Below are positions 1-64,000 of a DNA stretch of 64,000 nt, piece after piece. The DNA is from Flavobacterium sp. (lineage in GTDB: Bacteria > Bacteroidota > Bacteroidia > Flavobacteriales > Flavobacteriaceae). The stretch spans positions 1 to 64,000 of the forward strand of contig JADFAM010000009.1 of the NCBI GenBank assembly GCA_015665265.1, in the 5' to 3' direction. The first letter of the stretch is position 1. Each line of letters opens with the position of its first letter. The position numbers and the translations under genes are program-made. The notes below the pieces were generated by a model that worked only from the letters and a program-made list of their open reading frames with translations, had not been told where the DNA came from and ran no database searches.

Positions 1-1242
1 TTTAAGTCGATTAATGAAAATCAATTAATAATATTAAAAAACTTTTCTTATTTAACGATAATGAAGTTTTTTAATATTGGTGTTAAGATTATTTTAGCAG
101 CGTATTTAATTAGAGTTTTAGGCACTGAAAAATATGGACTATTCACTTGGTTAGATTCTGTAATTCAATACTTTTTAATGATTGTGAATTTTGGATTTAA
201 TATTTATGCCGCAAAATATATAGTTGAGAATAAAGACAAAAAAGATAAAATAAATGAAATAATATCTTCAATTTTTTTTATAAAATTGGTACTTTTTATT
301 TTCTCAATACTATGTATTTTGTTTTTAGGGAATTTTGAAACTTTTTCTACTTACAAGCACTTATTATTGTTATTAATGTTTGCAGGAATTGGAGAAGTAT
401 TGTTTCCTGTATGGTTTTTTCAGGGGGTAGAGAACCTGAAGCCCGCTACTATTATTGTTTTTTTAACAAGATTATTTCTTCTTATTGGAACAATTATTTT
501 TGTTAATGCTAAGTATGATTTATTATCCTACATCGTATTATTTGTGATCTCATCTATTTTAATGGGTATTTTAGGAGTGTTTTATCTTTTTAGATATTAT
601 AAGATTAAGATCGCTCTATTGCCAATTAGTAAATTGCTGAATTATTTTAAAGAATCACTTCCTTTCTTCATAGGTAGATTTTTAGCATTAGTGTTTAATT
701 TTGGAACTATATTTTTTATTGGTAATTTTTGTCTTTTAGAACAAGTTACAGGTTTTGACACAGGAATAAAAATTGTAATGTTAGCAGTGATCCCATTTGA
801 AATGCTTCAGCAAGCAGTCTTTCCCACAATTTCAAGAACGAAAAATAAAAAGTTACTTAAAAATCTTGTTTACGCCTCCTTTCTAATTGGTACACTAATT
901 GGTACACTAGTTTTTTTAATGGCAGAATATTTTATGGTTTGGTTGGGTGGGGAAGAAATGCTACAATTTGCACCTTCCTTAAAAATATTAGCAATTCTCT
1001 GCCCTTTTGTTTCTTTAACGTTTATACTAGGAACTTGTTCTTTAGTAGCTTTTGGTTACTATAGAGAATATAATTTTTCATTAATATTCACCTCAATTAT
1101 TTATTTACTAATTTTAATAATTTTATATTTCACAGAGACTATAAACTTTTGGAATTTAATATATTTAAGAGTTTTTGGAGATATATTAATGGTATTAATA
1201 AGGCTATTTTATTCATTTAAAAGAAAAATAATCATTGCATAA
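1..1242 (+). CDS. Oligosaccharide flippase family protein (Wzx-like), 5'-truncated by window edge
   Basis: Multi-TM protein with typical N-term ...KIILAAYLIRVLGTEKYGLFTW. Frame 1 is open from base 1 upstream of the listed ATG (FKSINENQLIILKNFSYLTI-M...), so the gene very probably starts before the window. Confidence 0.85.
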   Translation, partial: FKSINENQLIILKNFSYLTIMKFFNIGVKIILAAYLIRVLGTEKYGLFTWLDSVIQYFLMIVNFGFNIYAAKYIVENKDKKDKINEIISSIFFIKLVLFIFSILCILFLGNFETFSTYKHLLLLLMFAGIGEVLFPVWFFQGVENLKPATIIVFLTRLFLLIGTIIFVNAKYDLLSYIVLFVISSILMGILGVFYLFRYYKIKIALLPISKLLNYFKESLPFFIGRFLALVFNFGTIFFIGNFCLLEQVTGFDTGIKIVMLAVIPFEMLQQAVFPTISRTKNKKLLKNLVYASFLIGTLIGTLVFLMAEYFMVWLGGEEMLQFAPSLKILAILCPFVSLTFILGTCSLVAFGYYREYNFSLIFTSIIYLLILIILYFTETINFWNLIYLRVFGDILMVLIRLFYSFKRKIIIA

Positions 1243-1256
1243 AAGATATAACTAAT

Positions 1257-2651
1257 TTGAAAAACCTTGTATTTATATTATTTTTTGTCATTACTGGGAT
1301 TCAATTTTTCTTGGTTGATATAAATATTATAGCCTTATTATTTTTCTTTTTAAATTATCTATTAATTATGATGATTATGTATTATCATTTTTTTTTAGAG
1401 AAAGAGTACTCTCCTTTTATATCTGCATATTTAATTTTCAACTTACTTTTCTTTACTATAGGACCCTTAGCTCAGATTTCTAAAATTGATCCAGTTTTAT
1501 TAAGACATGTAAATAACCTACCATACTTTTGGGAACAGACTGTATTTGCGAATAGTTGTATTTTAATTTTTAATATTTTTTTCTTCATAAGTTATATTTT
1601 TTTTAAAAAACAGAATACTGAAGTAGTAGTATATAAAATAAATAAAAAATTACCTTTCGATATTTTAATTATTCTATTAATATGTATTTTAATTCTATTT
1701 GCTAATATTGATTTTATTCAACAAAAGTTAATGACTCCAACTTGGAAGTTGCAATTTGACAATGCAAAGTCTATTAAAATAATCATATCTAAAGTCTTGT
1801 TTTCAATACCGTTAGCAGGTGTTGCTATGTGTGTGATGTATTTTAAGAAAAAAAACAATAAACCAATTAATTGGCTTGTCATTGGAATTTCACTAATAAT
1901 ATTTTTGTTATTAATTGTAGTCTTCAAAAATCCATTTATGGAAAAAAGATCTGGTTTAGGGCCAGTTTACTTTAGTTTATTATTTCTTTTTATTCCTAGG
2001 TTATTAAATAATAACATTAAAACAACTATAATCTTATATTTAAGCCTAATAGTAGCAATGCCCCTTTTGGCAGTTTTTACTCACGTAAATTCATCCTTTA
2101 TAGAAGTTGTAAAAAACCCAAAAATAATTTTTTCGTCATTAAATGAAGATGTTTTGTTAAGCAATTTTAACACTTTAAATTTTGATGCTTATGCAAATTT
2201 TCTAGCTACTATTGAAAATGTATCGATCTATGGATTTAGTATGGGAGAACAATTATCAAATGCTTTGTTCTTCTTTATTCCTCGCTCTATTTGGTCTTCT
2301 AAACCATTAACATCTGGTCAGTTCTTAGGGAACTATTTAATAGAAAAACATAATTTTTGGTTTAATAATATTTCAAACCCCTTTATCTCTGAAGCTTATT
2401 TAAATTTTGGATTGATTGGTATTATAATTTTTGCTATCCTTTTTGCTTATTTACTAACAAGAGGCTTACTGTTTTTAAAATCAGACGATTATTTAAAAAA
2501 ACTACTTGCGTTTTTTACTGCCATCCACATGATTTACTTTTTAAGAGGAGATTTTACTAATGGATTTTCTCAATTAATTCTAGTATCATTTGGGATATAT
2601 ATTATTCCCAAATTTCTTGGATACATACATAAAGGAATTCGATTATGGTAA
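1257..2651 (+). CDS. Oligosaccharide repeat unit polymerase-like (Wzy-like) membrane protein
   Basis: 464 aa multi-TM protein, TTG start, between flippase and ligase-family gene; FFIPRSIWSSKPLTSGQFLGNYLIEK motif typical of Wzy-type proteins. Confidence 0.7.
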   Translation: MKNLVFILFFVITGIQFFLVDINIIALLFFFLNYLLIMMIMYYHFFLEKEYSPFISAYLIFNLLFFTIGPLAQISKIDPVLLRHVNNLPYFWEQTVFANSCILIFNIFFFISYIFFKKQNTEVVVYKINKKLPFDILIILLICILILFANIDFIQQKLMTPTWKLQFDNAKSIKIIISKVLFSIPLAGVAMCVMYFKKKNNKPINWLVIGISLIIFLLLIVVFKNPFMEKRSGLGPVYFSLLFLFIPRLLNNNIKTTIILYLSLIVAMPLLAVFTHVNSSFIEVVKNPKIIFSSLNEDVLLSNFNTLNFDAYANFLATIENVSIYGFSMGEQLSNALFFFIPRSIWSSKPLTSGQFLGNYLIEKHNFWFNNISNPFISEAYLNFGLIGIIIFAILFAYLLTRGLLFLKSDDYLKKLLAFFTAIHMIYFLRGDFTNGFSQLILVSFGIYIIPKFLGYIHKGIRLW

Positions 2652-3864
2652 GAACAAATTTCAATAATTTAGATCATACGCTATTGAAAATATTTTTTTT
2701 AAATATTTTTTTATTACCAATTTATCCAGATAATCTAAAACCAAGTATGGTAGCTTTGTTTTTATTGTCAAGTATTATTAGTGTTTTTAAAAATAGAGCA
2801 TCTGGGTTTTTTTCAAAAAAAAAATAAACACAATTTTTTTTATCAATAGTTCTATGTTTTTAGTTATTTTTCTAGGACTTTTTTATTCTGAGAATATAGA
2901 TTATGGATTTAAATATTTAATTAGGATAACCCCATTTATTGTTTTTCCTGTATGCTTTTTGTTGTTGCAAAAAAATAAATTTATTTTTTCTGAAAAAACA
3001 CTAAATATAGGAAAATTACTTTTTTACTTGAGTACACTATTCTTTTTCCTATCTATTTTTATGTTTTTTTATGGTAAAGGATATGTCACTGAAAATTATT
3101 TTTTAAATTATAGCCATAGAATAACATCTCAATTAGGTAAGTATTCTATACACCCTATTTATGCTTCCATATATGCCATTATAGCGCTAATAGTTTCAGT
3201 CAATTTTATAAAGAAAAAAAAATATTTGTACTTATTTATTACTGGAGATATTTTATTACTAATTAATTTAATCCTGCTTTCAAGGAAAAGTGCCATTTTA
3301 ATTATGCTAGTTTTACTTTTATTATATTTAGTTTTTAATAAAACTATATATTTTAAATGGAAAATTATTTCATTAATTTCTGTTATAATGATGAGTTTTC
3401 TTGTTGTTAAATTTACTCCAGATATTAGTAATCGGTTTAGAGATTTAGAAAATATTTTTAAAAATAATCAGCAAGAAAGCTCATCAAATCTTAGAATTAA
3501 TATATATAAGTCATCAATTTTAGCCATCAACGAAAACCCTATCTTAGGGTATGGAATAGGAGATTCTAAAAATATACTATCATTGTTCGAAAAAAAACAG
3601 AAATTTCTCAAAGGAAATTATTACAATACACATAATCAGTTTTTAGGTTATTTAATTTCTAATGGGATTGTTGGCCTTTCTTTTTTTCTTTTAATTTTGT
3701 TTAAAAATTTTAATATTGCTGCTTCTAGTAGCTTTGAGCACTTATCTATACTGCTACTTTTCACTTTTATGATGATGATAGAAAATGTTTTAGATAGGCA
3801 AAATGGTATTATTCTTTTTTCATTTTTATTAAATTATTTTGCTTTTAAAAATCTAATTCTTTAG
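2645..3864 (+). pseudogene. O-antigen ligase family protein split in two frames (2645-2827 and 2854-3864) at an A10 tract; disrupted gene, slippage product or sequencing error
   Basis: 60-aa N-terminal piece (frame 2) stops directly after A10 (2815-2824). Frame 1 is open from the same A tract through 3864 (KINTIFFINSS-MFLVIFLGLFYSEN...), giving a normal ~406 aa ligase-like protein if one A is added. C-part has the NPILGYGIGDSKN...THNQFLGYLISNGIVG motif of Wzy_C/O-antigen ligase. Confidence 0.75.
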
Positions 3865-3869
3865 CCCAA

Positions 3870-4943
3870 ATGAAAAAAGTACTAATAATTGGCCCATTTC
3901 CAAATCCAATTTCAGGAGTTTCAATTGCAAATAAAGTTGTAGAAGAGATTCTAAATGCAGATTTAAATTTCATAGTAGAAAAAATAGATACATCTTATCC
4001 AATTTTTGATGAGCAAATAGGTGAGTTCTCGATACAGAAATTTCTTTTTTATCTGAGAATAAATAGTTCATTTTTTAAGGTTTTAAAAAATAATATTATT
4101 TACATTACTCCTGGGCAAACTTTTTTTGGAGTATTGAAATATGCGTTTTTTATAGTTGCTGCTTCAGCATTAAAAAAAGAACTTATTATTCATGTTCATG
4201 GAAACTACTTAGGAAAAGAGTACCAATCTTTAAAAGGGATTAAAAGAGTGTTATTTTATTTTTTAGTCTCTAGATTTACAAAAGGGATCGTTCTTTCCAA
4301 TTCATTGAAACAGAATCTAACTCCGTTTCTTAAAGACAAAAATATTTTTTCTTTACCAAATTTTGCTCAAGACTATCTTTACACAAAGGATAAAAAATTT
4401 GTAAAAGACGAATTAAGAATTTTTTACTTGAGTAATTTAATGAAAGAGAAAGGAATCTTTTGTTTGTTAAACGCATTAAAAAATTTAGAAAAAAACAATA
4501 TAATTTACAAAGCAAAAATTGCAGGAAATATTGATCAAAACTATTCTAAAGAAATTTTAAAGTTATTTACTGAATTAAAAAATGCTGAATATATTGGTAT
4601 TGTTAACGGAGATGATAAAAAAAGTCTTTTAGAGTGGGGAAATATATTTGTATTACCTACTTTCTATAAAATGGAAGGTCAGCCTATTTCTATATTAGAG
4701 GCTATGGCAACAACCAATCTTGTTGTAACAACCAATCATGCAGGTATATCGGATGTCTTTCAAGATAAAATCAATGGATACTTTGTGGAAAAAAATAACG
4801 AAAATAGCATTGAGAAAATATTAAGTTATCTTGCAGCGAATAAAAGTGAATTAAAAAAAATTGCTGAATATAATAAAAGATTTTTTTTAAATAATTTCAC
4901 AGTAGATATATTTAAAAAAAATCTTTTAGAAATAATTAAATAA
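3870..4943 (+). CDS. Glycosyltransferase family 4-like
   Basis: MKKVLIIGPFPNPISGVSIANKVV N-term and PTFYKMEGQPISILEAMATTNLVVTTNHAGISDVF donor-binding motif. Confidence 0.85.
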   Translation: MKKVLIIGPFPNPISGVSIANKVVEEILNADLNFIVEKIDTSYPIFDEQIGEFSIQKFLFYLRINSSFFKVLKNNIIYITPGQTFFGVLKYAFFIVAASALKKELIIHVHGNYLGKEYQSLKGIKRVLFYFLVSRFTKGIVLSNSLKQNLTPFLKDKNIFSLPNFAQDYLYTKDKKFVKDELRIFYLSNLMKEKGIFCLLNALKNLEKNNIIYKAKIAGNIDQNYSKEILKLFTELKNAEYIGIVNGDDKKSLLEWGNIFVLPTFYKMEGQPISILEAMATTNLVVTTNHAGISDVFQDKINGYFVEKNNENSIEKILSYLAANKSELKKIAEYNKRFFLNNFTVDIFKKNLLEIIK

Positions 4944-5494
4944 TGGTGTATCAAGATTTAAACAGTTTCAAACTACCACCAAATTTTAGAGGCAGAAATG
5001 CTTTTACAGTTCAATTGTGGTGGCTGGTTCAATCTGTCTTATTTAAAACCTCCCCTCAATTTTTGTATGGATGGAGAAATTTTTTATTACGATTATTTGG
5101 AGCTAAAATTGGGAAAAAAGTAATTATTAGACCTTCTGTTAAAGTAACCTATCCATGGAAATTAAGTATTGGTGATTATAGTTGGATTGGCGATGATGTT
5201 GCGTTATATACTCTAGGGAACATTGAGATTGGAGACAATGTTGTCATATCTCAAAGATCTTATCTTTGTACTGGTTCTCACGATTATTTACAAGAAGATT
5301 TTCCAATTTACCAAAAACCAATAAAAATATGTGATCAGGTATGGATTGCTACTGATGTTTTTATTGCTCCTGGAATTACTATAGAAGAAGGATCAGTTAT
5401 TGCTGCCAGAAGTTCTGTTTTTAAAAATATTCCTTCAAATAAAATATGCGCTGGTTCTCCAGTAAAAATTATAAGAGAAAGAATTCGTGAATAA
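4943..5494 (+). CDS. WcaF-like putative acetyltransferase (left-handed beta-helix)
   Basis: Hexapeptide repeats (IGDYSWIGDDVALYTLGNIEIGDNVVIS...), C-term WIATDVFIAPGITIEEGSVIAARSSVFKNIPSNKICAGSPVKII. Confidence 0.85.
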   Translation: MVYQDLNSFKLPPNFRGRNAFTVQLWWLVQSVLFKTSPQFLYGWRNFLLRLFGAKIGKKVIIRPSVKVTYPWKLSIGDYSWIGDDVALYTLGNIEIGDNVVISQRSYLCTGSHDYLQEDFPIYQKPIKICDQVWIATDVFIAPGITIEEGSVIAARSSVFKNIPSNKICAGSPVKIIRERIRE

Positions 5495-6656
5495 ACTAAA
5501 AAAAATAGTATTAATATCTCCTTTTTTTTATCCTGAGCCAATATCAACAGGAAAATTTAACACAGACTTTGCATTAAAACTTCAACAAGAAGGTCATCAA
5601 GTTACTGTTTTATGTTCTCATCCTTTTTATCCAGAATGGAAAACAAGGTATTCTTCAGAAAAGTTAGATGGTATTACTATCATTAGAGGTGGTCAGAAAA
5701 TTAAGTATTCAAACAAAACATCTTTAAGAAGAGTTGTTCTTGAGATATGGTATGCTTTCTTTATTTTAAAAAACATCAAGAAACATCAAAATAAAATAGA
5801 TATTATTATTCCTGTTTTCCCTCCTAGTCTTGCTTTTTATTGCGCTTCTTTTTTTATTAAAAAAGAAATTAAAAAAATAGGAATTATACATGATTTACAA
5901 ATTATTTATTCATCACAGAAGAAAGGTTTTTTGAATAAAATGATAACTTTTTTCATAAAAAGGGTAGAAAAATCTTGTTTTAAAAATTGTGATACATTAA
6001 TTTTTCTATCTGAGGAAATGAAAAATGTAGCTTTGAATATCTATAAAATCAGTAAATCAAAGTGTCAAGTTCAATTTCCGTTTACAACCATTATAGACAA
6101 ACCTTTGTCTGATAATCTCAAGAATATTTTACCCAATAACCAACACAATATTGTTTATTCTGGAGCTTTAGGTGAAAAACAAAACCCAAACGAATTACTT
6201 GATGTGTATGATTATATTTCTAAAAACATATCTAACACTATTTGTTATTTTTTCTCTCAAGGGCCAATTTTTGAAGAACTTAATAAGGTAAATAGTAATA
6301 AAATGATACAGTTTCATCCATTAGTAAGAAAAGAGGATGTTCAAGAATTATATGCTAGAAGTAGTATTCAAATAGTCCCACAGTCACCTAATACCTCAAA
6401 AGGGTCATTACCTTCCAAACTACCTAATATATTAGCTTCAGGAACAAAAATTTTAGTTATTACTGACAAGAACAGTGAGTTAGAAAAATTATTTAACGAT
6501 TTTAATCTTCATAAGGTTCTTACAACATGGGATAAAAAAATCATTACCTCAACGATTAAAGAATTACTTGAAAAAGAATATGATTTTAACAGACATAAAA
6601 AGATTGCTCAAAAGCTTTTTAACATTAATAGCCTAATTGAAAAAATTGTAACTTAA
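5487..6656 (+). CDS. Glycosyltransferase WcaI-like (GT4)
   Basis: KKIVLISPFFYPEPISTGKFNTDFALKLQQEGHQVTVLCSHPFYPEWK N-term typical of WcaI family. Confidence 0.75.
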   Translation: MNKLKKIVLISPFFYPEPISTGKFNTDFALKLQQEGHQVTVLCSHPFYPEWKTRYSSEKLDGITIIRGGQKIKYSNKTSLRRVVLEIWYAFFILKNIKKHQNKIDIIIPVFPPSLAFYCASFFIKKEIKKIGIIHDLQIIYSSQKKGFLNKMITFFIKRVEKSCFKNCDTLIFLSEEMKNVALNIYKISKSKCQVQFPFTTIIDKPLSDNLKNILPNNQHNIVYSGALGEKQNPNELLDVYDYISKNISNTICYFFSQGPIFEELNKVNSNKMIQFHPLVRKEDVQELYARSSIQIVPQSPNTSKGSLPSKLPNILASGTKILVITDKNSELEKLFNDFNLHKVLTTWDKKIITSTIKELLEKEYDFNRHKKIAQKLFNINSLIEKIVT

Positions 6657-6665
6657 ATACTATAT

Positions 6666-8036
6666 TTGTTTTTTAGATTCATTTTTGTGAAACAAAGATA
6701 TTCATTTCTCATAATTCCAATCCAACTACTTATTGATTGTTTGTCAATCTTTATGGTACTTTATTTTGTGTCAGATCCAGAGTTTTATAATCCATCATTT
6801 ATAATCTATATTATCTCTTTCTGGGTGCTATCTTCATTTTTAACAACCTATTATAAGGTTTTAAGATTTACAAAGTTACTCAGGTTATTAAGCTTGACTT
6901 TCAGACATTTTTTTATTTTTATTCTTGGGTTTTTTGCTTTTTTTGGAATTTTTAAAGAGGGATCAGTTATTAACAATCAATTTTTAATACTGTTATCAAT
7001 ACTTATCTATACCTTTTGCTTAAAGGTAGTCTCTTTTATATTGTTAAAGTGGTATCGAAATCTTGGTAGAAATTACAGAAAAGTTATTGTGATAGGAATA
7101 GATGATTCCTCTAAAAAAATTATTGAACTATTTAAACAAAATAAAAGTTTAGGATACCAGTATTTAGGACTGTTCTCTAATAAGAGTTTAATAAATAAAT
7201 TAGGAAATATAGAGGATAGCTTTGACTATATACTTGATAATTCTATTGATGAAGTTTACTGCTCTTTAAAGGAATTAAATTCTCAAATGGTCAATAAAAT
7301 AAAAGCTTTTTCAAATTCAAATAATATAAATTTAAAATTAATACCTGATGCAGGTAAATTGTATAGCAAAGACCAAAGTATAGAATTTTACGATGATACT
7401 TTAGTGGTGTTAAATGTAAAAAAATTACCATTTGAATTTAATGAAAATTATTTGATTAAGAGATTTTTTGATATCATTTTCTCGTCATTAGTATGTTTTC
7501 TTGTTTTAATGTGGTTGATGCCTATTTTATGGATTTTAATAAAAATTGAATCTAAGGGCCCCGCTATTTTTTCTCAAAAAAGAGAGGGACTAGATGGTGA
7601 AAATTTTGTGTGCTATAAATTTAGGTCTATGAAAATTAATAAAATGTCTGATAAAATTCATGCTTCAGCTAATGATCATAGAGTGACTAAATTAGGTGCT
7701 TTTATGAGAAAAACTAGCATAGATGAATTGCCTCAATTTTTTAATGTTTTAAAAGGAGAGATGAGTGTAGTTGGTCCAAGACCACATTTGCCTTCTCTAT
7801 CTATTGAATATCAAAAAGTTGTAGATGATTATCTTAGAAGGCATATTGTAAAACCTGGTATAACTGGTCTAGCTCAAGTTAGTGGCTATAGAGGCGAAAT
7901 AAAAAAGAAGTCAGATATTAAAAATAGAGTACGGTTAGATATTTTTTATATTGAAAACTGGTCTTATCTATTAGATGTCAAAATTATTTTAATGACTATT
8001 TTCAATGTTTTCAAAGGTGAAGAAAATGCGTATTAA
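6666..8036 (+). CDS. Exopolysaccharide biosynthesis polyprenyl-phosphate glycosylphosphotransferase (WcaJ-like)
   Basis: C-terminal sugar transferase: KRFFDIIFSS...GPAIFSQKREGLDGENFVCYKFRSM...RKTSIDELPQFFNVLKGEMSVVGPRPH...KPGITGLAQVSGYRG. TTG start. Confidence 0.92.
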   Translation: MFFRFIFVKQRYSFLIIPIQLLIDCLSIFMVLYFVSDPEFYNPSFIIYIISFWVLSSFLTTYYKVLRFTKLLRLLSLTFRHFFIFILGFFAFFGIFKEGSVINNQFLILLSILIYTFCLKVVSFILLKWYRNLGRNYRKVIVIGIDDSSKKIIELFKQNKSLGYQYLGLFSNKSLINKLGNIEDSFDYILDNSIDEVYCSLKELNSQMVNKIKAFSNSNNINLKLIPDAGKLYSKDQSIEFYDDTLVVLNVKKLPFEFNENYLIKRFFDIIFSSLVCFLVLMWLMPILWILIKIESKGPAIFSQKREGLDGENFVCYKFRSMKINKMSDKIHASANDHRVTKLGAFMRKTSIDELPQFFNVLKGEMSVVGPRPHLPSLSIEYQKVVDDYLRRHIVKPGITGLAQVSGYRGEIKKKSDIKNRVRLDIFYIENWSYLLDVKIILMTIFNVFKGEENAY

Positions 8037-8809
8037 TGTTTGTAAATAAAAACATAACAGCCTCTATAGTAATATACAGGGAAAATTTTAAAGTTCTTGA
8101 GAAGGCAATGGGTAGTTTTTTAGACTCAACACTATCAAAAAAACTTTATATAATAGATAATTCTCCTTCAAATGAATTCAAAAATAAAATCCAGAACGAT
8201 TCTGTTGAATATATTTATTCTAATAAAAATATAGGATTTGGTAAGGGTCATAATAGTATTTTACACAAACTTACGAGTAAGAATAAGTATCATTTGATTT
8301 TAAATCCTGACGTAAGCTTTCATCCGGAGATACTTGAAAAATTAGTGCTTAAGATGGAGAGTAGCGAGTCTCTTTCCATGATAGCTCCAAGAGTTTTAAA
8401 CACTAACAATAAATTATTGTACACAGCCAGAAGATATCCGAATTTATTTGAGCTAATTTTTAGATTTTTAGGAATTTTTAAAAAATTTACTAGCACTGGT
8501 GAATATAAAAATCAAAATCATAAAAAATCTTTTTCACCAGATTTTGTTCAAGGTAGCTTTATGTTATTCAAAACAGATGATTTATTGCAATTGAACGGTT
8601 TTGATAATCGTTTTTTCATGTACATGGAAGATGTAGATATTTGTAGGAGAATAGATCAATTAGGTAAAAAAAAATTATTCTATCCTAAAGTGGAAATTAT
8701 TCATACCCACAGAAAAGACTCTTCAAAAAGCATAAAACTTTTTATAATTCATATTTCATCTATTATAAAATATTTTATGAAATGGGGTTTTAACAAAGCT
8801 TTAAATTAA
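8036..8809 (+). CDS. Glycosyltransferase family 2
   Basis: ASIVIYRENFKVLEKAMGSFLDS...NKNIGFGKGHN...LILNPDVSF...FFMYMEDVDICRRI motifs of rhamnosyltransferase-like GT2. Confidence 0.88.
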   Translation: MFVNKNITASIVIYRENFKVLEKAMGSFLDSTLSKKLYIIDNSPSNEFKNKIQNDSVEYIYSNKNIGFGKGHNSILHKLTSKNKYHLILNPDVSFHPEILEKLVLKMESSESLSMIAPRVLNTNNKLLYTARRYPNLFELIFRFLGIFKKFTSTGEYKNQNHKKSFSPDFVQGSFMLFKTDDLLQLNGFDNRFFMYMEDVDICRRIDQLGKKKLFYPKVEIIHTHRKDSSKSIKLFIIHISSIIKYFMKWGFNKALN

Positions 8810-8820
8810 TTAGAGAAAAC

Positions 8821-8828
8821 TATCTTTG
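8821..8828 (+). promoter_or_regulatory. Bacteroidota -7 promoter element TATCTTTG upstream of purD
   Basis: Exact TAnnTTTG 20 bp upstream of the purD ATG. Confidence 0.6.
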
Positions 8829-8847
8829 TAAAAGATTAAACTACAAC

Positions 8848-10125
8848 ATGAACATACTTATTTTAGGATCAGGAGGTAGAGAACATGCATTTACATATAA
8901 ACTATCACAAAGTAAAAAAGTAACAAAGATTTTTGTGGCCCCAGGAAATGCAGGAACTCAAGAAATTGCCACGAATATCAATGTTAATCCTACAGATTTT
9001 GAATCTGTAAAAAAAGCCGTCATAGCGCATGACATACAAATGGTTATTGTAGGTCCAGAAGCTCCGTTAGTAAATGGAGTTCATGATTTTTTTCTCGCTG
9101 ACAATGTGTTAAAATCTATTCCTGTAATAGGTCCTAAAAAAGATGGAGCTTTGCTAGAAGGAAGTAAAGATTTTTCTAAAGAGTTTATGGTTAAGCATGG
9201 AATTCCCACTGCTAAATATCAGTCATTTACAAAAGAAAACTTACAACAAGGTAAATTGTTTTTGGAAAGTTTAACACCACCATACGTGCTAAAAGCAGAT
9301 GGACTTGCCGCAGGAAAAGGTGTGTTAATTTTAGATTCTTTAGAGGAGGCAAAATCTGAGTTAGAAGAGATGGTATCAAACCAAAAATTTGGAGATGCAT
9401 CTTCAACTGTGGTCATTGAAGAATTTTTAAAAGGAATAGAATTATCTGTATTTGTTCTTACAGACGGTAAAAGCTATAAGATATTACCATCTGCCAAAGA
9501 TTATAAGAGAATTGGCGAGGGAGACAAAGGATTGAACACAGGAGGTATGGGAGCAATCTCACCTGTACCATTTGCTGATAAAAATTTTTTAAATAAAGTT
9601 GAAGAATTAGTTGTGAAGCCAACAATTCTAGGATTACAAAAAGACGGGATAGATTACAGAGGGTTTATTTTTATTGGATTAATGAATGATAATGGGAACC
9701 CCTCAGTTGTTGAGTACAACGTTAGAATGGGAGATCCAGAAACTGAAGTTGTTTTGCCAAGAATTCAATCAGATTTATTTGATCTTTTTGATGGTGTTGC
9801 CAATCAAAATTTAGAGGAGAAAGAATTTTCTGTGACAGATAAAATTGCAACTACTGTTATGTTAGTTTCGGGAGGATATCCTGAATCATATGAAAAAGGA
9901 GCTATTATTTCAGGTCTTGATAACCACAAAGATTCTACTATTTTTCATGCAGGAACTAAGATAAAGGGTGAAGCTATTGTAACAAGCGGTGGAAGAGTGC
10001 TAGCCGTAACATCTTTAGCAGATAGTATCCAAGAAGCATTGGATCAATCATATAAAACAATAGATAGTATTCATTTTAAAAAAATGAATTATAGAAAAGA
10101 TATAGGCTTTGATTTAGTAGGATAA
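8848..10125 (+). CDS. purD: Phosphoribosylamine--glycine ligase
   Basis: MNILILGSGGREHAFTYKLSQS, LKADGLAAGKGV, YNVRMGDPETEVVLPRI. Confidence 0.97.
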   Translation: MNILILGSGGREHAFTYKLSQSKKVTKIFVAPGNAGTQEIATNINVNPTDFESVKKAVIAHDIQMVIVGPEAPLVNGVHDFFLADNVLKSIPVIGPKKDGALLEGSKDFSKEFMVKHGIPTAKYQSFTKENLQQGKLFLESLTPPYVLKADGLAAGKGVLILDSLEEAKSELEEMVSNQKFGDASSTVVIEEFLKGIELSVFVLTDGKSYKILPSAKDYKRIGEGDKGLNTGGMGAISPVPFADKNFLNKVEELVVKPTILGLQKDGIDYRGFIFIGLMNDNGNPSVVEYNVRMGDPETEVVLPRIQSDLFDLFDGVANQNLEEKEFSVTDKIATTVMLVSGGYPESYEKGAIISGLDNHKDSTIFHAGTKIKGEAIVTSGGRVLAVTSLADSIQEALDQSYKTIDSIHFKKMNYRKDIGFDLVG

Positions 10126-10230
10126 ATAGTCCTTTTATTTTAAATGAGATTAATTAAAACTCTCAAATCAAATAAAAAAAAGTAAATAAATTCGCCTTCC
10201 TCGATTATCAGAAAAAATATTTACCAAAAG

Positions 10231-11271
10231 TTATTTCACCTTTTTCATGGTAAATGAAAATTCAGATCCTTTTTTAAAAGTGCTATTAATGAGCACCGTT
10301 TCATTATGAGCTTCAACTATATGTTTAACAATAGATAAGCCTAATCCAGATCCTCCCTGTTCTCTAGATCTACTTTGATCAACTCTATAAAAACGTTCAA
10401 ATAAACGAGAGATATGTTCTTCTTTAATTCCTTCTCCGTTATCAACAACTTTAATAATAAATTTCTTTTCGTCAAAAGATTCAATACCTACACTGGTTAA
10501 TCCATTCAATTTTCCGTATTTAATTGAGTTTACAATTAAATTGATAAGAACTTGCTCAATTCGCTCTTTATCTCCATTTACAAATACCGGATAATCATAA
10601 ACTTTATCGAATTGTAGTGTAATATTTCTTTTTTTAGCTTTCATTTCAAATAAATCAAATACATTCTGAATGAGATCGATAATATTAAAAACTTCATAAT
10701 TCATCTTCAACCCTTCAGTTTCTAATTTTGCAATCATATCTAAATCTTTTACAATAGCAACCAATCTGTCAACACCTTTGTTAGCTCTTTCTAGGTACTT
10801 ATCTCTTATCAATTTATCATTTATTCCTCCCTCAATGAGTGTCAAAATATAGCCTTGAACTGTAAAAAGAGGTGTTTTTAATTCATGAGATACATTTCCT
10901 AAAAAGTCTTTTCTAAAAGAATCTCGTTCTGTAAGATTTTTAATTTCAATTCTTTTACCCTGAACATAATTTTTAACACTATTGGATAAAGAATCTATAT
11001 CTGAAGTTGTTGAGGCTCTTATAAATTCATCATCATTTAGGATGGAAACTTCATCATATATTTTTTTTATTCTGTTGTAAATGAATCGTTCAGTTCTAAA
11101 TTGAATTATAAAAAAAGAAATTATAAATATTGCGGGAAAAAAAACAAGAATACTAAGTAACTTTTTTTCTTCGGAGGAAAGAAAATAAACGAGCGCAAAA
11201 GTTAATACAATAGAAATAGTAAGGTATACTGATGATAATAGAGAAAAAGAGTATGTCTTTTTTAGCTTCAT
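10231..11271 (-). CDS. Sensor histidine kinase (PhoR-like)
   Basis: Two N-terminal TM segments, FLGNVSHELKTPLFTVQGYI (H box), NLIVNSIKYG (N), DNGEGIKEEHISRLFERFYRVDQSRSREQGGSGLGLSIVKHIVEAHN (G/F boxes). Confidence 0.93.
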   Translation of the reverse strand: MKLKKTYSFSLLSSVYLTISIVLTFALVYFLSSEEKKLLSILVFFPAIFIISFFIIQFRTERFIYNRIKKIYDEVSILNDDEFIRASTTSDIDSLSNSVKNYVQGKRIEIKNLTERDSFRKDFLGNVSHELKTPLFTVQGYILTLIEGGINDKLIRDKYLERANKGVDRLVAIVKDLDMIAKLETEGLKMNYEVFNIIDLIQNVFDLFEMKAKKRNITLQFDKVYDYPVFVNGDKERIEQVLINLIVNSIKYGKLNGLTSVGIESFDEKKFIIKVVDNGEGIKEEHISRLFERFYRVDQSRSREQGGSGLGLSIVKHIVEAHNETVLINSTFKKGSEFSFTMKKVK

Positions 11272-11283
11272 AAGTAGTTCAAC

Positions 11284-11982
11284 TTATTTATCTTCAATAT
11301 CAATTACAAATTTATAACCAACTCCTTTTATGGTTTTAAAATGATTGTCTCCAATTTTTTCTCTCAATTTTCTGATATGAACATCAATAGTCCTTCCACC
11401 AACTACCACCTCATTTCCCCAAACACTGTCTAAAATAGTTTCTCTTTTAAAGACTTTTCCTGGTTTAGAGGTTAGTAAAGAGAACAACTCAAATTCTTTT
11501 CTAGGCAAAAATATTTTTTTATCACCTTTAAAAATCAAATACTCGTCTCTGTTAATGGTAATATTACCTATTTTTACAGAAGAATCCTCTTGACTTTCAG
11601 CTTTTAACCTTCTTAAAAGTGATTTTACTTTGCTAATTAAAACTTTTGGTTTTATAGGTTTAGTAATATAATCATCAGCACCTGCATCAAAACCAGCAAC
11701 TTGAGAGTAATCTTCATTTCTGGCTGTTAGAAAGGCTATTAAAGTATTTTCTAGACTTTTTATTGCTCTTATTTTTTCACAAGTTTCAATGCCATCCATT
11801 TCTGGCATCATAATGTCTAGTAAAATTAAATTTGGAGTGATTTTTTTTGCTGACTTTAGAGCTTCAAGGCCATTGTTTGCTGTGTAAACTTGATATCCTT
11901 CATTTTTTAAATTGTACCCTACAATTTCTAATATATCAGGTTCGTCGTCAACTAAAAGAATTTTAACATCACGTTTGTTCAT
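11284..11982 (-). CDS. OmpR/PhoB-family response regulator
   Basis: Receiver domain (VDDEPDILEIVGYNL, LLDIMMPEMDGIE, DAGADDYITKPIKP) plus winged helix (VVGGRTIDVHIRKLREKIGDNHFKTIKGVGYKF). Confidence 0.95.
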   Translation of the reverse strand: MNKRDVKILLVDDEPDILEIVGYNLKNEGYQVYTANNGLEALKSAKKITPNLILLDIMMPEMDGIETCEKIRAIKSLENTLIAFLTARNEDYSQVAGFDAGADDYITKPIKPKVLISKVKSLLRRLKAESQEDSSVKIGNITINRDEYLIFKGDKKIFLPRKEFELFSLLTSKPGKVFKRETILDSVWGNEVVVGGRTIDVHIRKLREKIGDNHFKTIKGVGYKFVIDIEDK

Positions 11983-12041
11983 AATTATTTTATAAATAAG
12001 GTTATACCAAAAATAGCGAATCTAAACTAAATACCAGTTGC

Positions 12042-12120
12042 TTAACAATCATTTAACCCTGTAACATTCAATTAACATTGCTCTAACCTAACAGTAATAA
12101 ACCTCTAACCTTTACTTTAC
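12042..12120 (+). promoter_or_regulatory. Array of 11-bp-phased TAAC direct repeats (Pho-box-like)
   Basis: TAAC-type tetramers at 12043, 12054, then 12062, 12073, 12084, 12095 (TAAT), 12106, 12117 (TTAC): the last six are exactly 11 bp apart. Last unit starts 14 bp upstream of CAATTTTG (12131-12138). Confidence 0.75.
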
Positions 12121-12163
12121 AAAATAGCGTCAATTTTGCATAAAATTATAATAAGAACATTCA

Positions 12164-14980
12164 ATGAAAAATTTTTTAATTGTTTTTGCTCTATTCATTT
12201 GTCAAATGATGTTTGCACAAGGTAAGGGTGTAATTAAAGGTCAATTGTTAGACAAGGAAATGGATAATGAGCCTCTCTCTTTTGCTAGTGTTTTTCTAAA
12301 AGGAACTATTATTGGTACAGAAACAGATTTAGATGGAAACTTCATGTTATCTGTTGATTCTGGAGACTATATTTTAGTATTCGACTTTTTAGGATACAAG
12401 ACATTAGAGGTTCCAGTATCGGTTAAGGTAGGAGAAACAGTCATAATTAACAAAATATTAGAAGCTGCGGAAGGAGTAGCTCTTGAGGAGGTCAAACTAA
12501 AAGTAAGTATAAGTAAACAAAAAGAAAGTGCTTTATTAATGGCCCAACAAAAGGCGGTTACAATAGATCAAAAAATTGGAGTAGAAGAGTTAAGTAAAAA
12601 AGGGGTTAGTAATGTAGCCACCGCCTTAACTAAAACTACAGGAATCAGTAAGCAACAGGGATCTGGAGTTATTTTTGTTAGAGGTCTTGGAGATCGATAT
12701 AATGTTACCACGTTAAATGGATTGCCACTTCCCTCAAACAATCCTTCAAATAAAAATATTGATTTAAATATTTTCTCAACAGATATCATTGAGTTCATTT
12801 CAATAGATAAAACGTTTAATCCAAAAAACTTTGGAGATTTTAGCGGGGCAAACGTAGACATTTCATCAAAAAAATATACAGGAAAAGGGTTTTTTGAAAT
12901 AGCAATTGGTTCCGGTATAAATTCAGAAGCAAATTCTCAAGATACATTTTATTTAAATGATGGACCAAACACGTCAGGGTTCTATGATATTGGAATTCCT
13001 TCTTTCCCTTTAAATAATTATAATTTTAACACTAGTTGGAATAGAACAGAGTCTAATGCTCCTATCAATAAAAGTGTATCAATAAAATTAGGAGATTCAT
13101 ATGAATTAGGTGAAGAGACTAAATTAAGTGTATTTGGTGTGGCATCATTTGATAGTGGATTTAAATTTAATGAAGGAATTTCACGCGGAAGTGTTAATAC
13201 ATCTGGAGTAGCAAGGAGAGATTATGATTTTCTAAGATATGCATACGAAACCAATACTACCGCTATGGGTAATCTAAGATTAAAGCATAAAGCCCATGAG
13301 ATAAAGTACAACGCCTTAATGATAAATACTTCAAGTCAAAAGCAAGAAGAGTATTCAGGGATTCACGATGTTTTTGATTATGCTCCAGAAGGAGGAGCCT
13401 TTTTACAAAGAGCTGTTTTTGATAGAACAGAACTCTTTGTACATCAATTATTAGGTACTCACAAACTAGCTCAAAACATAGATATAAACTGGGGAGGAGC
13501 ATATAATTATGTTAAAAGTTCAACGCCTAATAGAAGACAATATTTATTAACACCAGACGATTGGAATATCCCTGAAGGACCGAAGTCATTTAAAGAAACC
13601 TTAAATGATTCAGACAACCATAAATTATTTCTTGATATAGAAGAGGAGGAGTTAGCGGCTAATTTTTCTGCAATGTATAAATTCAAAAAGAATGCTGATG
13701 ATGATTATTTAGGGAAATTTACTCTAGGATACAGCGGAAGGTATAAAAGTGTAGACTTTGAAGCTACTCAATTTAATTTTAGAATAAACAACAGTGGTGG
13801 AAGTGCTGCTGTACAACCCATCATTTCAGATATTTACGATTTAGATAGTTATTTTAATCAAGATAACTTCACCAATGGATTATTTGATATTAGAACTTTT
13901 AGAGGAGGATTAGGAACAGGAATCGATGTTTTATTGCCACAATCTTATGGTGGTCGTCAAGATATTCATGCGGGTTTTACAACACTTGAGTATGCTTTTT
14001 CGTCAAAATTTACTGCAATTTTTGGGCTTAGAGTTGAGCAAATTAATCAAACATTAAATTTTAATACCTCGCTTACTTCTGGGTTTAATGAACTTGATCA
14101 AACAGAGGTACTTCCCTCAGCATCATTTAAATATGAACTTAATGAACAACAAAATTTAAAGTTAGCATTAAGTAAAACCTACACCTTACCTCAGTTTAAA
14201 GAAAGAGCACCTTTTCAATATGATGAAACGCCAACCTTATCAACTATAGGTAACCCTGCTTTATATACATCAACAAACTATAATTTTGATCTTAAATGGG
14301 ATTTCTTTCCTAAATCAGAAGAAATAATTTCAGTTGGAGTTTTTTCTAGATTCATTAACGATCCAATTAATAAAATAACCATAAACTCTGCTTCTAACGA
14401 TGTTAGTTGGGTAAACTCTGGAGATCAAGCCACTGCTTTTGGAGCAGAGTTAGAACTAAGAAAAAATTTCTTTGTAAGAGAGCTAGATACTGAAGATAAA
14501 GTGTTAAAAACTAAACTTTCTGGGGGGCTAAATATCTCATATTTAAATACAAATCAAGACTTGAGTCAAGAGAAGGTTATTAATGAAACCTCAGCTGCTG
14601 GGTTTCCATTAAGTGTAGATTTTTCTTTCTCAGAAAGTGCCTTAACGGGTGCGTCAGAGTTGTTATTAAATGCAGATATTTCATATTTGAAAGAATACAA
14701 GGAGCATAAAAGTATTCAAGGAACGCTATCATTTAATTACTTTTCAGATAGAATTTTTGCGTTAGCAACTGAAGCAGGAAGAGGAAATATTATGGATTCT
14801 GGTATTCCAACTTTAGATTTTATACTAAAAGCAAAACTTAACAAACATCTTGGTATAGGATTGTCTGCGAAAAATATTTTAAACCCTACTATTAAAAGAA
14901 CTCAGGAAGTTCAAGATGTTATTGTCTCATCTTTTAAAGTTGGGTCAAATATTAAATTATCGTTATCCTATAACTTTTAA
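12164..14980 (+). CDS. TonB-dependent receptor with carboxypeptidase-regulatory-like N-terminal domain
   Basis: Signal peptide; GVIKGQLLDKEMDNEPLSFASVFLKGTIIGTETDLDGNFML; plug region GVIFVRGLGDRYNVTTLNGLPLPSNNP; C-terminal beta strand ending in F. Confidence 0.93.
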   Translation: MKNFLIVFALFICQMMFAQGKGVIKGQLLDKEMDNEPLSFASVFLKGTIIGTETDLDGNFMLSVDSGDYILVFDFLGYKTLEVPVSVKVGETVIINKILEAAEGVALEEVKLKVSISKQKESALLMAQQKAVTIDQKIGVEELSKKGVSNVATALTKTTGISKQQGSGVIFVRGLGDRYNVTTLNGLPLPSNNPSNKNIDLNIFSTDIIEFISIDKTFNPKNFGDFSGANVDISSKKYTGKGFFEIAIGSGINSEANSQDTFYLNDGPNTSGFYDIGIPSFPLNNYNFNTSWNRTESNAPINKSVSIKLGDSYELGEETKLSVFGVASFDSGFKFNEGISRGSVNTSGVARRDYDFLRYAYETNTTAMGNLRLKHKAHEIKYNALMINTSSQKQEEYSGIHDVFDYAPEGGAFLQRAVFDRTELFVHQLLGTHKLAQNIDINWGGAYNYVKSSTPNRRQYLLTPDDWNIPEGPKSFKETLNDSDNHKLFLDIEEEELAANFSAMYKFKKNADDDYLGKFTLGYSGRYKSVDFEATQFNFRINNSGGSAAVQPIISDIYDLDSYFNQDNFTNGLFDIRTFRGGLGTGIDVLLPQSYGGRQDIHAGFTTLEYAFSSKFTAIFGLRVEQINQTLNFNTSLTSGFNELDQTEVLPSASFKYELNEQQNLKLALSKTYTLPQFKERAPFQYDETPTLSTIGNPALYTSTNYNFDLKWDFFPKSEEIISVGVFSRFINDPINKITINSASNDVSWVNSGDQATAFGAELELRKNFFVRELDTEDKVLKTKLSGGLNISYLNTNQDLSQEKVINETSAAGFPLSVDFSFSESALTGASELLLNADISYLKEYKEHKSIQGTLSFNYFSDRIFALATEAGRGNIMDSGIPTLDFILKAKLNKHLGIGLSAKNILNPTIKRTQEVQDVIVSSFKVGSNIKLSLSYNF

Positions 14981-15030
14981 TTAACATAGCATTAACCAAG
15001 CAATAATTTTTAAGCAATATCTAATTAACA
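14970..15030 (+). promoter_or_regulatory. Second array of 11-bp-phased TAAC direct repeats (Pho-box-like)
   Basis: Tetramers at 14971 TAAC, 14982 TAAC, 14993 TAAC, 15004 TAAT, 15015 CAAT, 15026 TAAC, all 11 bp apart; the last starts 14 bp upstream of TTAATTTG (15040-15047). Overlaps the stop of the upstream TonB receptor gene. Confidence 0.7.
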
Positions 15031-15077
15031 TGTTGTCAGTTAATTTGTATCAAATAAAATTATAAAAAATATTAAAA

Positions 15078-16262
15078 ATGAAAAAACAATTATTTACAGT
15101 ATTAATTACAGCACTTACCATTGTATTTGTGGTCTCATGTAAAGATGACGATGACGTTAATACTACACAACCAACCTGTTTTGATGGAATTCAAAATGGT
15201 GATGAAACTGGAGTAGATTGTGGAGGGTCTTCATGTCAGGATTGTGTAACTACTACATTATCTGGAGATGTTTTTGATAACATTACTTTAGATGCTTCTT
15301 TAGAATATGAATTAACGGGTGCTTATACTATTATGGACGGAGCTAGTCTTACCATACCAGCTGGAACTGTAATAAAAGCAACCGGAGGTACTGCCTCGTA
15401 TATTGCTGTTGCCCAAGGAGGTCAAATTTTCATCAACGGAACTTCTAGTAGTCCAGTAGTGTTAACTTCAGGGTCAGATAATCCAGCAGCTGCAGACTGG
15501 GGAGGATTGGTTGTTTGTGGAAAAGCGCCTACAAATGTTGGTTCTACAGCAACTTCTGAAGTTGCAGATTTAACCTATGGAGGTAGTGTTTCTGATGACA
15601 ATTCAGGATCTATCCGATACCTAAGATTAGAATACACTGGAGCAACATTCAATAGCTCAAAAGAATTTAATGGACTTTCACTATTTGGGGTAGGTTCGGG
15701 AACCACTGTAGAATACGTTCAATCTTTTGAAGGAGGAGATGATGGTATAGAATTCTTTGGAGGAACTGTAAACGGAAAATATTTGGTATCTACCAATTCA
15801 GGAGATGACTCTATAGACTTTGCAGATGGTTGGTCAGGTACTGGAGAATATTGGTATATTTCTGGAGGAGCCAAAGCCGGTATTGAAGGTTCTAATAATG
15901 GAGATAATGGAGATGCAGCCCCTGTAACAAATGCTACCTTAAGTAATATTACGGTAGTAGGTCCTGTCACAGAAGGAGCACTATACTTCAAAGAAGGAGG
16001 AGGAAACTTTACGATAGACAATTTCTACACCGATGGGATTAACTTAGGAGTAAAAGTTAAGAGTACAGATGCTGAAGCTGCTGTAAGAATTGAAGCAGGA
16101 AATTTAGTGATGACAAATGTTGAATTTGCAAACAGTGCAACAGGTTTTGTCATTACAGATTATACAGGAGCAAATCAAAGTTTTGTAACTGAAGGAACTA
16201 CTACTGGTGCAGGAAATGGAGTAGATGTTCCAGATTGGGCAACAGGTTGGACTCGTTTTTAA
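15078..16262 (+). CDS. Secreted lipoprotein, function unknown
   Basis: MKKQLFTVLITALTIVFVVSCKDDDD lipobox followed by CFDGIQNGDETGVDCGGSSCQDC motif; glycine-rich beta-type repeat sequence. Confidence 0.8.
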   Translation: MKKQLFTVLITALTIVFVVSCKDDDDVNTTQPTCFDGIQNGDETGVDCGGSSCQDCVTTTLSGDVFDNITLDASLEYELTGAYTIMDGASLTIPAGTVIKATGGTASYIAVAQGGQIFINGTSSSPVVLTSGSDNPAAADWGGLVVCGKAPTNVGSTATSEVADLTYGGSVSDDNSGSIRYLRLEYTGATFNSSKEFNGLSLFGVGSGTTVEYVQSFEGGDDGIEFFGGTVNGKYLVSTNSGDDSIDFADGWSGTGEYWYISGGAKAGIEGSNNGDNGDAAPVTNATLSNITVVGPVTEGALYFKEGGGNFTIDNFYTDGINLGVKVKSTDAEAAVRIEAGNLVMTNVEFANSATGFVITDYTGANQSFVTEGTTTGAGNGVDVPDWATGWTRF

Positions 16263-16289
16263 TAAACTAGTATTTTTGAATTTGAATTT

Positions 16290-16319
16290 AAAAGCAGACT
16301 TAAAAAGTCTGCTTTTTTG
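16290..16319 (+). terminator. Rho-independent terminator
   Basis: AAAGCAGACT-TAAAA-AGTCTGCTTTTTT directly downstream of the lipoprotein gene. Confidence 0.85.
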
Positions 16320-16408
16320 TTTTATTAACGATATTTTAATTTGACACAAACATTAATTGATAGATATTTTATATATTTAAGGATTACAATTTTATAAAAC
16401 CTAATAGT

Positions 16409-18217
16409 ATGAAAAAAAATTACTTTTTAACTTTAATATTTACGCTATTTATATCAGGACTTTCTTTTGGGCAGGTTATTAATGAATTTCAACCAAATGC
16501 TAATGGTACAGATCCTGATCCAGCAAGCTTCGAATTAAAAGGAACACCCGGTGCTTCCTTCTCTGGATGGATATTGAGTGTTGAAAGTGATCCTGGATCA
16601 CAAGGAACTATTGACAGAGCTTCTTCAGTAACAGGTACTTTTGACAATAACGGATTACTTGTAGTAACAGCTCCTGATTTGGAAAATCCGTCTTTTACAC
16701 TAATTTTAGTTGACGATTTTACAGGCGTAATAGGGTCAACAGATATTGATACCGATAATGATGGTACAGCTGATGATGTTAGTAGCTGGACTACAGTATT
16801 TGATGCTATTGGAATACCTGACAATACTGGAGATGAAGCATTTCTTTATGCTGATGAAATAGGCGGAACTGATTTTTCTTATTCAGGTGATGAGCCTAAA
16901 TTGGTTTTCAGAGATGGTACTTCTGGGGATTTATATGCGGTTAATGACCCTGATAATAGTGAGGTTTATGATGTGAATGGAACAGAAATTGTTGCTTTGG
17001 GATCTTTTGATACCTCGCCATACGATCCAACATTTGGTTCATTAAACCCAACATATACACTAGCGACGGGTCCTGTTATTTTAACAGGAAATTTAAGTGG
17101 TAATCTTAGTTATGAATCTGGTAGTGGTCCTTCAACTGAAGGCACATTTACTGTTGAAGGAACCAATTTAACTAACGATATTCTTCTATCTTCACCATCA
17201 GATTTTGAAATCTCTGAAACTTCGCAAGGCACTTTTTCATCGTCAATTAGTTTGTCTGAAGGCGGTACAGGCTCAATTTCTGAAACAACAATTTATGTAA
17301 GACTTAAAGCAAGTTTAGCAATAGACGATTATTCGGGTGATATTACTATCACAAGTACTGGTGCGGATACAAAAACTATTTCTCTTTCTGGAAGTGTTTA
17401 TGCACCACCTTCAAATAGTTTAGTTATTACAGGTGCCTATGACGGTCCTCTGTCAGGGGGGACTCCAAAAGGAATAGAACTATATGTTGTAGAGGATATT
17501 ACAGATTTAAGCATTTACGGAATAAGCTCTGTTTCAAATGGAGGTGGATCTTCAGCAGGTTTTGTGGAATATAACTTTCCGGCTGATGCAGTAATTGCAG
17601 GAACATACATTTATCTTGCTACCGAATCTACTCAGTTCAACACATTTTTTGGAATTGATCCAACATACGTTAATGGAGTTGTTAGTATTAACGGAGACGA
17701 CTCTATAGAATTATATGAAGGTGGCGCAATAATTGATACTTTTGGAACCGTTGATTGTGACCCTAATGCATCTGGCACAACATGTCCTGAATGGGAACAT
17801 ACGGATGGTTGGGCATATAGAAATGACGGTACTGGGCCAGAGGGTACTACATTTACAATATCTAATTGGACCTACAGCGGTGCAGATGCACTTGATGGGG
17901 AATCAGATAATGCATCTGCAACTACCCCATTTCCGATGGGAACCTATTCAAATGCAACAGCTTCAACGTCTAATAATACAATAACTGGGTTTAATGCTTA
18001 TCCAAATCCAGTGAAAGGGAATAGTTTAACGGTAACCACTTCTAGTACAGAAGCAAAAACAGTAAATATATTTAATGTATTGGGTAGAAAAGTATTTAGC
18101 CAGCGTTTTTCTTCAATGAACAAAACAATGGATATTTCTGGAATTTCTTCTGGAGTATACATTATGAAAGTTTCTGAAGGAAATAATATTGCTACTAAAA
18201 AATTGATTATTGAATAA
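16409..18217 (+). CDS. T9SS type A sorting domain-containing secreted protein (lamin-tail-like segments)
   Basis: Signal peptide; VINEFQPNANG... lamin-tail-like start; C-terminal NAYPNPVKGNSLTV...VNIFNVLGRKVF...MDISGISSGVYIMKVSEGNNIATKKLIIE is a canonical T9SS type A CTD. Confidence 0.9.
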   Translation: MKKNYFLTLIFTLFISGLSFGQVINEFQPNANGTDPDPASFELKGTPGASFSGWILSVESDPGSQGTIDRASSVTGTFDNNGLLVVTAPDLENPSFTLILVDDFTGVIGSTDIDTDNDGTADDVSSWTTVFDAIGIPDNTGDEAFLYADEIGGTDFSYSGDEPKLVFRDGTSGDLYAVNDPDNSEVYDVNGTEIVALGSFDTSPYDPTFGSLNPTYTLATGPVILTGNLSGNLSYESGSGPSTEGTFTVEGTNLTNDILLSSPSDFEISETSQGTFSSSISLSEGGTGSISETTIYVRLKASLAIDDYSGDITITSTGADTKTISLSGSVYAPPSNSLVITGAYDGPLSGGTPKGIELYVVEDITDLSIYGISSVSNGGGSSAGFVEYNFPADAVIAGTYIYLATESTQFNTFFGIDPTYVNGVVSINGDDSIELYEGGAIIDTFGTVDCDPNASGTTCPEWEHTDGWAYRNDGTGPEGTTFTISNWTYSGADALDGESDNASATTPFPMGTYSNATASTSNNTITGFNAYPNPVKGNSLTVTTSSTEAKTVNIFNVLGRKVFSQRFSSMNKTMDISGISSGVYIMKVSEGNNIATKKLIIE

Positions 18218-18237
18218 TCAATAGCATATCTATTAGA

Positions 18238-18268
18238 AAAAAAGCCTCGAATTTTCGAGGCTTTTTTT
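18238..18268 (+). terminator. Rho-independent terminator
   Basis: AAAAAGCCTCGA-ATTT-TCGAGGCTTTTTTT. Confidence 0.88.
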
Positions 18269-18298
18269 ATTTTTAGTAAATTCACTAAAAAATCCCCT

Positions 18299-19015
18299 AT
18301 GAACTTGAAAACAAAAATGAACAATGTCTTATTCTTAGATATTGAAACAGTACCGCAACAAGAGAATTGGTCTGAGGTGCCGGAAACAATCCAAGAGTTA
18401 TTTTCCAAAAAAACTGCTTATCAACGTAAAGAAGAGTTTACCGCTGAAGATTTTTATGAACGTGCCGGAATATGGGCAGAGTTTGGGAAAATTATCTGTA
18501 TTTCTGTAGCGTATTTCACCAATAATAAGCAAGAAAGAAATTTACGAGTTACCTCTTTTAGTGGAGACAATGAAGAACAAATTTTATTGGACTTTAAAAA
18601 ACTATTGGACACACATTTTAATAAATCGTATCATGTATTGTGTGCTCATAACGGGAAAGAATTTGATTTTCCTTACATCGCTAGAAGAATGATTGTACAT
18701 CACATAGAATTACCCTCAAAATTAAATTTATTTGGTAAAAAACCTTGGGAAGTGCCTCATTTAGATACTATGGAATTATGGAAGTTTGGAGATTTTAAAC
18801 ACTATAGTTCTTTGCAATTATTAACCACCATTTTAGGGATACCATCACCAAAAGATGACATAGATGGCAGTGAGGTAGCCTCTGTGTATTATAAAGAAAA
18901 AAACTTAGACAGAATTGTTCGTTATTGCGAGAAAGATACAATCTCTGTGGCACAAGTATTAATGAGATTTAACAATGAAAAATTAATTAATAAAGATGAA
19001 ATTATAAAAGTTTAG
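18299..19015 (+). CDS. 3'-5' exonuclease (PolB-type/RNase H-like)
   Basis: VLFLDIETVPQ, HNGKEFDFPYIARRM, YCEKDTISVAQVLMRF exonuclease motifs. Confidence 0.85.
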   Translation: MNLKTKMNNVLFLDIETVPQQENWSEVPETIQELFSKKTAYQRKEEFTAEDFYERAGIWAEFGKIICISVAYFTNNKQERNLRVTSFSGDNEEQILLDFKKLLDTHFNKSYHVLCAHNGKEFDFPYIARRMIVHHIELPSKLNLFGKKPWEVPHLDTMELWKFGDFKHYSSLQLLTTILGIPSPKDDIDGSEVASVYYKEKNLDRIVRYCEKDTISVAQVLMRFNNEKLINKDEIIKV

Positions 19016-20868
19016 CCCTCAAGCTTCATAGAGAGCTCGAGCCATCGTTCCTCTTTTTGTTCTAAAGAAGAGAGTGTCTGTTCAAGCTCCTCAGATTTTT
19101 CTTTAATTTGATCTTGGGTTAATTCCTCCTCTAAAAAAGATGCTTCGATTACCTTTTTTTTACGAGATAGTCTTTCTATGTCTTCTTCTAAAGATCCAAA
19201 TTCTCTTTTTTCTTCAAATGTTAACTGAGCTTTTGAAGGAGTTATATTAACCTGCTTTTTTTCAATTTTTATAGTTTTTTCTCTTGGCTTAGAATCTTCA
19301 TAAGCTCTATAATCTGTATAATTTCCCGGAAAATTTTCAACTATACCATCCCCTCTAAAAACAAATAAGGAATCCACAATTTTATCCATAAAGTATCTGT
19401 CATGAGACACTACAATTAAATTTCCCGGAAAATCTAATAAGAAACTTTCCAATACATTTAAGGTAATTACATCCAAATCATTGGTTGGTTCATCAAGTAT
19501 TAAAAAATTTGGATTTTGAATTAATACAGTACAGAGGTATAATCTTTTTTGTTCTCCACCACTCAATTTTTCAACATAATCGTATTGCTTTTTCTTATCA
19601 AATAAAAAACGTTCTAATAATTGTGAAGCAGAAATTCTTCTGCCCTTAGTTAATGGGATTTCTTCACCAAATTCTTTAATTACTTCAATAACTTTTTGCC
19701 CTTCTTTTACAACAATTCCTTTTTGGGTATAATACCCAAACTTTACAGTTTCTCCAACTACAACTTTTCCGCCATCAACTGGTTCTTTATGAGTAAGTAC
19801 ATTTAAAAAAGATGATTTTCCAGTTCCATTTTTTCCAATTACTCCAATGCGCTCTCCTTTTTGAAAAACATATTGAAACCCATCAAGAATTTTTAAATCT
19901 CCGAATGACTTTTTTAGTTTGTGGAGCTCTACAATTTTACTCCCTAAACGTTTCATATTTATCTCTAATTGAACTGTATGATCTTGTCTTCTTTTATGTG
20001 CTTTTTCTTTAATTTCTTGAAAATCATCAATTCTAGATTTAGACTTTGTAGTTCTTGCTTTGGGTTGCCTGCGCATCCAGTCTAACTCTTTCTTAAATAG
20101 ATTTTTAGCCTTGTGAGTGGAAGCTGCTTCCTGAGCAATTCTTTCCTCTTTTTTTTCTAAATAATAAGAATAATTACCCTTGTATTTATATAGTTTACCA
20201 TGATCAAGTTCTATAATTTCATTACAAACTCTCTCTAGAAAGTAGCGATCATGCGTTACCATAAATAGGGTAATCTTTTCTTTTTTAAAATAGTCTTCAA
20301 GCCATTCTATCATTTCTAAATCTAGATGGTTAGTTGGCTCGTCTAAGATGATTAAATCGGGTTTATTTATTAGTAAAACAGCAAGACTTAATCTTTTTTT
20401 CTGCCCTCCTGAGAGTTTCCCCACTTTTATTGATAAAGTTGGAAGTTTTAATTTTGTAAGAACCAATTTATATTGGGTCTCAAAATCCCAGGCATTGTTT
20501 TGATCCATTAAGTCAAAAGCTTTCTGATAGTTTTCTGAGTCTTCAGGATTTTCAAGTGCTTTTTCGTATTGTTTTATGATAGGTAATATTCTATTTTCTG
20601 TCTCAAAAATAGTTTCTTCTATGGTAAGGTTATCATTAAATAACTGGTTTTGAGAAAGGTATGCCACATTAATTTCTTTTCTCTTAATAACTTGCCCATC
20701 ATCTGGTGCATCTAACCCAGCAATAATATTTAGGATAGAGGTTTTTCCTGTTCCATTTTTAGCAACAAAAGCTACCTTTTGGTGTTTATTGATCCCAAAG
20801 GAGATATTGCTAAACAATGTTCTGTCTCCATAAGATTTTGAGATATTTTCTACTGAAATATAATTCAC
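19012..20868 (-). CDS. ABC-F family ATP-binding protein (Uup-like)
   Basis: Two ABC domains: GKNGTGKSSFLNVL, LSGGQKKRLSLAVLLINKPDLIILDEPTNHLDLEMIEWLE, LSGGEQKRLYLCTVL...LDEPTNDLD; coiled C-term. GTG at 20866-20868 (VNYISVENISKSYG) is a more plausible start than the track start at 20886. Confidence 0.92.
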   Translation of the reverse strand: MNYISVENISKSYGDRTLFSNISFGINKHQKVAFVAKNGTGKTSILNIIAGLDAPDDGQVIKRKEINVAYLSQNQLFNDNLTIEETIFETENRILPIIKQYEKALENPEDSENYQKAFDLMDQNNAWDFETQYKLVLTKLKLPTLSIKVGKLSGGQKKRLSLAVLLINKPDLIILDEPTNHLDLEMIEWLEDYFKKEKITLFMVTHDRYFLERVCNEIIELDHGKLYKYKGNYSYYLEKKEERIAQEAASTHKAKNLFKKELDWMRRQPKARTTKSKSRIDDFQEIKEKAHKRRQDHTVQLEINMKRLGSKIVELHKLKKSFGDLKILDGFQYVFQKGERIGVIGKNGTGKSSFLNVLTHKEPVDGGKVVVGETVKFGYYTQKGIVVKEGQKVIEVIKEFGEEIPLTKGRRISASQLLERFLFDKKKQYDYVEKLSGGEQKRLYLCTVLIQNPNFLILDEPTNDLDVITLNVLESFLLDFPGNLIVVSHDRYFMDKIVDSLFVFRGDGIVENFPGNYTDYRAYEDSKPREKTIKIEKKQVNITPSKAQLTFEEKREFGSLEEDIERLSRKKKVIEASFLEEELTQDQIKEKSEELEQTLSSLEQKEERWLELSMKLEG

Positions 20869-20973
20869 AAAAATAAATTTGAACAAAGGAACAAAAAAAC
20901 AAGGCTAGAACACTTGAGTTTGCGATTTAATTAAAGATTATGTAAATAATTTAAGAGAGGTTTTAATAAAAAG

Positions 20974-21005
20974 AAAAACCTAGAAAAATTTTTCTAGGTT
21001 TTTTT
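20974..21005. terminator. Bidirectional terminator-like hairpin in the region upstream of the ABC-F gene
   Basis: AAAAACCTAGAAAAATTTTTCTAGGTTTTTTT; perfect inverted repeat with T tracts on both strands. Confidence 0.7.
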
Positions 21006-21388
21006 GACTTATTAACTAAGATGCGGAGGAATATCAAAAGTTAATAAAAATTAAATTATATTGTCGTAATTATTGTTAGGGGGTAAACAATAAAACAATA
21101 ACTTAATTTAATAACATAATTCAAATAACAATACACTGTAAAAATAATAAGGAAATTGAATACTTGCAATACCTTGAATTAGTGAAATTTTTCGCTCCCC
21201 ATAAAAGGGGAGGCCTTGTTTATTAAAGTACATTTTTAGATGTTTGAATTTATATCAATTTAGTGATTTGGTTTAGAGTTTTAAATCAAAAAAGATTAGA
21301 GTAAAGTTATTTGATGTTAATTTTTTTTACCTTTAAAATTATTCTAAAATAATATTTAGCCACGTTTAACAAGACACAATTTTAAAAT

Positions 21389-23056
21389 ATGTTGCAAGTA
21401 CATAATCTTACTGTCAAATTTTTATCTGGTAAAGTTGAAAACGAGGTTGTAAAAAAAATATCCTTTGATTTAAAAGAAAATAAAATTTTGGGTATTGTTG
21501 GAGAGTCCGGTAGTGGCAAGTCAGTTACTTCGTTGGCAGTTTTAGGGCTCTTACCCAAGAATACTGTTCAAGAGGGAACTATTTTTTTTGATGAAAAAAA
21601 TCTTTTAAAAATTTCAGATAAAGAATTTCAACAAATTAGAGGCAATAAAATTGCCATGATTTTTCAGGAACCTATGAGTTCATTAAACCCTACTTTAACA
21701 TGTGGGAGTCAAGTGGCTGAGGTTTTGAAACAACATACAGGTTTAAATAAAAAAGAAATGTATGAAGAAGTTATTTCTCTTTTTCAAAAAGTAAAACTAC
21801 CACTACCAGATAGAATTTTTAATTCCTACCCTCATCAAATTAGTGGAGGTCAGAAACAACGTGTTATGATTGCTATTGCTATAGCATGTAAACCAGATTT
21901 GTTAATTGCAGATGAGCCTACTACAGCACTAGATGTTACAGTTCAAAAAGAGATCATATTGCTTTTAAAAGAATTACAAAAGGAAAATAAGATGAGTATC
22001 CTTTTAATTTCACATGATTTATCATTGGTGTCTGAAATAGCAGATGATGTAATTATTTTGTTTAAGGGAGAGATTGTTGAAAAAGGAAATACAACTGATA
22101 TTTTTCATTCTCCACAACATGACTATACGAAAGGGCTTATTAATTCAAAGCCCAATTTAAATCAACGATTAAAAAAACTTCCTACGGTAGAAGATTTTAT
22201 AAAAAACAAAATTTTCACAAATGTTTATACAAAAAGAGAGAGAGATGCCTATCACAGTAAAATTTACAGATTAAAACCTCTATTAGAAATAGTTGATCTA
22301 AAAAAATATTTTAACACAAGTGTTGGATTTACTAGAAAGCCACTAATAAAAGCAGTAGATACCATTTCTTTTAAATTATATGAAGGAGAAACATTAGGAT
22401 TAGTTGGAGAATCTGGATGTGGTAAGACAACTTTAGGGAGGTCAATTATGCAGTTAGAAAAAGTAACCTCTGGAAAAATATTTTACAAAGGAAAAGATAT
22501 TACTCATTTATCAAAAACAGCCCTGCGAAATTTAAGAAAGGAAATTCAAATTATTTTTCAAGATCCATTCTCATCTTTAAATCCAAGAATATCTATTGGA
22601 AATGCTATTCTTGAGCCTATGAATGTGCATGGTGTTCTATCCAACTATAAGGAAAGAAAAGTATATGTGATAGAGTTATTAAAAAAAGTTGGGTTAGAGG
22701 AAGATCATTTTAATAAATATCCCCACGAATTTTCTGGAGGACAAAGACAGCGAATTGGAATTGCAAGAGCTATCGCATTAAAACCTAAAATCATTATTTG
22801 TGACGAATCAGTTTCGGCATTAGATGTATCAGTTCAAGCACAGGTACTAAACCTACTAAATGAATTAAAATCAACTTTTAATTTTTCATATATTTTTATT
22901 TCACATGACTTATCAGTTGTCAAGTACATGTCTGATCAACTAGTGGTTATGAATAAAGGAAAAATTGAAGAAATAGATGATGCAGATACCATATATAAAT
23001 CACCAAAATCTGAGTATACGAAGAATTTAATTGATGCAATTCCAAAAGGAATTTAA
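21389..23056 (+). CDS. Fused dipeptide/oligopeptide-type ABC transporter ATP-binding protein (two NBDs)
   Basis: Two Walker A (GESGSGKSVTSLAVLG; GESGCGKTTLGRSI), two signature motifs (ISGGQKQRVMIAIAIACKPDLLIADEPTTALDVTVQ; FSGGQRQRIGIARAIALKPKIIICDESVSALDVSVQ). Confidence 0.93.
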   Translation: MLQVHNLTVKFLSGKVENEVVKKISFDLKENKILGIVGESGSGKSVTSLAVLGLLPKNTVQEGTIFFDEKNLLKISDKEFQQIRGNKIAMIFQEPMSSLNPTLTCGSQVAEVLKQHTGLNKKEMYEEVISLFQKVKLPLPDRIFNSYPHQISGGQKQRVMIAIAIACKPDLLIADEPTTALDVTVQKEIILLLKELQKENKMSILLISHDLSLVSEIADDVIILFKGEIVEKGNTTDIFHSPQHDYTKGLINSKPNLNQRLKKLPTVEDFIKNKIFTNVYTKRERDAYHSKIYRLKPLLEIVDLKKYFNTSVGFTRKPLIKAVDTISFKLYEGETLGLVGESGCGKTTLGRSIMQLEKVTSGKIFYKGKDITHLSKTALRNLRKEIQIIFQDPFSSLNPRISIGNAILEPMNVHGVLSNYKERKVYVIELLKKVGLEEDHFNKYPHEFSGGQRQRIGIARAIALKPKIIICDESVSALDVSVQAQVLNLLNELKSTFNFSYIFISHDLSVVKYMSDQLVVMNKGKIEEIDDADTIYKSPKSEYTKNLIDAIPKGI

Positions 23057-23125
23057 AGAGTTTCCTCTTTTTTAAAATCAATCAATAAGTGGTATATTGC
23101 TTCACTAAAAATAAGAAAAATATAT

Positions 23126-24142
23126 ATGAAAATAATTGTCCCTATGGCAGGAATTGGATCTCGTTTGAGACCTCATACCTTAACTATTCCAAAACCTTTA
23201 ACTGTAATAGCAGGTAAGCCAATTGTACAAAGATTAGTAGAAGATATTACTTCTGTGGTAAATCAACCAATAGAGGAAATAGCTTTTATAATTGGGCCAT
23301 CAGCAAAAGGATTTCCAAGTAATACAAGAGAAAAATTATTAACGATAGCAGAGGAGCTTGGAGCTAAAGGATCAGTATATGTTCAGGAAGAAGCTTTGGG
23401 TACTGCTCACGCAATTTTTTGTGCTAAAGAATCTTTAACTGGTCCTTGCGTGGTTGCTTTTGCAGATACTTTATTTAAAGCAGATTTTACATTAAATGCA
23501 GAAGCAGATGGTGCTATTTGGGTGAAACAAGTTGATGATCCAAGTGCATTTGGAGTTGTAAAATTAAACAATGGATTTATTTCAGATTTTGTTGAAAAAC
23601 CAACAAAATTTGTTTCAGATTTAGCAATAATAGGGATTTATTACTTTAAAGATGGTGATAAGCTTTCTAAAGAGATTCAATATCTCATAGATAATGATAT
23701 TAGACCGTCAGGCGAATTTCAATTAACGGAAGTTTTAGAAACACTTAAACAAGATGGAGCTAAATTTTTACCTGGTAAAGTTGATGTATGGATGGATTGT
23801 GGGAAAAAAGATCCAACCGTAGATACTAATAAAAAAATATTAGGATTTGAATATGACAAAGGGAATAATCTTGTGGCTGAAACTGTTGTACTAGAAAATT
23901 CTCAAATTATACAACCTTGTTTTATTGGAGAAAATGTGGTTCTAAAAAATTCAACAATTGGTCCATATGTTTCTATAGGAGAAGATAGTTTGGTAACAGA
24001 TTCTAAAATTTCTAATTCTTTAATCCAAACTAATGTAAAAATTTTAAACGCTACTTTAGATAATGCTATGATAGGTAATCATGCCACGTACAACGGTAAT
24101 TTTACTTCCGTAAGCATAGGTGATTACTCAGAATTGACCTAA
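23126..24142 (+). CDS. Sugar nucleotidyltransferase family protein
   Basis: MKIIVPMAGIGSRLRPHTLTIPKPLTVIAGKPIVQRL; C-terminal hexapeptide-like repeats. Confidence 0.92.
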   Translation: MKIIVPMAGIGSRLRPHTLTIPKPLTVIAGKPIVQRLVEDITSVVNQPIEEIAFIIGPSAKGFPSNTREKLLTIAEELGAKGSVYVQEEALGTAHAIFCAKESLTGPCVVAFADTLFKADFTLNAEADGAIWVKQVDDPSAFGVVKLNNGFISDFVEKPTKFVSDLAIIGIYYFKDGDKLSKEIQYLIDNDIRPSGEFQLTEVLETLKQDGAKFLPGKVDVWMDCGKKDPTVDTNKKILGFEYDKGNNLVAETVVLENSQIIQPCFIGENVVLKNSTIGPYVSIGEDSLVTDSKISNSLIQTNVKILNATLDNAMIGNHATYNGNFTSVSIGDYSELT

Positions 24143-24154
24143 TAATAAATAAAG

Positions 24155-25099
24155 ATGATTAAAAGGATTGGACTTTTTGTCTGTTTGGTACTATTGTTTA
24201 ATCCTTTTAGTTCTCTCTCTCAAGAAAATGCTGACCAGTCTTCAAATCTTTCAGAAGAAAAAGAGATAAAATTTCAGGAGTATTTTTTTAAATCACTTTC
24301 AAATAAATCAATAAGAAATTACCAAAAAGCTATCCAAAACTTAGAAGTTTGTGATAAGTTATCTCCTCGTAATAAAACCATTTATTTTGAATTTTCTAAA
24401 AATTATTTATTTCTAAATCATACGCTAAAAGCTAGACAATTCATTGAAAAGGCTTTAGAACAAGATTCGTCCAATATTTGGATGTTACTTCATTTTGTTT
24501 CTATTCTAAAAAAAGATCGAAACTATGAGGAGGCCATTAAAGTTCAATTAAAAATTATTGAGTTAGACCCCTATTATAGAGAATCTTTAATTTATTTATA
24601 TCATCTAAATAGCCAAAGTGATAAAGCACTTTCATTAATCTATTTATTAGAACAAGAGAAAGGGTTCCATCAAAAGCTAGAAAGACTTAAGGAGAAATTG
24701 GAGTTATCTAAGAAACCTGTCAAATTAAAAAAAGACAACAAGGATCTAGATAAATTAATTTCTGATTTTAATGAAAATAAGCCCTCTTTTAGTATGTTAA
24801 AACAAATACTAGAAATAGCTGAATTTAATAATAGTGAAATTTTAGATAATTACAGTAAGTTGGCTGTTACTCTTTTTCCTGCTCAACCATTTTCATATCT
24901 TTCGAGAGCTAAGCTTTTACATAAACAACAACAATTTGACGAAGCTATTGCTATTTTGGAAATAGGCTTAGATTTTGTGATAGAAAATTCTACTCTAGAA
25001 GCTCAATTTTATAGTACTTTAGCAAAAGTATATTCTAGTCTGGGCAATAAGGGAAAGGCCTTTGAATTTGAAAATAAAATTAAAAAATTAAAAATGTAA
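24155..25099 (+). CDS. Tetratricopeptide repeat protein
   Basis: Signal peptide and TPR-like helical repeats. Confidence 0.8.
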   Translation: MIKRIGLFVCLVLLFNPFSSLSQENADQSSNLSEEKEIKFQEYFFKSLSNKSIRNYQKAIQNLEVCDKLSPRNKTIYFEFSKNYLFLNHTLKARQFIEKALEQDSSNIWMLLHFVSILKKDRNYEEAIKVQLKIIELDPYYRESLIYLYHLNSQSDKALSLIYLLEQEKGFHQKLERLKEKLELSKKPVKLKKDNKDLDKLISDFNENKPSFSMLKQILEIAEFNNSEILDNYSKLAVTLFPAQPFSYLSRAKLLHKQQQFDEAIAILEIGLDFVIENSTLEAQFYSTLAKVYSSLGNKGKAFEFENKIKKLKM

Positions 25100-25100
25100 C

Positions 25101-25880
25101 ATGAGAATAATTAGCTTTTTATTCTTTTTACTTGTGTTGGTTTCATGTGAAAGCAAAAAAGAACTTGTTCGGACAAAAGGGTTAAAAAATATATCTTCCA
25201 AACGAATTATCAAAAAACACAATACCACATCGTTTGTTGCTAATTCGCTAGACTCTAAGTTAAAGGTTTCCTATTTGGTCAAAAATAAAGGTAAAAGTAC
25301 TCGGGTTAATCTCAAAGTAACTCTCAGAATTTTCAAAGATTCCATTATATGGATTAAAGGCTCTAAACTTATCAATGTATTTAGAGCCAAAATAACCCCT
25401 AGTTCTTTTAGTTACTATTCTCCAATAAACAAACGCTATTTTAAAGGAAATTTCTCTCTTTTAGAAAAAATGTTGGGGACTAAAGTAACGTTTCAACAGC
25501 TTCAAAATTTACTTATAGGGGAAAGTATTTTAGATTTAACAACTACTAAATATTTTTCTGAAGTTAGTGAAGGATTATATAAATTAATTCCGAAAAATCA
25601 ATCAGATTTGTACAAGTCATCCCTTTTTTTTAATCCAGTAAATTTTTCATTAAATAAGCAATTATTAAATTCATATGAGAATAATAAATTATTGCAAATT
25701 CAATATGAGAATTACCAGAAAATTAAAGAGCAACTAATTCCCAAAAAAATAGTAATAAAAGCTTTGGAGAATAAAGATAATTTTACGGTTATAGATATAG
25801 AGTTTAAATCGTTAGTTTTAAATAAACAAATTACTACTCCATTCAGAATACCATCAGGTTATAAATCAATTAAATTTTAA
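25101..25880 (+). CDS. DUF4292-type lipoprotein
   Basis: Lipobox LVLVSCESKKE; position between TPR protein and EnvC-like protein as usual in Flavobacteriia. Confidence 0.75.
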   Translation: MRIISFLFFLLVLVSCESKKELVRTKGLKNISSKRIIKKHNTTSFVANSLDSKLKVSYLVKNKGKSTRVNLKVTLRIFKDSIIWIKGSKLINVFRAKITPSSFSYYSPINKRYFKGNFSLLEKMLGTKVTFQQLQNLLIGESILDLTTTKYFSEVSEGLYKLIPKNQSDLYKSSLFFNPVNFSLNKQLLNSYENNKLLQIQYENYQKIKEQLIPKKIVIKALENKDNFTVIDIEFKSLVLNKQITTPFRIPSGYKSIKF

Positions 25881-27097
25881 TGATAAGAAAACAGTCATTC
25901 ATATCCTTTTTATTATTTCTATTAGTTTCTATAACTATTTCTGCTCAACAAAAATCAAGAAAGCAGTTAGAAAAAGATAGAAATAGAATAAAAAGAGAAA
26001 TTAAAATGGTTAATAAGCTGCTTTTTGACACAAAAAAAAGTGAAAAAAATGCTCTTGAAGATTTAAAAGATTTAAATCAAAAAATTACAGTCAGAGAAAA
26101 ATATATTTCAACCATAAACAAAGAAGTACAATCTTTATCTAGTGAAATAGTTCTCTATGAAAAAGAAATTAAAGAGTTAGATGAAAAATTAGTAGCTCTT
26201 AAGAAAGATTATGCTGCTATGATTTACAAGTCTTATAAGAGTAAGTCTCAGCAAAGCAGAACCTTATTTTTATTTTCTTCTGAAAGCTTTTATCAAGCTT
26301 ACAAGAGAGTTAAATATATGAAGCAGTACGCATCTTTCAGAAAAAAACAAGGAGAGGAATTAGCCATGGTATCTAATCAGGTATCACAATTAAAAGATTC
26401 TTTATTTTTTCAAAAACAATTAAAAGATACACTACTGTCAAACGAACAAGATCAAATTTTTAAAGTTGAACTTGATAAGTTAGATCAAAAAAAATTAATT
26501 TCTCAGATTAAAAAGAAGGAGAAAAAATACAAGAAAAGCCTCCAACAAAAACAACAAGAAGAAAAGAAAATTTCAAAAATAATTGATAAAATAATTAAAG
26601 AAGCCATAGCTAAATCTAATACTGCTAAAGGAGCAAAAAAATCAAAAGGTTTTAAGTTAACTCCTGAGGCAAAAGAATTGGCAGCAAAATTTGAGCAAAA
26701 TAAAGGGAAACTTCCGTGGCCTGTAGATAGTGGCCTTATCATTAGAAGATTCGGTAAACAACCTCACCCGATCTATTCAGGAAATTATATAAATAGCACA
26801 GGTATTCACATAGCAACCAATAAAGGAACAAATGCCGAGTCTATCTTTAATGGAGAAGTTTTAGCAATTCAAACCCAATCAGAAGGAAAGAAGTCTGTCT
26901 TAATTAGACACGGGAATTATATCTCTATATATAATAATCTAGAAAGTGTTTATGTTGGCAATGGAGATAAAGTAAAAACAGGTCAGGCTTTGGGTAAAAT
27001 TTTTACTGATCGAATTACAGGAAAAACTAAACTTATTTTTGTGTTATCAAAAAATACAACCAGATTGAATCCAACTGATTGGATTCGAAAAAATTAG
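25880..27097 (+). CDS. Murein hydrolase activator EnvC-like / M23 peptidase family
   Basis: Signal peptide, long coiled coil, C-terminal LytM/M23 domain (KLPWPVDSGLIIRRFGKQPHPIYSGNYINSTGIHIATNKGT). Confidence 0.9.
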   Translation: MIRKQSFISFLLFLLVSITISAQQKSRKQLEKDRNRIKREIKMVNKLLFDTKKSEKNALEDLKDLNQKITVREKYISTINKEVQSLSSEIVLYEKEIKELDEKLVALKKDYAAMIYKSYKSKSQQSRTLFLFSSESFYQAYKRVKYMKQYASFRKKQGEELAMVSNQVSQLKDSLFFQKQLKDTLLSNEQDQIFKVELDKLDQKKLISQIKKKEKKYKKSLQQKQQEEKKISKIIDKIIKEAIAKSNTAKGAKKSKGFKLTPEAKELAAKFEQNKGKLPWPVDSGLIIRRFGKQPHPIYSGNYINSTGIHIATNKGTNAESIFNGEVLAIQTQSEGKKSVLIRHGNYISIYNNLESVYVGNGDKVKTGQALGKIFTDRITGKTKLIFVLSKNTTRLNPTDWIRKN

Positions 27098-28683
27098 GAA
27101 TTCATCACTTTTTTAATAATATTTTTACCTGTTATTGCTGCACTAGTAATTACTCCAGAAAATAGTGCTGCCGCTACACCAGCAGTAACAATATCTTGCC
27201 CTGTTAAAAATAAATTTTTAATGGGAGTTCTAGGTTTTAAAAATTCCTGTCTAAATCTTTTAGGACTGTGATCTAATCCATAAATCTCACCTTTGTCGTA
27301 ATTTATAAAATGTTTTGTTGTTAACGGTGTGGAAAGTTCGTAATGACTTACTGTCCCTTTTACTTGAGGTAATTTGTCGTAAAGGATTTTAAGCAAACGT
27401 TGAGAAATTTTCTCTTTTATGTTGGTGTAATCTTCCCCTCTTTTCATCCATTTACTTCCAGCCCATGGTTCAAAAATTTCATAGGGTACGAGTGTTATAA
27501 TATCAATGGTACTTTTTCCAGGATATCTATTGTTCCAGTCAGGATCTTTTGCAGAGGGAAACGAGATATAAACTACAGGAAATTCATGATCGATATTTTT
27601 TAAATATCGATCAACAGATTCATCATGATCTAAATCACTTGGGTATATCCAGTAATTTGTTTTTGGAAGTTTTAACTCTTCTGGAGAGCCATTTAGCCCG
27701 ATATACAAACAGGCATGAGAAACAGAGCGATTTACTTTTTGAAGCTGACTTTTTAGGTTAAATTTATTTGCAATTGAAGAGGGAATAAGTTTGTCATAGG
27801 TATTCATAATGCCTGTACCGCTTATTATTTTTTTTGCTGAAAAAATTTTCCCGTCACTCATTTTTACACCAGTAGCAGTTTTATTTGAAATAATAACTTC
27901 TTGAACATCAGCACTAATTAAAATTGTTCCTCCAGCTTTTTCAATAACACTATCAATTGTTTTTGCAATTTGAGATGAACCACCAATAGGAAAGCTACCA
28001 CCACCAAAATAATGTCTAGCAACTGCAGCATGCATAACAAAACTACTTTTTTTCGGAGGCAATCCGTAATCTCCGTACTGACCAGTTAATACTTTAATTA
28101 ACTCTTCATTGTCTGTGATTGATTTAAGAACTTCATAGGTAGTTTTATCTGAGTAATTGTAAAAGGGAGTTCTCATTTTCTTCCCAATCAAAAAGTTTAG
28201 GATAGAAGGTAATGCTTTACTGATATAAAACTTTTGACTTGTTTTGATAGTTTTAAAAACGAGTTTCACATAATTTTCAATGGCTAATTTTTCATCAGGG
28301 AAATATTCAATAAGTTTATTTTTAAAATTTTGAGTGCCTTTTACAAAATCATATTCTTTGTCTCCAATGATAATTTTATCATATACCTCACCCATATCTG
28401 ACCATTGTAATTTTGAGTCTGAGATGTAATCAAATAGTTTTTTTATCACAGAGGTAGGTCTTTGAACTTCACCGATATAATGAATTCCTACATCCCATTC
28501 AAACCCTTTTCTTTTAAATACATGTGTAAAACCTCCTGCAGTATAATGACGCTCTAATACCAACACTTTCTGTCCCTCTTTTGCTAGAATTGCTGCCGTA
28601 GTAAGACTACCCATTCCAGAACCAATAATTATTGTGTCATAATTTTTTATTAGTGTTGGATTTTTCTTGTAGGATTGAATCAT
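27094..28683 (-). CDS. NAD(P)/FAD-dependent oxidoreductase, phytoene desaturase/retinol saturase-like
   Basis: YDTIIIGSGMGSLTTAAILAKEGQKVLVLERHYTAGGFTHVFKRKGFEWDVGIHYIGE; C-term LFLTGQDIVTAGVAAALFSGV. Confidence 0.9.
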   Translation of the reverse strand: MIQSYKKNPTLIKNYDTIIIGSGMGSLTTAAILAKEGQKVLVLERHYTAGGFTHVFKRKGFEWDVGIHYIGEVQRPTSVIKKLFDYISDSKLQWSDMGEVYDKIIIGDKEYDFVKGTQNFKNKLIEYFPDEKLAIENYVKLVFKTIKTSQKFYISKALPSILNFLIGKKMRTPFYNYSDKTTYEVLKSITDNEELIKVLTGQYGDYGLPPKKSSFVMHAAVARHYFGGGSFPIGGSSQIAKTIDSVIEKAGGTILISADVQEVIISNKTATGVKMSDGKIFSAKKIISGTGIMNTYDKLIPSSIANKFNLKSQLQKVNRSVSHACLYIGLNGSPEELKLPKTNYWIYPSDLDHDESVDRYLKNIDHEFPVVYISFPSAKDPDWNNRYPGKSTIDIITLVPYEIFEPWAGSKWMKRGEDYTNIKEKISQRLLKILYDKLPQVKGTVSHYELSTPLTTKHFINYDKGEIYGLDHSPKRFRQEFLKPRTPIKNLFLTGQDIVTAGVAAALFSGVITSAAITGKNIIKKVMNS

Positions 28684-28770
28684 TGTTCTAGCTATTTTTA
28701 AGAATTAAAGAACCTAAATTTAGGTTTTCTAAGATACTAAAACAAGAATACATATAGTAGAGTGATGTGC

Positions 28771-29283
28771 TTATTCTACAAATAAAGCTTTGAGTTCAGT
28801 TGCATTATTGGGTTTTAATTTTCCTGCCAAAACTAAACTGAGTTGTTTTCTTCTCAAAGCACCTTCATAACGTTCTTTTTCCAATGTTGTTTCTGGAGAT
28901 ATTTGAGCAATTTCTACTGGTTTTCCAGTTTCGTCGACAGCTACAAAAGTATAAATTCCTTCATTTACTTTAGTTTTTGAGCCAGATTGACGATCTTCTA
29001 TCCAAACATCTACATATATTTCCATAGATGATTTAAATGCTCTTGAAACTTTGGCTTCTACAGTAACAACACTTCCAACAGGAACTGATTTAGAAAATAC
29101 AACATGATTTACAGAGGCAGTTACAACGATTCTTCTAGAGTGCCTCCGGGCAGCTATACTGCATGCTCTATCCATTCTAGCTAACAGTTCTCCTCCAAAT
29201 AAATTATCTAGGTAATTAGTTTCTCCGGGTAATACTAAATCTGTTAGTATTGTTAGTGATTCACTAGGTGTTTTTGCTTTCAT
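28771..29283 (-). CDS. Acyl-CoA thioesterase (hotdog fold)
   Basis: LPGETNYLDNLFGGELLARMDRACSIAARRHSRRIVVTASVNHVVFSKSVPVGSVV. Confidence 0.9.
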   Translation of the reverse strand: MKAKTPSESLTILTDLVLPGETNYLDNLFGGELLARMDRACSIAARRHSRRIVVTASVNHVVFSKSVPVGSVVTVEAKVSRAFKSSMEIYVDVWIEDRQSGSKTKVNEGIYTFVAVDETGKPVEIAQISPETTLEKERYEGALRRKQLSLVLAGKLKPNNATELKALFVE

Positions 29284-29339
29284 AGAATTTTAAATAAATA
29301 ATTAAAATGAGTATGAATTTCTAAAGAAGAGAGAATAAA

Positions 29340-30248
29340 TTAATCGAATTTTTTAACTAACAACCATGCATCTTTAGAATCTGTTTTTCTCACATCAGAT
29401 AGGCTAAGATATGCATCAGATTTTTTATGAAATGAAGCATAGGCTACTTGGGTTAACCCCCATTTGTTTGTGCCTAAAACGGTAGCTTTAAATCCTTTTG
29501 CATTTAATTGAGAAACTTTTTTGTGAGCATTTTCAACAAATTGAAATGATCCAGCGATCACATGAAATGATTTTGGAAGTTCTTTGTTTAAAGTTAGCTC
29601 AATAGTATTTAATGGATTATCTATTACAAAAGTTGCCGATTGAATTTTTTGCTCCAGTTGTTTTTGTTCTTGTGTAAAATTTAATTGATCCTGTTTGTTT
29701 TCATATCCTGTCCAACCTATGTAAGAGAGAGATAGTAACATCGCAGCAGTAGCAGCATATTTTACAAAAAGTGGTGTTTTTTTAGAATATTTCTCAGTTG
29801 GTTTTAATGGAATTACTTTACTGTCTGTCCTTTCTATACTTGAAGATTCAAATGAAGTTAATCCGAATGAAGATCGTAAATAATTAATAGTATTTATTGG
29901 ATTAAAAATCAACTGATTTTTTTCATTCAAAGAAAGAGAACCTATATTTTCAATCTCTAAAGGTTGTGATTTAAGTGTCAAACTCCATTGCGCTACCGTT
30001 TCTGAAATTTGTGTATTGGCTTGGTCAAAAGAAATATTTTCAAGCGTGGCGATGTAGTTAGCTAATAGTCCATCATTATGACTTAAATTCACATTAAAGC
30101 CTACTTGTTTGGAAGGTGGATAAAATGTATGTGTACTCCTATGAATTTGTGCACTTGTGTTGTTAGTTATAAACCCTCCAAAGTTTGGAACAATTACACA
30201 ATCATATCTGTAGAGTAAATCTTTTAAGTAGTTTGCTATAGCCATCAT
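29340..30248 (-). CDS. SPOR domain protein with HU-CCDC81-like N-terminus
   Basis: YLKDLLYRYDCVIVPNFGGFITNNTSAQIH N-term, one TM, C-terminal SPOR-like FHVIAGSFQFVENAHKKVSQLNAKGFKATVLG. Confidence 0.88.
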   Translation of the reverse strand: MMAIANYLKDLLYRYDCVIVPNFGGFITNNTSAQIHRSTHTFYPPSKQVGFNVNLSHNDGLLANYIATLENISFDQANTQISETVAQWSLTLKSQPLEIENIGSLSLNEKNQLIFNPINTINYLRSSFGLTSFESSSIERTDSKVIPLKPTEKYSKKTPLFVKYAATAAMLLSLSYIGWTGYENKQDQLNFTQEQKQLEQKIQSATFVIDNPLNTIELTLNKELPKSFHVIAGSFQFVENAHKKVSQLNAKGFKATVLGTNKWGLTQVAYASFHKKSDAYLSLSDVRKTDSKDAWLLVKKFD

Positions 30249-30340
30249 AACAAATATAAAGAATTAACTAAAACAGGAATTAAAAGTGTTAAATAATTAT
30301 CAACAATAAATTTGTATATTGAAAAGAAAAAAAATGTATT

Positions 30341-31438
30341 TTGAAAGAAGAAGAAATTCTAGCGCTTTTGCGTCTGCAAAAGACGCCATCTATTGGTGAT
30401 ATTTTAGCAAAAAAACTTATTGCAACTGTTGGAAGTGCTGCTGATATTTTTACAGAAAATAAAAACACACTTTTAAAAATTAATGGAATTGGTGAGTATG
30501 CAGTAAAAAATTTACTGAACAATACCCAGCAAAAATTAGCGGAGAAAGAACTACAATATATAAATACTCATAAGATAAAATACTCCTATTTTCTTGATGA
30601 TGATTATCCAAAAAATTTATATAATTGTATAGATGCTCCCATATTATTTTTTAAAACTGGTTCTATTGATTTTTCAAATAAAAGAATTATTTCTGTTGTA
30701 GGTACCAGAACCATGACTAATTATGGGAGAAGTTTTTGCGAAAAATTAATAGACGAATTGTCTCCATATAATCCAATAATTGTGAGTGGTTTTGCTTATG
30801 GGGTAGATATTTGTGCTCACACTAATGCCTTCAAACAAAATTTACAAACCATTGCCATATTAGCTCATGGGTTAAATCATATGTACCCAAAGGCGCACAA
30901 AAAATATTCAAAACAAGTAAACCAGCATGGAGGTTTTATTACCGAGTTTTTTCATGATGAAACTCCTCTTAGAGAAAACTTTCTCAAAAGAAATAGGATT
31001 GTAGCTGGTATTTCTGATGCCACAATTGTAGTAGAATCTGCCTCTAAAGGAGGTTCTTTAGTTACAGCAGATATAGCAAACTCATACGATAGAGATGTTT
31101 TTGCTTTACCAGGAAGAATTAACGATATTATGAGTAAAGGATGTAATGATTTAATATATAGGAATAAGGCCCATATATTAAAATCTTCAGTGGATTTGGT
31201 AAAAATGCTTAATTGGGACATTTCTCCAATTTCTTTACCAAAACAAATAAAATTGTTTGAGGAGTTGCCAAAAGAACACCAAAAAGTTGTAGACTATTTA
31301 CATAAACAACAACAGGTAATTGATGTTATTGCTTTAGACTTAGAAATGTCTGTTTCTAATTTAGCAACAATTTTATTGCAATTAGAGCTAAAAGGAATTG
31401 TAAAACCAATACAAGGAAAGATATTTAAATTAAGTTGA
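30341..31438 (+). CDS. dprA: DNA-processing protein DprA
   Basis: VVGTRTMTNYGRSFCEKLIDEL, IVSGFAYGVDICAHTNAF, FLKRNRIVAGISDATIVVESASKGGSLVTADIA; TTG start; -7 TAAATTTG at 30307-30314. Confidence 0.95.
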   Translation: MKEEEILALLRLQKTPSIGDILAKKLIATVGSAADIFTENKNTLLKINGIGEYAVKNLLNNTQQKLAEKELQYINTHKIKYSYFLDDDYPKNLYNCIDAPILFFKTGSIDFSNKRIISVVGTRTMTNYGRSFCEKLIDELSPYNPIIVSGFAYGVDICAHTNAFKQNLQTIAILAHGLNHMYPKAHKKYSKQVNQHGGFITEFFHDETPLRENFLKRNRIVAGISDATIVVESASKGGSLVTADIANSYDRDVFALPGRINDIMSKGCNDLIYRNKAHILKSSVDLVKMLNWDISPISLPKQIKLFEELPKEHQKVVDYLHKQQQVIDVIALDLEMSVSNLATILLQLELKGIVKPIQGKIFKLS

Positions 31439-31455
31439 ATCAAAAGATTATGCAT

Positions 31456-31463
31456 TACATTTG
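31456..31463 (+). promoter_or_regulatory. -7 promoter element TACATTTG upstream of the 31481 ORF
   Basis: Exact TAnnTTTG match 18 bp upstream of the start codon. Confidence 0.5.
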
Positions 31464-31480
31464 ATTGTAATTTTTATGCA

Positions 31481-32539
31481 ATGGCAGTAGAAAAAAAATT
31501 AATGTCTAAAAAAAAGCCAACATTTCCGGTTAATAATTTGTTGGATGAATATTTAAAAAAATACAATAGGAATATAAAGATTTCTATCTTTTATGACGAT
31601 TTATTACGTTTTCAAGGTTCAGTTATAGTCTATGATAAAAATGAGAAAGACACTTTATGGGTTAGAACATATTACTCTGAATACGACAGAAAAGAAATTG
31701 ACGCTAGTTTAAAAAAAATATACACAATACTTCATTCGGATGGAGGAAATGACACCCTTCCATTTTTAAATGTTGATGCTATTGATTATTGCACTTTTGG
31801 AAATTCAAAACCTTTCCGCATAAAAATTAGAAATATCTTAAACGACAACTACACCTATTTTTATGTAAAAAAAGCGGATGCGTCCAGAATCTATGGCTTA
31901 GAATTAGAACACATATTGTCTCCACATAATATGAATTTTTTAGTGTACAAAGACACTTTAATAGAAGAACATATTTCAGGAATTCCAGGAGATGATTTTA
32001 TAAAAGAATTTTTACCAAAGTGTTCAGAATCAGAAAAATCCCAAATAGCTAAAGAATTTGTGAAATTTAAAGAACGGTGTTTGGTTCGTTTACTTGGAGA
32101 CATGCGTTCATATAATTATGTAATTATTCCCACTCATGATTTTGATAAGATTATATATAAGATCAGAGCAATTGATTTTGACCAGCAATCTTTTGAAGGG
32201 AATTTAAAAGTGTATAACCTGCAATTTTTAAAAGAAAATTTTAAAATTGTTGAAATGGTAAATAGAAAATTAGACAACAATTCAATTAATCAATACAAGT
32301 TAGAGGAGCGTTCTTTTATGGCTAAACGAATGATCTCTTCACCAAGAAGGGCATCTAGACTAATTGAATGTATGAAGAATGATTCAATTTCTTTTGAAAA
32401 TAACATTCAACTTTTAAAAAAACAGTTAATTAAATATGTTGGAGACGTAAAGTTTAAGGAATGTCAAAACATGGGTGATATTTTAGAAACAATTTTAGTG
32501 TTTGTAAAACGAAATTATCAAGATGTATTAACCAAATAA
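31481..32539 (+). CDS. Hypothetical protein with kinase-like (APH/PKL-type) motif pattern
   Basis: 352 aa, no signal peptide; contains LLGDMRSYNYVI (D-x4-N) followed by IRAIDFDQ, and upstream a hinge-like LVYKDTLIEEHISGIPGDDFI. Confidence 0.55.
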   Translation: MAVEKKLMSKKKPTFPVNNLLDEYLKKYNRNIKISIFYDDLLRFQGSVIVYDKNEKDTLWVRTYYSEYDRKEIDASLKKIYTILHSDGGNDTLPFLNVDAIDYCTFGNSKPFRIKIRNILNDNYTYFYVKKADASRIYGLELEHILSPHNMNFLVYKDTLIEEHISGIPGDDFIKEFLPKCSESEKSQIAKEFVKFKERCLVRLLGDMRSYNYVIIPTHDFDKIIYKIRAIDFDQQSFEGNLKVYNLQFLKENFKIVEMVNRKLDNNSINQYKLEERSFMAKRMISSPRRASRLIECMKNDSISFENNIQLLKKQLIKYVGDVKFKECQNMGDILETILVFVKRNYQDVLTK

Positions 32540-33403
32540 TTAGGCTCTTTTTTTAATCCTTATAGTTTCAACTAAAACAGTAGAAATAATTAATAGTCCA
32601 CCCCAAATGGTATTTATTTCTGGAACCTCATTAACAATAAAGAAAGCAATTATAATTCCAAATACAGGCTGAATGCTACTAATAATAGTTGCTGTTGTTG
32701 TTGAAAAGAACTTTAGTGAATGCACCATCAAACTATGACCGATAGCAGTTGTTAAAATTGCTAGTACTAATAAATACGGAAATTGGGATTGAAAATTAGA
32801 GACATCCATGAAAAACAATACAGGGATCAAAACAATGGTAATTACAGAAGTTTGATAAAGCATAAGCATGCTTCCGTGATACTGGTTTACATGTTGTTTT
32901 AAAATTAAGAGTCTAATTGAATAGCAAAGTGCAGAAAATAACCCAAACAAAATTCCTTTCACATCAGAGCTTTCAAGATTAAATTCTGGAGCTAAAATAA
33001 ATACTCCAATTAATACAACTCCTCCCAAAATAATATGAACGGGATTTATTTTTGATTTAAAAAACAAAGGTTCAAGTAGAGCAGTTATGATAGGGAACGT
33101 ATAAAGAGAAAGCATCCCCAGAGCTACATTTGATAATTTTAAGGCATAGAAATAGGTAATCCAATGAATAGCCATAAACAATGAGCTTATTATTAAAGGG
33201 ATATGATGCTTAAAGCTAGGTACTTTAATACTTATTTTTTTATACTTACAAAATCCATATAAGAAAATCATTGCAATAGCCGAACGAAACCATATAATGA
33301 CTTCAGAGGGCATTGCAACATACTTGCCTAAAACACCAGAGGTACTTATGAAAAGAGTTGCTAAAATTAAATTAGATAGATTTTTAAAATAGCTATTTCC
33401 CAT
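32540..33403 (-). CDS. EamA/DMT family transporter
   Basis: Ten predicted TM segments in two EamA-like halves; ALKLSNVALGMLSLYTFPIITALLEPLFF. Confidence 0.92.
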   Translation of the reverse strand: MGNSYFKNLSNLILATLFISTSGVLGKYVAMPSEVIIWFRSAIAMIFLYGFCKYKKISIKVPSFKHHIPLIISSLFMAIHWITYFYALKLSNVALGMLSLYTFPIITALLEPLFFKSKINPVHIILGGVVLIGVFILAPEFNLESSDVKGILFGLFSALCYSIRLLILKQHVNQYHGSMLMLYQTSVITIVLIPVLFFMDVSNFQSQFPYLLVLAILTTAIGHSLMVHSLKFFSTTTATIISSIQPVFGIIIAFFIVNEVPEINTIWGGLLIISTVLVETIRIKKRA

Positions 33404-33440
33404 TTTTTAACTAATAGATTTACTGTGATAAAAAGGTTAA

Positions 33441-36400
33441 TTAATAACCGCCTAAAACTTTTTGAAGCCTCTTTAGAGCAACCTCAACAGAATCAATTTT
33501 TATAAAAGTAATCAATAATCGCAGACCTGCTTTTGTCTGTTTTTCTTTCATTACGGAAGTTGTAGGGTTCTGTTGAACATATTTTAACACCTTCGTAAAT
33601 GCCTCCGTTTGATAAAATTCACTTTGTTGATCCGATATAAAGTATCCAATCATTCTTTTTTGTTTCAGAACTACTTTTTCTAATCCTATCTCTTTTGCTA
33701 ACCATTTTAATCGAACACTATCTAGTAAATCTATGGCTTGGACTGGTAATTCTCCAAACCTGTCAATCAGTCGTTTTTCAAAATCAAGTAATTCATCACT
33801 TGACTTAGTTGATGATAGTTCGTTGTATAAATTTAATCTTTCTGATATGGAATTGATATAATTATCTGGGAATAAGAGCTCAAAGTCTGTATCTATTTGA
33901 ACATCCTTAATAAACTCCTTTGGTTTACTTATGTCAGATTTGTATAGTTCTTTAAATTCATTTTCTTTTAGTTCGTCAATGGCCTCACTTAATATTTTCT
34001 GATAAGTGTCAAATCCAATATCATTAATAAAACCACTTTGCTCACCTCCTAGTAAATCTCCAGCCCCACGAATTTCAAGATCTTTCATAGCGATATTAAT
34101 TCCACTTCCTAAATCTGAGAATAATTCTAAAGCTTCAATTCTTTTTCTAGCATCATTAGTCATCATATGATAGGGAGGTGTAATAAAATAACAAAAAGCT
34201 TTTTTATTAGATCTACCTACCCTACCCCTCATTTGATGTAAATCAGATAATCCAAAATTATTTGCATTATTAATGAAAATGGTGTTTGCATTGGTTACAT
34301 CCAATCCGCTCTCAACGATAGTGGTAGAAACCAATATGTCAAATTCATTATTCATAAAACCTAACATTAAATTCTCTAATTTTTCACCTTCCATTTGACC
34401 GTGACCAACACATATATTGGCATTAGGGACCAATCGTTGTAAAAGTCCTGCTACTTCTTTGATATTTTCAATTCTATTATGAATAAAAAATACCTGCCCA
34501 CCTCTAGAGATTTCGTAAGTAATCGCATCTCGTATTATTTCTTCATTAAAACGAATTACTTGAGAGTCTATTGGATGTCTATTTGGTGGTGGAGTTGTAA
34601 TAACAGATAGGTCACGAGCTGCCATTAAACTAAATTGAAGAGTTCTAGGTATTGGAGTAGCGGTTAAGGTAAGAGTATCTACATTTTCTTTTAGTGTTTT
34701 TAATTTATCTTTTACTGCAACACCAAATTTTTGTTCTTCATCTATGATAAGTAGCCCTAAATTTTTAAATTTAATTTTTTTATTAGTTAGTTGATGAGTT
34801 CCAATAATAATATCTACACTTCCATCATTAACTCCTTCAATAGCTTCATTTCTTTGTTTTGTTGTTCTAAAACGATTTAAATAATCTATTTGAACTGGAA
34901 ATTTTTCTAACCTTTTTGAGAATGTCTTAAAATGTTGAAATGCTAATATGGTAGTGGGTACAAGAATTGCTACCTGCTTCCCATTATCAACCGCCTTGAA
35001 AGCTGCTCTTATAGCAATTTCTGTTTTTCCAAAGCCTACATCACCGCAAACCAAACGATCCATTGGTTGTTCTTTTTCCATATCAGTTTTCACATCTTGA
35101 GTAGCGGTGTATTGATCAGGAGTATCCTCGTAAATAAAGCTTGCTTCTAATTCATGTTGAATGTGTGTATCTGGACCAAAAGCAATACCTTTTTGCATTT
35201 TTCGCTTTGCATATAATTTAATAAGATTGAATGCAATTTCTTTGACTCTTTTTTTTGTTTTTTGTTTGATTTTCTTCCAAGCACCAGATCCTAACTTATA
35301 AATTTTGGGTGGTTTTCCATCTTTACCACTAAATTTTGAAATTTTATGTAATGAATGAATACTTACATATAGGATATCTCGATCTCCATAAATTAATTTA
35401 ATAGCTTCTTGCTTTTTACCTTCAACATCAATTTTTTGTAATCCACCAAATTTTCCAATACCATGATCCATGTGAGTTACATAGTCACCAATGTCAAGGT
35501 TATTTAGTTCTTTTAAAGTGATGGATTGCTTTTTTGCATATCCGTTTTTTAGGCGGAATTTATGATAACGTTCAAAGATTTGATGATCGGTATAACATAC
35601 AATCTTTTCATCTAAATCAACAAAACCTTCATGAAGAGAAAACACAATTGTTTGATAATGAACCTCTTCTTTAGAATCATCAAAAATATCGTGAAATCGT
35701 TGTGCTTGTTGTTGGTTGGCACAAAAAATATAATTGGTAAATCCTTTATTGTGATATAGATTTAAGTCTTTAATCAATAAATCAAACTGTTTATTAAATG
35801 ATGGTTGGGCTTTGGTTGTAAAATTAATGATAGGTTTATTATCATGAGTATGGGTTTCTAAGCTGGCAACTGTAAATTGAGATAGATGGTCTTTAATTAA
35901 AGCTCCATTACAAAATAAATCTGATGGTTTGGAGTGTTGTATTTCTTTTGAGAGTTCACTAAAAGCATTTTCTGCTTTTGTAAATAATGTATCTAAATTC
36001 CCAAGTAATAATTCCTTATTTTTTGAAAAAATAATAGTTTTCGATGGAATATATTTTAGAAAACTTTCACGCCTTTCTTGTAGCATTTTGTTTTCTAAAT
36101 TTGGCATAATGGATGCTTTTTTTAGTTTTTCTTTAGATAATTGGGTTTCAATATCAAAAGTTCTGATACTATCTACTTCATCACCAAAAAACTCAATTCT
36201 GTAGGGCTCATCATTTGAAAAAGAAAAAACATCTATAATTCCTCCACGAACAGAAAAATCTCCTGGCTCTGTCACAAAATCTACCCGGTTAAAATTGTAT
36301 TCAAATAAAACTTCATTTACAAAATCTAGTGAAACATTTTCTGACAGAGATAGCTTAAGCGTATTTTTCTGAAGTTCTTTTTTTGTAACTACTTTTTCAA

Positions 36401-36785
36401 ATAATGCTTCAGGATAAGTTACTATCACTGCAGGCTTTTTTCTGGAGTTTATTCGATTTAAAACCTCTGATCTTAATAATACATTAGCATTGTCTGTTTC
36501 ATCAATCTGATAGGGTCTTCTGTAAGAGCCTGGATAAAACAATACATTTTTGTTTCCTAATAATTGCTCTAAATCATTTAATAAGTAGGCAGCTTCTTCT
36601 TTGTCATTTAAAATAATTAAATAAGTTTTATCTGCTTTTTTAAAAGTTTCTGATATCACAAATGACAACGATGATCCCACCATATTCGTAATTTGAAAAT
36701 GGTTTTGATCTCGCTGTATGTGATTTAAAATCTGTTTAGTTTTTACAGACTTCTGGTACCGATTAACAATTTCTTGTTTATTCAA
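33441..36785 (-). CDS. mfd: Transcription-repair coupling factor
   Basis: VTEPGDFSVRGGIIDVFSF, DYVTHMDHGIGKFGGL (RID), MDRLVCGDVGFGKTEIAIRAAFKAV, IDEEQKFGV, TLTATPIPRTLQFSLMAARDLSVI, TRG motif region. Minus-strand -7 TATCTTTG at 36803-36810. Confidence 0.97.
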   Translation of the reverse strand: MNKQEIVNRYQKSVKTKQILNHIQRDQNHFQITNMVGSSLSFVISETFKKADKTYLIILNDKEEAAYLLNDLEQLLGNKNVLFYPGSYRRPYQIDETDNANVLLRSEVLNRINSRKKPAVIVTYPEALFEKVVTKKELQKNTLKLSLSENVSLDFVNEVLFEYNFNRVDFVTEPGDFSVRGGIIDVFSFSNDEPYRIEFFGDEVDSIRTFDIETQLSKEKLKKASIMPNLENKMLQERRESFLKYIPSKTIIFSKNKELLLGNLDTLFTKAENAFSELSKEIQHSKPSDLFCNGALIKDHLSQFTVASLETHTHDNKPIINFTTKAQPSFNKQFDLLIKDLNLYHNKGFTNYIFCANQQQAQRFHDIFDDSKEEVHYQTIVFSLHEGFVDLDEKIVCYTDHQIFERYHKFRLKNGYAKKQSITLKELNNLDIGDYVTHMDHGIGKFGGLQKIDVEGKKQEAIKLIYGDRDILYVSIHSLHKISKFSGKDGKPPKIYKLGSGAWKKIKQKTKKRVKEIAFNLIKLYAKRKMQKGIAFGPDTHIQHELEASFIYEDTPDQYTATQDVKTDMEKEQPMDRLVCGDVGFGKTEIAIRAAFKAVDNGKQVAILVPTTILAFQHFKTFSKRLEKFPVQIDYLNRFRTTKQRNEAIEGVNDGSVDIIIGTHQLTNKKIKFKNLGLLIIDEEQKFGVAVKDKLKTLKENVDTLTLTATPIPRTLQFSLMAARDLSVITTPPPNRHPIDSQVIRFNEEIIRDAITYEISRGGQVFFIHNRIENIKEVAGLLQRLVPNANICVGHGQMEGEKLENLMLGFMNNEFDILVSTTIVESGLDVTNANTIFINNANNFGLSDLHQMRGRVGRSNKKAFCYFITPPYHMMTNDARKRIEALELFSDLGSGINIAMKDLEIRGAGDLLGGEQSGFINDIGFDTYQKILSEAIDELKENEFKELYKSDISKPKEFIKDVQIDTDFELLFPDNYINSISERLNLYNELSSTKSSDELLDFEKRLIDRFGELPVQAIDLLDSVRLKWLAKEIGLEKVVLKQKRMIGYFISDQQSEFYQTEAFTKVLKYVQQNPTTSVMKEKQTKAGLRLLITFIKIDSVEVALKRLQKVLGGY

Positions 36786-37007
36786 TGTACATTTATTTTT
36801 TACAAAGATAGTGGCTTCGTTGTAAACTAATTCTCATTTTTTTAAAAATACATCACAATTCATCATGTTCAATAAATAGTTGCTATTTATTTAAAAGTTC
36901 CCCCCAATAAAAATTTATTATTAATTTCAATACCTTCATATGACAACTTCCTTAAAAAATAAATGAATTTGAAGATCAAGGTGCTACACACCATAAATAA
37001 TGCTCTC

Positions 37008-37147
37008 TACAGGCTTTTATTTCCTGTTTTAAAAGTTAAACCTGCTCTGATAATTAATCCCTTATTTAATTGTTCTCCTATTGCGTATCCTTTTGATTTA
37101 TACCCTGTTTGGGTAGCTTGTTTTTTTCTTACCAATGGTAAGTTAAT
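37008..37147 (-). other. In-frame 46-codon open extension/remnant directly after the TonB receptor stop codon
   Basis: After TVF-TAA the same frame reads INLPLVRKKQATQTGYKSKGYAIGEQLNKGLIIRAGLTFKTGNKSL-TAG, which looks like the last strands of an outer-membrane barrel. Confidence 0.4.
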
Positions 37148-39424
37148 TTAAAATACAGTGTATCTCAGTCCTAAAAATCCTCTTATACCTTGATTAGATG
37201 CGTATACATAACTAGGGTCAAACGTTAGTGCATAAGGGTTGTTTGTTGTAGCAATAGCTTCTCCATTTGAATTAAAATCAACACCTGAATCAAAAGGATC
37301 AAAAGACCTTGCAATACTATTGTTAGCCGGGGTAAAATTTAAAATATTTTTAATCCCTCCATACATTTCCCAACTTGTACCAATATTTTTTGTTATTTGA
37401 ATGTTTTGAATACTAAACCAAGGAGACTCTCCTTTCCTTGGATCCAATCTGCTTAATAATGGAAGTTTCATAGGGCCGTACAAATTTCCTGTGTAGTCAA
37501 TTTTAATTCTACTCTTTTTTAGATTGTATGAAATACTCCAAACTCCACTAAAACTCTCTGTTAGTAATTGCCTTTTTTTGATGTTATCTTCATTAATGGA
37601 AACATCCATTAAGGTAGCACCAATATTCACTGTTAATCCTAAAGGAAAAGAAATATCTGAATTTAGTGATAGCCCTTTAGAGACCGAAAAACCGTTTAGA
37701 TTGGCATAAATAATTTTATTAGGATCTGTTTCATAATCAGGTAAAATTCTGTTATTAAAGTGAGTGTAAAAACCACTTGCATCAAGCGAAATGAGCGTAT
37801 TATTAATAGATATTTTTTTTACAAAATTCACATTTGCATTCCAAGATTTCTCTGGAGAAAGATCTCCCTCAAACACAACCTCTCTTGCTCCTGAAAGAGC
37901 TGCATGATCTTCTGTAAAAATATTAGCAACTCTAAACCCATTTCCAATACTAAATCGTAAGATATTTTTATTATTTTTTGAATTCCATTTGTAATTAACT
38001 CTCGGAGAAAAAATAGTCCCGTGAAGGCTATTATAGTCATAGCGTGCTCCGATTAATAATTTATGTTGATTGGTTAAACTGATTTCATCTTGAAGAAAAA
38101 CTCCTGGTAAATGAATAATAGAAGGCTTATTGGTTTCTCCATTACTCCCAGAAGTAGCAAAGGTGTTATCGTCATATGCTGTGTATCTGTAGGCAATACC
38201 AAATAACAAATCATGTTTCTTTTTAACTTTTTTATTGTAAATAAGTTGTCCAAATGCAATTAGTTGGTCTGCCTTGTAAGAGTCTGTTCCGTAAAATGAA
38301 TCTTGATGATGACCATTAGCACTAAATTGGAGGCGAATATTTTCAGTAGTGGGGAGCTCATAGGTTCCAAAAGTTTCCCATCTACTGGTGTAAATACTTT
38401 CACCATAAACTAAATCTGTTCCTCTAAAACTTTTGTTCCAGTTAGTTTCTCCACCCCATCGATCTTCATAAACATAACGAAAAGCAACTGTAAATAATTT
38501 ATTATTTCTTCGTTCAATATTTAATTTATTGAATATTGAAATTCTATTTTGAAGAGTTAAATCTGTAAAGTTATCGTTGTTATTGTCAATGATGTTTTGA
38601 TAGTTAAAATAATTGATCCCTAGTAACCCTTGTATTTTTTTTGATAGATTGTATTTAAAACCGATGTCAGTATTAATTTCCTCCCAAGAACTTGAAAAAC
38701 TATCAACAAGCAGCATTGGAGAGTTGGATGGTTTTTTAGTAATAATATTTATAATTCCTCCAACAGCTTCAGAACCATATAGAGTAGATGCTGGCCCTTT
38801 TACTACTTCAACTCGTTGAATTAATGCTTGTGGTATTCCCGTTAAGCCATAAACGGTAGAAAGGCCACTTACTATTGGCATCCCATCAATTAACACAAAA
38901 GTGTAAGGCCCTTCCAGCCCATTGATGTGAATATCTCCAGTGTTGCAAACATTACAATTTAATTGAGGTCTAACTCCATTAACATTTTGCATAGATTCAA
39001 AAATAGAAGGAGTTGGATTTTTTTTAAAAAAACTTTTACTGTAAACATCTACAGGGACAGAACTACCAGATTTAGATACTGGTCTTAAATTTCCTGATAC
39101 TACAATTTCATCTAATGAATTGTCTGAAACTAAAGAAAAGTTTTGAATTATTTTTTCATTTTCATTTTTATTGAAAGTGATTTCAATTGTTTTAGTCTTG
39201 TAACCCAAACTGCTAACAACTATTTTATAAGTTCCGGAAGGAATATTTTTAATTTGATAATACCCGTCTTCATTTGATGAAGTGCCTAATTTTGTGTTCT
39301 GGATATAAATATTTACATAGGATAGATTTTCTAATCCATCTGAGATTTCACCAGCTAAACTATTGTTTTGAGAATTACATGTAATAGAAAAGATTAATAA
39401 AAATATTTTTAGATAAATTTTCAT
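37148..39424 (-). CDS. TonB-dependent receptor (metal-type candidate)
   Basis: Signal peptide, carboxypeptidase-regulatory domain, plug (VNGVRPQLNCNVCNTGDIHINGLEGPYTFVLIDGMPIVSGLSTVYGL...VEVVKGPASTLYGSEAVGGIINIITKK). ATG at 39422-39424 (MKIYLKIFLLIFSITCNSQ) fits a signal peptide better than TTG at 39433. Divergent from a DtxR-like regulator. Confidence 0.93.
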   Translation of the reverse strand: MKIYLKIFLLIFSITCNSQNNSLAGEISDGLENLSYVNIYIQNTKLGTSSNEDGYYQIKNIPSGTYKIVVSSLGYKTKTIEITFNKNENEKIIQNFSLVSDNSLDEIVVSGNLRPVSKSGSSVPVDVYSKSFFKKNPTPSIFESMQNVNGVRPQLNCNVCNTGDIHINGLEGPYTFVLIDGMPIVSGLSTVYGLTGIPQALIQRVEVVKGPASTLYGSEAVGGIINIITKKPSNSPMLLVDSFSSSWEEINTDIGFKYNLSKKIQGLLGINYFNYQNIIDNNNDNFTDLTLQNRISIFNKLNIERRNNKLFTVAFRYVYEDRWGGETNWNKSFRGTDLVYGESIYTSRWETFGTYELPTTENIRLQFSANGHHQDSFYGTDSYKADQLIAFGQLIYNKKVKKKHDLLFGIAYRYTAYDDNTFATSGSNGETNKPSIIHLPGVFLQDEISLTNQHKLLIGARYDYNSLHGTIFSPRVNYKWNSKNNKNILRFSIGNGFRVANIFTEDHAALSGAREVVFEGDLSPEKSWNANVNFVKKISINNTLISLDASGFYTHFNNRILPDYETDPNKIIYANLNGFSVSKGLSLNSDISFPLGLTVNIGATLMDVSINEDNIKKRQLLTESFSGVWSISYNLKKSRIKIDYTGNLYGPMKLPLLSRLDPRKGESPWFSIQNIQITKNIGTSWEMYGGIKNILNFTPANNSIARSFDPFDSGVDFNSNGEAIATTNNPYALTFDPSYVYASNQGIRGFLGLRYTVF

Positions 39425-39449
39425 TCTTGACAAAGGGTAAAATTTTTGA

Positions 39450-39457
39450 CAAATATA
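39450..39457 (-). promoter_or_regulatory. -7 promoter element TATATTTG (minus strand) for the TonB receptor
   Basis: Plus strand reads CAAATATA; exact TAnnTTTG on the minus strand. Confidence 0.6.
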
Positions 39458-39462
39458 AATAA

Positions 39463-39484
39463 ATTTTTAGTCAAGGCTAAAAAT
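39463..39484. promoter_or_regulatory. Candidate DtxR/MntR-type operator palindrome ATTTTTAG-TCAAGG-CTAAAAAT
   Basis: Perfect 8-bp inverted arms with 6-bp spacer in the divergent intergenic region, between the two TATATTTG elements. Confidence 0.6.
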
Positions 39485-39508
39485 ATTTTTAAGAAAATAA
39501 AAAAAGTA

Positions 39509-39516
39509 TATATTTG
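39509..39516 (+). promoter_or_regulatory. -7 promoter element TATATTTG for the DtxR-like regulator
   Basis: Exact TAnnTTTG match upstream of ATG 39534/39537. Confidence 0.6.
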
Positions 39517-39533
39517 TGAAGTTAATTTTATCA

Positions 39534-40189
39534 TGATGTTTACACTTTCTGAAGAGAATTATTTAAAAGCTATATTTCATTTACAAACAGTTTCTGGAAA
39601 AGGAATTAGCACCAATGCTATTGCTAAAAAACTAGAGACAAAAGCTTCTTCAGTTACAGATATGATAAAGAAATTGGCTGATAAGGAAGTTCTTACTTAT
39701 ATAAAATATCAAGGAGTTTCTCTAACAGATTTAGGAAGAAAAATTGCTTTAGGAGTAATTAGAAAACATCGACTTTGGGAAGTTTTTTTAGTAGAAAAAC
39801 TAAATTTCTCTTGGGACGAAGTTCATGATGTTGCAGAACAATTAGAACATATTAAATCTACAAAACTAATAAACGAATTGGATGCATTTTTAGAATTTCC
39901 AAAAATGGATCCTCATGGAGATCCAATTCCAGACAAAGAAGGAAAATTTCAAAAGATAGAAAAGAAATTATTATCAACTTTAAAAGAAAATCAATTAGGA
40001 GTTTGTGTGGGTGTGAATGATTCTTCTTCTGAATTTTTAAAATACTTAGATCGATATCAAATCTCTTTAGGTCAAAAGATTCGTGTTGTTTCTAAAGAGT
40101 CTTTTGATGGTTCTGTCACAATTCTTATTAATAACAAAGTGATGTCTATCTCACAGAAAATTGCTAACAATATATATATTCAATCCTAA
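39534..40189 (+). CDS. Metal-dependent transcriptional regulator, DtxR/MntR family
   Basis: FTLSEENYLKAIFHLQ...ISTNAIAKKLETKASSVTDMIKKLADKEVLTYIKYQGVSLTDLGRKIALGVIRKHRLWEVFLVEKL..., C-terminal FeoA/SH3-like domain. The ORF track start (39446) is upstream of the -7 box, so the true start is likely 39534 or 39537. Confidence 0.92.
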
Positions 40190-41025
40190 TGAGCACATTT
40201 GATCAATTAGTAGTATTCGGAAAAGAGCATCCTATTTTATCAGCCTTGTACGCTTCTTTATTTACATGGGGTTTAACTGCATTTGGGGCTGGGTTTGTTT
40301 TCTTTTTTAAGAAAATGAATAGAGCTGTTTTAGATGGAATGCTTGGTTTTACTGGAGGTGTAATGGTGGCTGCAAGTTTTTGGAGCTTACTGGCTCCGGC
40401 AATAGAAAATAGTCCAGGAGAGGGTTTTCAAAAAGTTTTCCCTTCAGTTATTGGTTTTGCTCTAGGAGCTTTGGCCTTGTATGCTATGGATAAAGTTTTA
40501 CCACACCTACACATTAATTTTAAAGAATCTGAAGCAGAGGGGGTAAAAACAGGTTGGCATAAAACAACATTACTAGTGTTAGCAATAACTCTACACAACA
40601 TACCTGAGGGTTTAGCCGTAGGAGTTTTATTTGGAGCAGCATCAACCCTTGTAGGAGTAGAGCAAACAGAAATGATTATTGCTGCCATCTCTTTAGCAAT
40701 AGGAATAGGTATTCAAAACTTTCCAGAAGGATTTGCTGTAGCGATGCCTTTAAGAAGACAAGGAGTCAGTAGATTTAAAAGCTTTTGGTACGGACAATTA
40801 TCAGCAGTGGTTGAACCAGTTGCAGCGGTAATTGGTGCTGTTGCAGTTTCTTTTTTTACTCCTATTTTGCCTTATGCACTAGCATTTGCAGCTGGGGCAA
40901 TGATTTTTGTTGTTGTGGAGGAGGTTATTCCTGAAACACAAAGAGACAACTATACAGATATTGCTACCCTAGGTTTTATAGGTGGGTTTATTGTTATGAT
41001 GTCTTTGGATGTTGGATTGGGTTAA
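40189..41025 (+). CDS. ZIP family metal transporter
   Basis: LVLAITLHNIPEGLAVGVLFGAA (HNxPEG) and AIGIGIQNFPEGFAVAMPLRRQG motifs; overlaps the regulator stop. Confidence 0.94.
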   Translation: MSTFDQLVVFGKEHPILSALYASLFTWGLTAFGAGFVFFFKKMNRAVLDGMLGFTGGVMVAASFWSLLAPAIENSPGEGFQKVFPSVIGFALGALALYAMDKVLPHLHINFKESEAEGVKTGWHKTTLLVLAITLHNIPEGLAVGVLFGAASTLVGVEQTEMIIAAISLAIGIGIQNFPEGFAVAMPLRRQGVSRFKSFWYGQLSAVVEPVAAVIGAVAVSFFTPILPYALAFAAGAMIFVVVEEVIPETQRDNYTDIATLGFIGGFIVMMSLDVGLG

Positions 41026-41046
41026 AATCAAAAAATTATATTAATG

Positions 41047-41075
41047 AAAGCCAAACAGATTATGTTTGGCTTTTT
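41047..41075 (+). terminator. Rho-independent terminator of regulator-ZIP operon
   Basis: AAAGCCAAAC-AGATTAT-GTTTGGCTTTTT. Confidence 0.85.
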
Positions 41076-41097
41076 GTATTTTGCAATAAAAATTTTT

Positions 41098-44000
41098 TTG
41101 CAGCCAGAATCTACTTTTCAAATTTATAACGCTTCGGCAGGGAGTGGTAAGACATTTACATTAGTTAAGGAGTATCTTAAAATAATACTAATTAGTGATG
41201 ATATCTTTATTTTTCAAAAGATCCTGGCGATAACATTTACCAACAAGGCAGCTTCAGAAATGAAGCAACGTATATTAAATAGTTTAAAAGATTTTTCTGA
41301 GGCTAAACAACCTCCTCTTTTTATTCTTATTCAGAAAGAAACAGGATTAGAGTCACATACAATTCAGAAGAAAAGTACTGTTGTTTTAAAATTAATTTTA
41401 GAAAATTATGGTGCTTTTCACATAACAACTATAGATAGTTTTACATTTAAAATAATTAAAAGTTTCTCTTTTGATTTGGGGCTTAGTCAGAATTTTGAAG
41501 TAGAAATGAATGCTCAAGAGTTGCTTGATAAAGCAGTAGAGGTTTTAATTTCTAAAGTTGGTGTTACTAATGAATTAACAAAATTGCTAGTTGAGTATTC
41601 AATAGATAAATCTGATGATGATAAATCATGGGATATTTCATTAGACCTATTGGAGTTTTCAAAGATTTTATTAAAAGAAGAGGATGTTTATCATTTCAGG
41701 AAATTAAGTGATAAAACCTTATATGATTTTAAATCATTACAAATAAAATTAGCTGAACATCGTAAAGATCTTCTTGCGAGGATGAAATCTATAGGTGAGC
41801 AGGCACTGCAAATTATTTCAAATGAGCATTTAGAGTTTACTGTTTTTAATAGGTCAATGCTACCAAATCATTTTTTATCACTGGTTAATAAAACAGACCG
41901 TACAAAGTTTTTTGATAAGAGTGTCCTAAAAAAAAGAATTGATGAAAATGAACTATTATCCAAGACTAAACCAAAAAACACATTATTAACTGCAGAGAAA
42001 ATTTTACCAGCACTTTTAAAATTGTATTCAGACTCAGAGTTATTATATCAACAATTAATTCAAACAAAATTAATTCTACAAAGTATCATTCCTTTAGCTG
42101 TTTTGAATCACATAAATAAAGAATTAAATACAATTAAAGAAGATAATAATATTCGTTTAAATTCAGAATTTAATCAGTTAATTTCGGATAATATACAAGA
42201 CCAACCAGCACCATTTATTTATGAAAGAATTGGTCAAAGTTTCATGCATTATTTTATTGATGAGATGCAAGATACTTCTGTATTACAATGGAAAAATTTG
42301 ATTCCATTAATAGATAATTCCTTGTCTCAAGAAAAAACGAGTTTGTTGTTAGTTGGAGATGCCAAACAAGCAATCTATAGATGGCGAGGAGGAAAAGCAT
42401 CACAATTCTTAAAGCTTGGTTCTCAAAGTGCAATCTCCCAAAATCCTTTTACAATAGAAAAAAAAGTTCAAGAATTATCTACTAATTACAGGAGTTTTAG
42501 CGAACTAATTAATTTTAATAATTCCTTTTTCAAACATTCATCACATTTTTTGCAAAATTCGTCGTATGCTGATCTTTTTTTAAATAAATCATACCAAGAA
42601 GAAAATGAATTAAAAGGAGGGTATGTTTCTATTTCTTTTTTAGAAAAAATAGATGATAAAGAAGAGGATCAGCTTAAATATGCAAAAAAAGCACACCAAA
42701 TAATTACAAATTTGGATAGTAAATGCCTTTTAGGATCTGTATGTGTTTTGGTCAGAAAGCGGAGTGAAGGGGTTACTGTTGCAAATTATTTATCTGAAAA
42801 CAACATAGATATTGTTTCTTCAGAAACATTGTTATTAAGCAATAGTAAAAAAGTAAACTTCATTATTAATTTTTTAAGGTATTCAGTTCAATCAAACGAC
42901 AAAGAATGTTTACTTGAATTATTATATTTTTTACACAAACATCTATTGATTTCATTAGATAAACATGCTTTTTTTACAAAATTCATTCATCTAGAGCAAA
43001 CAGAGGTATTAGCCTTGTTAAAGGAATACAATAGTTCTCTCAATTTAATTTTGTTTCATGAATCTCCATTATATGAAAAAGTAGAACAAATAATTAGAGC
43101 ATTTCATCTTCAAGATTCAACAGACGCCTATGTTCAGTTTTTTCTTGATGAAATTTTAATACAGCAACAAAAAGAGTCAAACATTCAAGATTTTCTAAAT
43201 TACTGGGATCTCAAAAAAAAATCGTTAAGTATAGTTTCCTCAGAAAATCCAAATGCAGTTAAGATCATGACTATTCACAAAGCTAAAGGGTTAGAGTTTC
43301 CAGTAGTAATTTTCCCTTGTGAATTGTATATATATCAAGATATTAAACCAAAAGTTTGGTTAGAAAATACTATTGACGGTTTTTCAAACATAATGGTTCC
43401 ATTAAACAAGGATATTAGATATACAGGTGTTAAAGGGCAAGAAATTTACAATAATAGAAAGTCTGAGTTAGAATTAGATAGTTTTAACCTTTTGTATGTT
43501 GCTCTAACAAGAGCTGTTGAACAATTATACATCATTACAGAGAAAAAGTTAAACCAACAAGAAGAGGAAGACCCTAAGTACTTTTCGGGAATTTTTATTT
43601 CTTATTTGAAAAAACATCATTTGTGGCATCAAGAAAAAAATGAATACAATTTTGGAGATCATAATAGTTTGAAAACCATATTAAAAACAGAGCTTGATAG
43701 TAAAATACAACAAAGATTTATAAGTACTCCTTGGAAAGATCACAAGATTACCATGTTGGCCAATTCATCAACATTTTGGGGTACAAAAAGAGGTGAGGCT
43801 AAGAATTATGGAAATCTTATTCATAAAATTCTGTCTGAGGTAATTACTAAAGAGGATGTTCATAAAGTAACAGAAAGGTATTTTCAACAAGGGGAAGTTG
43901 AGTTAGAAGAAAAAGAGCAATTGCAGGAAAGAATTCTTAAAATTGTTAGCCACACAAAACTTAAAGGGTATTACTCTAAACATGTTGTTATTTACAATGA

Positions 44001-44220
44001 GAGAGAAATTTTATTTAAATCCAATACAGTAATTCCAGATAGATTAGTTTTTGGCAATAACAATAACGTAACAATTATAGATTATAAAACAGGCATTTCT
44101 AAAAAAGAGCATCATTATCAATTAGAAAATTACGCAAGTGTGTTAGCATCACTAAATTATTTAGTTGCTAAAAAGGTTCTTGTTTATATTAACAAAACAA
44201 TTTCTGTAGAAGAATTTTAA
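41098..44220 (+). CDS. UvrD/RecB-like helicase with C-terminal PD-(D/E)XK-like nuclease region (AddA-like)
   Basis: YNASAGSGKTFTLVKEYLKIIL (Walker A), ITFTNKAASEMKQRI, IDEMQDTS, VGDAKQAIYRWRGGKASQFL, MTIHKAKGLEFPVVIFP, LLYVALTRAVEQLYI, C-term VTIIDYKTG. The track start 41044 lies at the foot of a terminator, so TTG 41098 (LQPESTFQIYNASAGSGKT) is the more likely start. Confidence 0.88.
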   Translation: MQPESTFQIYNASAGSGKTFTLVKEYLKIILISDDIFIFQKILAITFTNKAASEMKQRILNSLKDFSEAKQPPLFILIQKETGLESHTIQKKSTVVLKLILENYGAFHITTIDSFTFKIIKSFSFDLGLSQNFEVEMNAQELLDKAVEVLISKVGVTNELTKLLVEYSIDKSDDDKSWDISLDLLEFSKILLKEEDVYHFRKLSDKTLYDFKSLQIKLAEHRKDLLARMKSIGEQALQIISNEHLEFTVFNRSMLPNHFLSLVNKTDRTKFFDKSVLKKRIDENELLSKTKPKNTLLTAEKILPALLKLYSDSELLYQQLIQTKLILQSIIPLAVLNHINKELNTIKEDNNIRLNSEFNQLISDNIQDQPAPFIYERIGQSFMHYFIDEMQDTSVLQWKNLIPLIDNSLSQEKTSLLLVGDAKQAIYRWRGGKASQFLKLGSQSAISQNPFTIEKKVQELSTNYRSFSELINFNNSFFKHSSHFLQNSSYADLFLNKSYQEENELKGGYVSISFLEKIDDKEEDQLKYAKKAHQIITNLDSKCLLGSVCVLVRKRSEGVTVANYLSENNIDIVSSETLLLSNSKKVNFIINFLRYSVQSNDKECLLELLYFLHKHLLISLDKHAFFTKFIHLEQTEVLALLKEYNSSLNLILFHESPLYEKVEQIIRAFHLQDSTDAYVQFFLDEILIQQQKESNIQDFLNYWDLKKKSLSIVSSENPNAVKIMTIHKAKGLEFPVVIFPCELYIYQDIKPKVWLENTIDGFSNIMVPLNKDIRYTGVKGQEIYNNRKSELELDSFNLLYVALTRAVEQLYIITEKKLNQQEEEDPKYFSGIFISYLKKHHLWHQEKNEYNFGDHNSLKTILKTELDSKIQQRFISTPWKDHKITMLANSSTFWGTKRGEAKNYGNLIHKILSEVITKEDVHKVTERYFQQGEVELEEKEQLQERILKIVSHTKLKGYYSKHVVIYNEREILFKSNTVIPDRLVFGNNNNVTIIDYKTGISKKEHHYQLENYASVLASLNYLVAKKVLVYINKTISVEEF

Positions 44221-44263
44221 AGTATTTTTACATCACAAAACAAATTAAAATTTTACATCAATT

Positions 44264-45457
44264 ATGTACGGTTCATTAAAAAAACATTTGCAAAACGAAA
44301 TAGAGGAAATTAAAGAAGCTGGGTTGTACAAAACCGAACGAATTATTACATCATCACAAGATGCCGTTATTAAAATTTCTACAGGAGAAGAAGTAATCAA
44401 TTTTTGTGCAAATAATTACTTAGGCTTGTCCAATCATCCAGAAGTTATTCAAGCTGCAAAAGACACAATGGATACCCATGGCTTTGGTGTGTCTTCAGTT
44501 CGTTTTATTTGCGGTACTCAAGACATTCATAAAAAATTAGAATCAAAAATTGCTGAATTTTATCAAACAGAAGACACCATTTTATATGCTGCAGCTTTTG
44601 ATGCTAACGGTGGTGTCTTTGAACCAATTCTTTCAAAAGAAGATGCTATAATTTCCGACAGTTTAAATCATGCCTCCATCATAGACGGTGTTCGTTTATG
44701 TAAAGCATCAAGGTATCGGTATGATAATAATAATATGGATGTTCTAGAAATGCAATTAATTGAGGCTTCTAAGAACAATCATCGGTTTAAAATTATTGTT
44801 ACAGATGGCGTGTTTTCTATGGATGGTATCGTTGCTAAATTGGATAAGATTTGTGATTTAGCAGACAAGTATGATGCACTTGTAATGATTGATGAATGCC
44901 ATGCTGCTGGTTTTATAGGGGCAACGGGTAGAGGAACTTTAGAGCTAAAAAATGTTTTAGGTAGAATAGATATCATAACTGGTACATTAGGAAAAGCATT
45001 AGGTGGTGCAATGGGAGGGTATACAACAGGTAAAAAAGAAATTATAGAGATATTAAGACAACGATCTAGGCCCTATCTATTCTCAAATTCATTAGCACCC
45101 GCAATAGTAGGGGCATCATTAAAGGTTTTTGACATCATATCAAATGATACCTCGTTGAGAGACAAATTAGAATGGAACACCAATTATTTTAGAGAAAAAA
45201 TGGATGCTGCTGGTTTTGATTTAGTTGGTGCAGATGCGGCAATAGTTCCAGTAATGCTATATGATGCAAAGCTGTCTCAGATAATGGCTAATAAACTTCT
45301 TGATGAAGGTATTTATGTTATAGGTTTCTTTTATCCAGTAGTTCCAAAAGATAAAGCCAGAATTCGTGTGCAATTATCTGCAGCGCATTCTAAGGAAAAC
45401 TTAGACAAAGCAATATTTTCATTTATTAAAATAGGGAAAGAATTAAAAATTATATAA
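44264..45457 (+). CDS. kbl: Glycine C-acetyltransferase (2-amino-3-ketobutyrate CoA ligase)
   Basis: [105 protein letters not shown]. Confidence 0.95.
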
Positions 45458-45547
45458 GTTTAATTTAAACTACTTTAAGGTGTTTAATTTGTTAATGTCA
45501 ATAAAAAAGGTATTTTTGTGTTAATCAAATTATTAAAACAAATTAAA

Positions 45548-46120
45548 ATGAAGAAGTTAAAATTAGTATTGTTAGCCCTATTTGCAACTATTTTTACAGG
45601 TAATGTAAATGCACAAGACTCTAGCCGTCAATGGGCAGTAAGTGTAGGATTAAATATTGTAGATGTTAGAGGTGGAGACGATTTTTCTAGTAGATTTAAC
45701 GATTATCTTAAAAATGATGACTGGAATTGGTCTAACAATCCGTTAACAAGAATCACTGCAGAAAAATACTTAAACGAATCTTTCACCCTGCAAATAGCAG
45801 GATCTATGAATAAATTAGACAATGGTTTTGATGATGTTCAGCACACCTCTTTTGATGTAAATGCAAAATATGGTTTAGACGCTGTAATTGCCAAAATATT
45901 TGGAAAATCTACCAAGTATTTTAGTCCTTTTGCATACGTAGGAGCTGGTTATACCTCTCTAGACGGAGAAGGCGAAGCTATGTTAAACTATGGTTTTGGA
46001 GTTAACTTTTGGTTAACCGATGCTGTAGGATTTGCATACCAAGCAGGTACAAAAGAGCAATTATCAGATGTAGTACCATCCCATTATTATCACTCAATAG
46101 GATTTCTTTTTAAATTGTAA
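45548..46120 (+). CDS. Outer-membrane beta-barrel protein, paralogue of the OmpA N-terminal domain encoded next door
   Basis: MKKLKLVLLALFATIFTGNVNAQDSS signal peptide; strong similarity to residues ~20-200 of the 46243 ORF (e.g. KYFSPFAYVGAGYTSLDGEGEAMLNYGFGVNFWL vs [34 protein letters not shown]). The track start 45518 lies at the end of TATTTTTG (45511-45518). Confidence 0.85.
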   Translation: MKKLKLVLLALFATIFTGNVNAQDSSRQWAVSVGLNIVDVRGGDDFSSRFNDYLKNDDWNWSNNPLTRITAEKYLNESFTLQIAGSMNKLDNGFDDVQHTSFDVNAKYGLDAVIAKIFGKSTKYFSPFAYVGAGYTSLDGEGEAMLNYGFGVNFWLTDAVGFAYQAGTKEQLSDVVPSHYYHSIGFLFKL

Positions 46121-46242
46121 GTAATTAAAACTTTTTAATATCTCCTATAATTACTGTAATTTTTATCTATTTCCTTTGATTTTAAAAAGGAAGAGACTAT
46201 TTTTGCAATATAATTTAAGAAAAATAATTTAAATTAATAAAA

Positions 46243-47616
46243 ATGAAAAATATAAAATTAGCTATTATAGCTTTATTTACGTTAGTAGCTACTTACAACG
46301 TAAACGCCCAAGACTCTAACAATCCATGGGCCATCACTTTAGGTGTTAATGCCCTTGATGTCAGAACTGGAGGAGATTTCTCAGGAATGTTTAAAGACCA
46401 CTTGAGCACACAAGATTGGAATTTGTTACCAACAATTTCTAGAATTACTGCAGAAAGATACTTAGAAGATGGTTTTACGCTTCAGTTAGCAGGATCTATG
46501 AATAGAATTACACATGTATTGGAGGAAAATGATGCTGATATAACTTACACTTCATTTGATGTAAACTTAAAGTACGGTTTAGACGCACTGGTTGCAAAGA
46601 TTTTTGGTAATTCTACAAGATATTTTAGTCCTTTTGTATACTTAGGAGGTGGTTACACTGCACTAGATGGTGAAGGTGAAGGATTATTAAACTACGGTTT
46701 TGGTTTTAATGTTATGTTGTCTGAAACAGTTGGTTTAGTTTATCAAACTGGTACAAAACAAGACTTTAAAGAAGTTGTTCCTTCTCATTACCAACATTCT
46801 TTAGGAGTAGTTTTGAAGTTTGGAGGTAAAGATTCAGATGGAGATGGTATTTATGACAAATATGATTCATGTCCAGAAGTTGCAGGATTAAAAGAATTTA
46901 ATGGATGTCCTGATTCAGACGGAGATGGTGTTATTGATGGTGAAGATGCGTGTCCAAGCGTAGCTGGTTTAGCTACTTTAAACGGATGTCCAGATGCAGA
47001 TGCAGATGGTATTGCTGACAAAGATGATATGTGTCCTAATGCTAAAGGAACAAAAGCAAACAATGGTTGTCCTGATACAGATGGAGATGGTATTGTTGAC
47101 AAAGATGATAAATGTGCATCTACTGCTGGTCCTAGAGCAAACGGAGGATGCCCTTGGCCAGATACAGATGGAGATGGTGTATTAGACAAAGATGATAACT
47201 GTAAAAACGAAGTAGGACCTGCCTCTAACGGAGGATGTCCAGAGCCAGTAATTACTAAAGTTGCTGAAAAGAAAATAGGAGAATTTGCAAAAACTATCTT
47301 ATTTAACTCAGGAAGAGCTTCTTTCAAATCAGGAATTTCAGATAAGTTAGATGGTATTGTTACCATTATGATAGAGTTTTCTAAAGCTACTTTTGTAATT
47401 GAAGGTCATACAGATAGCACTGGTAGTGAAACTTTAAATGAAAAATTATCTGCTAAAAGAGCTGCTGCTGTAAAGAATTATTTAGTTCAAAACGGTATTG
47501 ATGCATCTAGATTAGAATCTAACGGTTTTGGAGAATCAAATCCTATAGATTCTAACAAAACTAGAGCTGGTAGAGCTAACAATAGAAGAGTAGAAATTAA
47601 AGTTACTAACGAGTAA
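46243..47616 (+). CDS. OmpA family outer-membrane protein with thrombospondin type 3 repeats
   Basis: Beta-barrel N-term, five DxDGDGxxDxxDxC repeats, C-terminal OmpA domain ([51 protein letters not shown]). Confidence 0.95.
46831..47245 (+). repeat. Five imperfect thrombospondin type 3 (Ca-binding) coding repeats
   Basis: [70 protein letters not shown]. Confidence 0.85.
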
Positions 47617-47638
47617 TATTTAATCTCTAAATATATTT

Positions 47639-47670
47639 AAAAGCCTCATCTTAAGATGAGGCTTTTTTTT
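47639..47670 (+). terminator. Rho-independent terminator
   Basis: AAAAGCCTCATCTTAAGATGAGGCTTTTTTTT. Confidence 0.9.
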
Positions 47671-47723
47671 ATTTCTTTTAGAATATTATAATTAAAAAAC
47701 TTTTCAACTTCAGGTAAATAAAT

Positions 47724-47731
47724 TACCTTTG
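47724..47731 (+). promoter_or_regulatory. -7 promoter element TACCTTTG upstream of atpD
   Basis: Exact TAnnTTTG match in the atpD 5' region. Confidence 0.6.
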
Positions 47732-47775
47732 CAGCCTAAAATAAGAGTGTTTTTTTTCTCTTTCTAAGAAATTAA

Positions 47776-49302
<1,527 letters not shown>

Positions 49303-49313
49303 AACAAGAAACT

Positions 49314-49607
49314 ATGCACTTAGAAATAGTATCACCTGAAGCTGTATTATTTTCATCTACTGTAGATTCTATATCTGTACCTGGTACAGATGGTGAATTT
49401 CAAATGCTGAATAATCACGCAGCTGTAGTGTCTACCCTAAAACAAGGGACTATAAAAATTCATGTTTATACTCAAGAACATTTAGAATTAGACGAGTTAC
49501 ATGGAAAAATAGTAGTTCATTCAGACGATGATAAAGTGTTAACTATTGCTATCAATTCTGGAACTATTGAGCTAAAAAATAATAAAGCTATAATTTTAGT
49601 TGATTAA
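49314..49607 (+). CDS. atpC: F0F1 ATP synthase subunit epsilon
   Basis: HLEIVSPEAVLFSSTVDSISVPGTDGEFQMLNNHAAVVSTLKQGTI, immediately after atpD. Confidence 0.93.
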   Translation: MHLEIVSPEAVLFSSTVDSISVPGTDGEFQMLNNHAAVVSTLKQGTIKIHVYTQEHLELDELHGKIVVHSDDDKVLTIAINSGTIELKNNKAIILVD

Positions 49608-49631
49608 GCAGCTATAACTCTAGTAAACAAT

Positions 49632-49668
49632 AAAAAAATCCTGAACTAATTTAGTTCAGGATTTTTTT
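49632..49668 (+). terminator. Rho-independent terminator after atpC
   Basis: AAAAAAATCCTGAACTAATTTAGTTCAGGATTTTTTT. Confidence 0.9.
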
Positions 49669-49727
49669 GTAGTATAAACTCTATTAATAAACACCTCAAT
49701 TTGAGGTGTTATTGATTTAATACAGTT

Positions 49728-51197
49728 TTAGTTACCAGTGATCTTAACATTATCTATTTGAAAGGTAGTAGTAACCCCTCCATCTCCTCCTTCGTATTTA
49801 AAGGCTACATGTAACTTTCCAGTTAAACAAGAGATATTAATTGACCCTGAACTTGAAAAGCTATTGTATCCATTGGAGGGACCTTCTGATAATTGTGCAT
49901 CAATTTTAAGCCAGGTAGCAGTTGTTACATCTCCAGTAAAATCTGATGATATATAAGCTGTAAGAGCACTTCCGTTATCATACCCTGTATTAGTTTCAAA
50001 GGTTAATTCTTCGTCTGTAGTGCCATCTAAATCAATTTCTGGAGTCACTAACCATGCCTGAAGAGGAGATTCATCGCTATTGTATGCAGAAATTTGTACA
50101 TATCTGTTTCCACTAAAGCTTCTTGATGAGTATAAAGTACTTCCTCCGTTTACATTTACATTAGTCCAACCGGCATTAGTAATTCCTGAAGTAGACGTAA
50201 TGTCTTCAAAATCTTCTTCAAACAACACAACACTTCCACCAACAGCAATTTCACCACATTCCAAAACAGGAGGGTCACATCTTTCAGTGTCATTAAATTC
50301 TAGATCTGAAGGAGTATTTGCAATAACAACTAAAAACTCTGCTCTGTAGTCTTTAGATAATACTGCTCTAAAAGTTCCTTTACCAGAAGGGACAACATTT
50401 GATTTAAAACTTGCAAATGTACTTGTTTGTAATTGGATAGTTCCTTCGGTTTCGCATTCAAAAATTGTTCTAAACCCGTCATATTCGTCATTAGATTCAC
50501 CTGCAAAGGTTTTGTCTAAATCTGATTTTAATATTTGAGCAGAGGCCAATTCTATCATTGTATTGATATGAACACCAGTTATCTCACTTAAAGAGATACT
50601 AGTTGGAACTATAGATGCAACAGTTGCTGATCTTATAATATGATCATCTATAGAAGTAGAAGGGATGTCATCTACTCTATCTCCATCTAAAATACCAAGC
50701 ACATATTTTCCAGCTACTCCATTCATTGGGCTACTATTAAATGAGCTTTCTCCGTCATCATAGGAAACAGATAAACCATCTAATTTTACATATACTTTTC
50801 TTCCAATATCATATGTTTCACTTAAAGATGTTTTATTTAAAACTATTTCAATTCCAGCCGTTGGATTCTCTGACTTGTCTTGAATGATTAATTTTTTATA
50901 AAAATTCCCTGTTGCATCACTAGAGACAACATATCCCTCCACATAAGTTGGGGCATTTTCATTTACATCAAATGTATGCACCAAGTTGTCGTTTGAGTTA
51001 AATTCTTGCTGTAAAGCAGTTTTAATTGCAGTAATATTTGAGTTAGCTATTATAGAAGGTTCTTCTACTGTCACATTAGGAACAGTAAAATCTCCGTCCT
51101 GAACACAGGAGCTTATTGTAATGGCTATGGTTAAAAGTGATAAAAAGCCATAATTTTTAATAGTTTTCATAAGTGTATATATTAATAAGTTTTTCAA
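49728..51197 (-). CDS. DUF5689-type lipoprotein with C-terminal choice-of-anchor-like domain
   Basis: Lipobox ITISSCVQDGDF; N-terminal region typical of DUF5689 (EGYVVSSDATGNFYKKLIIQDKSENPTAGIEIVLNKTSL); C-terminal EDFEDITSTSGITNAGWTNVN...GSALTAYISSDFTGDVTTATW. Likely start is the internal ATG of MKTIKNYGFLS. Confidence 0.8.
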   Translation of the reverse strand: MKNLLIYTLMKTIKNYGFLSLLTIAITISSCVQDGDFTVPNVTVEEPSIIANSNITAIKTALQQEFNSNDNLVHTFDVNENAPTYVEGYVVSSDATGNFYKKLIIQDKSENPTAGIEIVLNKTSLSETYDIGRKVYVKLDGLSVSYDDGESSFNSSPMNGVAGKYVLGILDGDRVDDIPSTSIDDHIIRSATVASIVPTSISLSEITGVHINTMIELASAQILKSDLDKTFAGESNDEYDGFRTIFECETEGTIQLQTSTFASFKSNVVPSGKGTFRAVLSKDYRAEFLVVIANTPSDLEFNDTERCDPPVLECGEIAVGGSVVLFEEDFEDITSTSGITNAGWTNVNVNGGSTLYSSRSFSGNRYVQISAYNSDESPLQAWLVTPEIDLDGTTDEELTFETNTGYDNGSALTAYISSDFTGDVTTATWLKIDAQLSEGPSNGYNSFSSSGSINISCLTGKLHVAFKYEGGDGGVTTTFQIDNVKITGN

Positions 51198-51203
51198 TTT
51201 TTT

Positions 51204-54014
51204 TTAAAATCTGTAATTAACATTTAAAAAATAAGTAGTTCCTCTACCAAACCAGTATTTGTTTCCAAAAACAGGAGTACCTAGTTCTTTATCTTCTTTT
51301 AATTGTCTGTAATTTGCATTTCTACCTTGCTCAAATCCACCCGATTTGTATTTAGTATTTAACAAGTTTCCAACACTAGCAAACAAGCTGATGTATTGAT
51401 TCCCAATCTTCCATGATTTCCCTCCGATCATATTTACAACCATATAATTATCAAATTTCTCTTGTTGTAATAATTGACGAGCAATGTTTTCATCGTAATC
51501 ATTGAATGGGATCCCTCCATCATCAGCAAAATTTGAAGTTCTTGTAAGTGGTGCTATGTCTACATAAACATTATCAAAAAAGTTTGCTGTAGCACCTACA
51601 AACCAATAGTCAGGATCTCTATATTCAAAACCTACAGAATATGCAGTCTGAGGTCCTGCTGCTAGCTTGTAATTTTCAAGGTTAGATGCACCAAAATCTT
51701 TACGGCCATTAACAAATCCGGCATCCTCAGATCTGCTATTGTTTTCTGTGGTTAGGTATAAATTAGGATTGTTATCATATGTGTATTGACCAACATTGGC
51801 AGCTCCTTTTAATTTTATCGTAGGAGTAACTTGCGCTTCAATACCTATTTCAGCTCCAAAGTGTTTTTTATCAATCCCAGATAATATTTCTTGTACAAAT
51901 GCTGTATTATCTCCACCAATTCCGTCTGCAAAGAAAAAAGAAATTTCTGTAGCATCTTGTATTTTGGTGTAGTAACCAGTAATTTTTGCTTGTACTATTG
52001 GGCTCCTAACAATATAACTTGCATCTGCCGAGAGTACTTTTTCACTTGTTAGATTTTCAACAGTATTGTTGTTTTCTCTAGAGTTTGAAAATGAATTTCT
52101 TAAGTTAGGCGCTTTTGTCAAATATCCTGCGTTTACATTAAATAAATGACGTCCAGATAATTTGTAAGTTAATCCACCTTTTGTACCATAGTTCATAAAT
52201 GATAATTCCTCAGATTTACCAAGTGAGTTGTCAGGAAAACCTCCATTTTGATACAATCCATCTCTTTGGTGTGTTGTGTTTGATGCACTAGCTGCAATGA
52301 AAAAGTCTAACTTGTTGTATTTAAATTGACCTTGAACAAAGCCATCAACTACATTTGAATACAAATTAAAATTATATTTAAATGTATCACCAACTCCAGC
52401 AATGTATAATGGATTTAGTAAGTTATTTTGTTTTTCGTCAAAAGAATCTGCAAAAGAATCTGCATCTAAATAACCATTACCTCCTAAGAGATCTATAATT
52501 TCAGCAAAGTTTTTTGATGTTAATTGAGTATACTGTACTCGAGCATTAAGAGTGATGTTTTCTGATAATTCTTTATTTAGGATTGTATTAACGGTAAATT
52601 GAACGTCATCATTTCGATCTTCATATAGAACATAAGAAGAATTACCGCCATTACTTGCATTTAGATTAGCATTATATAAACTCTTCCAATTTAATTGTCC
52701 ATCATTAAGGAATGCTTGTTCTATTTCATATACATTAGTAAATCCTTGTCTCAACCCATAACTTGGTAATTTTTGATAATAGGTTGGGTCTGGATTAGAA
52801 GCACCTAAATTTACAATGTATGGATTGCCATTTCCATCCAATGCTTCATCGTCAACTCTGGTGCCATTATTATCAATTCTACTATTACCAATTTTACCAA
52901 ATTGGTAGGATATATTTGTGTTCAGAGAAGTACTCTCATTTAAATTCCAATAATGATTAAGCATTAAAATTGGTTCAGAAACTTCTTTTATTCTAGAATT
53001 TCTAATCATTCCGTTTTGCGACCCCCAATAAGAATTGTATTGAATACCTTTTAAATCAAAGACTTCTTGAGTTTGTGGCGCAGATTTACCTCTTTTATTA
53101 AAAGCTGTAATGGAAGTAAAACTTAAACTGTGGTTGTCGTTAATTTTCTTTTCAACAGATGCGAAAAAAGAAGTAGCATCATACATAGTTCCGTCTACAA
53201 AACCCTCTTTTCCATTTCTATTACTAGCAGCTACAGTATATGCCCAGCCGTCTTCAGACAAGCCAGAGGAATGTGTTGCCATTGCTCTATGCACATAACT
53301 TCTGTTTGAGGAAGCATAGGATATTCTGGTGCCTTGTCTTTGTTCTGATGATCTTACATTAATATTTGTAGCACCTAATATACCTCCAAATGTGTAATCG
53401 GACGCAGTTAAGCCAGTACTAAATTCTTGATTTCTTAGGACATCATTCAACCCTCCCCAATTACTCCACTGCGGTCTCCCGTTGTAGAGCTTATTCATTT
53501 CTATTCCATTAATAAGCACTTTTCCATTTTCTGAATCTAACCCTCTAATTCTAAAAAAGGAAGAACTAAATTCAAAAGCAGCAGTTCTTAAGTAAACATC
53601 TCTTGATGATTGAAGCAATCCAGAAATATTGTCAGCTGCACTAGTGTCATCATTTAACTCGTCATCGGAAAGAGTTACCGTACTTAAATCTTCCTCTTCA
53701 GAAATATCTATATACAATAAAATAGTTCCTAAGTCTATGGTATTACCAGCTAATTCTAGTGGGAAGTTCTGAGTTTCATATCCAGATAATTTTATTTCTA
53801 ATATAAAATTTCCATTGACTAGATTTTCTATCACAAAAACACCTAGTTTGTTTGTTTCATATGATTTAAGGGTATTATTTTTAATAGACAAAGAAACTCC
53901 TTCAAGAGGCTTTTCAGAATCACTATCAACAATAATTCCTTTTACAATATTTTGTGCATTTATTCCAATTGTGAAAAACAAAAGCAGTAATATTGGAATT
54001 ACAAATCTTCTCAT
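51204..54014 (-). CDS. TonB-dependent receptor with carboxypeptidase-regulatory-like domain
   Basis: Signal peptide MRRFVIPILLLLFFTIGINAQ (ATG 54012-54014 preferred over track start); NIVKGIIVDSDSEKPLEGVSLSIKNN; plug FFRIRGLDSENGKVLINGIEMNKLYNGRPQW; C-terminal FLNVNYRF. Confidence 0.92.
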   Translation of the reverse strand: MRRFVIPILLLLFFTIGINAQNIVKGIIVDSDSEKPLEGVSLSIKNNTLKSYETNKLGVFVIENLVNGNFILEIKLSGYETQNFPLELAGNTIDLGTILLYIDISEEEDLSTVTLSDDELNDDTSAADNISGLLQSSRDVYLRTAAFEFSSSFFRIRGLDSENGKVLINGIEMNKLYNGRPQWSNWGGLNDVLRNQEFSTGLTASDYTFGGILGATNINVRSSEQRQGTRISYASSNRSYVHRAMATHSSGLSEDGWAYTVAASNRNGKEGFVDGTMYDATSFFASVEKKINDNHSLSFTSITAFNKRGKSAPQTQEVFDLKGIQYNSYWGSQNGMIRNSRIKEVSEPILMLNHYWNLNESTSLNTNISYQFGKIGNSRIDNNGTRVDDEALDGNGNPYIVNLGASNPDPTYYQKLPSYGLRQGFTNVYEIEQAFLNDGQLNWKSLYNANLNASNGGNSSYVLYEDRNDDVQFTVNTILNKELSENITLNARVQYTQLTSKNFAEIIDLLGGNGYLDADSFADSFDEKQNNLLNPLYIAGVGDTFKYNFNLYSNVVDGFVQGQFKYNKLDFFIAASASNTTHQRDGLYQNGGFPDNSLGKSEELSFMNYGTKGGLTYKLSGRHLFNVNAGYLTKAPNLRNSFSNSRENNNTVENLTSEKVLSADASYIVRSPIVQAKITGYYTKIQDATEISFFFADGIGGDNTAFVQEILSGIDKKHFGAEIGIEAQVTPTIKLKGAANVGQYTYDNNPNLYLTTENNSRSEDAGFVNGRKDFGASNLENYKLAAGPQTAYSVGFEYRDPDYWFVGATANFFDNVYVDIAPLTRTSNFADDGGIPFNDYDENIARQLLQQEKFDNYMVVNMIGGKSWKIGNQYISLFASVGNLLNTKYKSGGFEQGRNANYRQLKEDKELGTPVFGNKYWFGRGTTYFLNVNYRF

Positions 54015-54154
54015 AAAATAATAGTTTTTAATAGGGTTGTCTGCAAAGACGTTCACAAAATTAATACTTTTAAATGAATTGAATTGTTAAAACACCTATA
54101 TATTATTTTTGACTGAAATTAGTTTTATATTTTTGTATTATTAAAATAAAAATA

Positions 54155-55210
54155 ATGAATAAATATTTATCGTTAATAGCCCTATTATTAATTACAGTAT
54201 ATTCCACTTTCTCCCAAAATGGTGAGAAAACGTATAAAATAAGAACACTTGCTTTCTATAATTTAGAGAACCTTTTTGATACCATTAACGATGTCACAAA
54301 AAACGATGAAGCAAGTCCTATGATGGAGCTTAAAGGGAATAAGTCTATAGTTTATTGGGATAAAATTGACAAACTAGCCAGTGTCATTTCTCAAATAGGT
54401 GAAGAAAAAACAAAAACTAGCCCAGCTATTATAGGAGTATCTGAAATTGAAAATGTTAGTGTTTTAGAAGATTTAGTAAAATCTGTGCACATCAAGAAAA
54501 AAAACTACGGTATAATTCATTACGAATCTCCTGATAAAAGAGGAATAGACGTTGCCTTGTTGTACCAAAAGAGATACTTTAAGCCAATTTTTCATCAATC
54601 ATTTAACCCAAATATTTATAGAAATAATAGAAAGATTTACACTAGAGATCAATTATTAGTTTCAGGATATTTAGATGATGAGTTAATTCATTTGATTGTA
54701 AATCATTGGCCATCAAGAAGTGGTGGTGAAATGAAAAGCAGACCATTGAGAGAAAAAGCTGCTTATCAAAACACAAAAATTATTGAACAGGTTAGAGAAA
54801 AAGATCCAAACGCAAAAATTATTGTGATGGGTGATTTTAACGATGATCCTATCAATGCTAGTTTTAAAAAGGTTTTGAAAGCTAAGGGAAAGAAAAAAAA
54901 TGTAGGTCAAAATGATATTTATAACCCCTATGAAGATCTGTTTAAAAAGGGATTAAATACATTGGGTTACAGAGATAATATTAATTTATTTGATCAAATT
55001 TTAATTACTTCGCCATTGTTAGATTCTGGCGCTAAAGATTTTTCAACTTACAAGATGTTTAAGGCCATGGTCTTTAATAAAAGATTTCTTACAAATAAAA
55101 GAGGGCGTTATAAAGGATATCCTTTTAGAAGTTTTTCTTTTGGCAGTTATACAGGAGGGTATAGTGATCATTATCCGGTATACATGTATTTAATTAAGGA
55201 GAAAAATTAA
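54155..55210 (+). CDS. Endonuclease/exonuclease/phosphatase family protein, exported
   Basis: Signal peptide; RTLAFYNLENLFDTIND, VIGVSEIENVSVLEDL-like, LLVSGYLDDELIHLIVNHWPSRSGGE, IIVMGDFNDDP, YSDHYPVYMYL motifs of the EEP fold. Confidence 0.93.
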   Translation: MNKYLSLIALLLITVYSTFSQNGEKTYKIRTLAFYNLENLFDTINDVTKNDEASPMMELKGNKSIVYWDKIDKLASVISQIGEEKTKTSPAIIGVSEIENVSVLEDLVKSVHIKKKNYGIIHYESPDKRGIDVALLYQKRYFKPIFHQSFNPNIYRNNRKIYTRDQLLVSGYLDDELIHLIVNHWPSRSGGEMKSRPLREKAAYQNTKIIEQVREKDPNAKIIVMGDFNDDPINASFKKVLKAKGKKKNVGQNDIYNPYEDLFKKGLNTLGYRDNINLFDQILITSPLLDSGAKDFSTYKMFKAMVFNKRFLTNKRGRYKGYPFRSFSFGSYTGGYSDHYPVYMYLIKEKN

Positions 55211-55233
55211 CAATCAACAACGTTGGTTACTTA

Positions 55234-56925
55234 TCATATATTTTTAAGGTCTTTTAAAATCAGTTGAATAGAGGTATTCCCTTTCCATTCATTTTCATCC
55301 AAACTATAGGCAATGTCAAAATCACCTTTAATTGATTTGATTTTATTACCCAATCCAAAACCAATTGCATTATAAGTTTTTTTATCAGCACCGTCAATGA
55401 TGTTTAATTTTAGATGACTTTTATCTGAGCCTACAGTTTTGCCATATCCATTATCTCTTACAGAAGTAGTTTTAAAGACAGGTTTCATGTTTTGTGGGCC
55501 AAACGGTCCCATTTGCTGAAGAATTCTAAAAAACTTAGGAGTAATTTCAGATAATTCTAGCTCTAAGTCAATGGTAATTTCTGGGATTAGTAATTTTTTG
55601 TCAATGCTGACTTTTACAACTTCTTCAAATTTATTTTTAAAAGCACTGTAATTTTTTGGATCTAATGTTAAACCAGCAGCATATTTATGTCCACCAAATT
55701 GTTCAATAAATTCTGAACATTCATTTAATGCTTCATACACATCAAAACCTTTTACAGACCTTGCGGAGGCTGCAAGTTTATTGCCACTTTTTGTAAAAAC
55801 TAGTGTAGGTCTATAAAAAGACTCTATGAGTCTAGAAGCCACAATGCCAATAACACCTTTATGCCAATTTTCAGAATAAACAACCGTTGAAAATTTTTCT
55901 TTTTCATTAGCTGATTCAATTTGTTGTAAAGCTTCATAGGTAATTTTTTTATCGAGTTCTTTTCTATCTAAATTAAACTTTTCAATTGAAGCAGCAAAAT
56001 CTAATGCTGCTTCATAATTCATTTCAGTTAATAATTCTACTGCATAGTTACCATGTTTAATTCTGCCGGCTGCATTGATTCTTGGAGCAATGATAAAAAC
56101 CACATCGGTAATTGTTAATTTTTTTTTATTTATTTGATGAATAATTGCTTTAATTCCATTTCTTGGATTAGAGTTAATCACCTCTAATCCATAATAAGTT
56201 AAGATTCTATTTTCACCAGTTATTGGAACAATATCAGCAGCAATTGCAGTAGCAACTAAATCTAAATATTGTTTTATGTCTTCAATTGTTTGACCTCTTC
56301 TTGAAGCCAATGCATGCACTAATTTAAAGCCCACACCACAACCACATAATTCTTTGTAAGGGTAAGAGCAATCAACTCTCTTTGGATTTAAAACTGCCAA
56401 AGCCTTTGGGATCTCATCGCCTGGTTTATGATGATCGCAAATAATAAAATCAACATTCTTTTGCGTTGCATAACTGACCTTTTCTATTGCTTTGATACCA
56501 CAATCTAATGCTATAATTAATGAAAAATTATTGTCAGATGCAAAATCAATTCCCTGGTATGAAATTCCGTACCCTTCATCATACCTGTCTGGTATGTAAG
56601 TAGCGATATGATTTGTGATTGTTTTTAAATAAGAGGACACCAAAGATACAGAAGTGGTTCCATCTACATCGTAATCACCATAGATGAGAATATTTTCATT
56701 ATCAATGATTGCTTTTTCTATTCTTGAGACTGCCCTGTCCATATCTTTAAGTAAAAAAGGATCATGTAAATCTTCAAGAGATGGGCGAAAAAACTCTTTA
56801 GCTTTTTTAAATGTATCTATATTTCTTTGAACCAAAAGCGAGGCCAATATCGGATTTACAGATAAGTCATTAGAAAGTTGACTTACTTTCTTTTTATTGG
56901 GTGCTGTTTTTAAGGTCCAACGCAT
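55234..56925 (-). CDS. recJ: Single-stranded-DNA-specific exonuclease RecJ
   Basis: ILIYGDYDVDGTTSVSLVSSYLK (DHH), DCGIKAIEK, CDHHKPGDEIPKALAVLNPKR, C-terminal DHHA1 GGHKYAAGLTL. Confidence 0.96.
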   Translation of the reverse strand: MRWTLKTAPNKKKVSQLSNDLSVNPILASLLVQRNIDTFKKAKEFFRPSLEDLHDPFLLKDMDRAVSRIEKAIIDNENILIYGDYDVDGTTSVSLVSSYLKTITNHIATYIPDRYDEGYGISYQGIDFASDNNFSLIIALDCGIKAIEKVSYATQKNVDFIICDHHKPGDEIPKALAVLNPKRVDCSYPYKELCGCGVGFKLVHALASRRGQTIEDIKQYLDLVATAIAADIVPITGENRILTYYGLEVINSNPRNGIKAIIHQINKKKLTITDVVFIIAPRINAAGRIKHGNYAVELLTEMNYEAALDFAASIEKFNLDRKELDKKITYEALQQIESANEKEKFSTVVYSENWHKGVIGIVASRLIESFYRPTLVFTKSGNKLAASARSVKGFDVYEALNECSEFIEQFGGHKYAAGLTLDPKNYSAFKNKFEEVVKVSIDKKLLIPEITIDLELELSEITPKFFRILQQMGPFGPQNMKPVFKTTSVRDNGYGKTVGSDKSHLKLNIIDGADKKTYNAIGFGLGNKIKSIKGDFDIAYSLDENEWKGNTSIQLILKDLKNI

Positions 56926-56936
56926 AGAATTTTTAA

Positions 56937-57356
56937 TTATTCATGAAAACAAACTTCTGTAGTTACCTCTGCAAACTGTCTAAACATTTCCATAACTCCA
57001 CAGTATCTGTCAACAGAGAGGGTAACTGCCTTATTAATTTTATCCTGCTGTAAATTACTACCATAAAAATGATATTCAACATGTACTTTATGATAATATT
57101 TTGGATGTTCATCTGTAAGATCTCCTTGAACAATCATTTTAAAATCATCAACCTCAGCTCTCATTTTTTTCAATAAGGAAACTACATCTAAACCAGAACA
57201 ACCAGCGAGTGAAGAAAGCATCATGGCTTTTGGACGTAAGCCTTTGTTTTCTATTCCTTCATCGGGTGCATCCATGAAGAGTGTTTCATTACTTGGATTA
57301 TCGGATTCAAATAGCATATTTTCTTTCCAAACGGTAGTTACTATATTATTGGCCAT
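56937..57356 (-). CDS. OsmC family protein
   Basis: RPKAMMLSSLAGCSGLDVVSLLKKMRAEVDDFKMIVQGDLTDEHPKYY...AVTLSVDRYCGVMEMFR. Confidence 0.9.
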   Translation of the reverse strand: MANNIVTTVWKENMLFESDNPSNETLFMDAPDEGIENKGLRPKAMMLSSLAGCSGLDVVSLLKKMRAEVDDFKMIVQGDLTDEHPKYYHKVHVEYHFYGSNLQQDKINKAVTLSVDRYCGVMEMFRQFAEVTTEVCFHE

Positions 57357-57524
57357 AATTAATTCTTGTAATAATTTATTTAAACAAAAGTAATAACAAA
57401 GATTTAATAACTAGTAGTTTCTTATGGAGAATGAAATAAATTAATAGTTTATAAATGGAACTATTAAAAGACGATCACCATTAGATTATAATGACTTAAA
57501 AAAGTATATTTATTTTTTATTAAC

Positions 57525-57553
57525 AAACTAAACTAAACTAAACTAAACTAAAC
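57525..57553 (+). repeat. Pentanucleotide tandem repeat (AAACT)x5 + AAAC
   Basis: AAACTAAACTAAACTAAACTAAACTAAAC, ending 5 bp before ATG 57559. Confidence 0.95.
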
Positions 57554-57558
57554 ATACC

Positions 57559-58149
57559 ATGCCATTAGTATCACCTTTATCCGCTGAACACAATTTAGAA
57601 ACAAAAAAACTAGCAGAATTTTTTAATGAAACTCTTGGGTTTTGTCCAAACTCAGTATTAACAATGCAACGAAGACCAGCCATTTCTAAAGCATTCATTA
57701 ATTTAAATAAAGCAGTTATGGCAAACGAGGGTAGAGTTACATCTGCTCTAAAAAGAATGATAGCATGGGTTTCCAGTAACGCTACAGGATGTAGATATTG
57801 TCAGGCCCACGCTATTAGAGCTGCAGAACGATATGGTGCAGAACAGGAGCAATTAGATCATATTTGGGATTACAGAACTCATCCTGAGTTTTCAGAAGCA
57901 GAAAGAGTAGCATTGGATTTTTCATTATTTGCAAGTCAAGTTCCTAATGCTGTTGATGAAACTATCAAGAAACGTTTATATGAACATTGGGATGAAGGAG
58001 AAATTGTAGAAATGCTTGGTGTTATTTCTTTATTTGGGTATTTAAATCGATGGAATGATTCTATGGGAACCTCTATAGAAGATGGAGCTGTGGAATCTGG
58101 GAATCAATATTTAGGAAAACACGGTTGGAAAAAAGGGAAACATCAATAA
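57559..58149 (+). CDS. Carboxymuconolactone decarboxylase / AhpD-like (peroxidase-related) family protein
   Basis: RRPAISKAFINLNKAVM...LKRMIAWVSSNATGCRYCQAHAIRAAERYG (CxxCxxxH) AhpD-type motif. Confidence 0.88.
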   Translation: MPLVSPLSAEHNLETKKLAEFFNETLGFCPNSVLTMQRRPAISKAFINLNKAVMANEGRVTSALKRMIAWVSSNATGCRYCQAHAIRAAERYGAEQEQLDHIWDYRTHPEFSEAERVALDFSLFASQVPNAVDETIKKRLYEHWDEGEIVEMLGVISLFGYLNRWNDSMGTSIEDGAVESGNQYLGKHGWKKGKHQ

Positions 58150-58156
58150 GAATGAA

Positions 58157-58828
58157 CTATTTTTTACCTGCTACTACAATAACAATCTCTCCTTTTGGAG
58201 GTTTGTTAGTATAATAAGATAGTACTTCTGAGATAGTACCTCTTTTTGTTTCTTCAAATAATTTGGTAAGTTCTCTAGATACTGATACTGTTCTATCCTC
58301 TCCAAAATATTCTGAAAAATGGCCTAAGGTTTTCACCAATTTATGTGGAGATTCATAAAAAATCATGGTACGTGTTTCTTCTACTAATTTGAGTAAACGT
58401 GTTTGTCGACCTTTTTTTATGGGTAAAAACCCCTCAAAAACAAAACGATCATTTGGAAATCCAGAATTTACTAGTGCAGGAACAAAAGCAGTAGCGCCAG
58501 GTAAACACTCAACCTCTATATTATTTTCGATACAACTTCTTGTTAATAAAAATCCAGGATCTGAAATAGCAGGGGTGCCGGCATCAGAGATAAGCGCACA
58601 AGTTTCTCCATTTTGTATACGTTGCACTACACCTTTTACAGATTTATGTTCGTTGTGCATGTGATGGCTATGCATTTGAGTATTAATGTCAAAATGCTTT
58701 AACAATTTCCCGCTATTTCTTGTATCTTCTGCTAAAATAAAATCGACATCTTTTAATACTGTAATAGCCCTAAAAGTGATGTCTTCTAGATTTCCAATAG
58801 GTGTGGGAACTAAATATAATTTACTCAT
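58157..58828 (-). CDS. rsmI: 16S rRNA (cytidine1402-2'-O)-methyltransferase
   Basis: KLYLVPTPIGNLEDITFRAITVLKDVDFILAEDTRNSGKLLKHF; ALISDAGTPAISDPGFLL. Confidence 0.96.
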   Translation of the reverse strand: MSKLYLVPTPIGNLEDITFRAITVLKDVDFILAEDTRNSGKLLKHFDINTQMHSHHMHNEHKSVKGVVQRIQNGETCALISDAGTPAISDPGFLLTRSCIENNIEVECLPGATAFVPALVNSGFPNDRFVFEGFLPIKKGRQTRLLKLVEETRTMIFYESPHKLVKTLGHFSEYFGEDRTVSVSRELTKLFEETKRGTISEVLSYYTNKPPKGEIVIVVAGKK

Positions 58829-58855
58829 GCATTAGTTATATTAATTATCAATTTT

Positions 58856-59218
58856 TTAGATTTCCTCGTAGGTTTCAACTGTAATATCGGCTAGTACATC
58901 ACCAGTATGTTTTGTGCTCAATGGTTCAAATAGTAATAAATGAGTTTCCTCTCTTGCAATGGGTTTATGAAGAACTCCTTTTGGAACAATAAAAAACTCA
59001 CCTTTATTTAAAACGATCGTCTTATCTTCAAGAACCAATTCTAATTGCCCTTTCATAACAAGAAATAGTTCGTCTTCGTCATCGTGTTTATGGAAAACAA
59101 ATTCACCCTTAATCTTTGCCAATAATATTTGTTGACCGTTAAGTTTACCTATTCTTTTAGGAGACCATAAGTCTGAAAAAAGGTTGAATTTTTCTTTAAG
59201 ATTAATAGCTTCATTCAT
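58856..59218 (-). CDS. Cupin domain-containing protein
   Basis: FVFHKHDDEDELFLVMKGQLELVLEDKTIVLNKGEFFIVPKGVLHKP; minus-strand -7 TAAATTTG at 59223-59230. Confidence 0.92.
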   Translation of the reverse strand: MNEAINLKEKFNLFSDLWSPKRIGKLNGQQILLAKIKGEFVFHKHDDEDELFLVMKGQLELVLEDKTIVLNKGEFFIVPKGVLHKPIAREETHLLLFEPLSTKHTGDVLADITVETYEEI

Positions 59219-59345
59219 AGTACAAATTTACAAAAAGTAATTGAGCTTAAATTTTAGAGAGATAATTATGTAATTTAAAATGTTCTTCAAATTTAATTCG
59301 TTTAATAATGCAAAGGGTAACCCATTGTTATTGATAGGATTTGAT

Positions 59346-59353
59346 TAAATTTG
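59346..59353 (+). promoter_or_regulatory. -7 promoter element TAAATTTG upstream of aspS
   Basis: Exact TAnnTTTG match with TTG-containing sequence about 20-25 bp upstream. Confidence 0.55.
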
Positions 59354-59444
59354 TGGTCGATTACATTTTATAATTAGAGAAATTATAAATCGTGGTTTTG
59401 GTTATTATTATGTAATAATAAAATAACATTCAACAATATAAAAA

Positions 59445-61199
59445 ATGTATAGAACACATTCTTGTGGAGCTTTAACTGCTTCAGACATCAACAAAGAGGT
59501 AACCTTAGCTGGTTGGGTTCAGAAATCTAGAGATAAAGGATTTATGATTTGGATAGATCTTCGTGATCGATATGGTCTTACCCAATTAATATTTGATGAA
59601 GAAAGAACTGCTGCAGATTTAATGGAGAAAGCCAAGAATCTAGGACGTGAGTTTGTGATTCAAATTACAGGGACTGTCATAGAAAGACAGTCAAAGAATC
59701 CTAATATGAAAACTGGAGCTATTGAAGTTTTGGTTTCTGAGTTAACTATATTAAATGAAGCTAAAACCCCTCCATTTACAATTGAAGATACTACCGATGG
59801 AGGAGAAGATCTTAGAATGAAATACAGGTATTTAGACATTCGAAGAAACCCTGTAAAAGAGAATTTATTATTTCGTCACAAAGTATCTATGGAGGTTCGA
59901 AAATACCTCTCTGATGACGGATTTGTAGATGTAGAAACACCTTATTTAATTAAGTCTACACCAGAAGGAGCCCGTGATTTTTTGGTGCCTTCTAGAATGA
60001 ATCAAGGACAATTTTATGCCTTACCACAATCTCCACAAACCTTCAAGCAATTGTTAATGATTGGCGGGCTTGACAAGTATTTTCAGATTGTAAAATGTTT
60101 TAGAGATGAAGATTTACGTGCAGATAGACAGCCAGAATTTACACAGATAGACTGTGAAATGGCCTTTGTTGAGCAAGAAGATATTTTAAACACTTTTGAA
60201 GGGTTAACACGTCATTTATTAAAAGAAATTAAAGGAGTAGATGTGGCAGAGTTTCCAAGAATGCAGTATGATGATGCTATGAAATTGTATGGAAATGATA
60301 AGCCTGATATTCGTTTTGGGATGCAGTTTGGAGAACTAAACTCAGTAGCCCAGCACAAAGAATTTGGGGTATTTAATACCGCTGAATTAGTTGTTGGTAT
60401 AGCCATTCCAGGAGGAGCTTCTTATACCAGAAAGGAAATTGATAAATTAGTAGATTGGGTACGTCGTCCTCAGGTTGGAGCTTTGGGTATGGTCTATGTA
60501 AAATGCAATGAAGATGGAAGTTATAAGTCTTCAGTAGATAAATTTTACGATCAGAATGATTTAGAAAATTGGGCGGAAGTAACTGGAGCGAAACCAGGGG
60601 ATTTAATTTGTGTTTTATCTGGAGATACAAACAAAGTAAGAGCTCAGTTGAGTGCACTTCGTATGGAAATGGCAGAACGTTTAGGGCTCCGAAATCCAGA
60701 TGAGTTTGCACCATTATGGGTAGTAGATTTTCCTCTGTTAGAATTGGACGAAGAAACGGATCATTATCATGCCATGCATCACCCATTTACCTCACCAAAA
60801 CCTGGCCAACTAGAGTTGTTGGATTCCAAGCCAGGTGAAGTAAAAGCCAATGCCTATGATTTGGTGTTAAACGGAAATGAAATAGGAGGAGGTTCTATTA
60901 GGATACACGATAAAGAGATTCAGGCAATTATGTTAAAGAAACTTGGTTTTTCTGATGAAGAGGCAAAAGCACAGTTTGGATTTTTAATGGATGCTTTTGA
61001 ATATGGCGCTCCACCACATGGAGGTATTGCTTTTGGATTGGATCGATTGGTGTCTATTTTAGGAGGTCAAGAAACGATTCGAGATTTTATTGCTTTTCCA
61101 AAAAATAATTCAGGAAGAGATGTGATGATAGATTCACCGGCTACTATAGACGATGAGCAATTAAAAGAATTGAACATTAAATTAGATATTCAAGAATAA
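59445..61199 (+). CDS. aspS: Aspartate--tRNA ligase
   Basis: [77 protein letters not shown]. Confidence 0.98.
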
Positions 61200-61204
61200 A
61201 AATA

Positions 61205-61231
61205 CAATCCCGCAACTGCGGGATTTTTTAT
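61205..61231 (+). terminator. Rho-independent terminator after aspS
   Basis: AATCCCGCAACTGCGGGATTTTTTA. Confidence 0.88.
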
Positions 61232-61241
61232 ACATTAAAAA

Positions 61242-61961
61242 ATGAAAAAAAGTATTTTCCTTTTATTTGTTATTTTTTCGACTAGTCAATTCTTTGGGCA
61301 AGAAATGACAGGTTCACAACTTTTAGAAAAAGCCATTGAATATCATGACCCCAATGGAAATTGGGCAACATTTTCAGGAACTTTCAACGTAACGATGAAA
61401 ACCTCTACTAAATCAGACAGACATTCCATGATTCGAATTGATTTACCAAATGAAAATTTTTATTTATATGCAATTCAGGATAAAACTTCTTATCAATATA
61501 TCCTAGAGAGTCAAAAGTGCAATATTAATTTTAATGGACACATCGCTACAGAGAAAGAAAAAACAGCTAATAATTTAAGTTGCGAACGTGCAAAAATGTA
61601 TCAAAATTACTATACCTATTTGTATGGATTGCCAATGAAATTAAAAGATATTGGAACTATAATTCATGAAAAAGTAGCACTAAAAAAGTTTAAAGGAAAG
61701 GATTACCTCGTATTAAAAGTCACCTATAAAAAAGAAGTAGGTGAAGATACTTGGTATTTTTACTTTGACCCTTCTACTTATGCAATGAAGATTTATCAGT
61801 TTTATCATGAAGAAGAAAAAAATGATGGAGAATTTATTTTGTTGTCAGGTTTAGAAATAGTAAATGGAATTAAAATGCCAAAAAAACGTGCCTGGTATTA
61901 TAATAAAGGAGAAAAATATTTAGGAACAGATTTCTTAAGTGTTGCACAACGTTACGATTAA
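61242..61961 (+). CDS. DUF6503-like exported protein
   Basis: Signal peptide; GSQLLEKAIEYHDPNGNWATFSGTFNVTM...YLYGLPMKLKDIGT. Confidence 0.75.
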   Translation: MKKSIFLLFVIFSTSQFFGQEMTGSQLLEKAIEYHDPNGNWATFSGTFNVTMKTSTKSDRHSMIRIDLPNENFYLYAIQDKTSYQYILESQKCNINFNGHIATEKEKTANNLSCERAKMYQNYYTYLYGLPMKLKDIGTIIHEKVALKKFKGKDYLVLKVTYKKEVGEDTWYFYFDPSTYAMKIYQFYHEEEKNDGEFILLSGLEIVNGIKMPKKRAWYYNKGEKYLGTDFLSVAQRYD

Positions 61962-61977
61962 AAATATCGAATTAAAT

Positions 61978-62964
61978 TTAGTTTTTAGATTCTAAAATTT
62001 TCTTCATTAAGTCAGGAAAATCTGTAAACCCCCCATCTGCTCCTGCTTTATGTATAATAACATCAATCATTTGTTGAAAAGAATCAAATTCCTCCAAACT
62101 ATCTTTTCTGAAGGTGTAGGGATGAACAACTAGACTTAGATTATGAGACTCTTCAACTAAAGAGGTAAAAGAAAACCCTGAGGTTGTTTTTGAAGAGATT
62201 AGGTGTTTATACGAAGGGCCTATGCCATCTGCATAACTAGCATAAAACTGCAAAAGATTTTTTTGTTCAGGAAATTCCATTAATTGAACTAAAAATAATT
62301 CTGATTTCAATTGATTTCTTATTCGTTCCAATTCTAGTGCATCAAAACATTGTAAAATACATTGATCATCTTTTGTAGAATACCCATATTTAGTTAATAT
62401 TTCCAAAACTATTTTTGAAATATCTTTTCCGTTTTCTAGATGAAATTTTGGTTTTTTAATTTCAGGATATATTCCAATATTTTCACCAGTACTTTTATTG
62501 AGGCCCTGAATTAGTTCTATTTCATCCTGTAAAGAATGTAATCGAAAAGAACTTGCCCCTTTAGGAAATCTTGTGGTATAAATTTGGAGACCTGTTTCAG
62601 AATCAAACCGTTCAGTGACCTCCAAGCTTTTAAGTTCTTCAAAAGTGAAATCAATCACATAGTATTTGCCGTCTTCCCTTTTTCTGGCAGGGTATTTCTC
62701 TGAAACGTTGGTCACGTCATCTAGTAATATGTCGTGAATTACAATAGGAATATCATCTTTGCTTAACACGATATCTTGTTCAATATAATCAGCATTCATA
62801 GCATGCGCCATTGCTTTAGATGCCAAGGTGTGTTCAGGCAAATATCCAGAAGCGCCTCTGTGAGCCACTACTGTAATTTTTTTTGTTGATTTTAGCTCTT
62901 TTTCTAGATTGGATTGACACGAGATACTTAATAAAATTATGATGATGAATGGTAGGTTTTTCAT
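61978..62964 (-). CDS. Glycerophosphodiester phosphodiesterase family lipoprotein (GlpQ-like)
   Basis: Lipobox LSISCQSNL; TVVAHRGASGYLPEHTLASKAMAHAMNADYIEQDIVLSKDDIPIVIHDILLDDVTNV; IYPEIKKPKF. Confidence 0.94.
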   Translation of the reverse strand: MKNLPFIIIILLSISCQSNLEKELKSTKKITVVAHRGASGYLPEHTLASKAMAHAMNADYIEQDIVLSKDDIPIVIHDILLDDVTNVSEKYPARKREDGKYYVIDFTFEELKSLEVTERFDSETGLQIYTTRFPKGASSFRLHSLQDEIELIQGLNKSTGENIGIYPEIKKPKFHLENGKDISKIVLEILTKYGYSTKDDQCILQCFDALELERIRNQLKSELFLVQLMEFPEQKNLLQFYASYADGIGPSYKHLISSKTTSGFSFTSLVEESHNLSLVVHPYTFRKDSLEEFDSFQQMIDVIIHKAGADGGFTDFPDLMKKILESKN

Positions 62965-63013
62965 ATTGAAAAAAGGTTTATTTAAAGATAGAACTTTTTG
63001 TAGTTTTGTATTT

Positions 63014-63247
63014 ATGAAATTAGCACTAAAAATACTCTTTATTATTTTTATCTCATGGATGCTTCTAGGAGGCTATTTAGAATATATTAATCATTCTAAA
63101 GGTCCCATTGTAATGGGATTAGGAGTGATGTATTTATCATTTATTTTTATGCCTATTTTTATTTATTGGAGATATAAAGATGGAAAGTATAAAAAATACA
63201 TTATTAATGATAAGACCTTGCTAGGTGAAATGAAAAAAGAAGAATGA
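63014..63247 (+). CDS. Small membrane protein, unknown function
   Basis: MKLALKILFIIFISWMLLGGYLEYIN...; TAGTTTTG -7 element at 63001-63008, so the track start (62939) is upstream of the promoter. Confidence 0.65.
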   Translation: MKLALKILFIIFISWMLLGGYLEYINHSKGPIVMGLGVMYLSFIFMPIFIYWRYKDGKYKKYIINDKTLLGEMKKEE

Positions 63248-63314
63248 TTTCAATGCTACCAAAACCCACTTTTTTAAACCTTTTCAATTAGTTTTCTTAG
63301 TACCTTTGTAGCCT

Positions 63315-64000
63315 ATGATTGATCAGAGAGAAGCCATTTCAGAAAAAGTAGTTTTAATAGGAGTAATTACTCAATTACAAGATCAATCTCAATCAAAAGA
63401 GTACTTAGATGAATTAGAATTTTTAACAAATACTGCAGGAGGAGTTGCTGTTAAGCGTTTTGTTCAAAAATTAGAAAAACCTCATCCAAAAACATTTTTA
63501 GGAGCCGGGAAACTTGAGGAGGTTCGATCATATATTAACAGCAATGGTGTTGGAACTGCAATTTTTGATGATGAATTATCCCCAGCTCAATTAAGAAATA
63601 TTGAAAAAATACTCGATTGTAAAATTTTAGACAGAACCAATCTTATCTTAGATATTTTTGCTCAAAGAGCACAAACTAGTTCTGCTAAAACTCAAGTCGA
63701 ATTAGCGCAACATCAATACTTATTACCCCGTTTAACAAAACTTTGGACTCACTTAGACAAGCAAAAAGGGGGTATTGGAATGCGTGGTCCTGGAGAAACA
63801 GAAATAGAAACAGATAGACGAATTATTCGTGATAAAATTTCTTTGTTAAAGAAAAAACTGGTCACTATAGATAAGCAAATGGCTGTTCAGCGAAAAAATC
63901 GTGGTAAGATGGTTAGAGTTGCCCTAGTTGGATACACCAACGTTGGAAAATCTACCCTTATGAATGTGATTAGCAAAAGTGATGTTTTTGCAGAAAATAA
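63315..64000 (+). CDS. hflX: GTPase HflX, 3'-truncated by window edge (absent from the supplied ORF track)
   Basis: MIDQREAISEKVVLIGVITQ...LDELEFLTNTAGGVAVKRFVQKLEKPHPKTFLGAGKLEEVR...DRTNLILDIFAQRAQTSSAKTQVELAQHQYLLPRLTKLWTHLDKQKGGIGMRGPGETEIETDRR...VALVGYTNVGKSTLMNVI. Confidence 0.96.
   Translation, partial: MIDQREAISEKVVLIGVITQLQDQSQSKEYLDELEFLTNTAGGVAVKRFVQKLEKPHPKTFLGAGKLEEVRSYINSNGVGTAIFDDELSPAQLRNIEKILDCKILDRTNLILDIFAQRAQTSSAKTQVELAQHQYLLPRLTKLWTHLDKQKGGIGMRGPGETEIETDRRIIRDKISLLKKKLVTIDKQMAVQRKNRGKMVRVALVGYTNVGKSTLMNVISKSDVFAEN

Follow-up and report, generated by a model that had tools for sequence, protein, structure and literature searches.

The region between a putative phosphate regulator gene and a divergently transcribed TonB-dependent receptor gene in a marine flavobacterium (Flavobacterium sp., assembly GCA_015665265.1; genome 2.37 Mb) contains a long run of TAAC-type tetramers, and raises the question of whether this run is an operator, and if so, which gene it serves and to what signal it responds. 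The window analysed here is a 64,000-nucleotide stretch, the first of contig JADFAM010000009.1, and its relevant features are collected in Table 1. Six tetramers (TAAC at 12062, 12073 and 12084, TAAT at 12095, TAAC at 12106 and TTAC at 12117) are spaced by exactly 11 bp throughout, or about one helix turn, and span 12062-12120. The last unit ends at 12120 and is followed, after 14 nt, by TTTGC (12135-12139), which overlaps the -7-like octamer CAATTTTG (12131-12138). A preliminary description of the region had already given these six positions, the 14-bp distance to a -7-like element and an OmpR/PhoB-type regulator gene beside the array on the opposite strand, and all of these are confirmed. 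The -7 element belongs to the TAnnTTTG type, a consensus documented in F. psychrophilum (PMC9723704). A generic sigma-70 scan gave nothing above chance, as is expected since the promoter is of the Bacteroidota type.

Table 1. Features of the receptor locus, in order of position in the window (R1 is the promoter model described in the text)
Feature	Position	Strand	Remarks
PhoR-like sensor histidine kinase	10231-11271	-	HisKA and HATPase_c domains
PhoB-like OmpR-family response regulator	11284-11982	-	Response_reg and Trans_reg_C domains
Regulator -7 element TATTTTTG (CAAAAATA on the + strand)	12008-12015	-	TAnnTTTG type
Two-unit box CTTAACAATCATTTAAC	about 12041-12057	-	Assigned to the regulator promoter; CTTAACAATCATTTAA given for 12041-12056
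Array 1, six predicted 11-bp Pho-box units	12061-12126	+	Best R1 match in the genome
-7 element CAATTTTGC	12131-12139	+	Bacteroidota TAnnTTTG type; TTTGC distance near-constant in homologous promoters
TonB-dependent outer-membrane receptor	12164-14980	+	Plug, barrel and CarboxypepD_reg domains
Array 2, six 11-bp units	14970-15035	+	25/28 matches; second-best R1 match, E=0.0039
TTTGT -7-like element	15044-15048	+	14 nt past the last array 2 unit
Lipoprotein gene	15078-16262	+	Next gene after array 2
T9SS-secreted protein, downstream neighbour	16409-18217	+	Por_Secre_tail domain

On a 28-point match scale composed of six TAAC tetramers and TTTG at +14, array 1 scores 26, and a second array in the window, array 2, scores 25. 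The preliminary description had proposed a comparison with shuffled sequence, and this comparison supports the array: in 60 dinucleotide-shuffled versions of the 64-kb window, the top score per shuffle ranges from 18 to 21, and the next-best places in the window after the two arrays score at most 21. A search of the 2.37-Mb genome for the strict pattern TAACN7TAACN7TAAC gives three matches: array 1, one at 14971 and one inside a coding sequence on contig 21, which is treated as a chance occurrence. When one mismatch was allowed, the short pattern TAACN6TTTACN14TTTGC proved too weak to separate a regulon from noise and was set aside.

Array 2, which the preliminary description missed, is equivalent in design to array 1. 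Its cores (TAAC at 14971, 14982 and 14993, TAAT at 15004, CAAT at 15015 and TAAC at 15026) span 14971-15029 and overlap the 3' end of the receptor gene. Array 1 is predicted to control the receptor gene and array 2 the lipoprotein gene. The lipoprotein has no Pfam or NCBIfam match, and its gene adjoins the receptor gene in nearly all of 30 homologous loci examined. No array of its own was seen at the T9SS-secreted protein gene. The entire block of receptor, lipoprotein and T9SS-secreted protein genes (12164-18217) is missing in some congeners (L014, L023 and L034), in which the regulator gene lies close to a 3'-5' exonuclease-like gene; in the window, that gene follows the block (18299-19015).

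Conservation was assessed across the Flavobacteriaceae, where receptor homologues were found in 141 of 250 genomes; the upstream DNA of 130 of these homologues formed the sample. A model consisting of six units and TTTGC exceeds the 99th percentile of shuffles in 127 of the 130 orthologous promoters, and the 11-bp register, whose conservation had earlier been named as a test of the array, is thus preserved. TAAC-TAAC spacings of 11, 22, 33 and 44 were counted 187, 64, 171 and 121 times in the 130 promoters, with other spacings typically found 1-13 times and spacing 11 on the reverse strand three times. Extra peaks at 19, 30, 41 and 52 stem from the box of the regulator. The consensus reads aTAACATTtAg cTAACntTtTt aTnACnnAtnT TTAAccTnnag nTAACatnnnc TTTACA, with TTTGC (within gTTTCTTTGC) 14 nt further on; units 1, 2, 5 and 6 stand out as the strongest and unit 3 as the weakest. 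The TAAC cores show 87% pairwise identity and TTTGC 95%, against 40% for the linkers and 33% for the upstream flank. The array is kept (score of at least 21) in 34/34 promoters that have a divergent regulator gene no more than 600 nt away, as well as in 93/96 promoters that do not, and it therefore belongs to the receptor promoter and not to the regulator. The regulator loci of those Bacteroidales relatives that have weak receptor and lipoprotein matches (L336, L339 and L349) gave no match to a position weight matrix; therefore, the claim made here is limited to the Flavobacteriaceae.

A different assignment is favored for the two TTAAC units to the left of array 1. The preliminary description treated 12042-12138 as a single array, with two upstream units in an 11-bp register of their own. 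That register is real (TAAC at 12043 and 12054, 11 bp apart) and the six-unit portion stands, but the left pair, which is 8 bp out of register with array 1 (12054 to 12062), is assigned to the regulator's own promoter on the opposite strand; service to that promoter would also explain its separate register. With small variations allowed, the pair occurs upstream of the regulator gene in 28 of 30 cases from the genus, also where the receptor gene is missing, and a CAAAnnTA element (TAnnTTTG on the regulator strand) is present in all 30. The exact pair is found in 27/34 regulator-adjacent receptor promoters versus 7/96 non-adjacent ones. These distributions are consistent with autoregulation.

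The regulator itself, a protein with a receiver domain and a winged-helix DNA-binding domain, has PhoB TIGR02154 (207 bits; cut-off 296.2) and NF053854 (204; cut-off 270) as its two best-scoring NCBIfam families, although it falls under the curated PhoB cut-offs of both. Its DNA-binding domain matches the E. coli PhoB chains 1gxp and 3t72 (E about 5e-14), and its closest counterparts among named relatives are found in Tenacibaculum, which places the flavobacterium behind the window near that genus. The best NCBIfam matches of the neighboring kinase are PnpS/PhoR models, also under cut-off, and no extra Pfam sensor domain was detected in it. The genome encodes two more OmpR-type DNA-binding regulators, three in all, and both of the others have RprY as their best match; in the genus, 39 of 40 genomes carry a close orthologue of the regulator described here.

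The link to phosphate comes from the genes at which similar elements are found. R1, a sequence-only model built solely from 48 receptor promoters, was used to scan 17 whole genomes. Its three best matches in the genome under study are array 1 (E 1.8e-8), array 2 (E 0.0039) and a weak match (E 0.04) at position 534 of contig 40, immediately 5' of the gene for a phosphate-selective porin (Porin_O_P), after which comes a PHO4-family phosphate transporter gene. This porin/PHO4 operon (L391:534-4126) is preceded by a box like the arrays but shorter. Given that neither pstB nor pstC has a match in the genome, this is probably its main phosphate uptake operon, and the Pst transporter expected of a canonical Pst-PhoU-PhoBR system is thus not found there. 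There is likewise no pstB match in 11 congeners, and no pstC match in 235 of the 250 family genomes searched. In those scanned genomes that do have pst genes, R1 matches the porin promoter or the pstS promoter of the pst cluster in six of six cases (G042, with two sites, G071, G096, G170, G099 and G281; E 1.3e-4 to 0.03). A two-unit model at the 14-nt distance is matched at 12/14 or better in 23/30 OprP porin promoters versus 9/600 shuffles. Receptor and porin genes are at most 10 kb apart in 48 of 67 genomes, and the receptor gene lies beside pstSCAB-phoU in five. A further strong R1 match is associated with a calcineurin-like phosphoesterase, a member of the Pfam family (PF12850) that is also listed for PlcP, a phospholipase that acts in lipid remodelling and is induced in F. 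johnsoniae (PMC8115612).

Both pst and phoX had been named in the preliminary description as genes at which to look for such arrays. The pst genes are supported by the matches above, but phoX is not claimed as a regulon member: no box was found at phoX promoters in the genome under study, and none that is convincing in most of seven others. The PhoX phosphatase gene of this genome, on contig 18 (L409), has no recognisable Pho box upstream. In Flavobacterium panici, the whole-genome R1 scan returned only the receptor match at E<=0.1, and many low-phosphate genes in that species must therefore use shorter or other sites. Two additional observations concern the wider set of loci. In the porin promoters (L431-L460), the transcript start is unusually conserved across genera, with TTTGC and then nGCGACAAAAACTAATA, and this conservation extends beyond the promoter itself. 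In one genome (G080, L146), pstSCAB-phoU, receptor, lipoprotein and phoB-phoR genes occur in a single gene run, with no array above threshold.

Three properties expected of a Pho box, namely 11-bp direct repeats, a fixed place just 5' of the -7 element and presence at phosphate-acquisition genes, are all observed here, and the architecture of the array, its conservation and its association with phosphate genes can be read directly from the genomes. Array 1 is very probably the phosphate-starvation operator-promoter of the receptor gene in Flavobacteriaceae and the target of the PhoB-like regulator whose gene diverges from it. The Pho-box-like reading first offered for the region thus gains from the register preserved in the family, from the element shared by pst, OprP-porin and PHO4 promoters, and from the phosphate response of the corresponding cluster in F. 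johnsoniae (PMC8115612). That cluster (Fjoh_0543 to Fjoh_0546) likewise has the order phoR-phoB, TonB-dependent receptor, lipoprotein, and this gene arrangement recurs in Flavobacterium luminosum, F. agrisoli, F. panici and others, where the array separates phoB from the receptor gene. Under low phosphate, the log2 changes in F. johnsoniae are 0.8 for PhoR (Fjoh_0543), 3.1 for PhoB (Fjoh_0544), 8.0 for the receptor (Fjoh_0545) and 9.9 for the lipoprotein FII (Fjoh_0546), the last of which occupies the same position as the lipoprotein in the window (PMC8115612). The correspondence between our receptor and Fjoh_0545 is based on synteny in other Flavobacterium genomes rather than on alignment, and low-phosphate induction of the present locus is suggested by analogy with this relative. 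The terms "Pho box" and "promoter" are absent from the main text of the F. johnsoniae study (PMC8115612).

Comparison with better known operators places the element within a familiar kind. The Pho box of E. coli shares 11-bp direct repeats for a PhoB-family regulator just 5' of a -10-type element (PMC1906773); however, its core is of the CTGT type, whereas a TAAC/TTAAC core and a Bacteroidota -7 element are found here, and, unlike in E. coli, six units form one run at both promoters in the window. For the cyanobacterial regulator SphR, the binding site comprises three or more tandem CTTAACCT repeats separated by 3-bp linkers (PMC1906773). These 8-bp TTAAC-type repeats are the nearest to the array in sequence, in agreement with the likeness drawn in the preliminary description, but they belong to another phylum, and the flavobacterial element adds six units and a fixed 14 nt to TTTGC. 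Closer in lineage is PhoP of Riemerella anatipestifer, likewise a PhoB/PhoP-like regulator of the Flavobacteriales, for which TTTAACA represents the most conserved motif letters in DAP-seq, with many sites bound, and which in EMSA binds both the promoter of its own gene and that of a TonB receptor (PMC9603813). A TTTAACA-like binding preference at the array is suggested by analogy with this presumed counterpart. In the portion of the Riemerella account available, phased six-unit arrays, phosphate control and the -7 distance do not appear (PMC9603813). We consider the element, from its sequence, to be a long and conserved flavobacterial version of the Pho box and not a new kind of system; the conserved six-unit architecture appears to be undescribed in the open literature searched.

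The Riemerella work is also the source of the main rival explanation, according to which the regulator binds the array but governs a wider response to do with the envelope, redox state or virulence, with phosphate genes as one part of its regulon. Those studies link the regulator to aerotolerance and virulence (PMC5399024, PMC9603813), read the PhoP targets as aerotolerance and membrane genes (PMC9603813) and report an 8-fold rise of pstS when both genes are mutated (PMC9603813, PMC5399024). The lack of pstB matches in the genus genomes tested and of an extra Pfam sensor domain in the kinase would also fit such a role. We nonetheless regard it as unlikely, since the high genome-wide scores fall on the phosphate porin, PHO4, pstS, the receptor and lipoprotein genes and the calcineurin-like phosphoesterase. 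In F. johnsoniae, moreover, the receptor and lipoprotein loci respond to phosphate, and uncharacterised low-phosphate loci are described as tightly repressed under nitrogen and iron limitation (PMC8115612).

It might also be argued that another OmpR-family regulator binds the repeats and that the adjacent one is a bystander, given that adjacency is evidently unneeded in the 93 of 96 receptor promoters that keep the array without a regulator gene nearby. This is distinctly improbable in view of the small choice of candidates, the two others in the genome being RprY-like, of the near-universal presence of a close orthologue in the genus and of the same TTAA-type 11-bp pair in the regulator's own promoter across the genus. 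Helically phased A-tracts can bend DNA, and the region is AT-rich, so a periodicity of chance or compositional origin, in the sense of a helical phase or curved DNA that serves no specific protein, deserves mention as well. Yet shuffles fall short of the array score, the TAAC core, including its C, is far better conserved than the linkers, and the distance to TTTGC is fixed; given this conservation, such an origin is very unlikely and can hardly be credited.

If array 1 is a phosphate operator, as we favor, a plausible mechanism can be outlined. Under phosphate limitation, the PhoR-like kinase would phosphorylate the PhoB-like regulator, which would then bind the six 11-bp TAAC units head-to-tail, in the simplest case as three adjacent dimers that together cover 66 bp. 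The last bound subunit would come to lie near the -7 element and would occupy the segment in which a -33 element is expected to function; with the last unit 14 nt from TTTGC, the bound protein would therefore be expected to recruit RNA polymerase in a class-II-like activation. Binding at the array, its dependence on phosphorylation, the oligomeric state and activation rather than repression are all points that we infer. In the same way, array 2 would drive the lipoprotein gene, the shorter box would drive the distant porin/PHO4 operon, and the left pair would serve the regulator's own promoter. A more tentative and somewhat doubtful extension is that the six-unit operator needs three side-by-side PhoB-like dimers and thereby provides a steep phosphate switch for receptor/lipoprotein uptake in Pst-less Flavobacteriaceae, with the conserved 19-bp offset to the regulator box coupling it to autoregulation.

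Flavobacteria rank among the major degraders of organic matter, and the control of phosphate scavenging matters in a family in which pstC is unmatched in most genomes. The array ties the TonB receptor/lipoprotein pair to phosphate and is a ready candidate for a low-phosphate-inducible promoter. With both its consensus and its distance to the -7 element defined, the conserved operator may allow sequence-based prediction of the Pho regulon in more than 100 genera.
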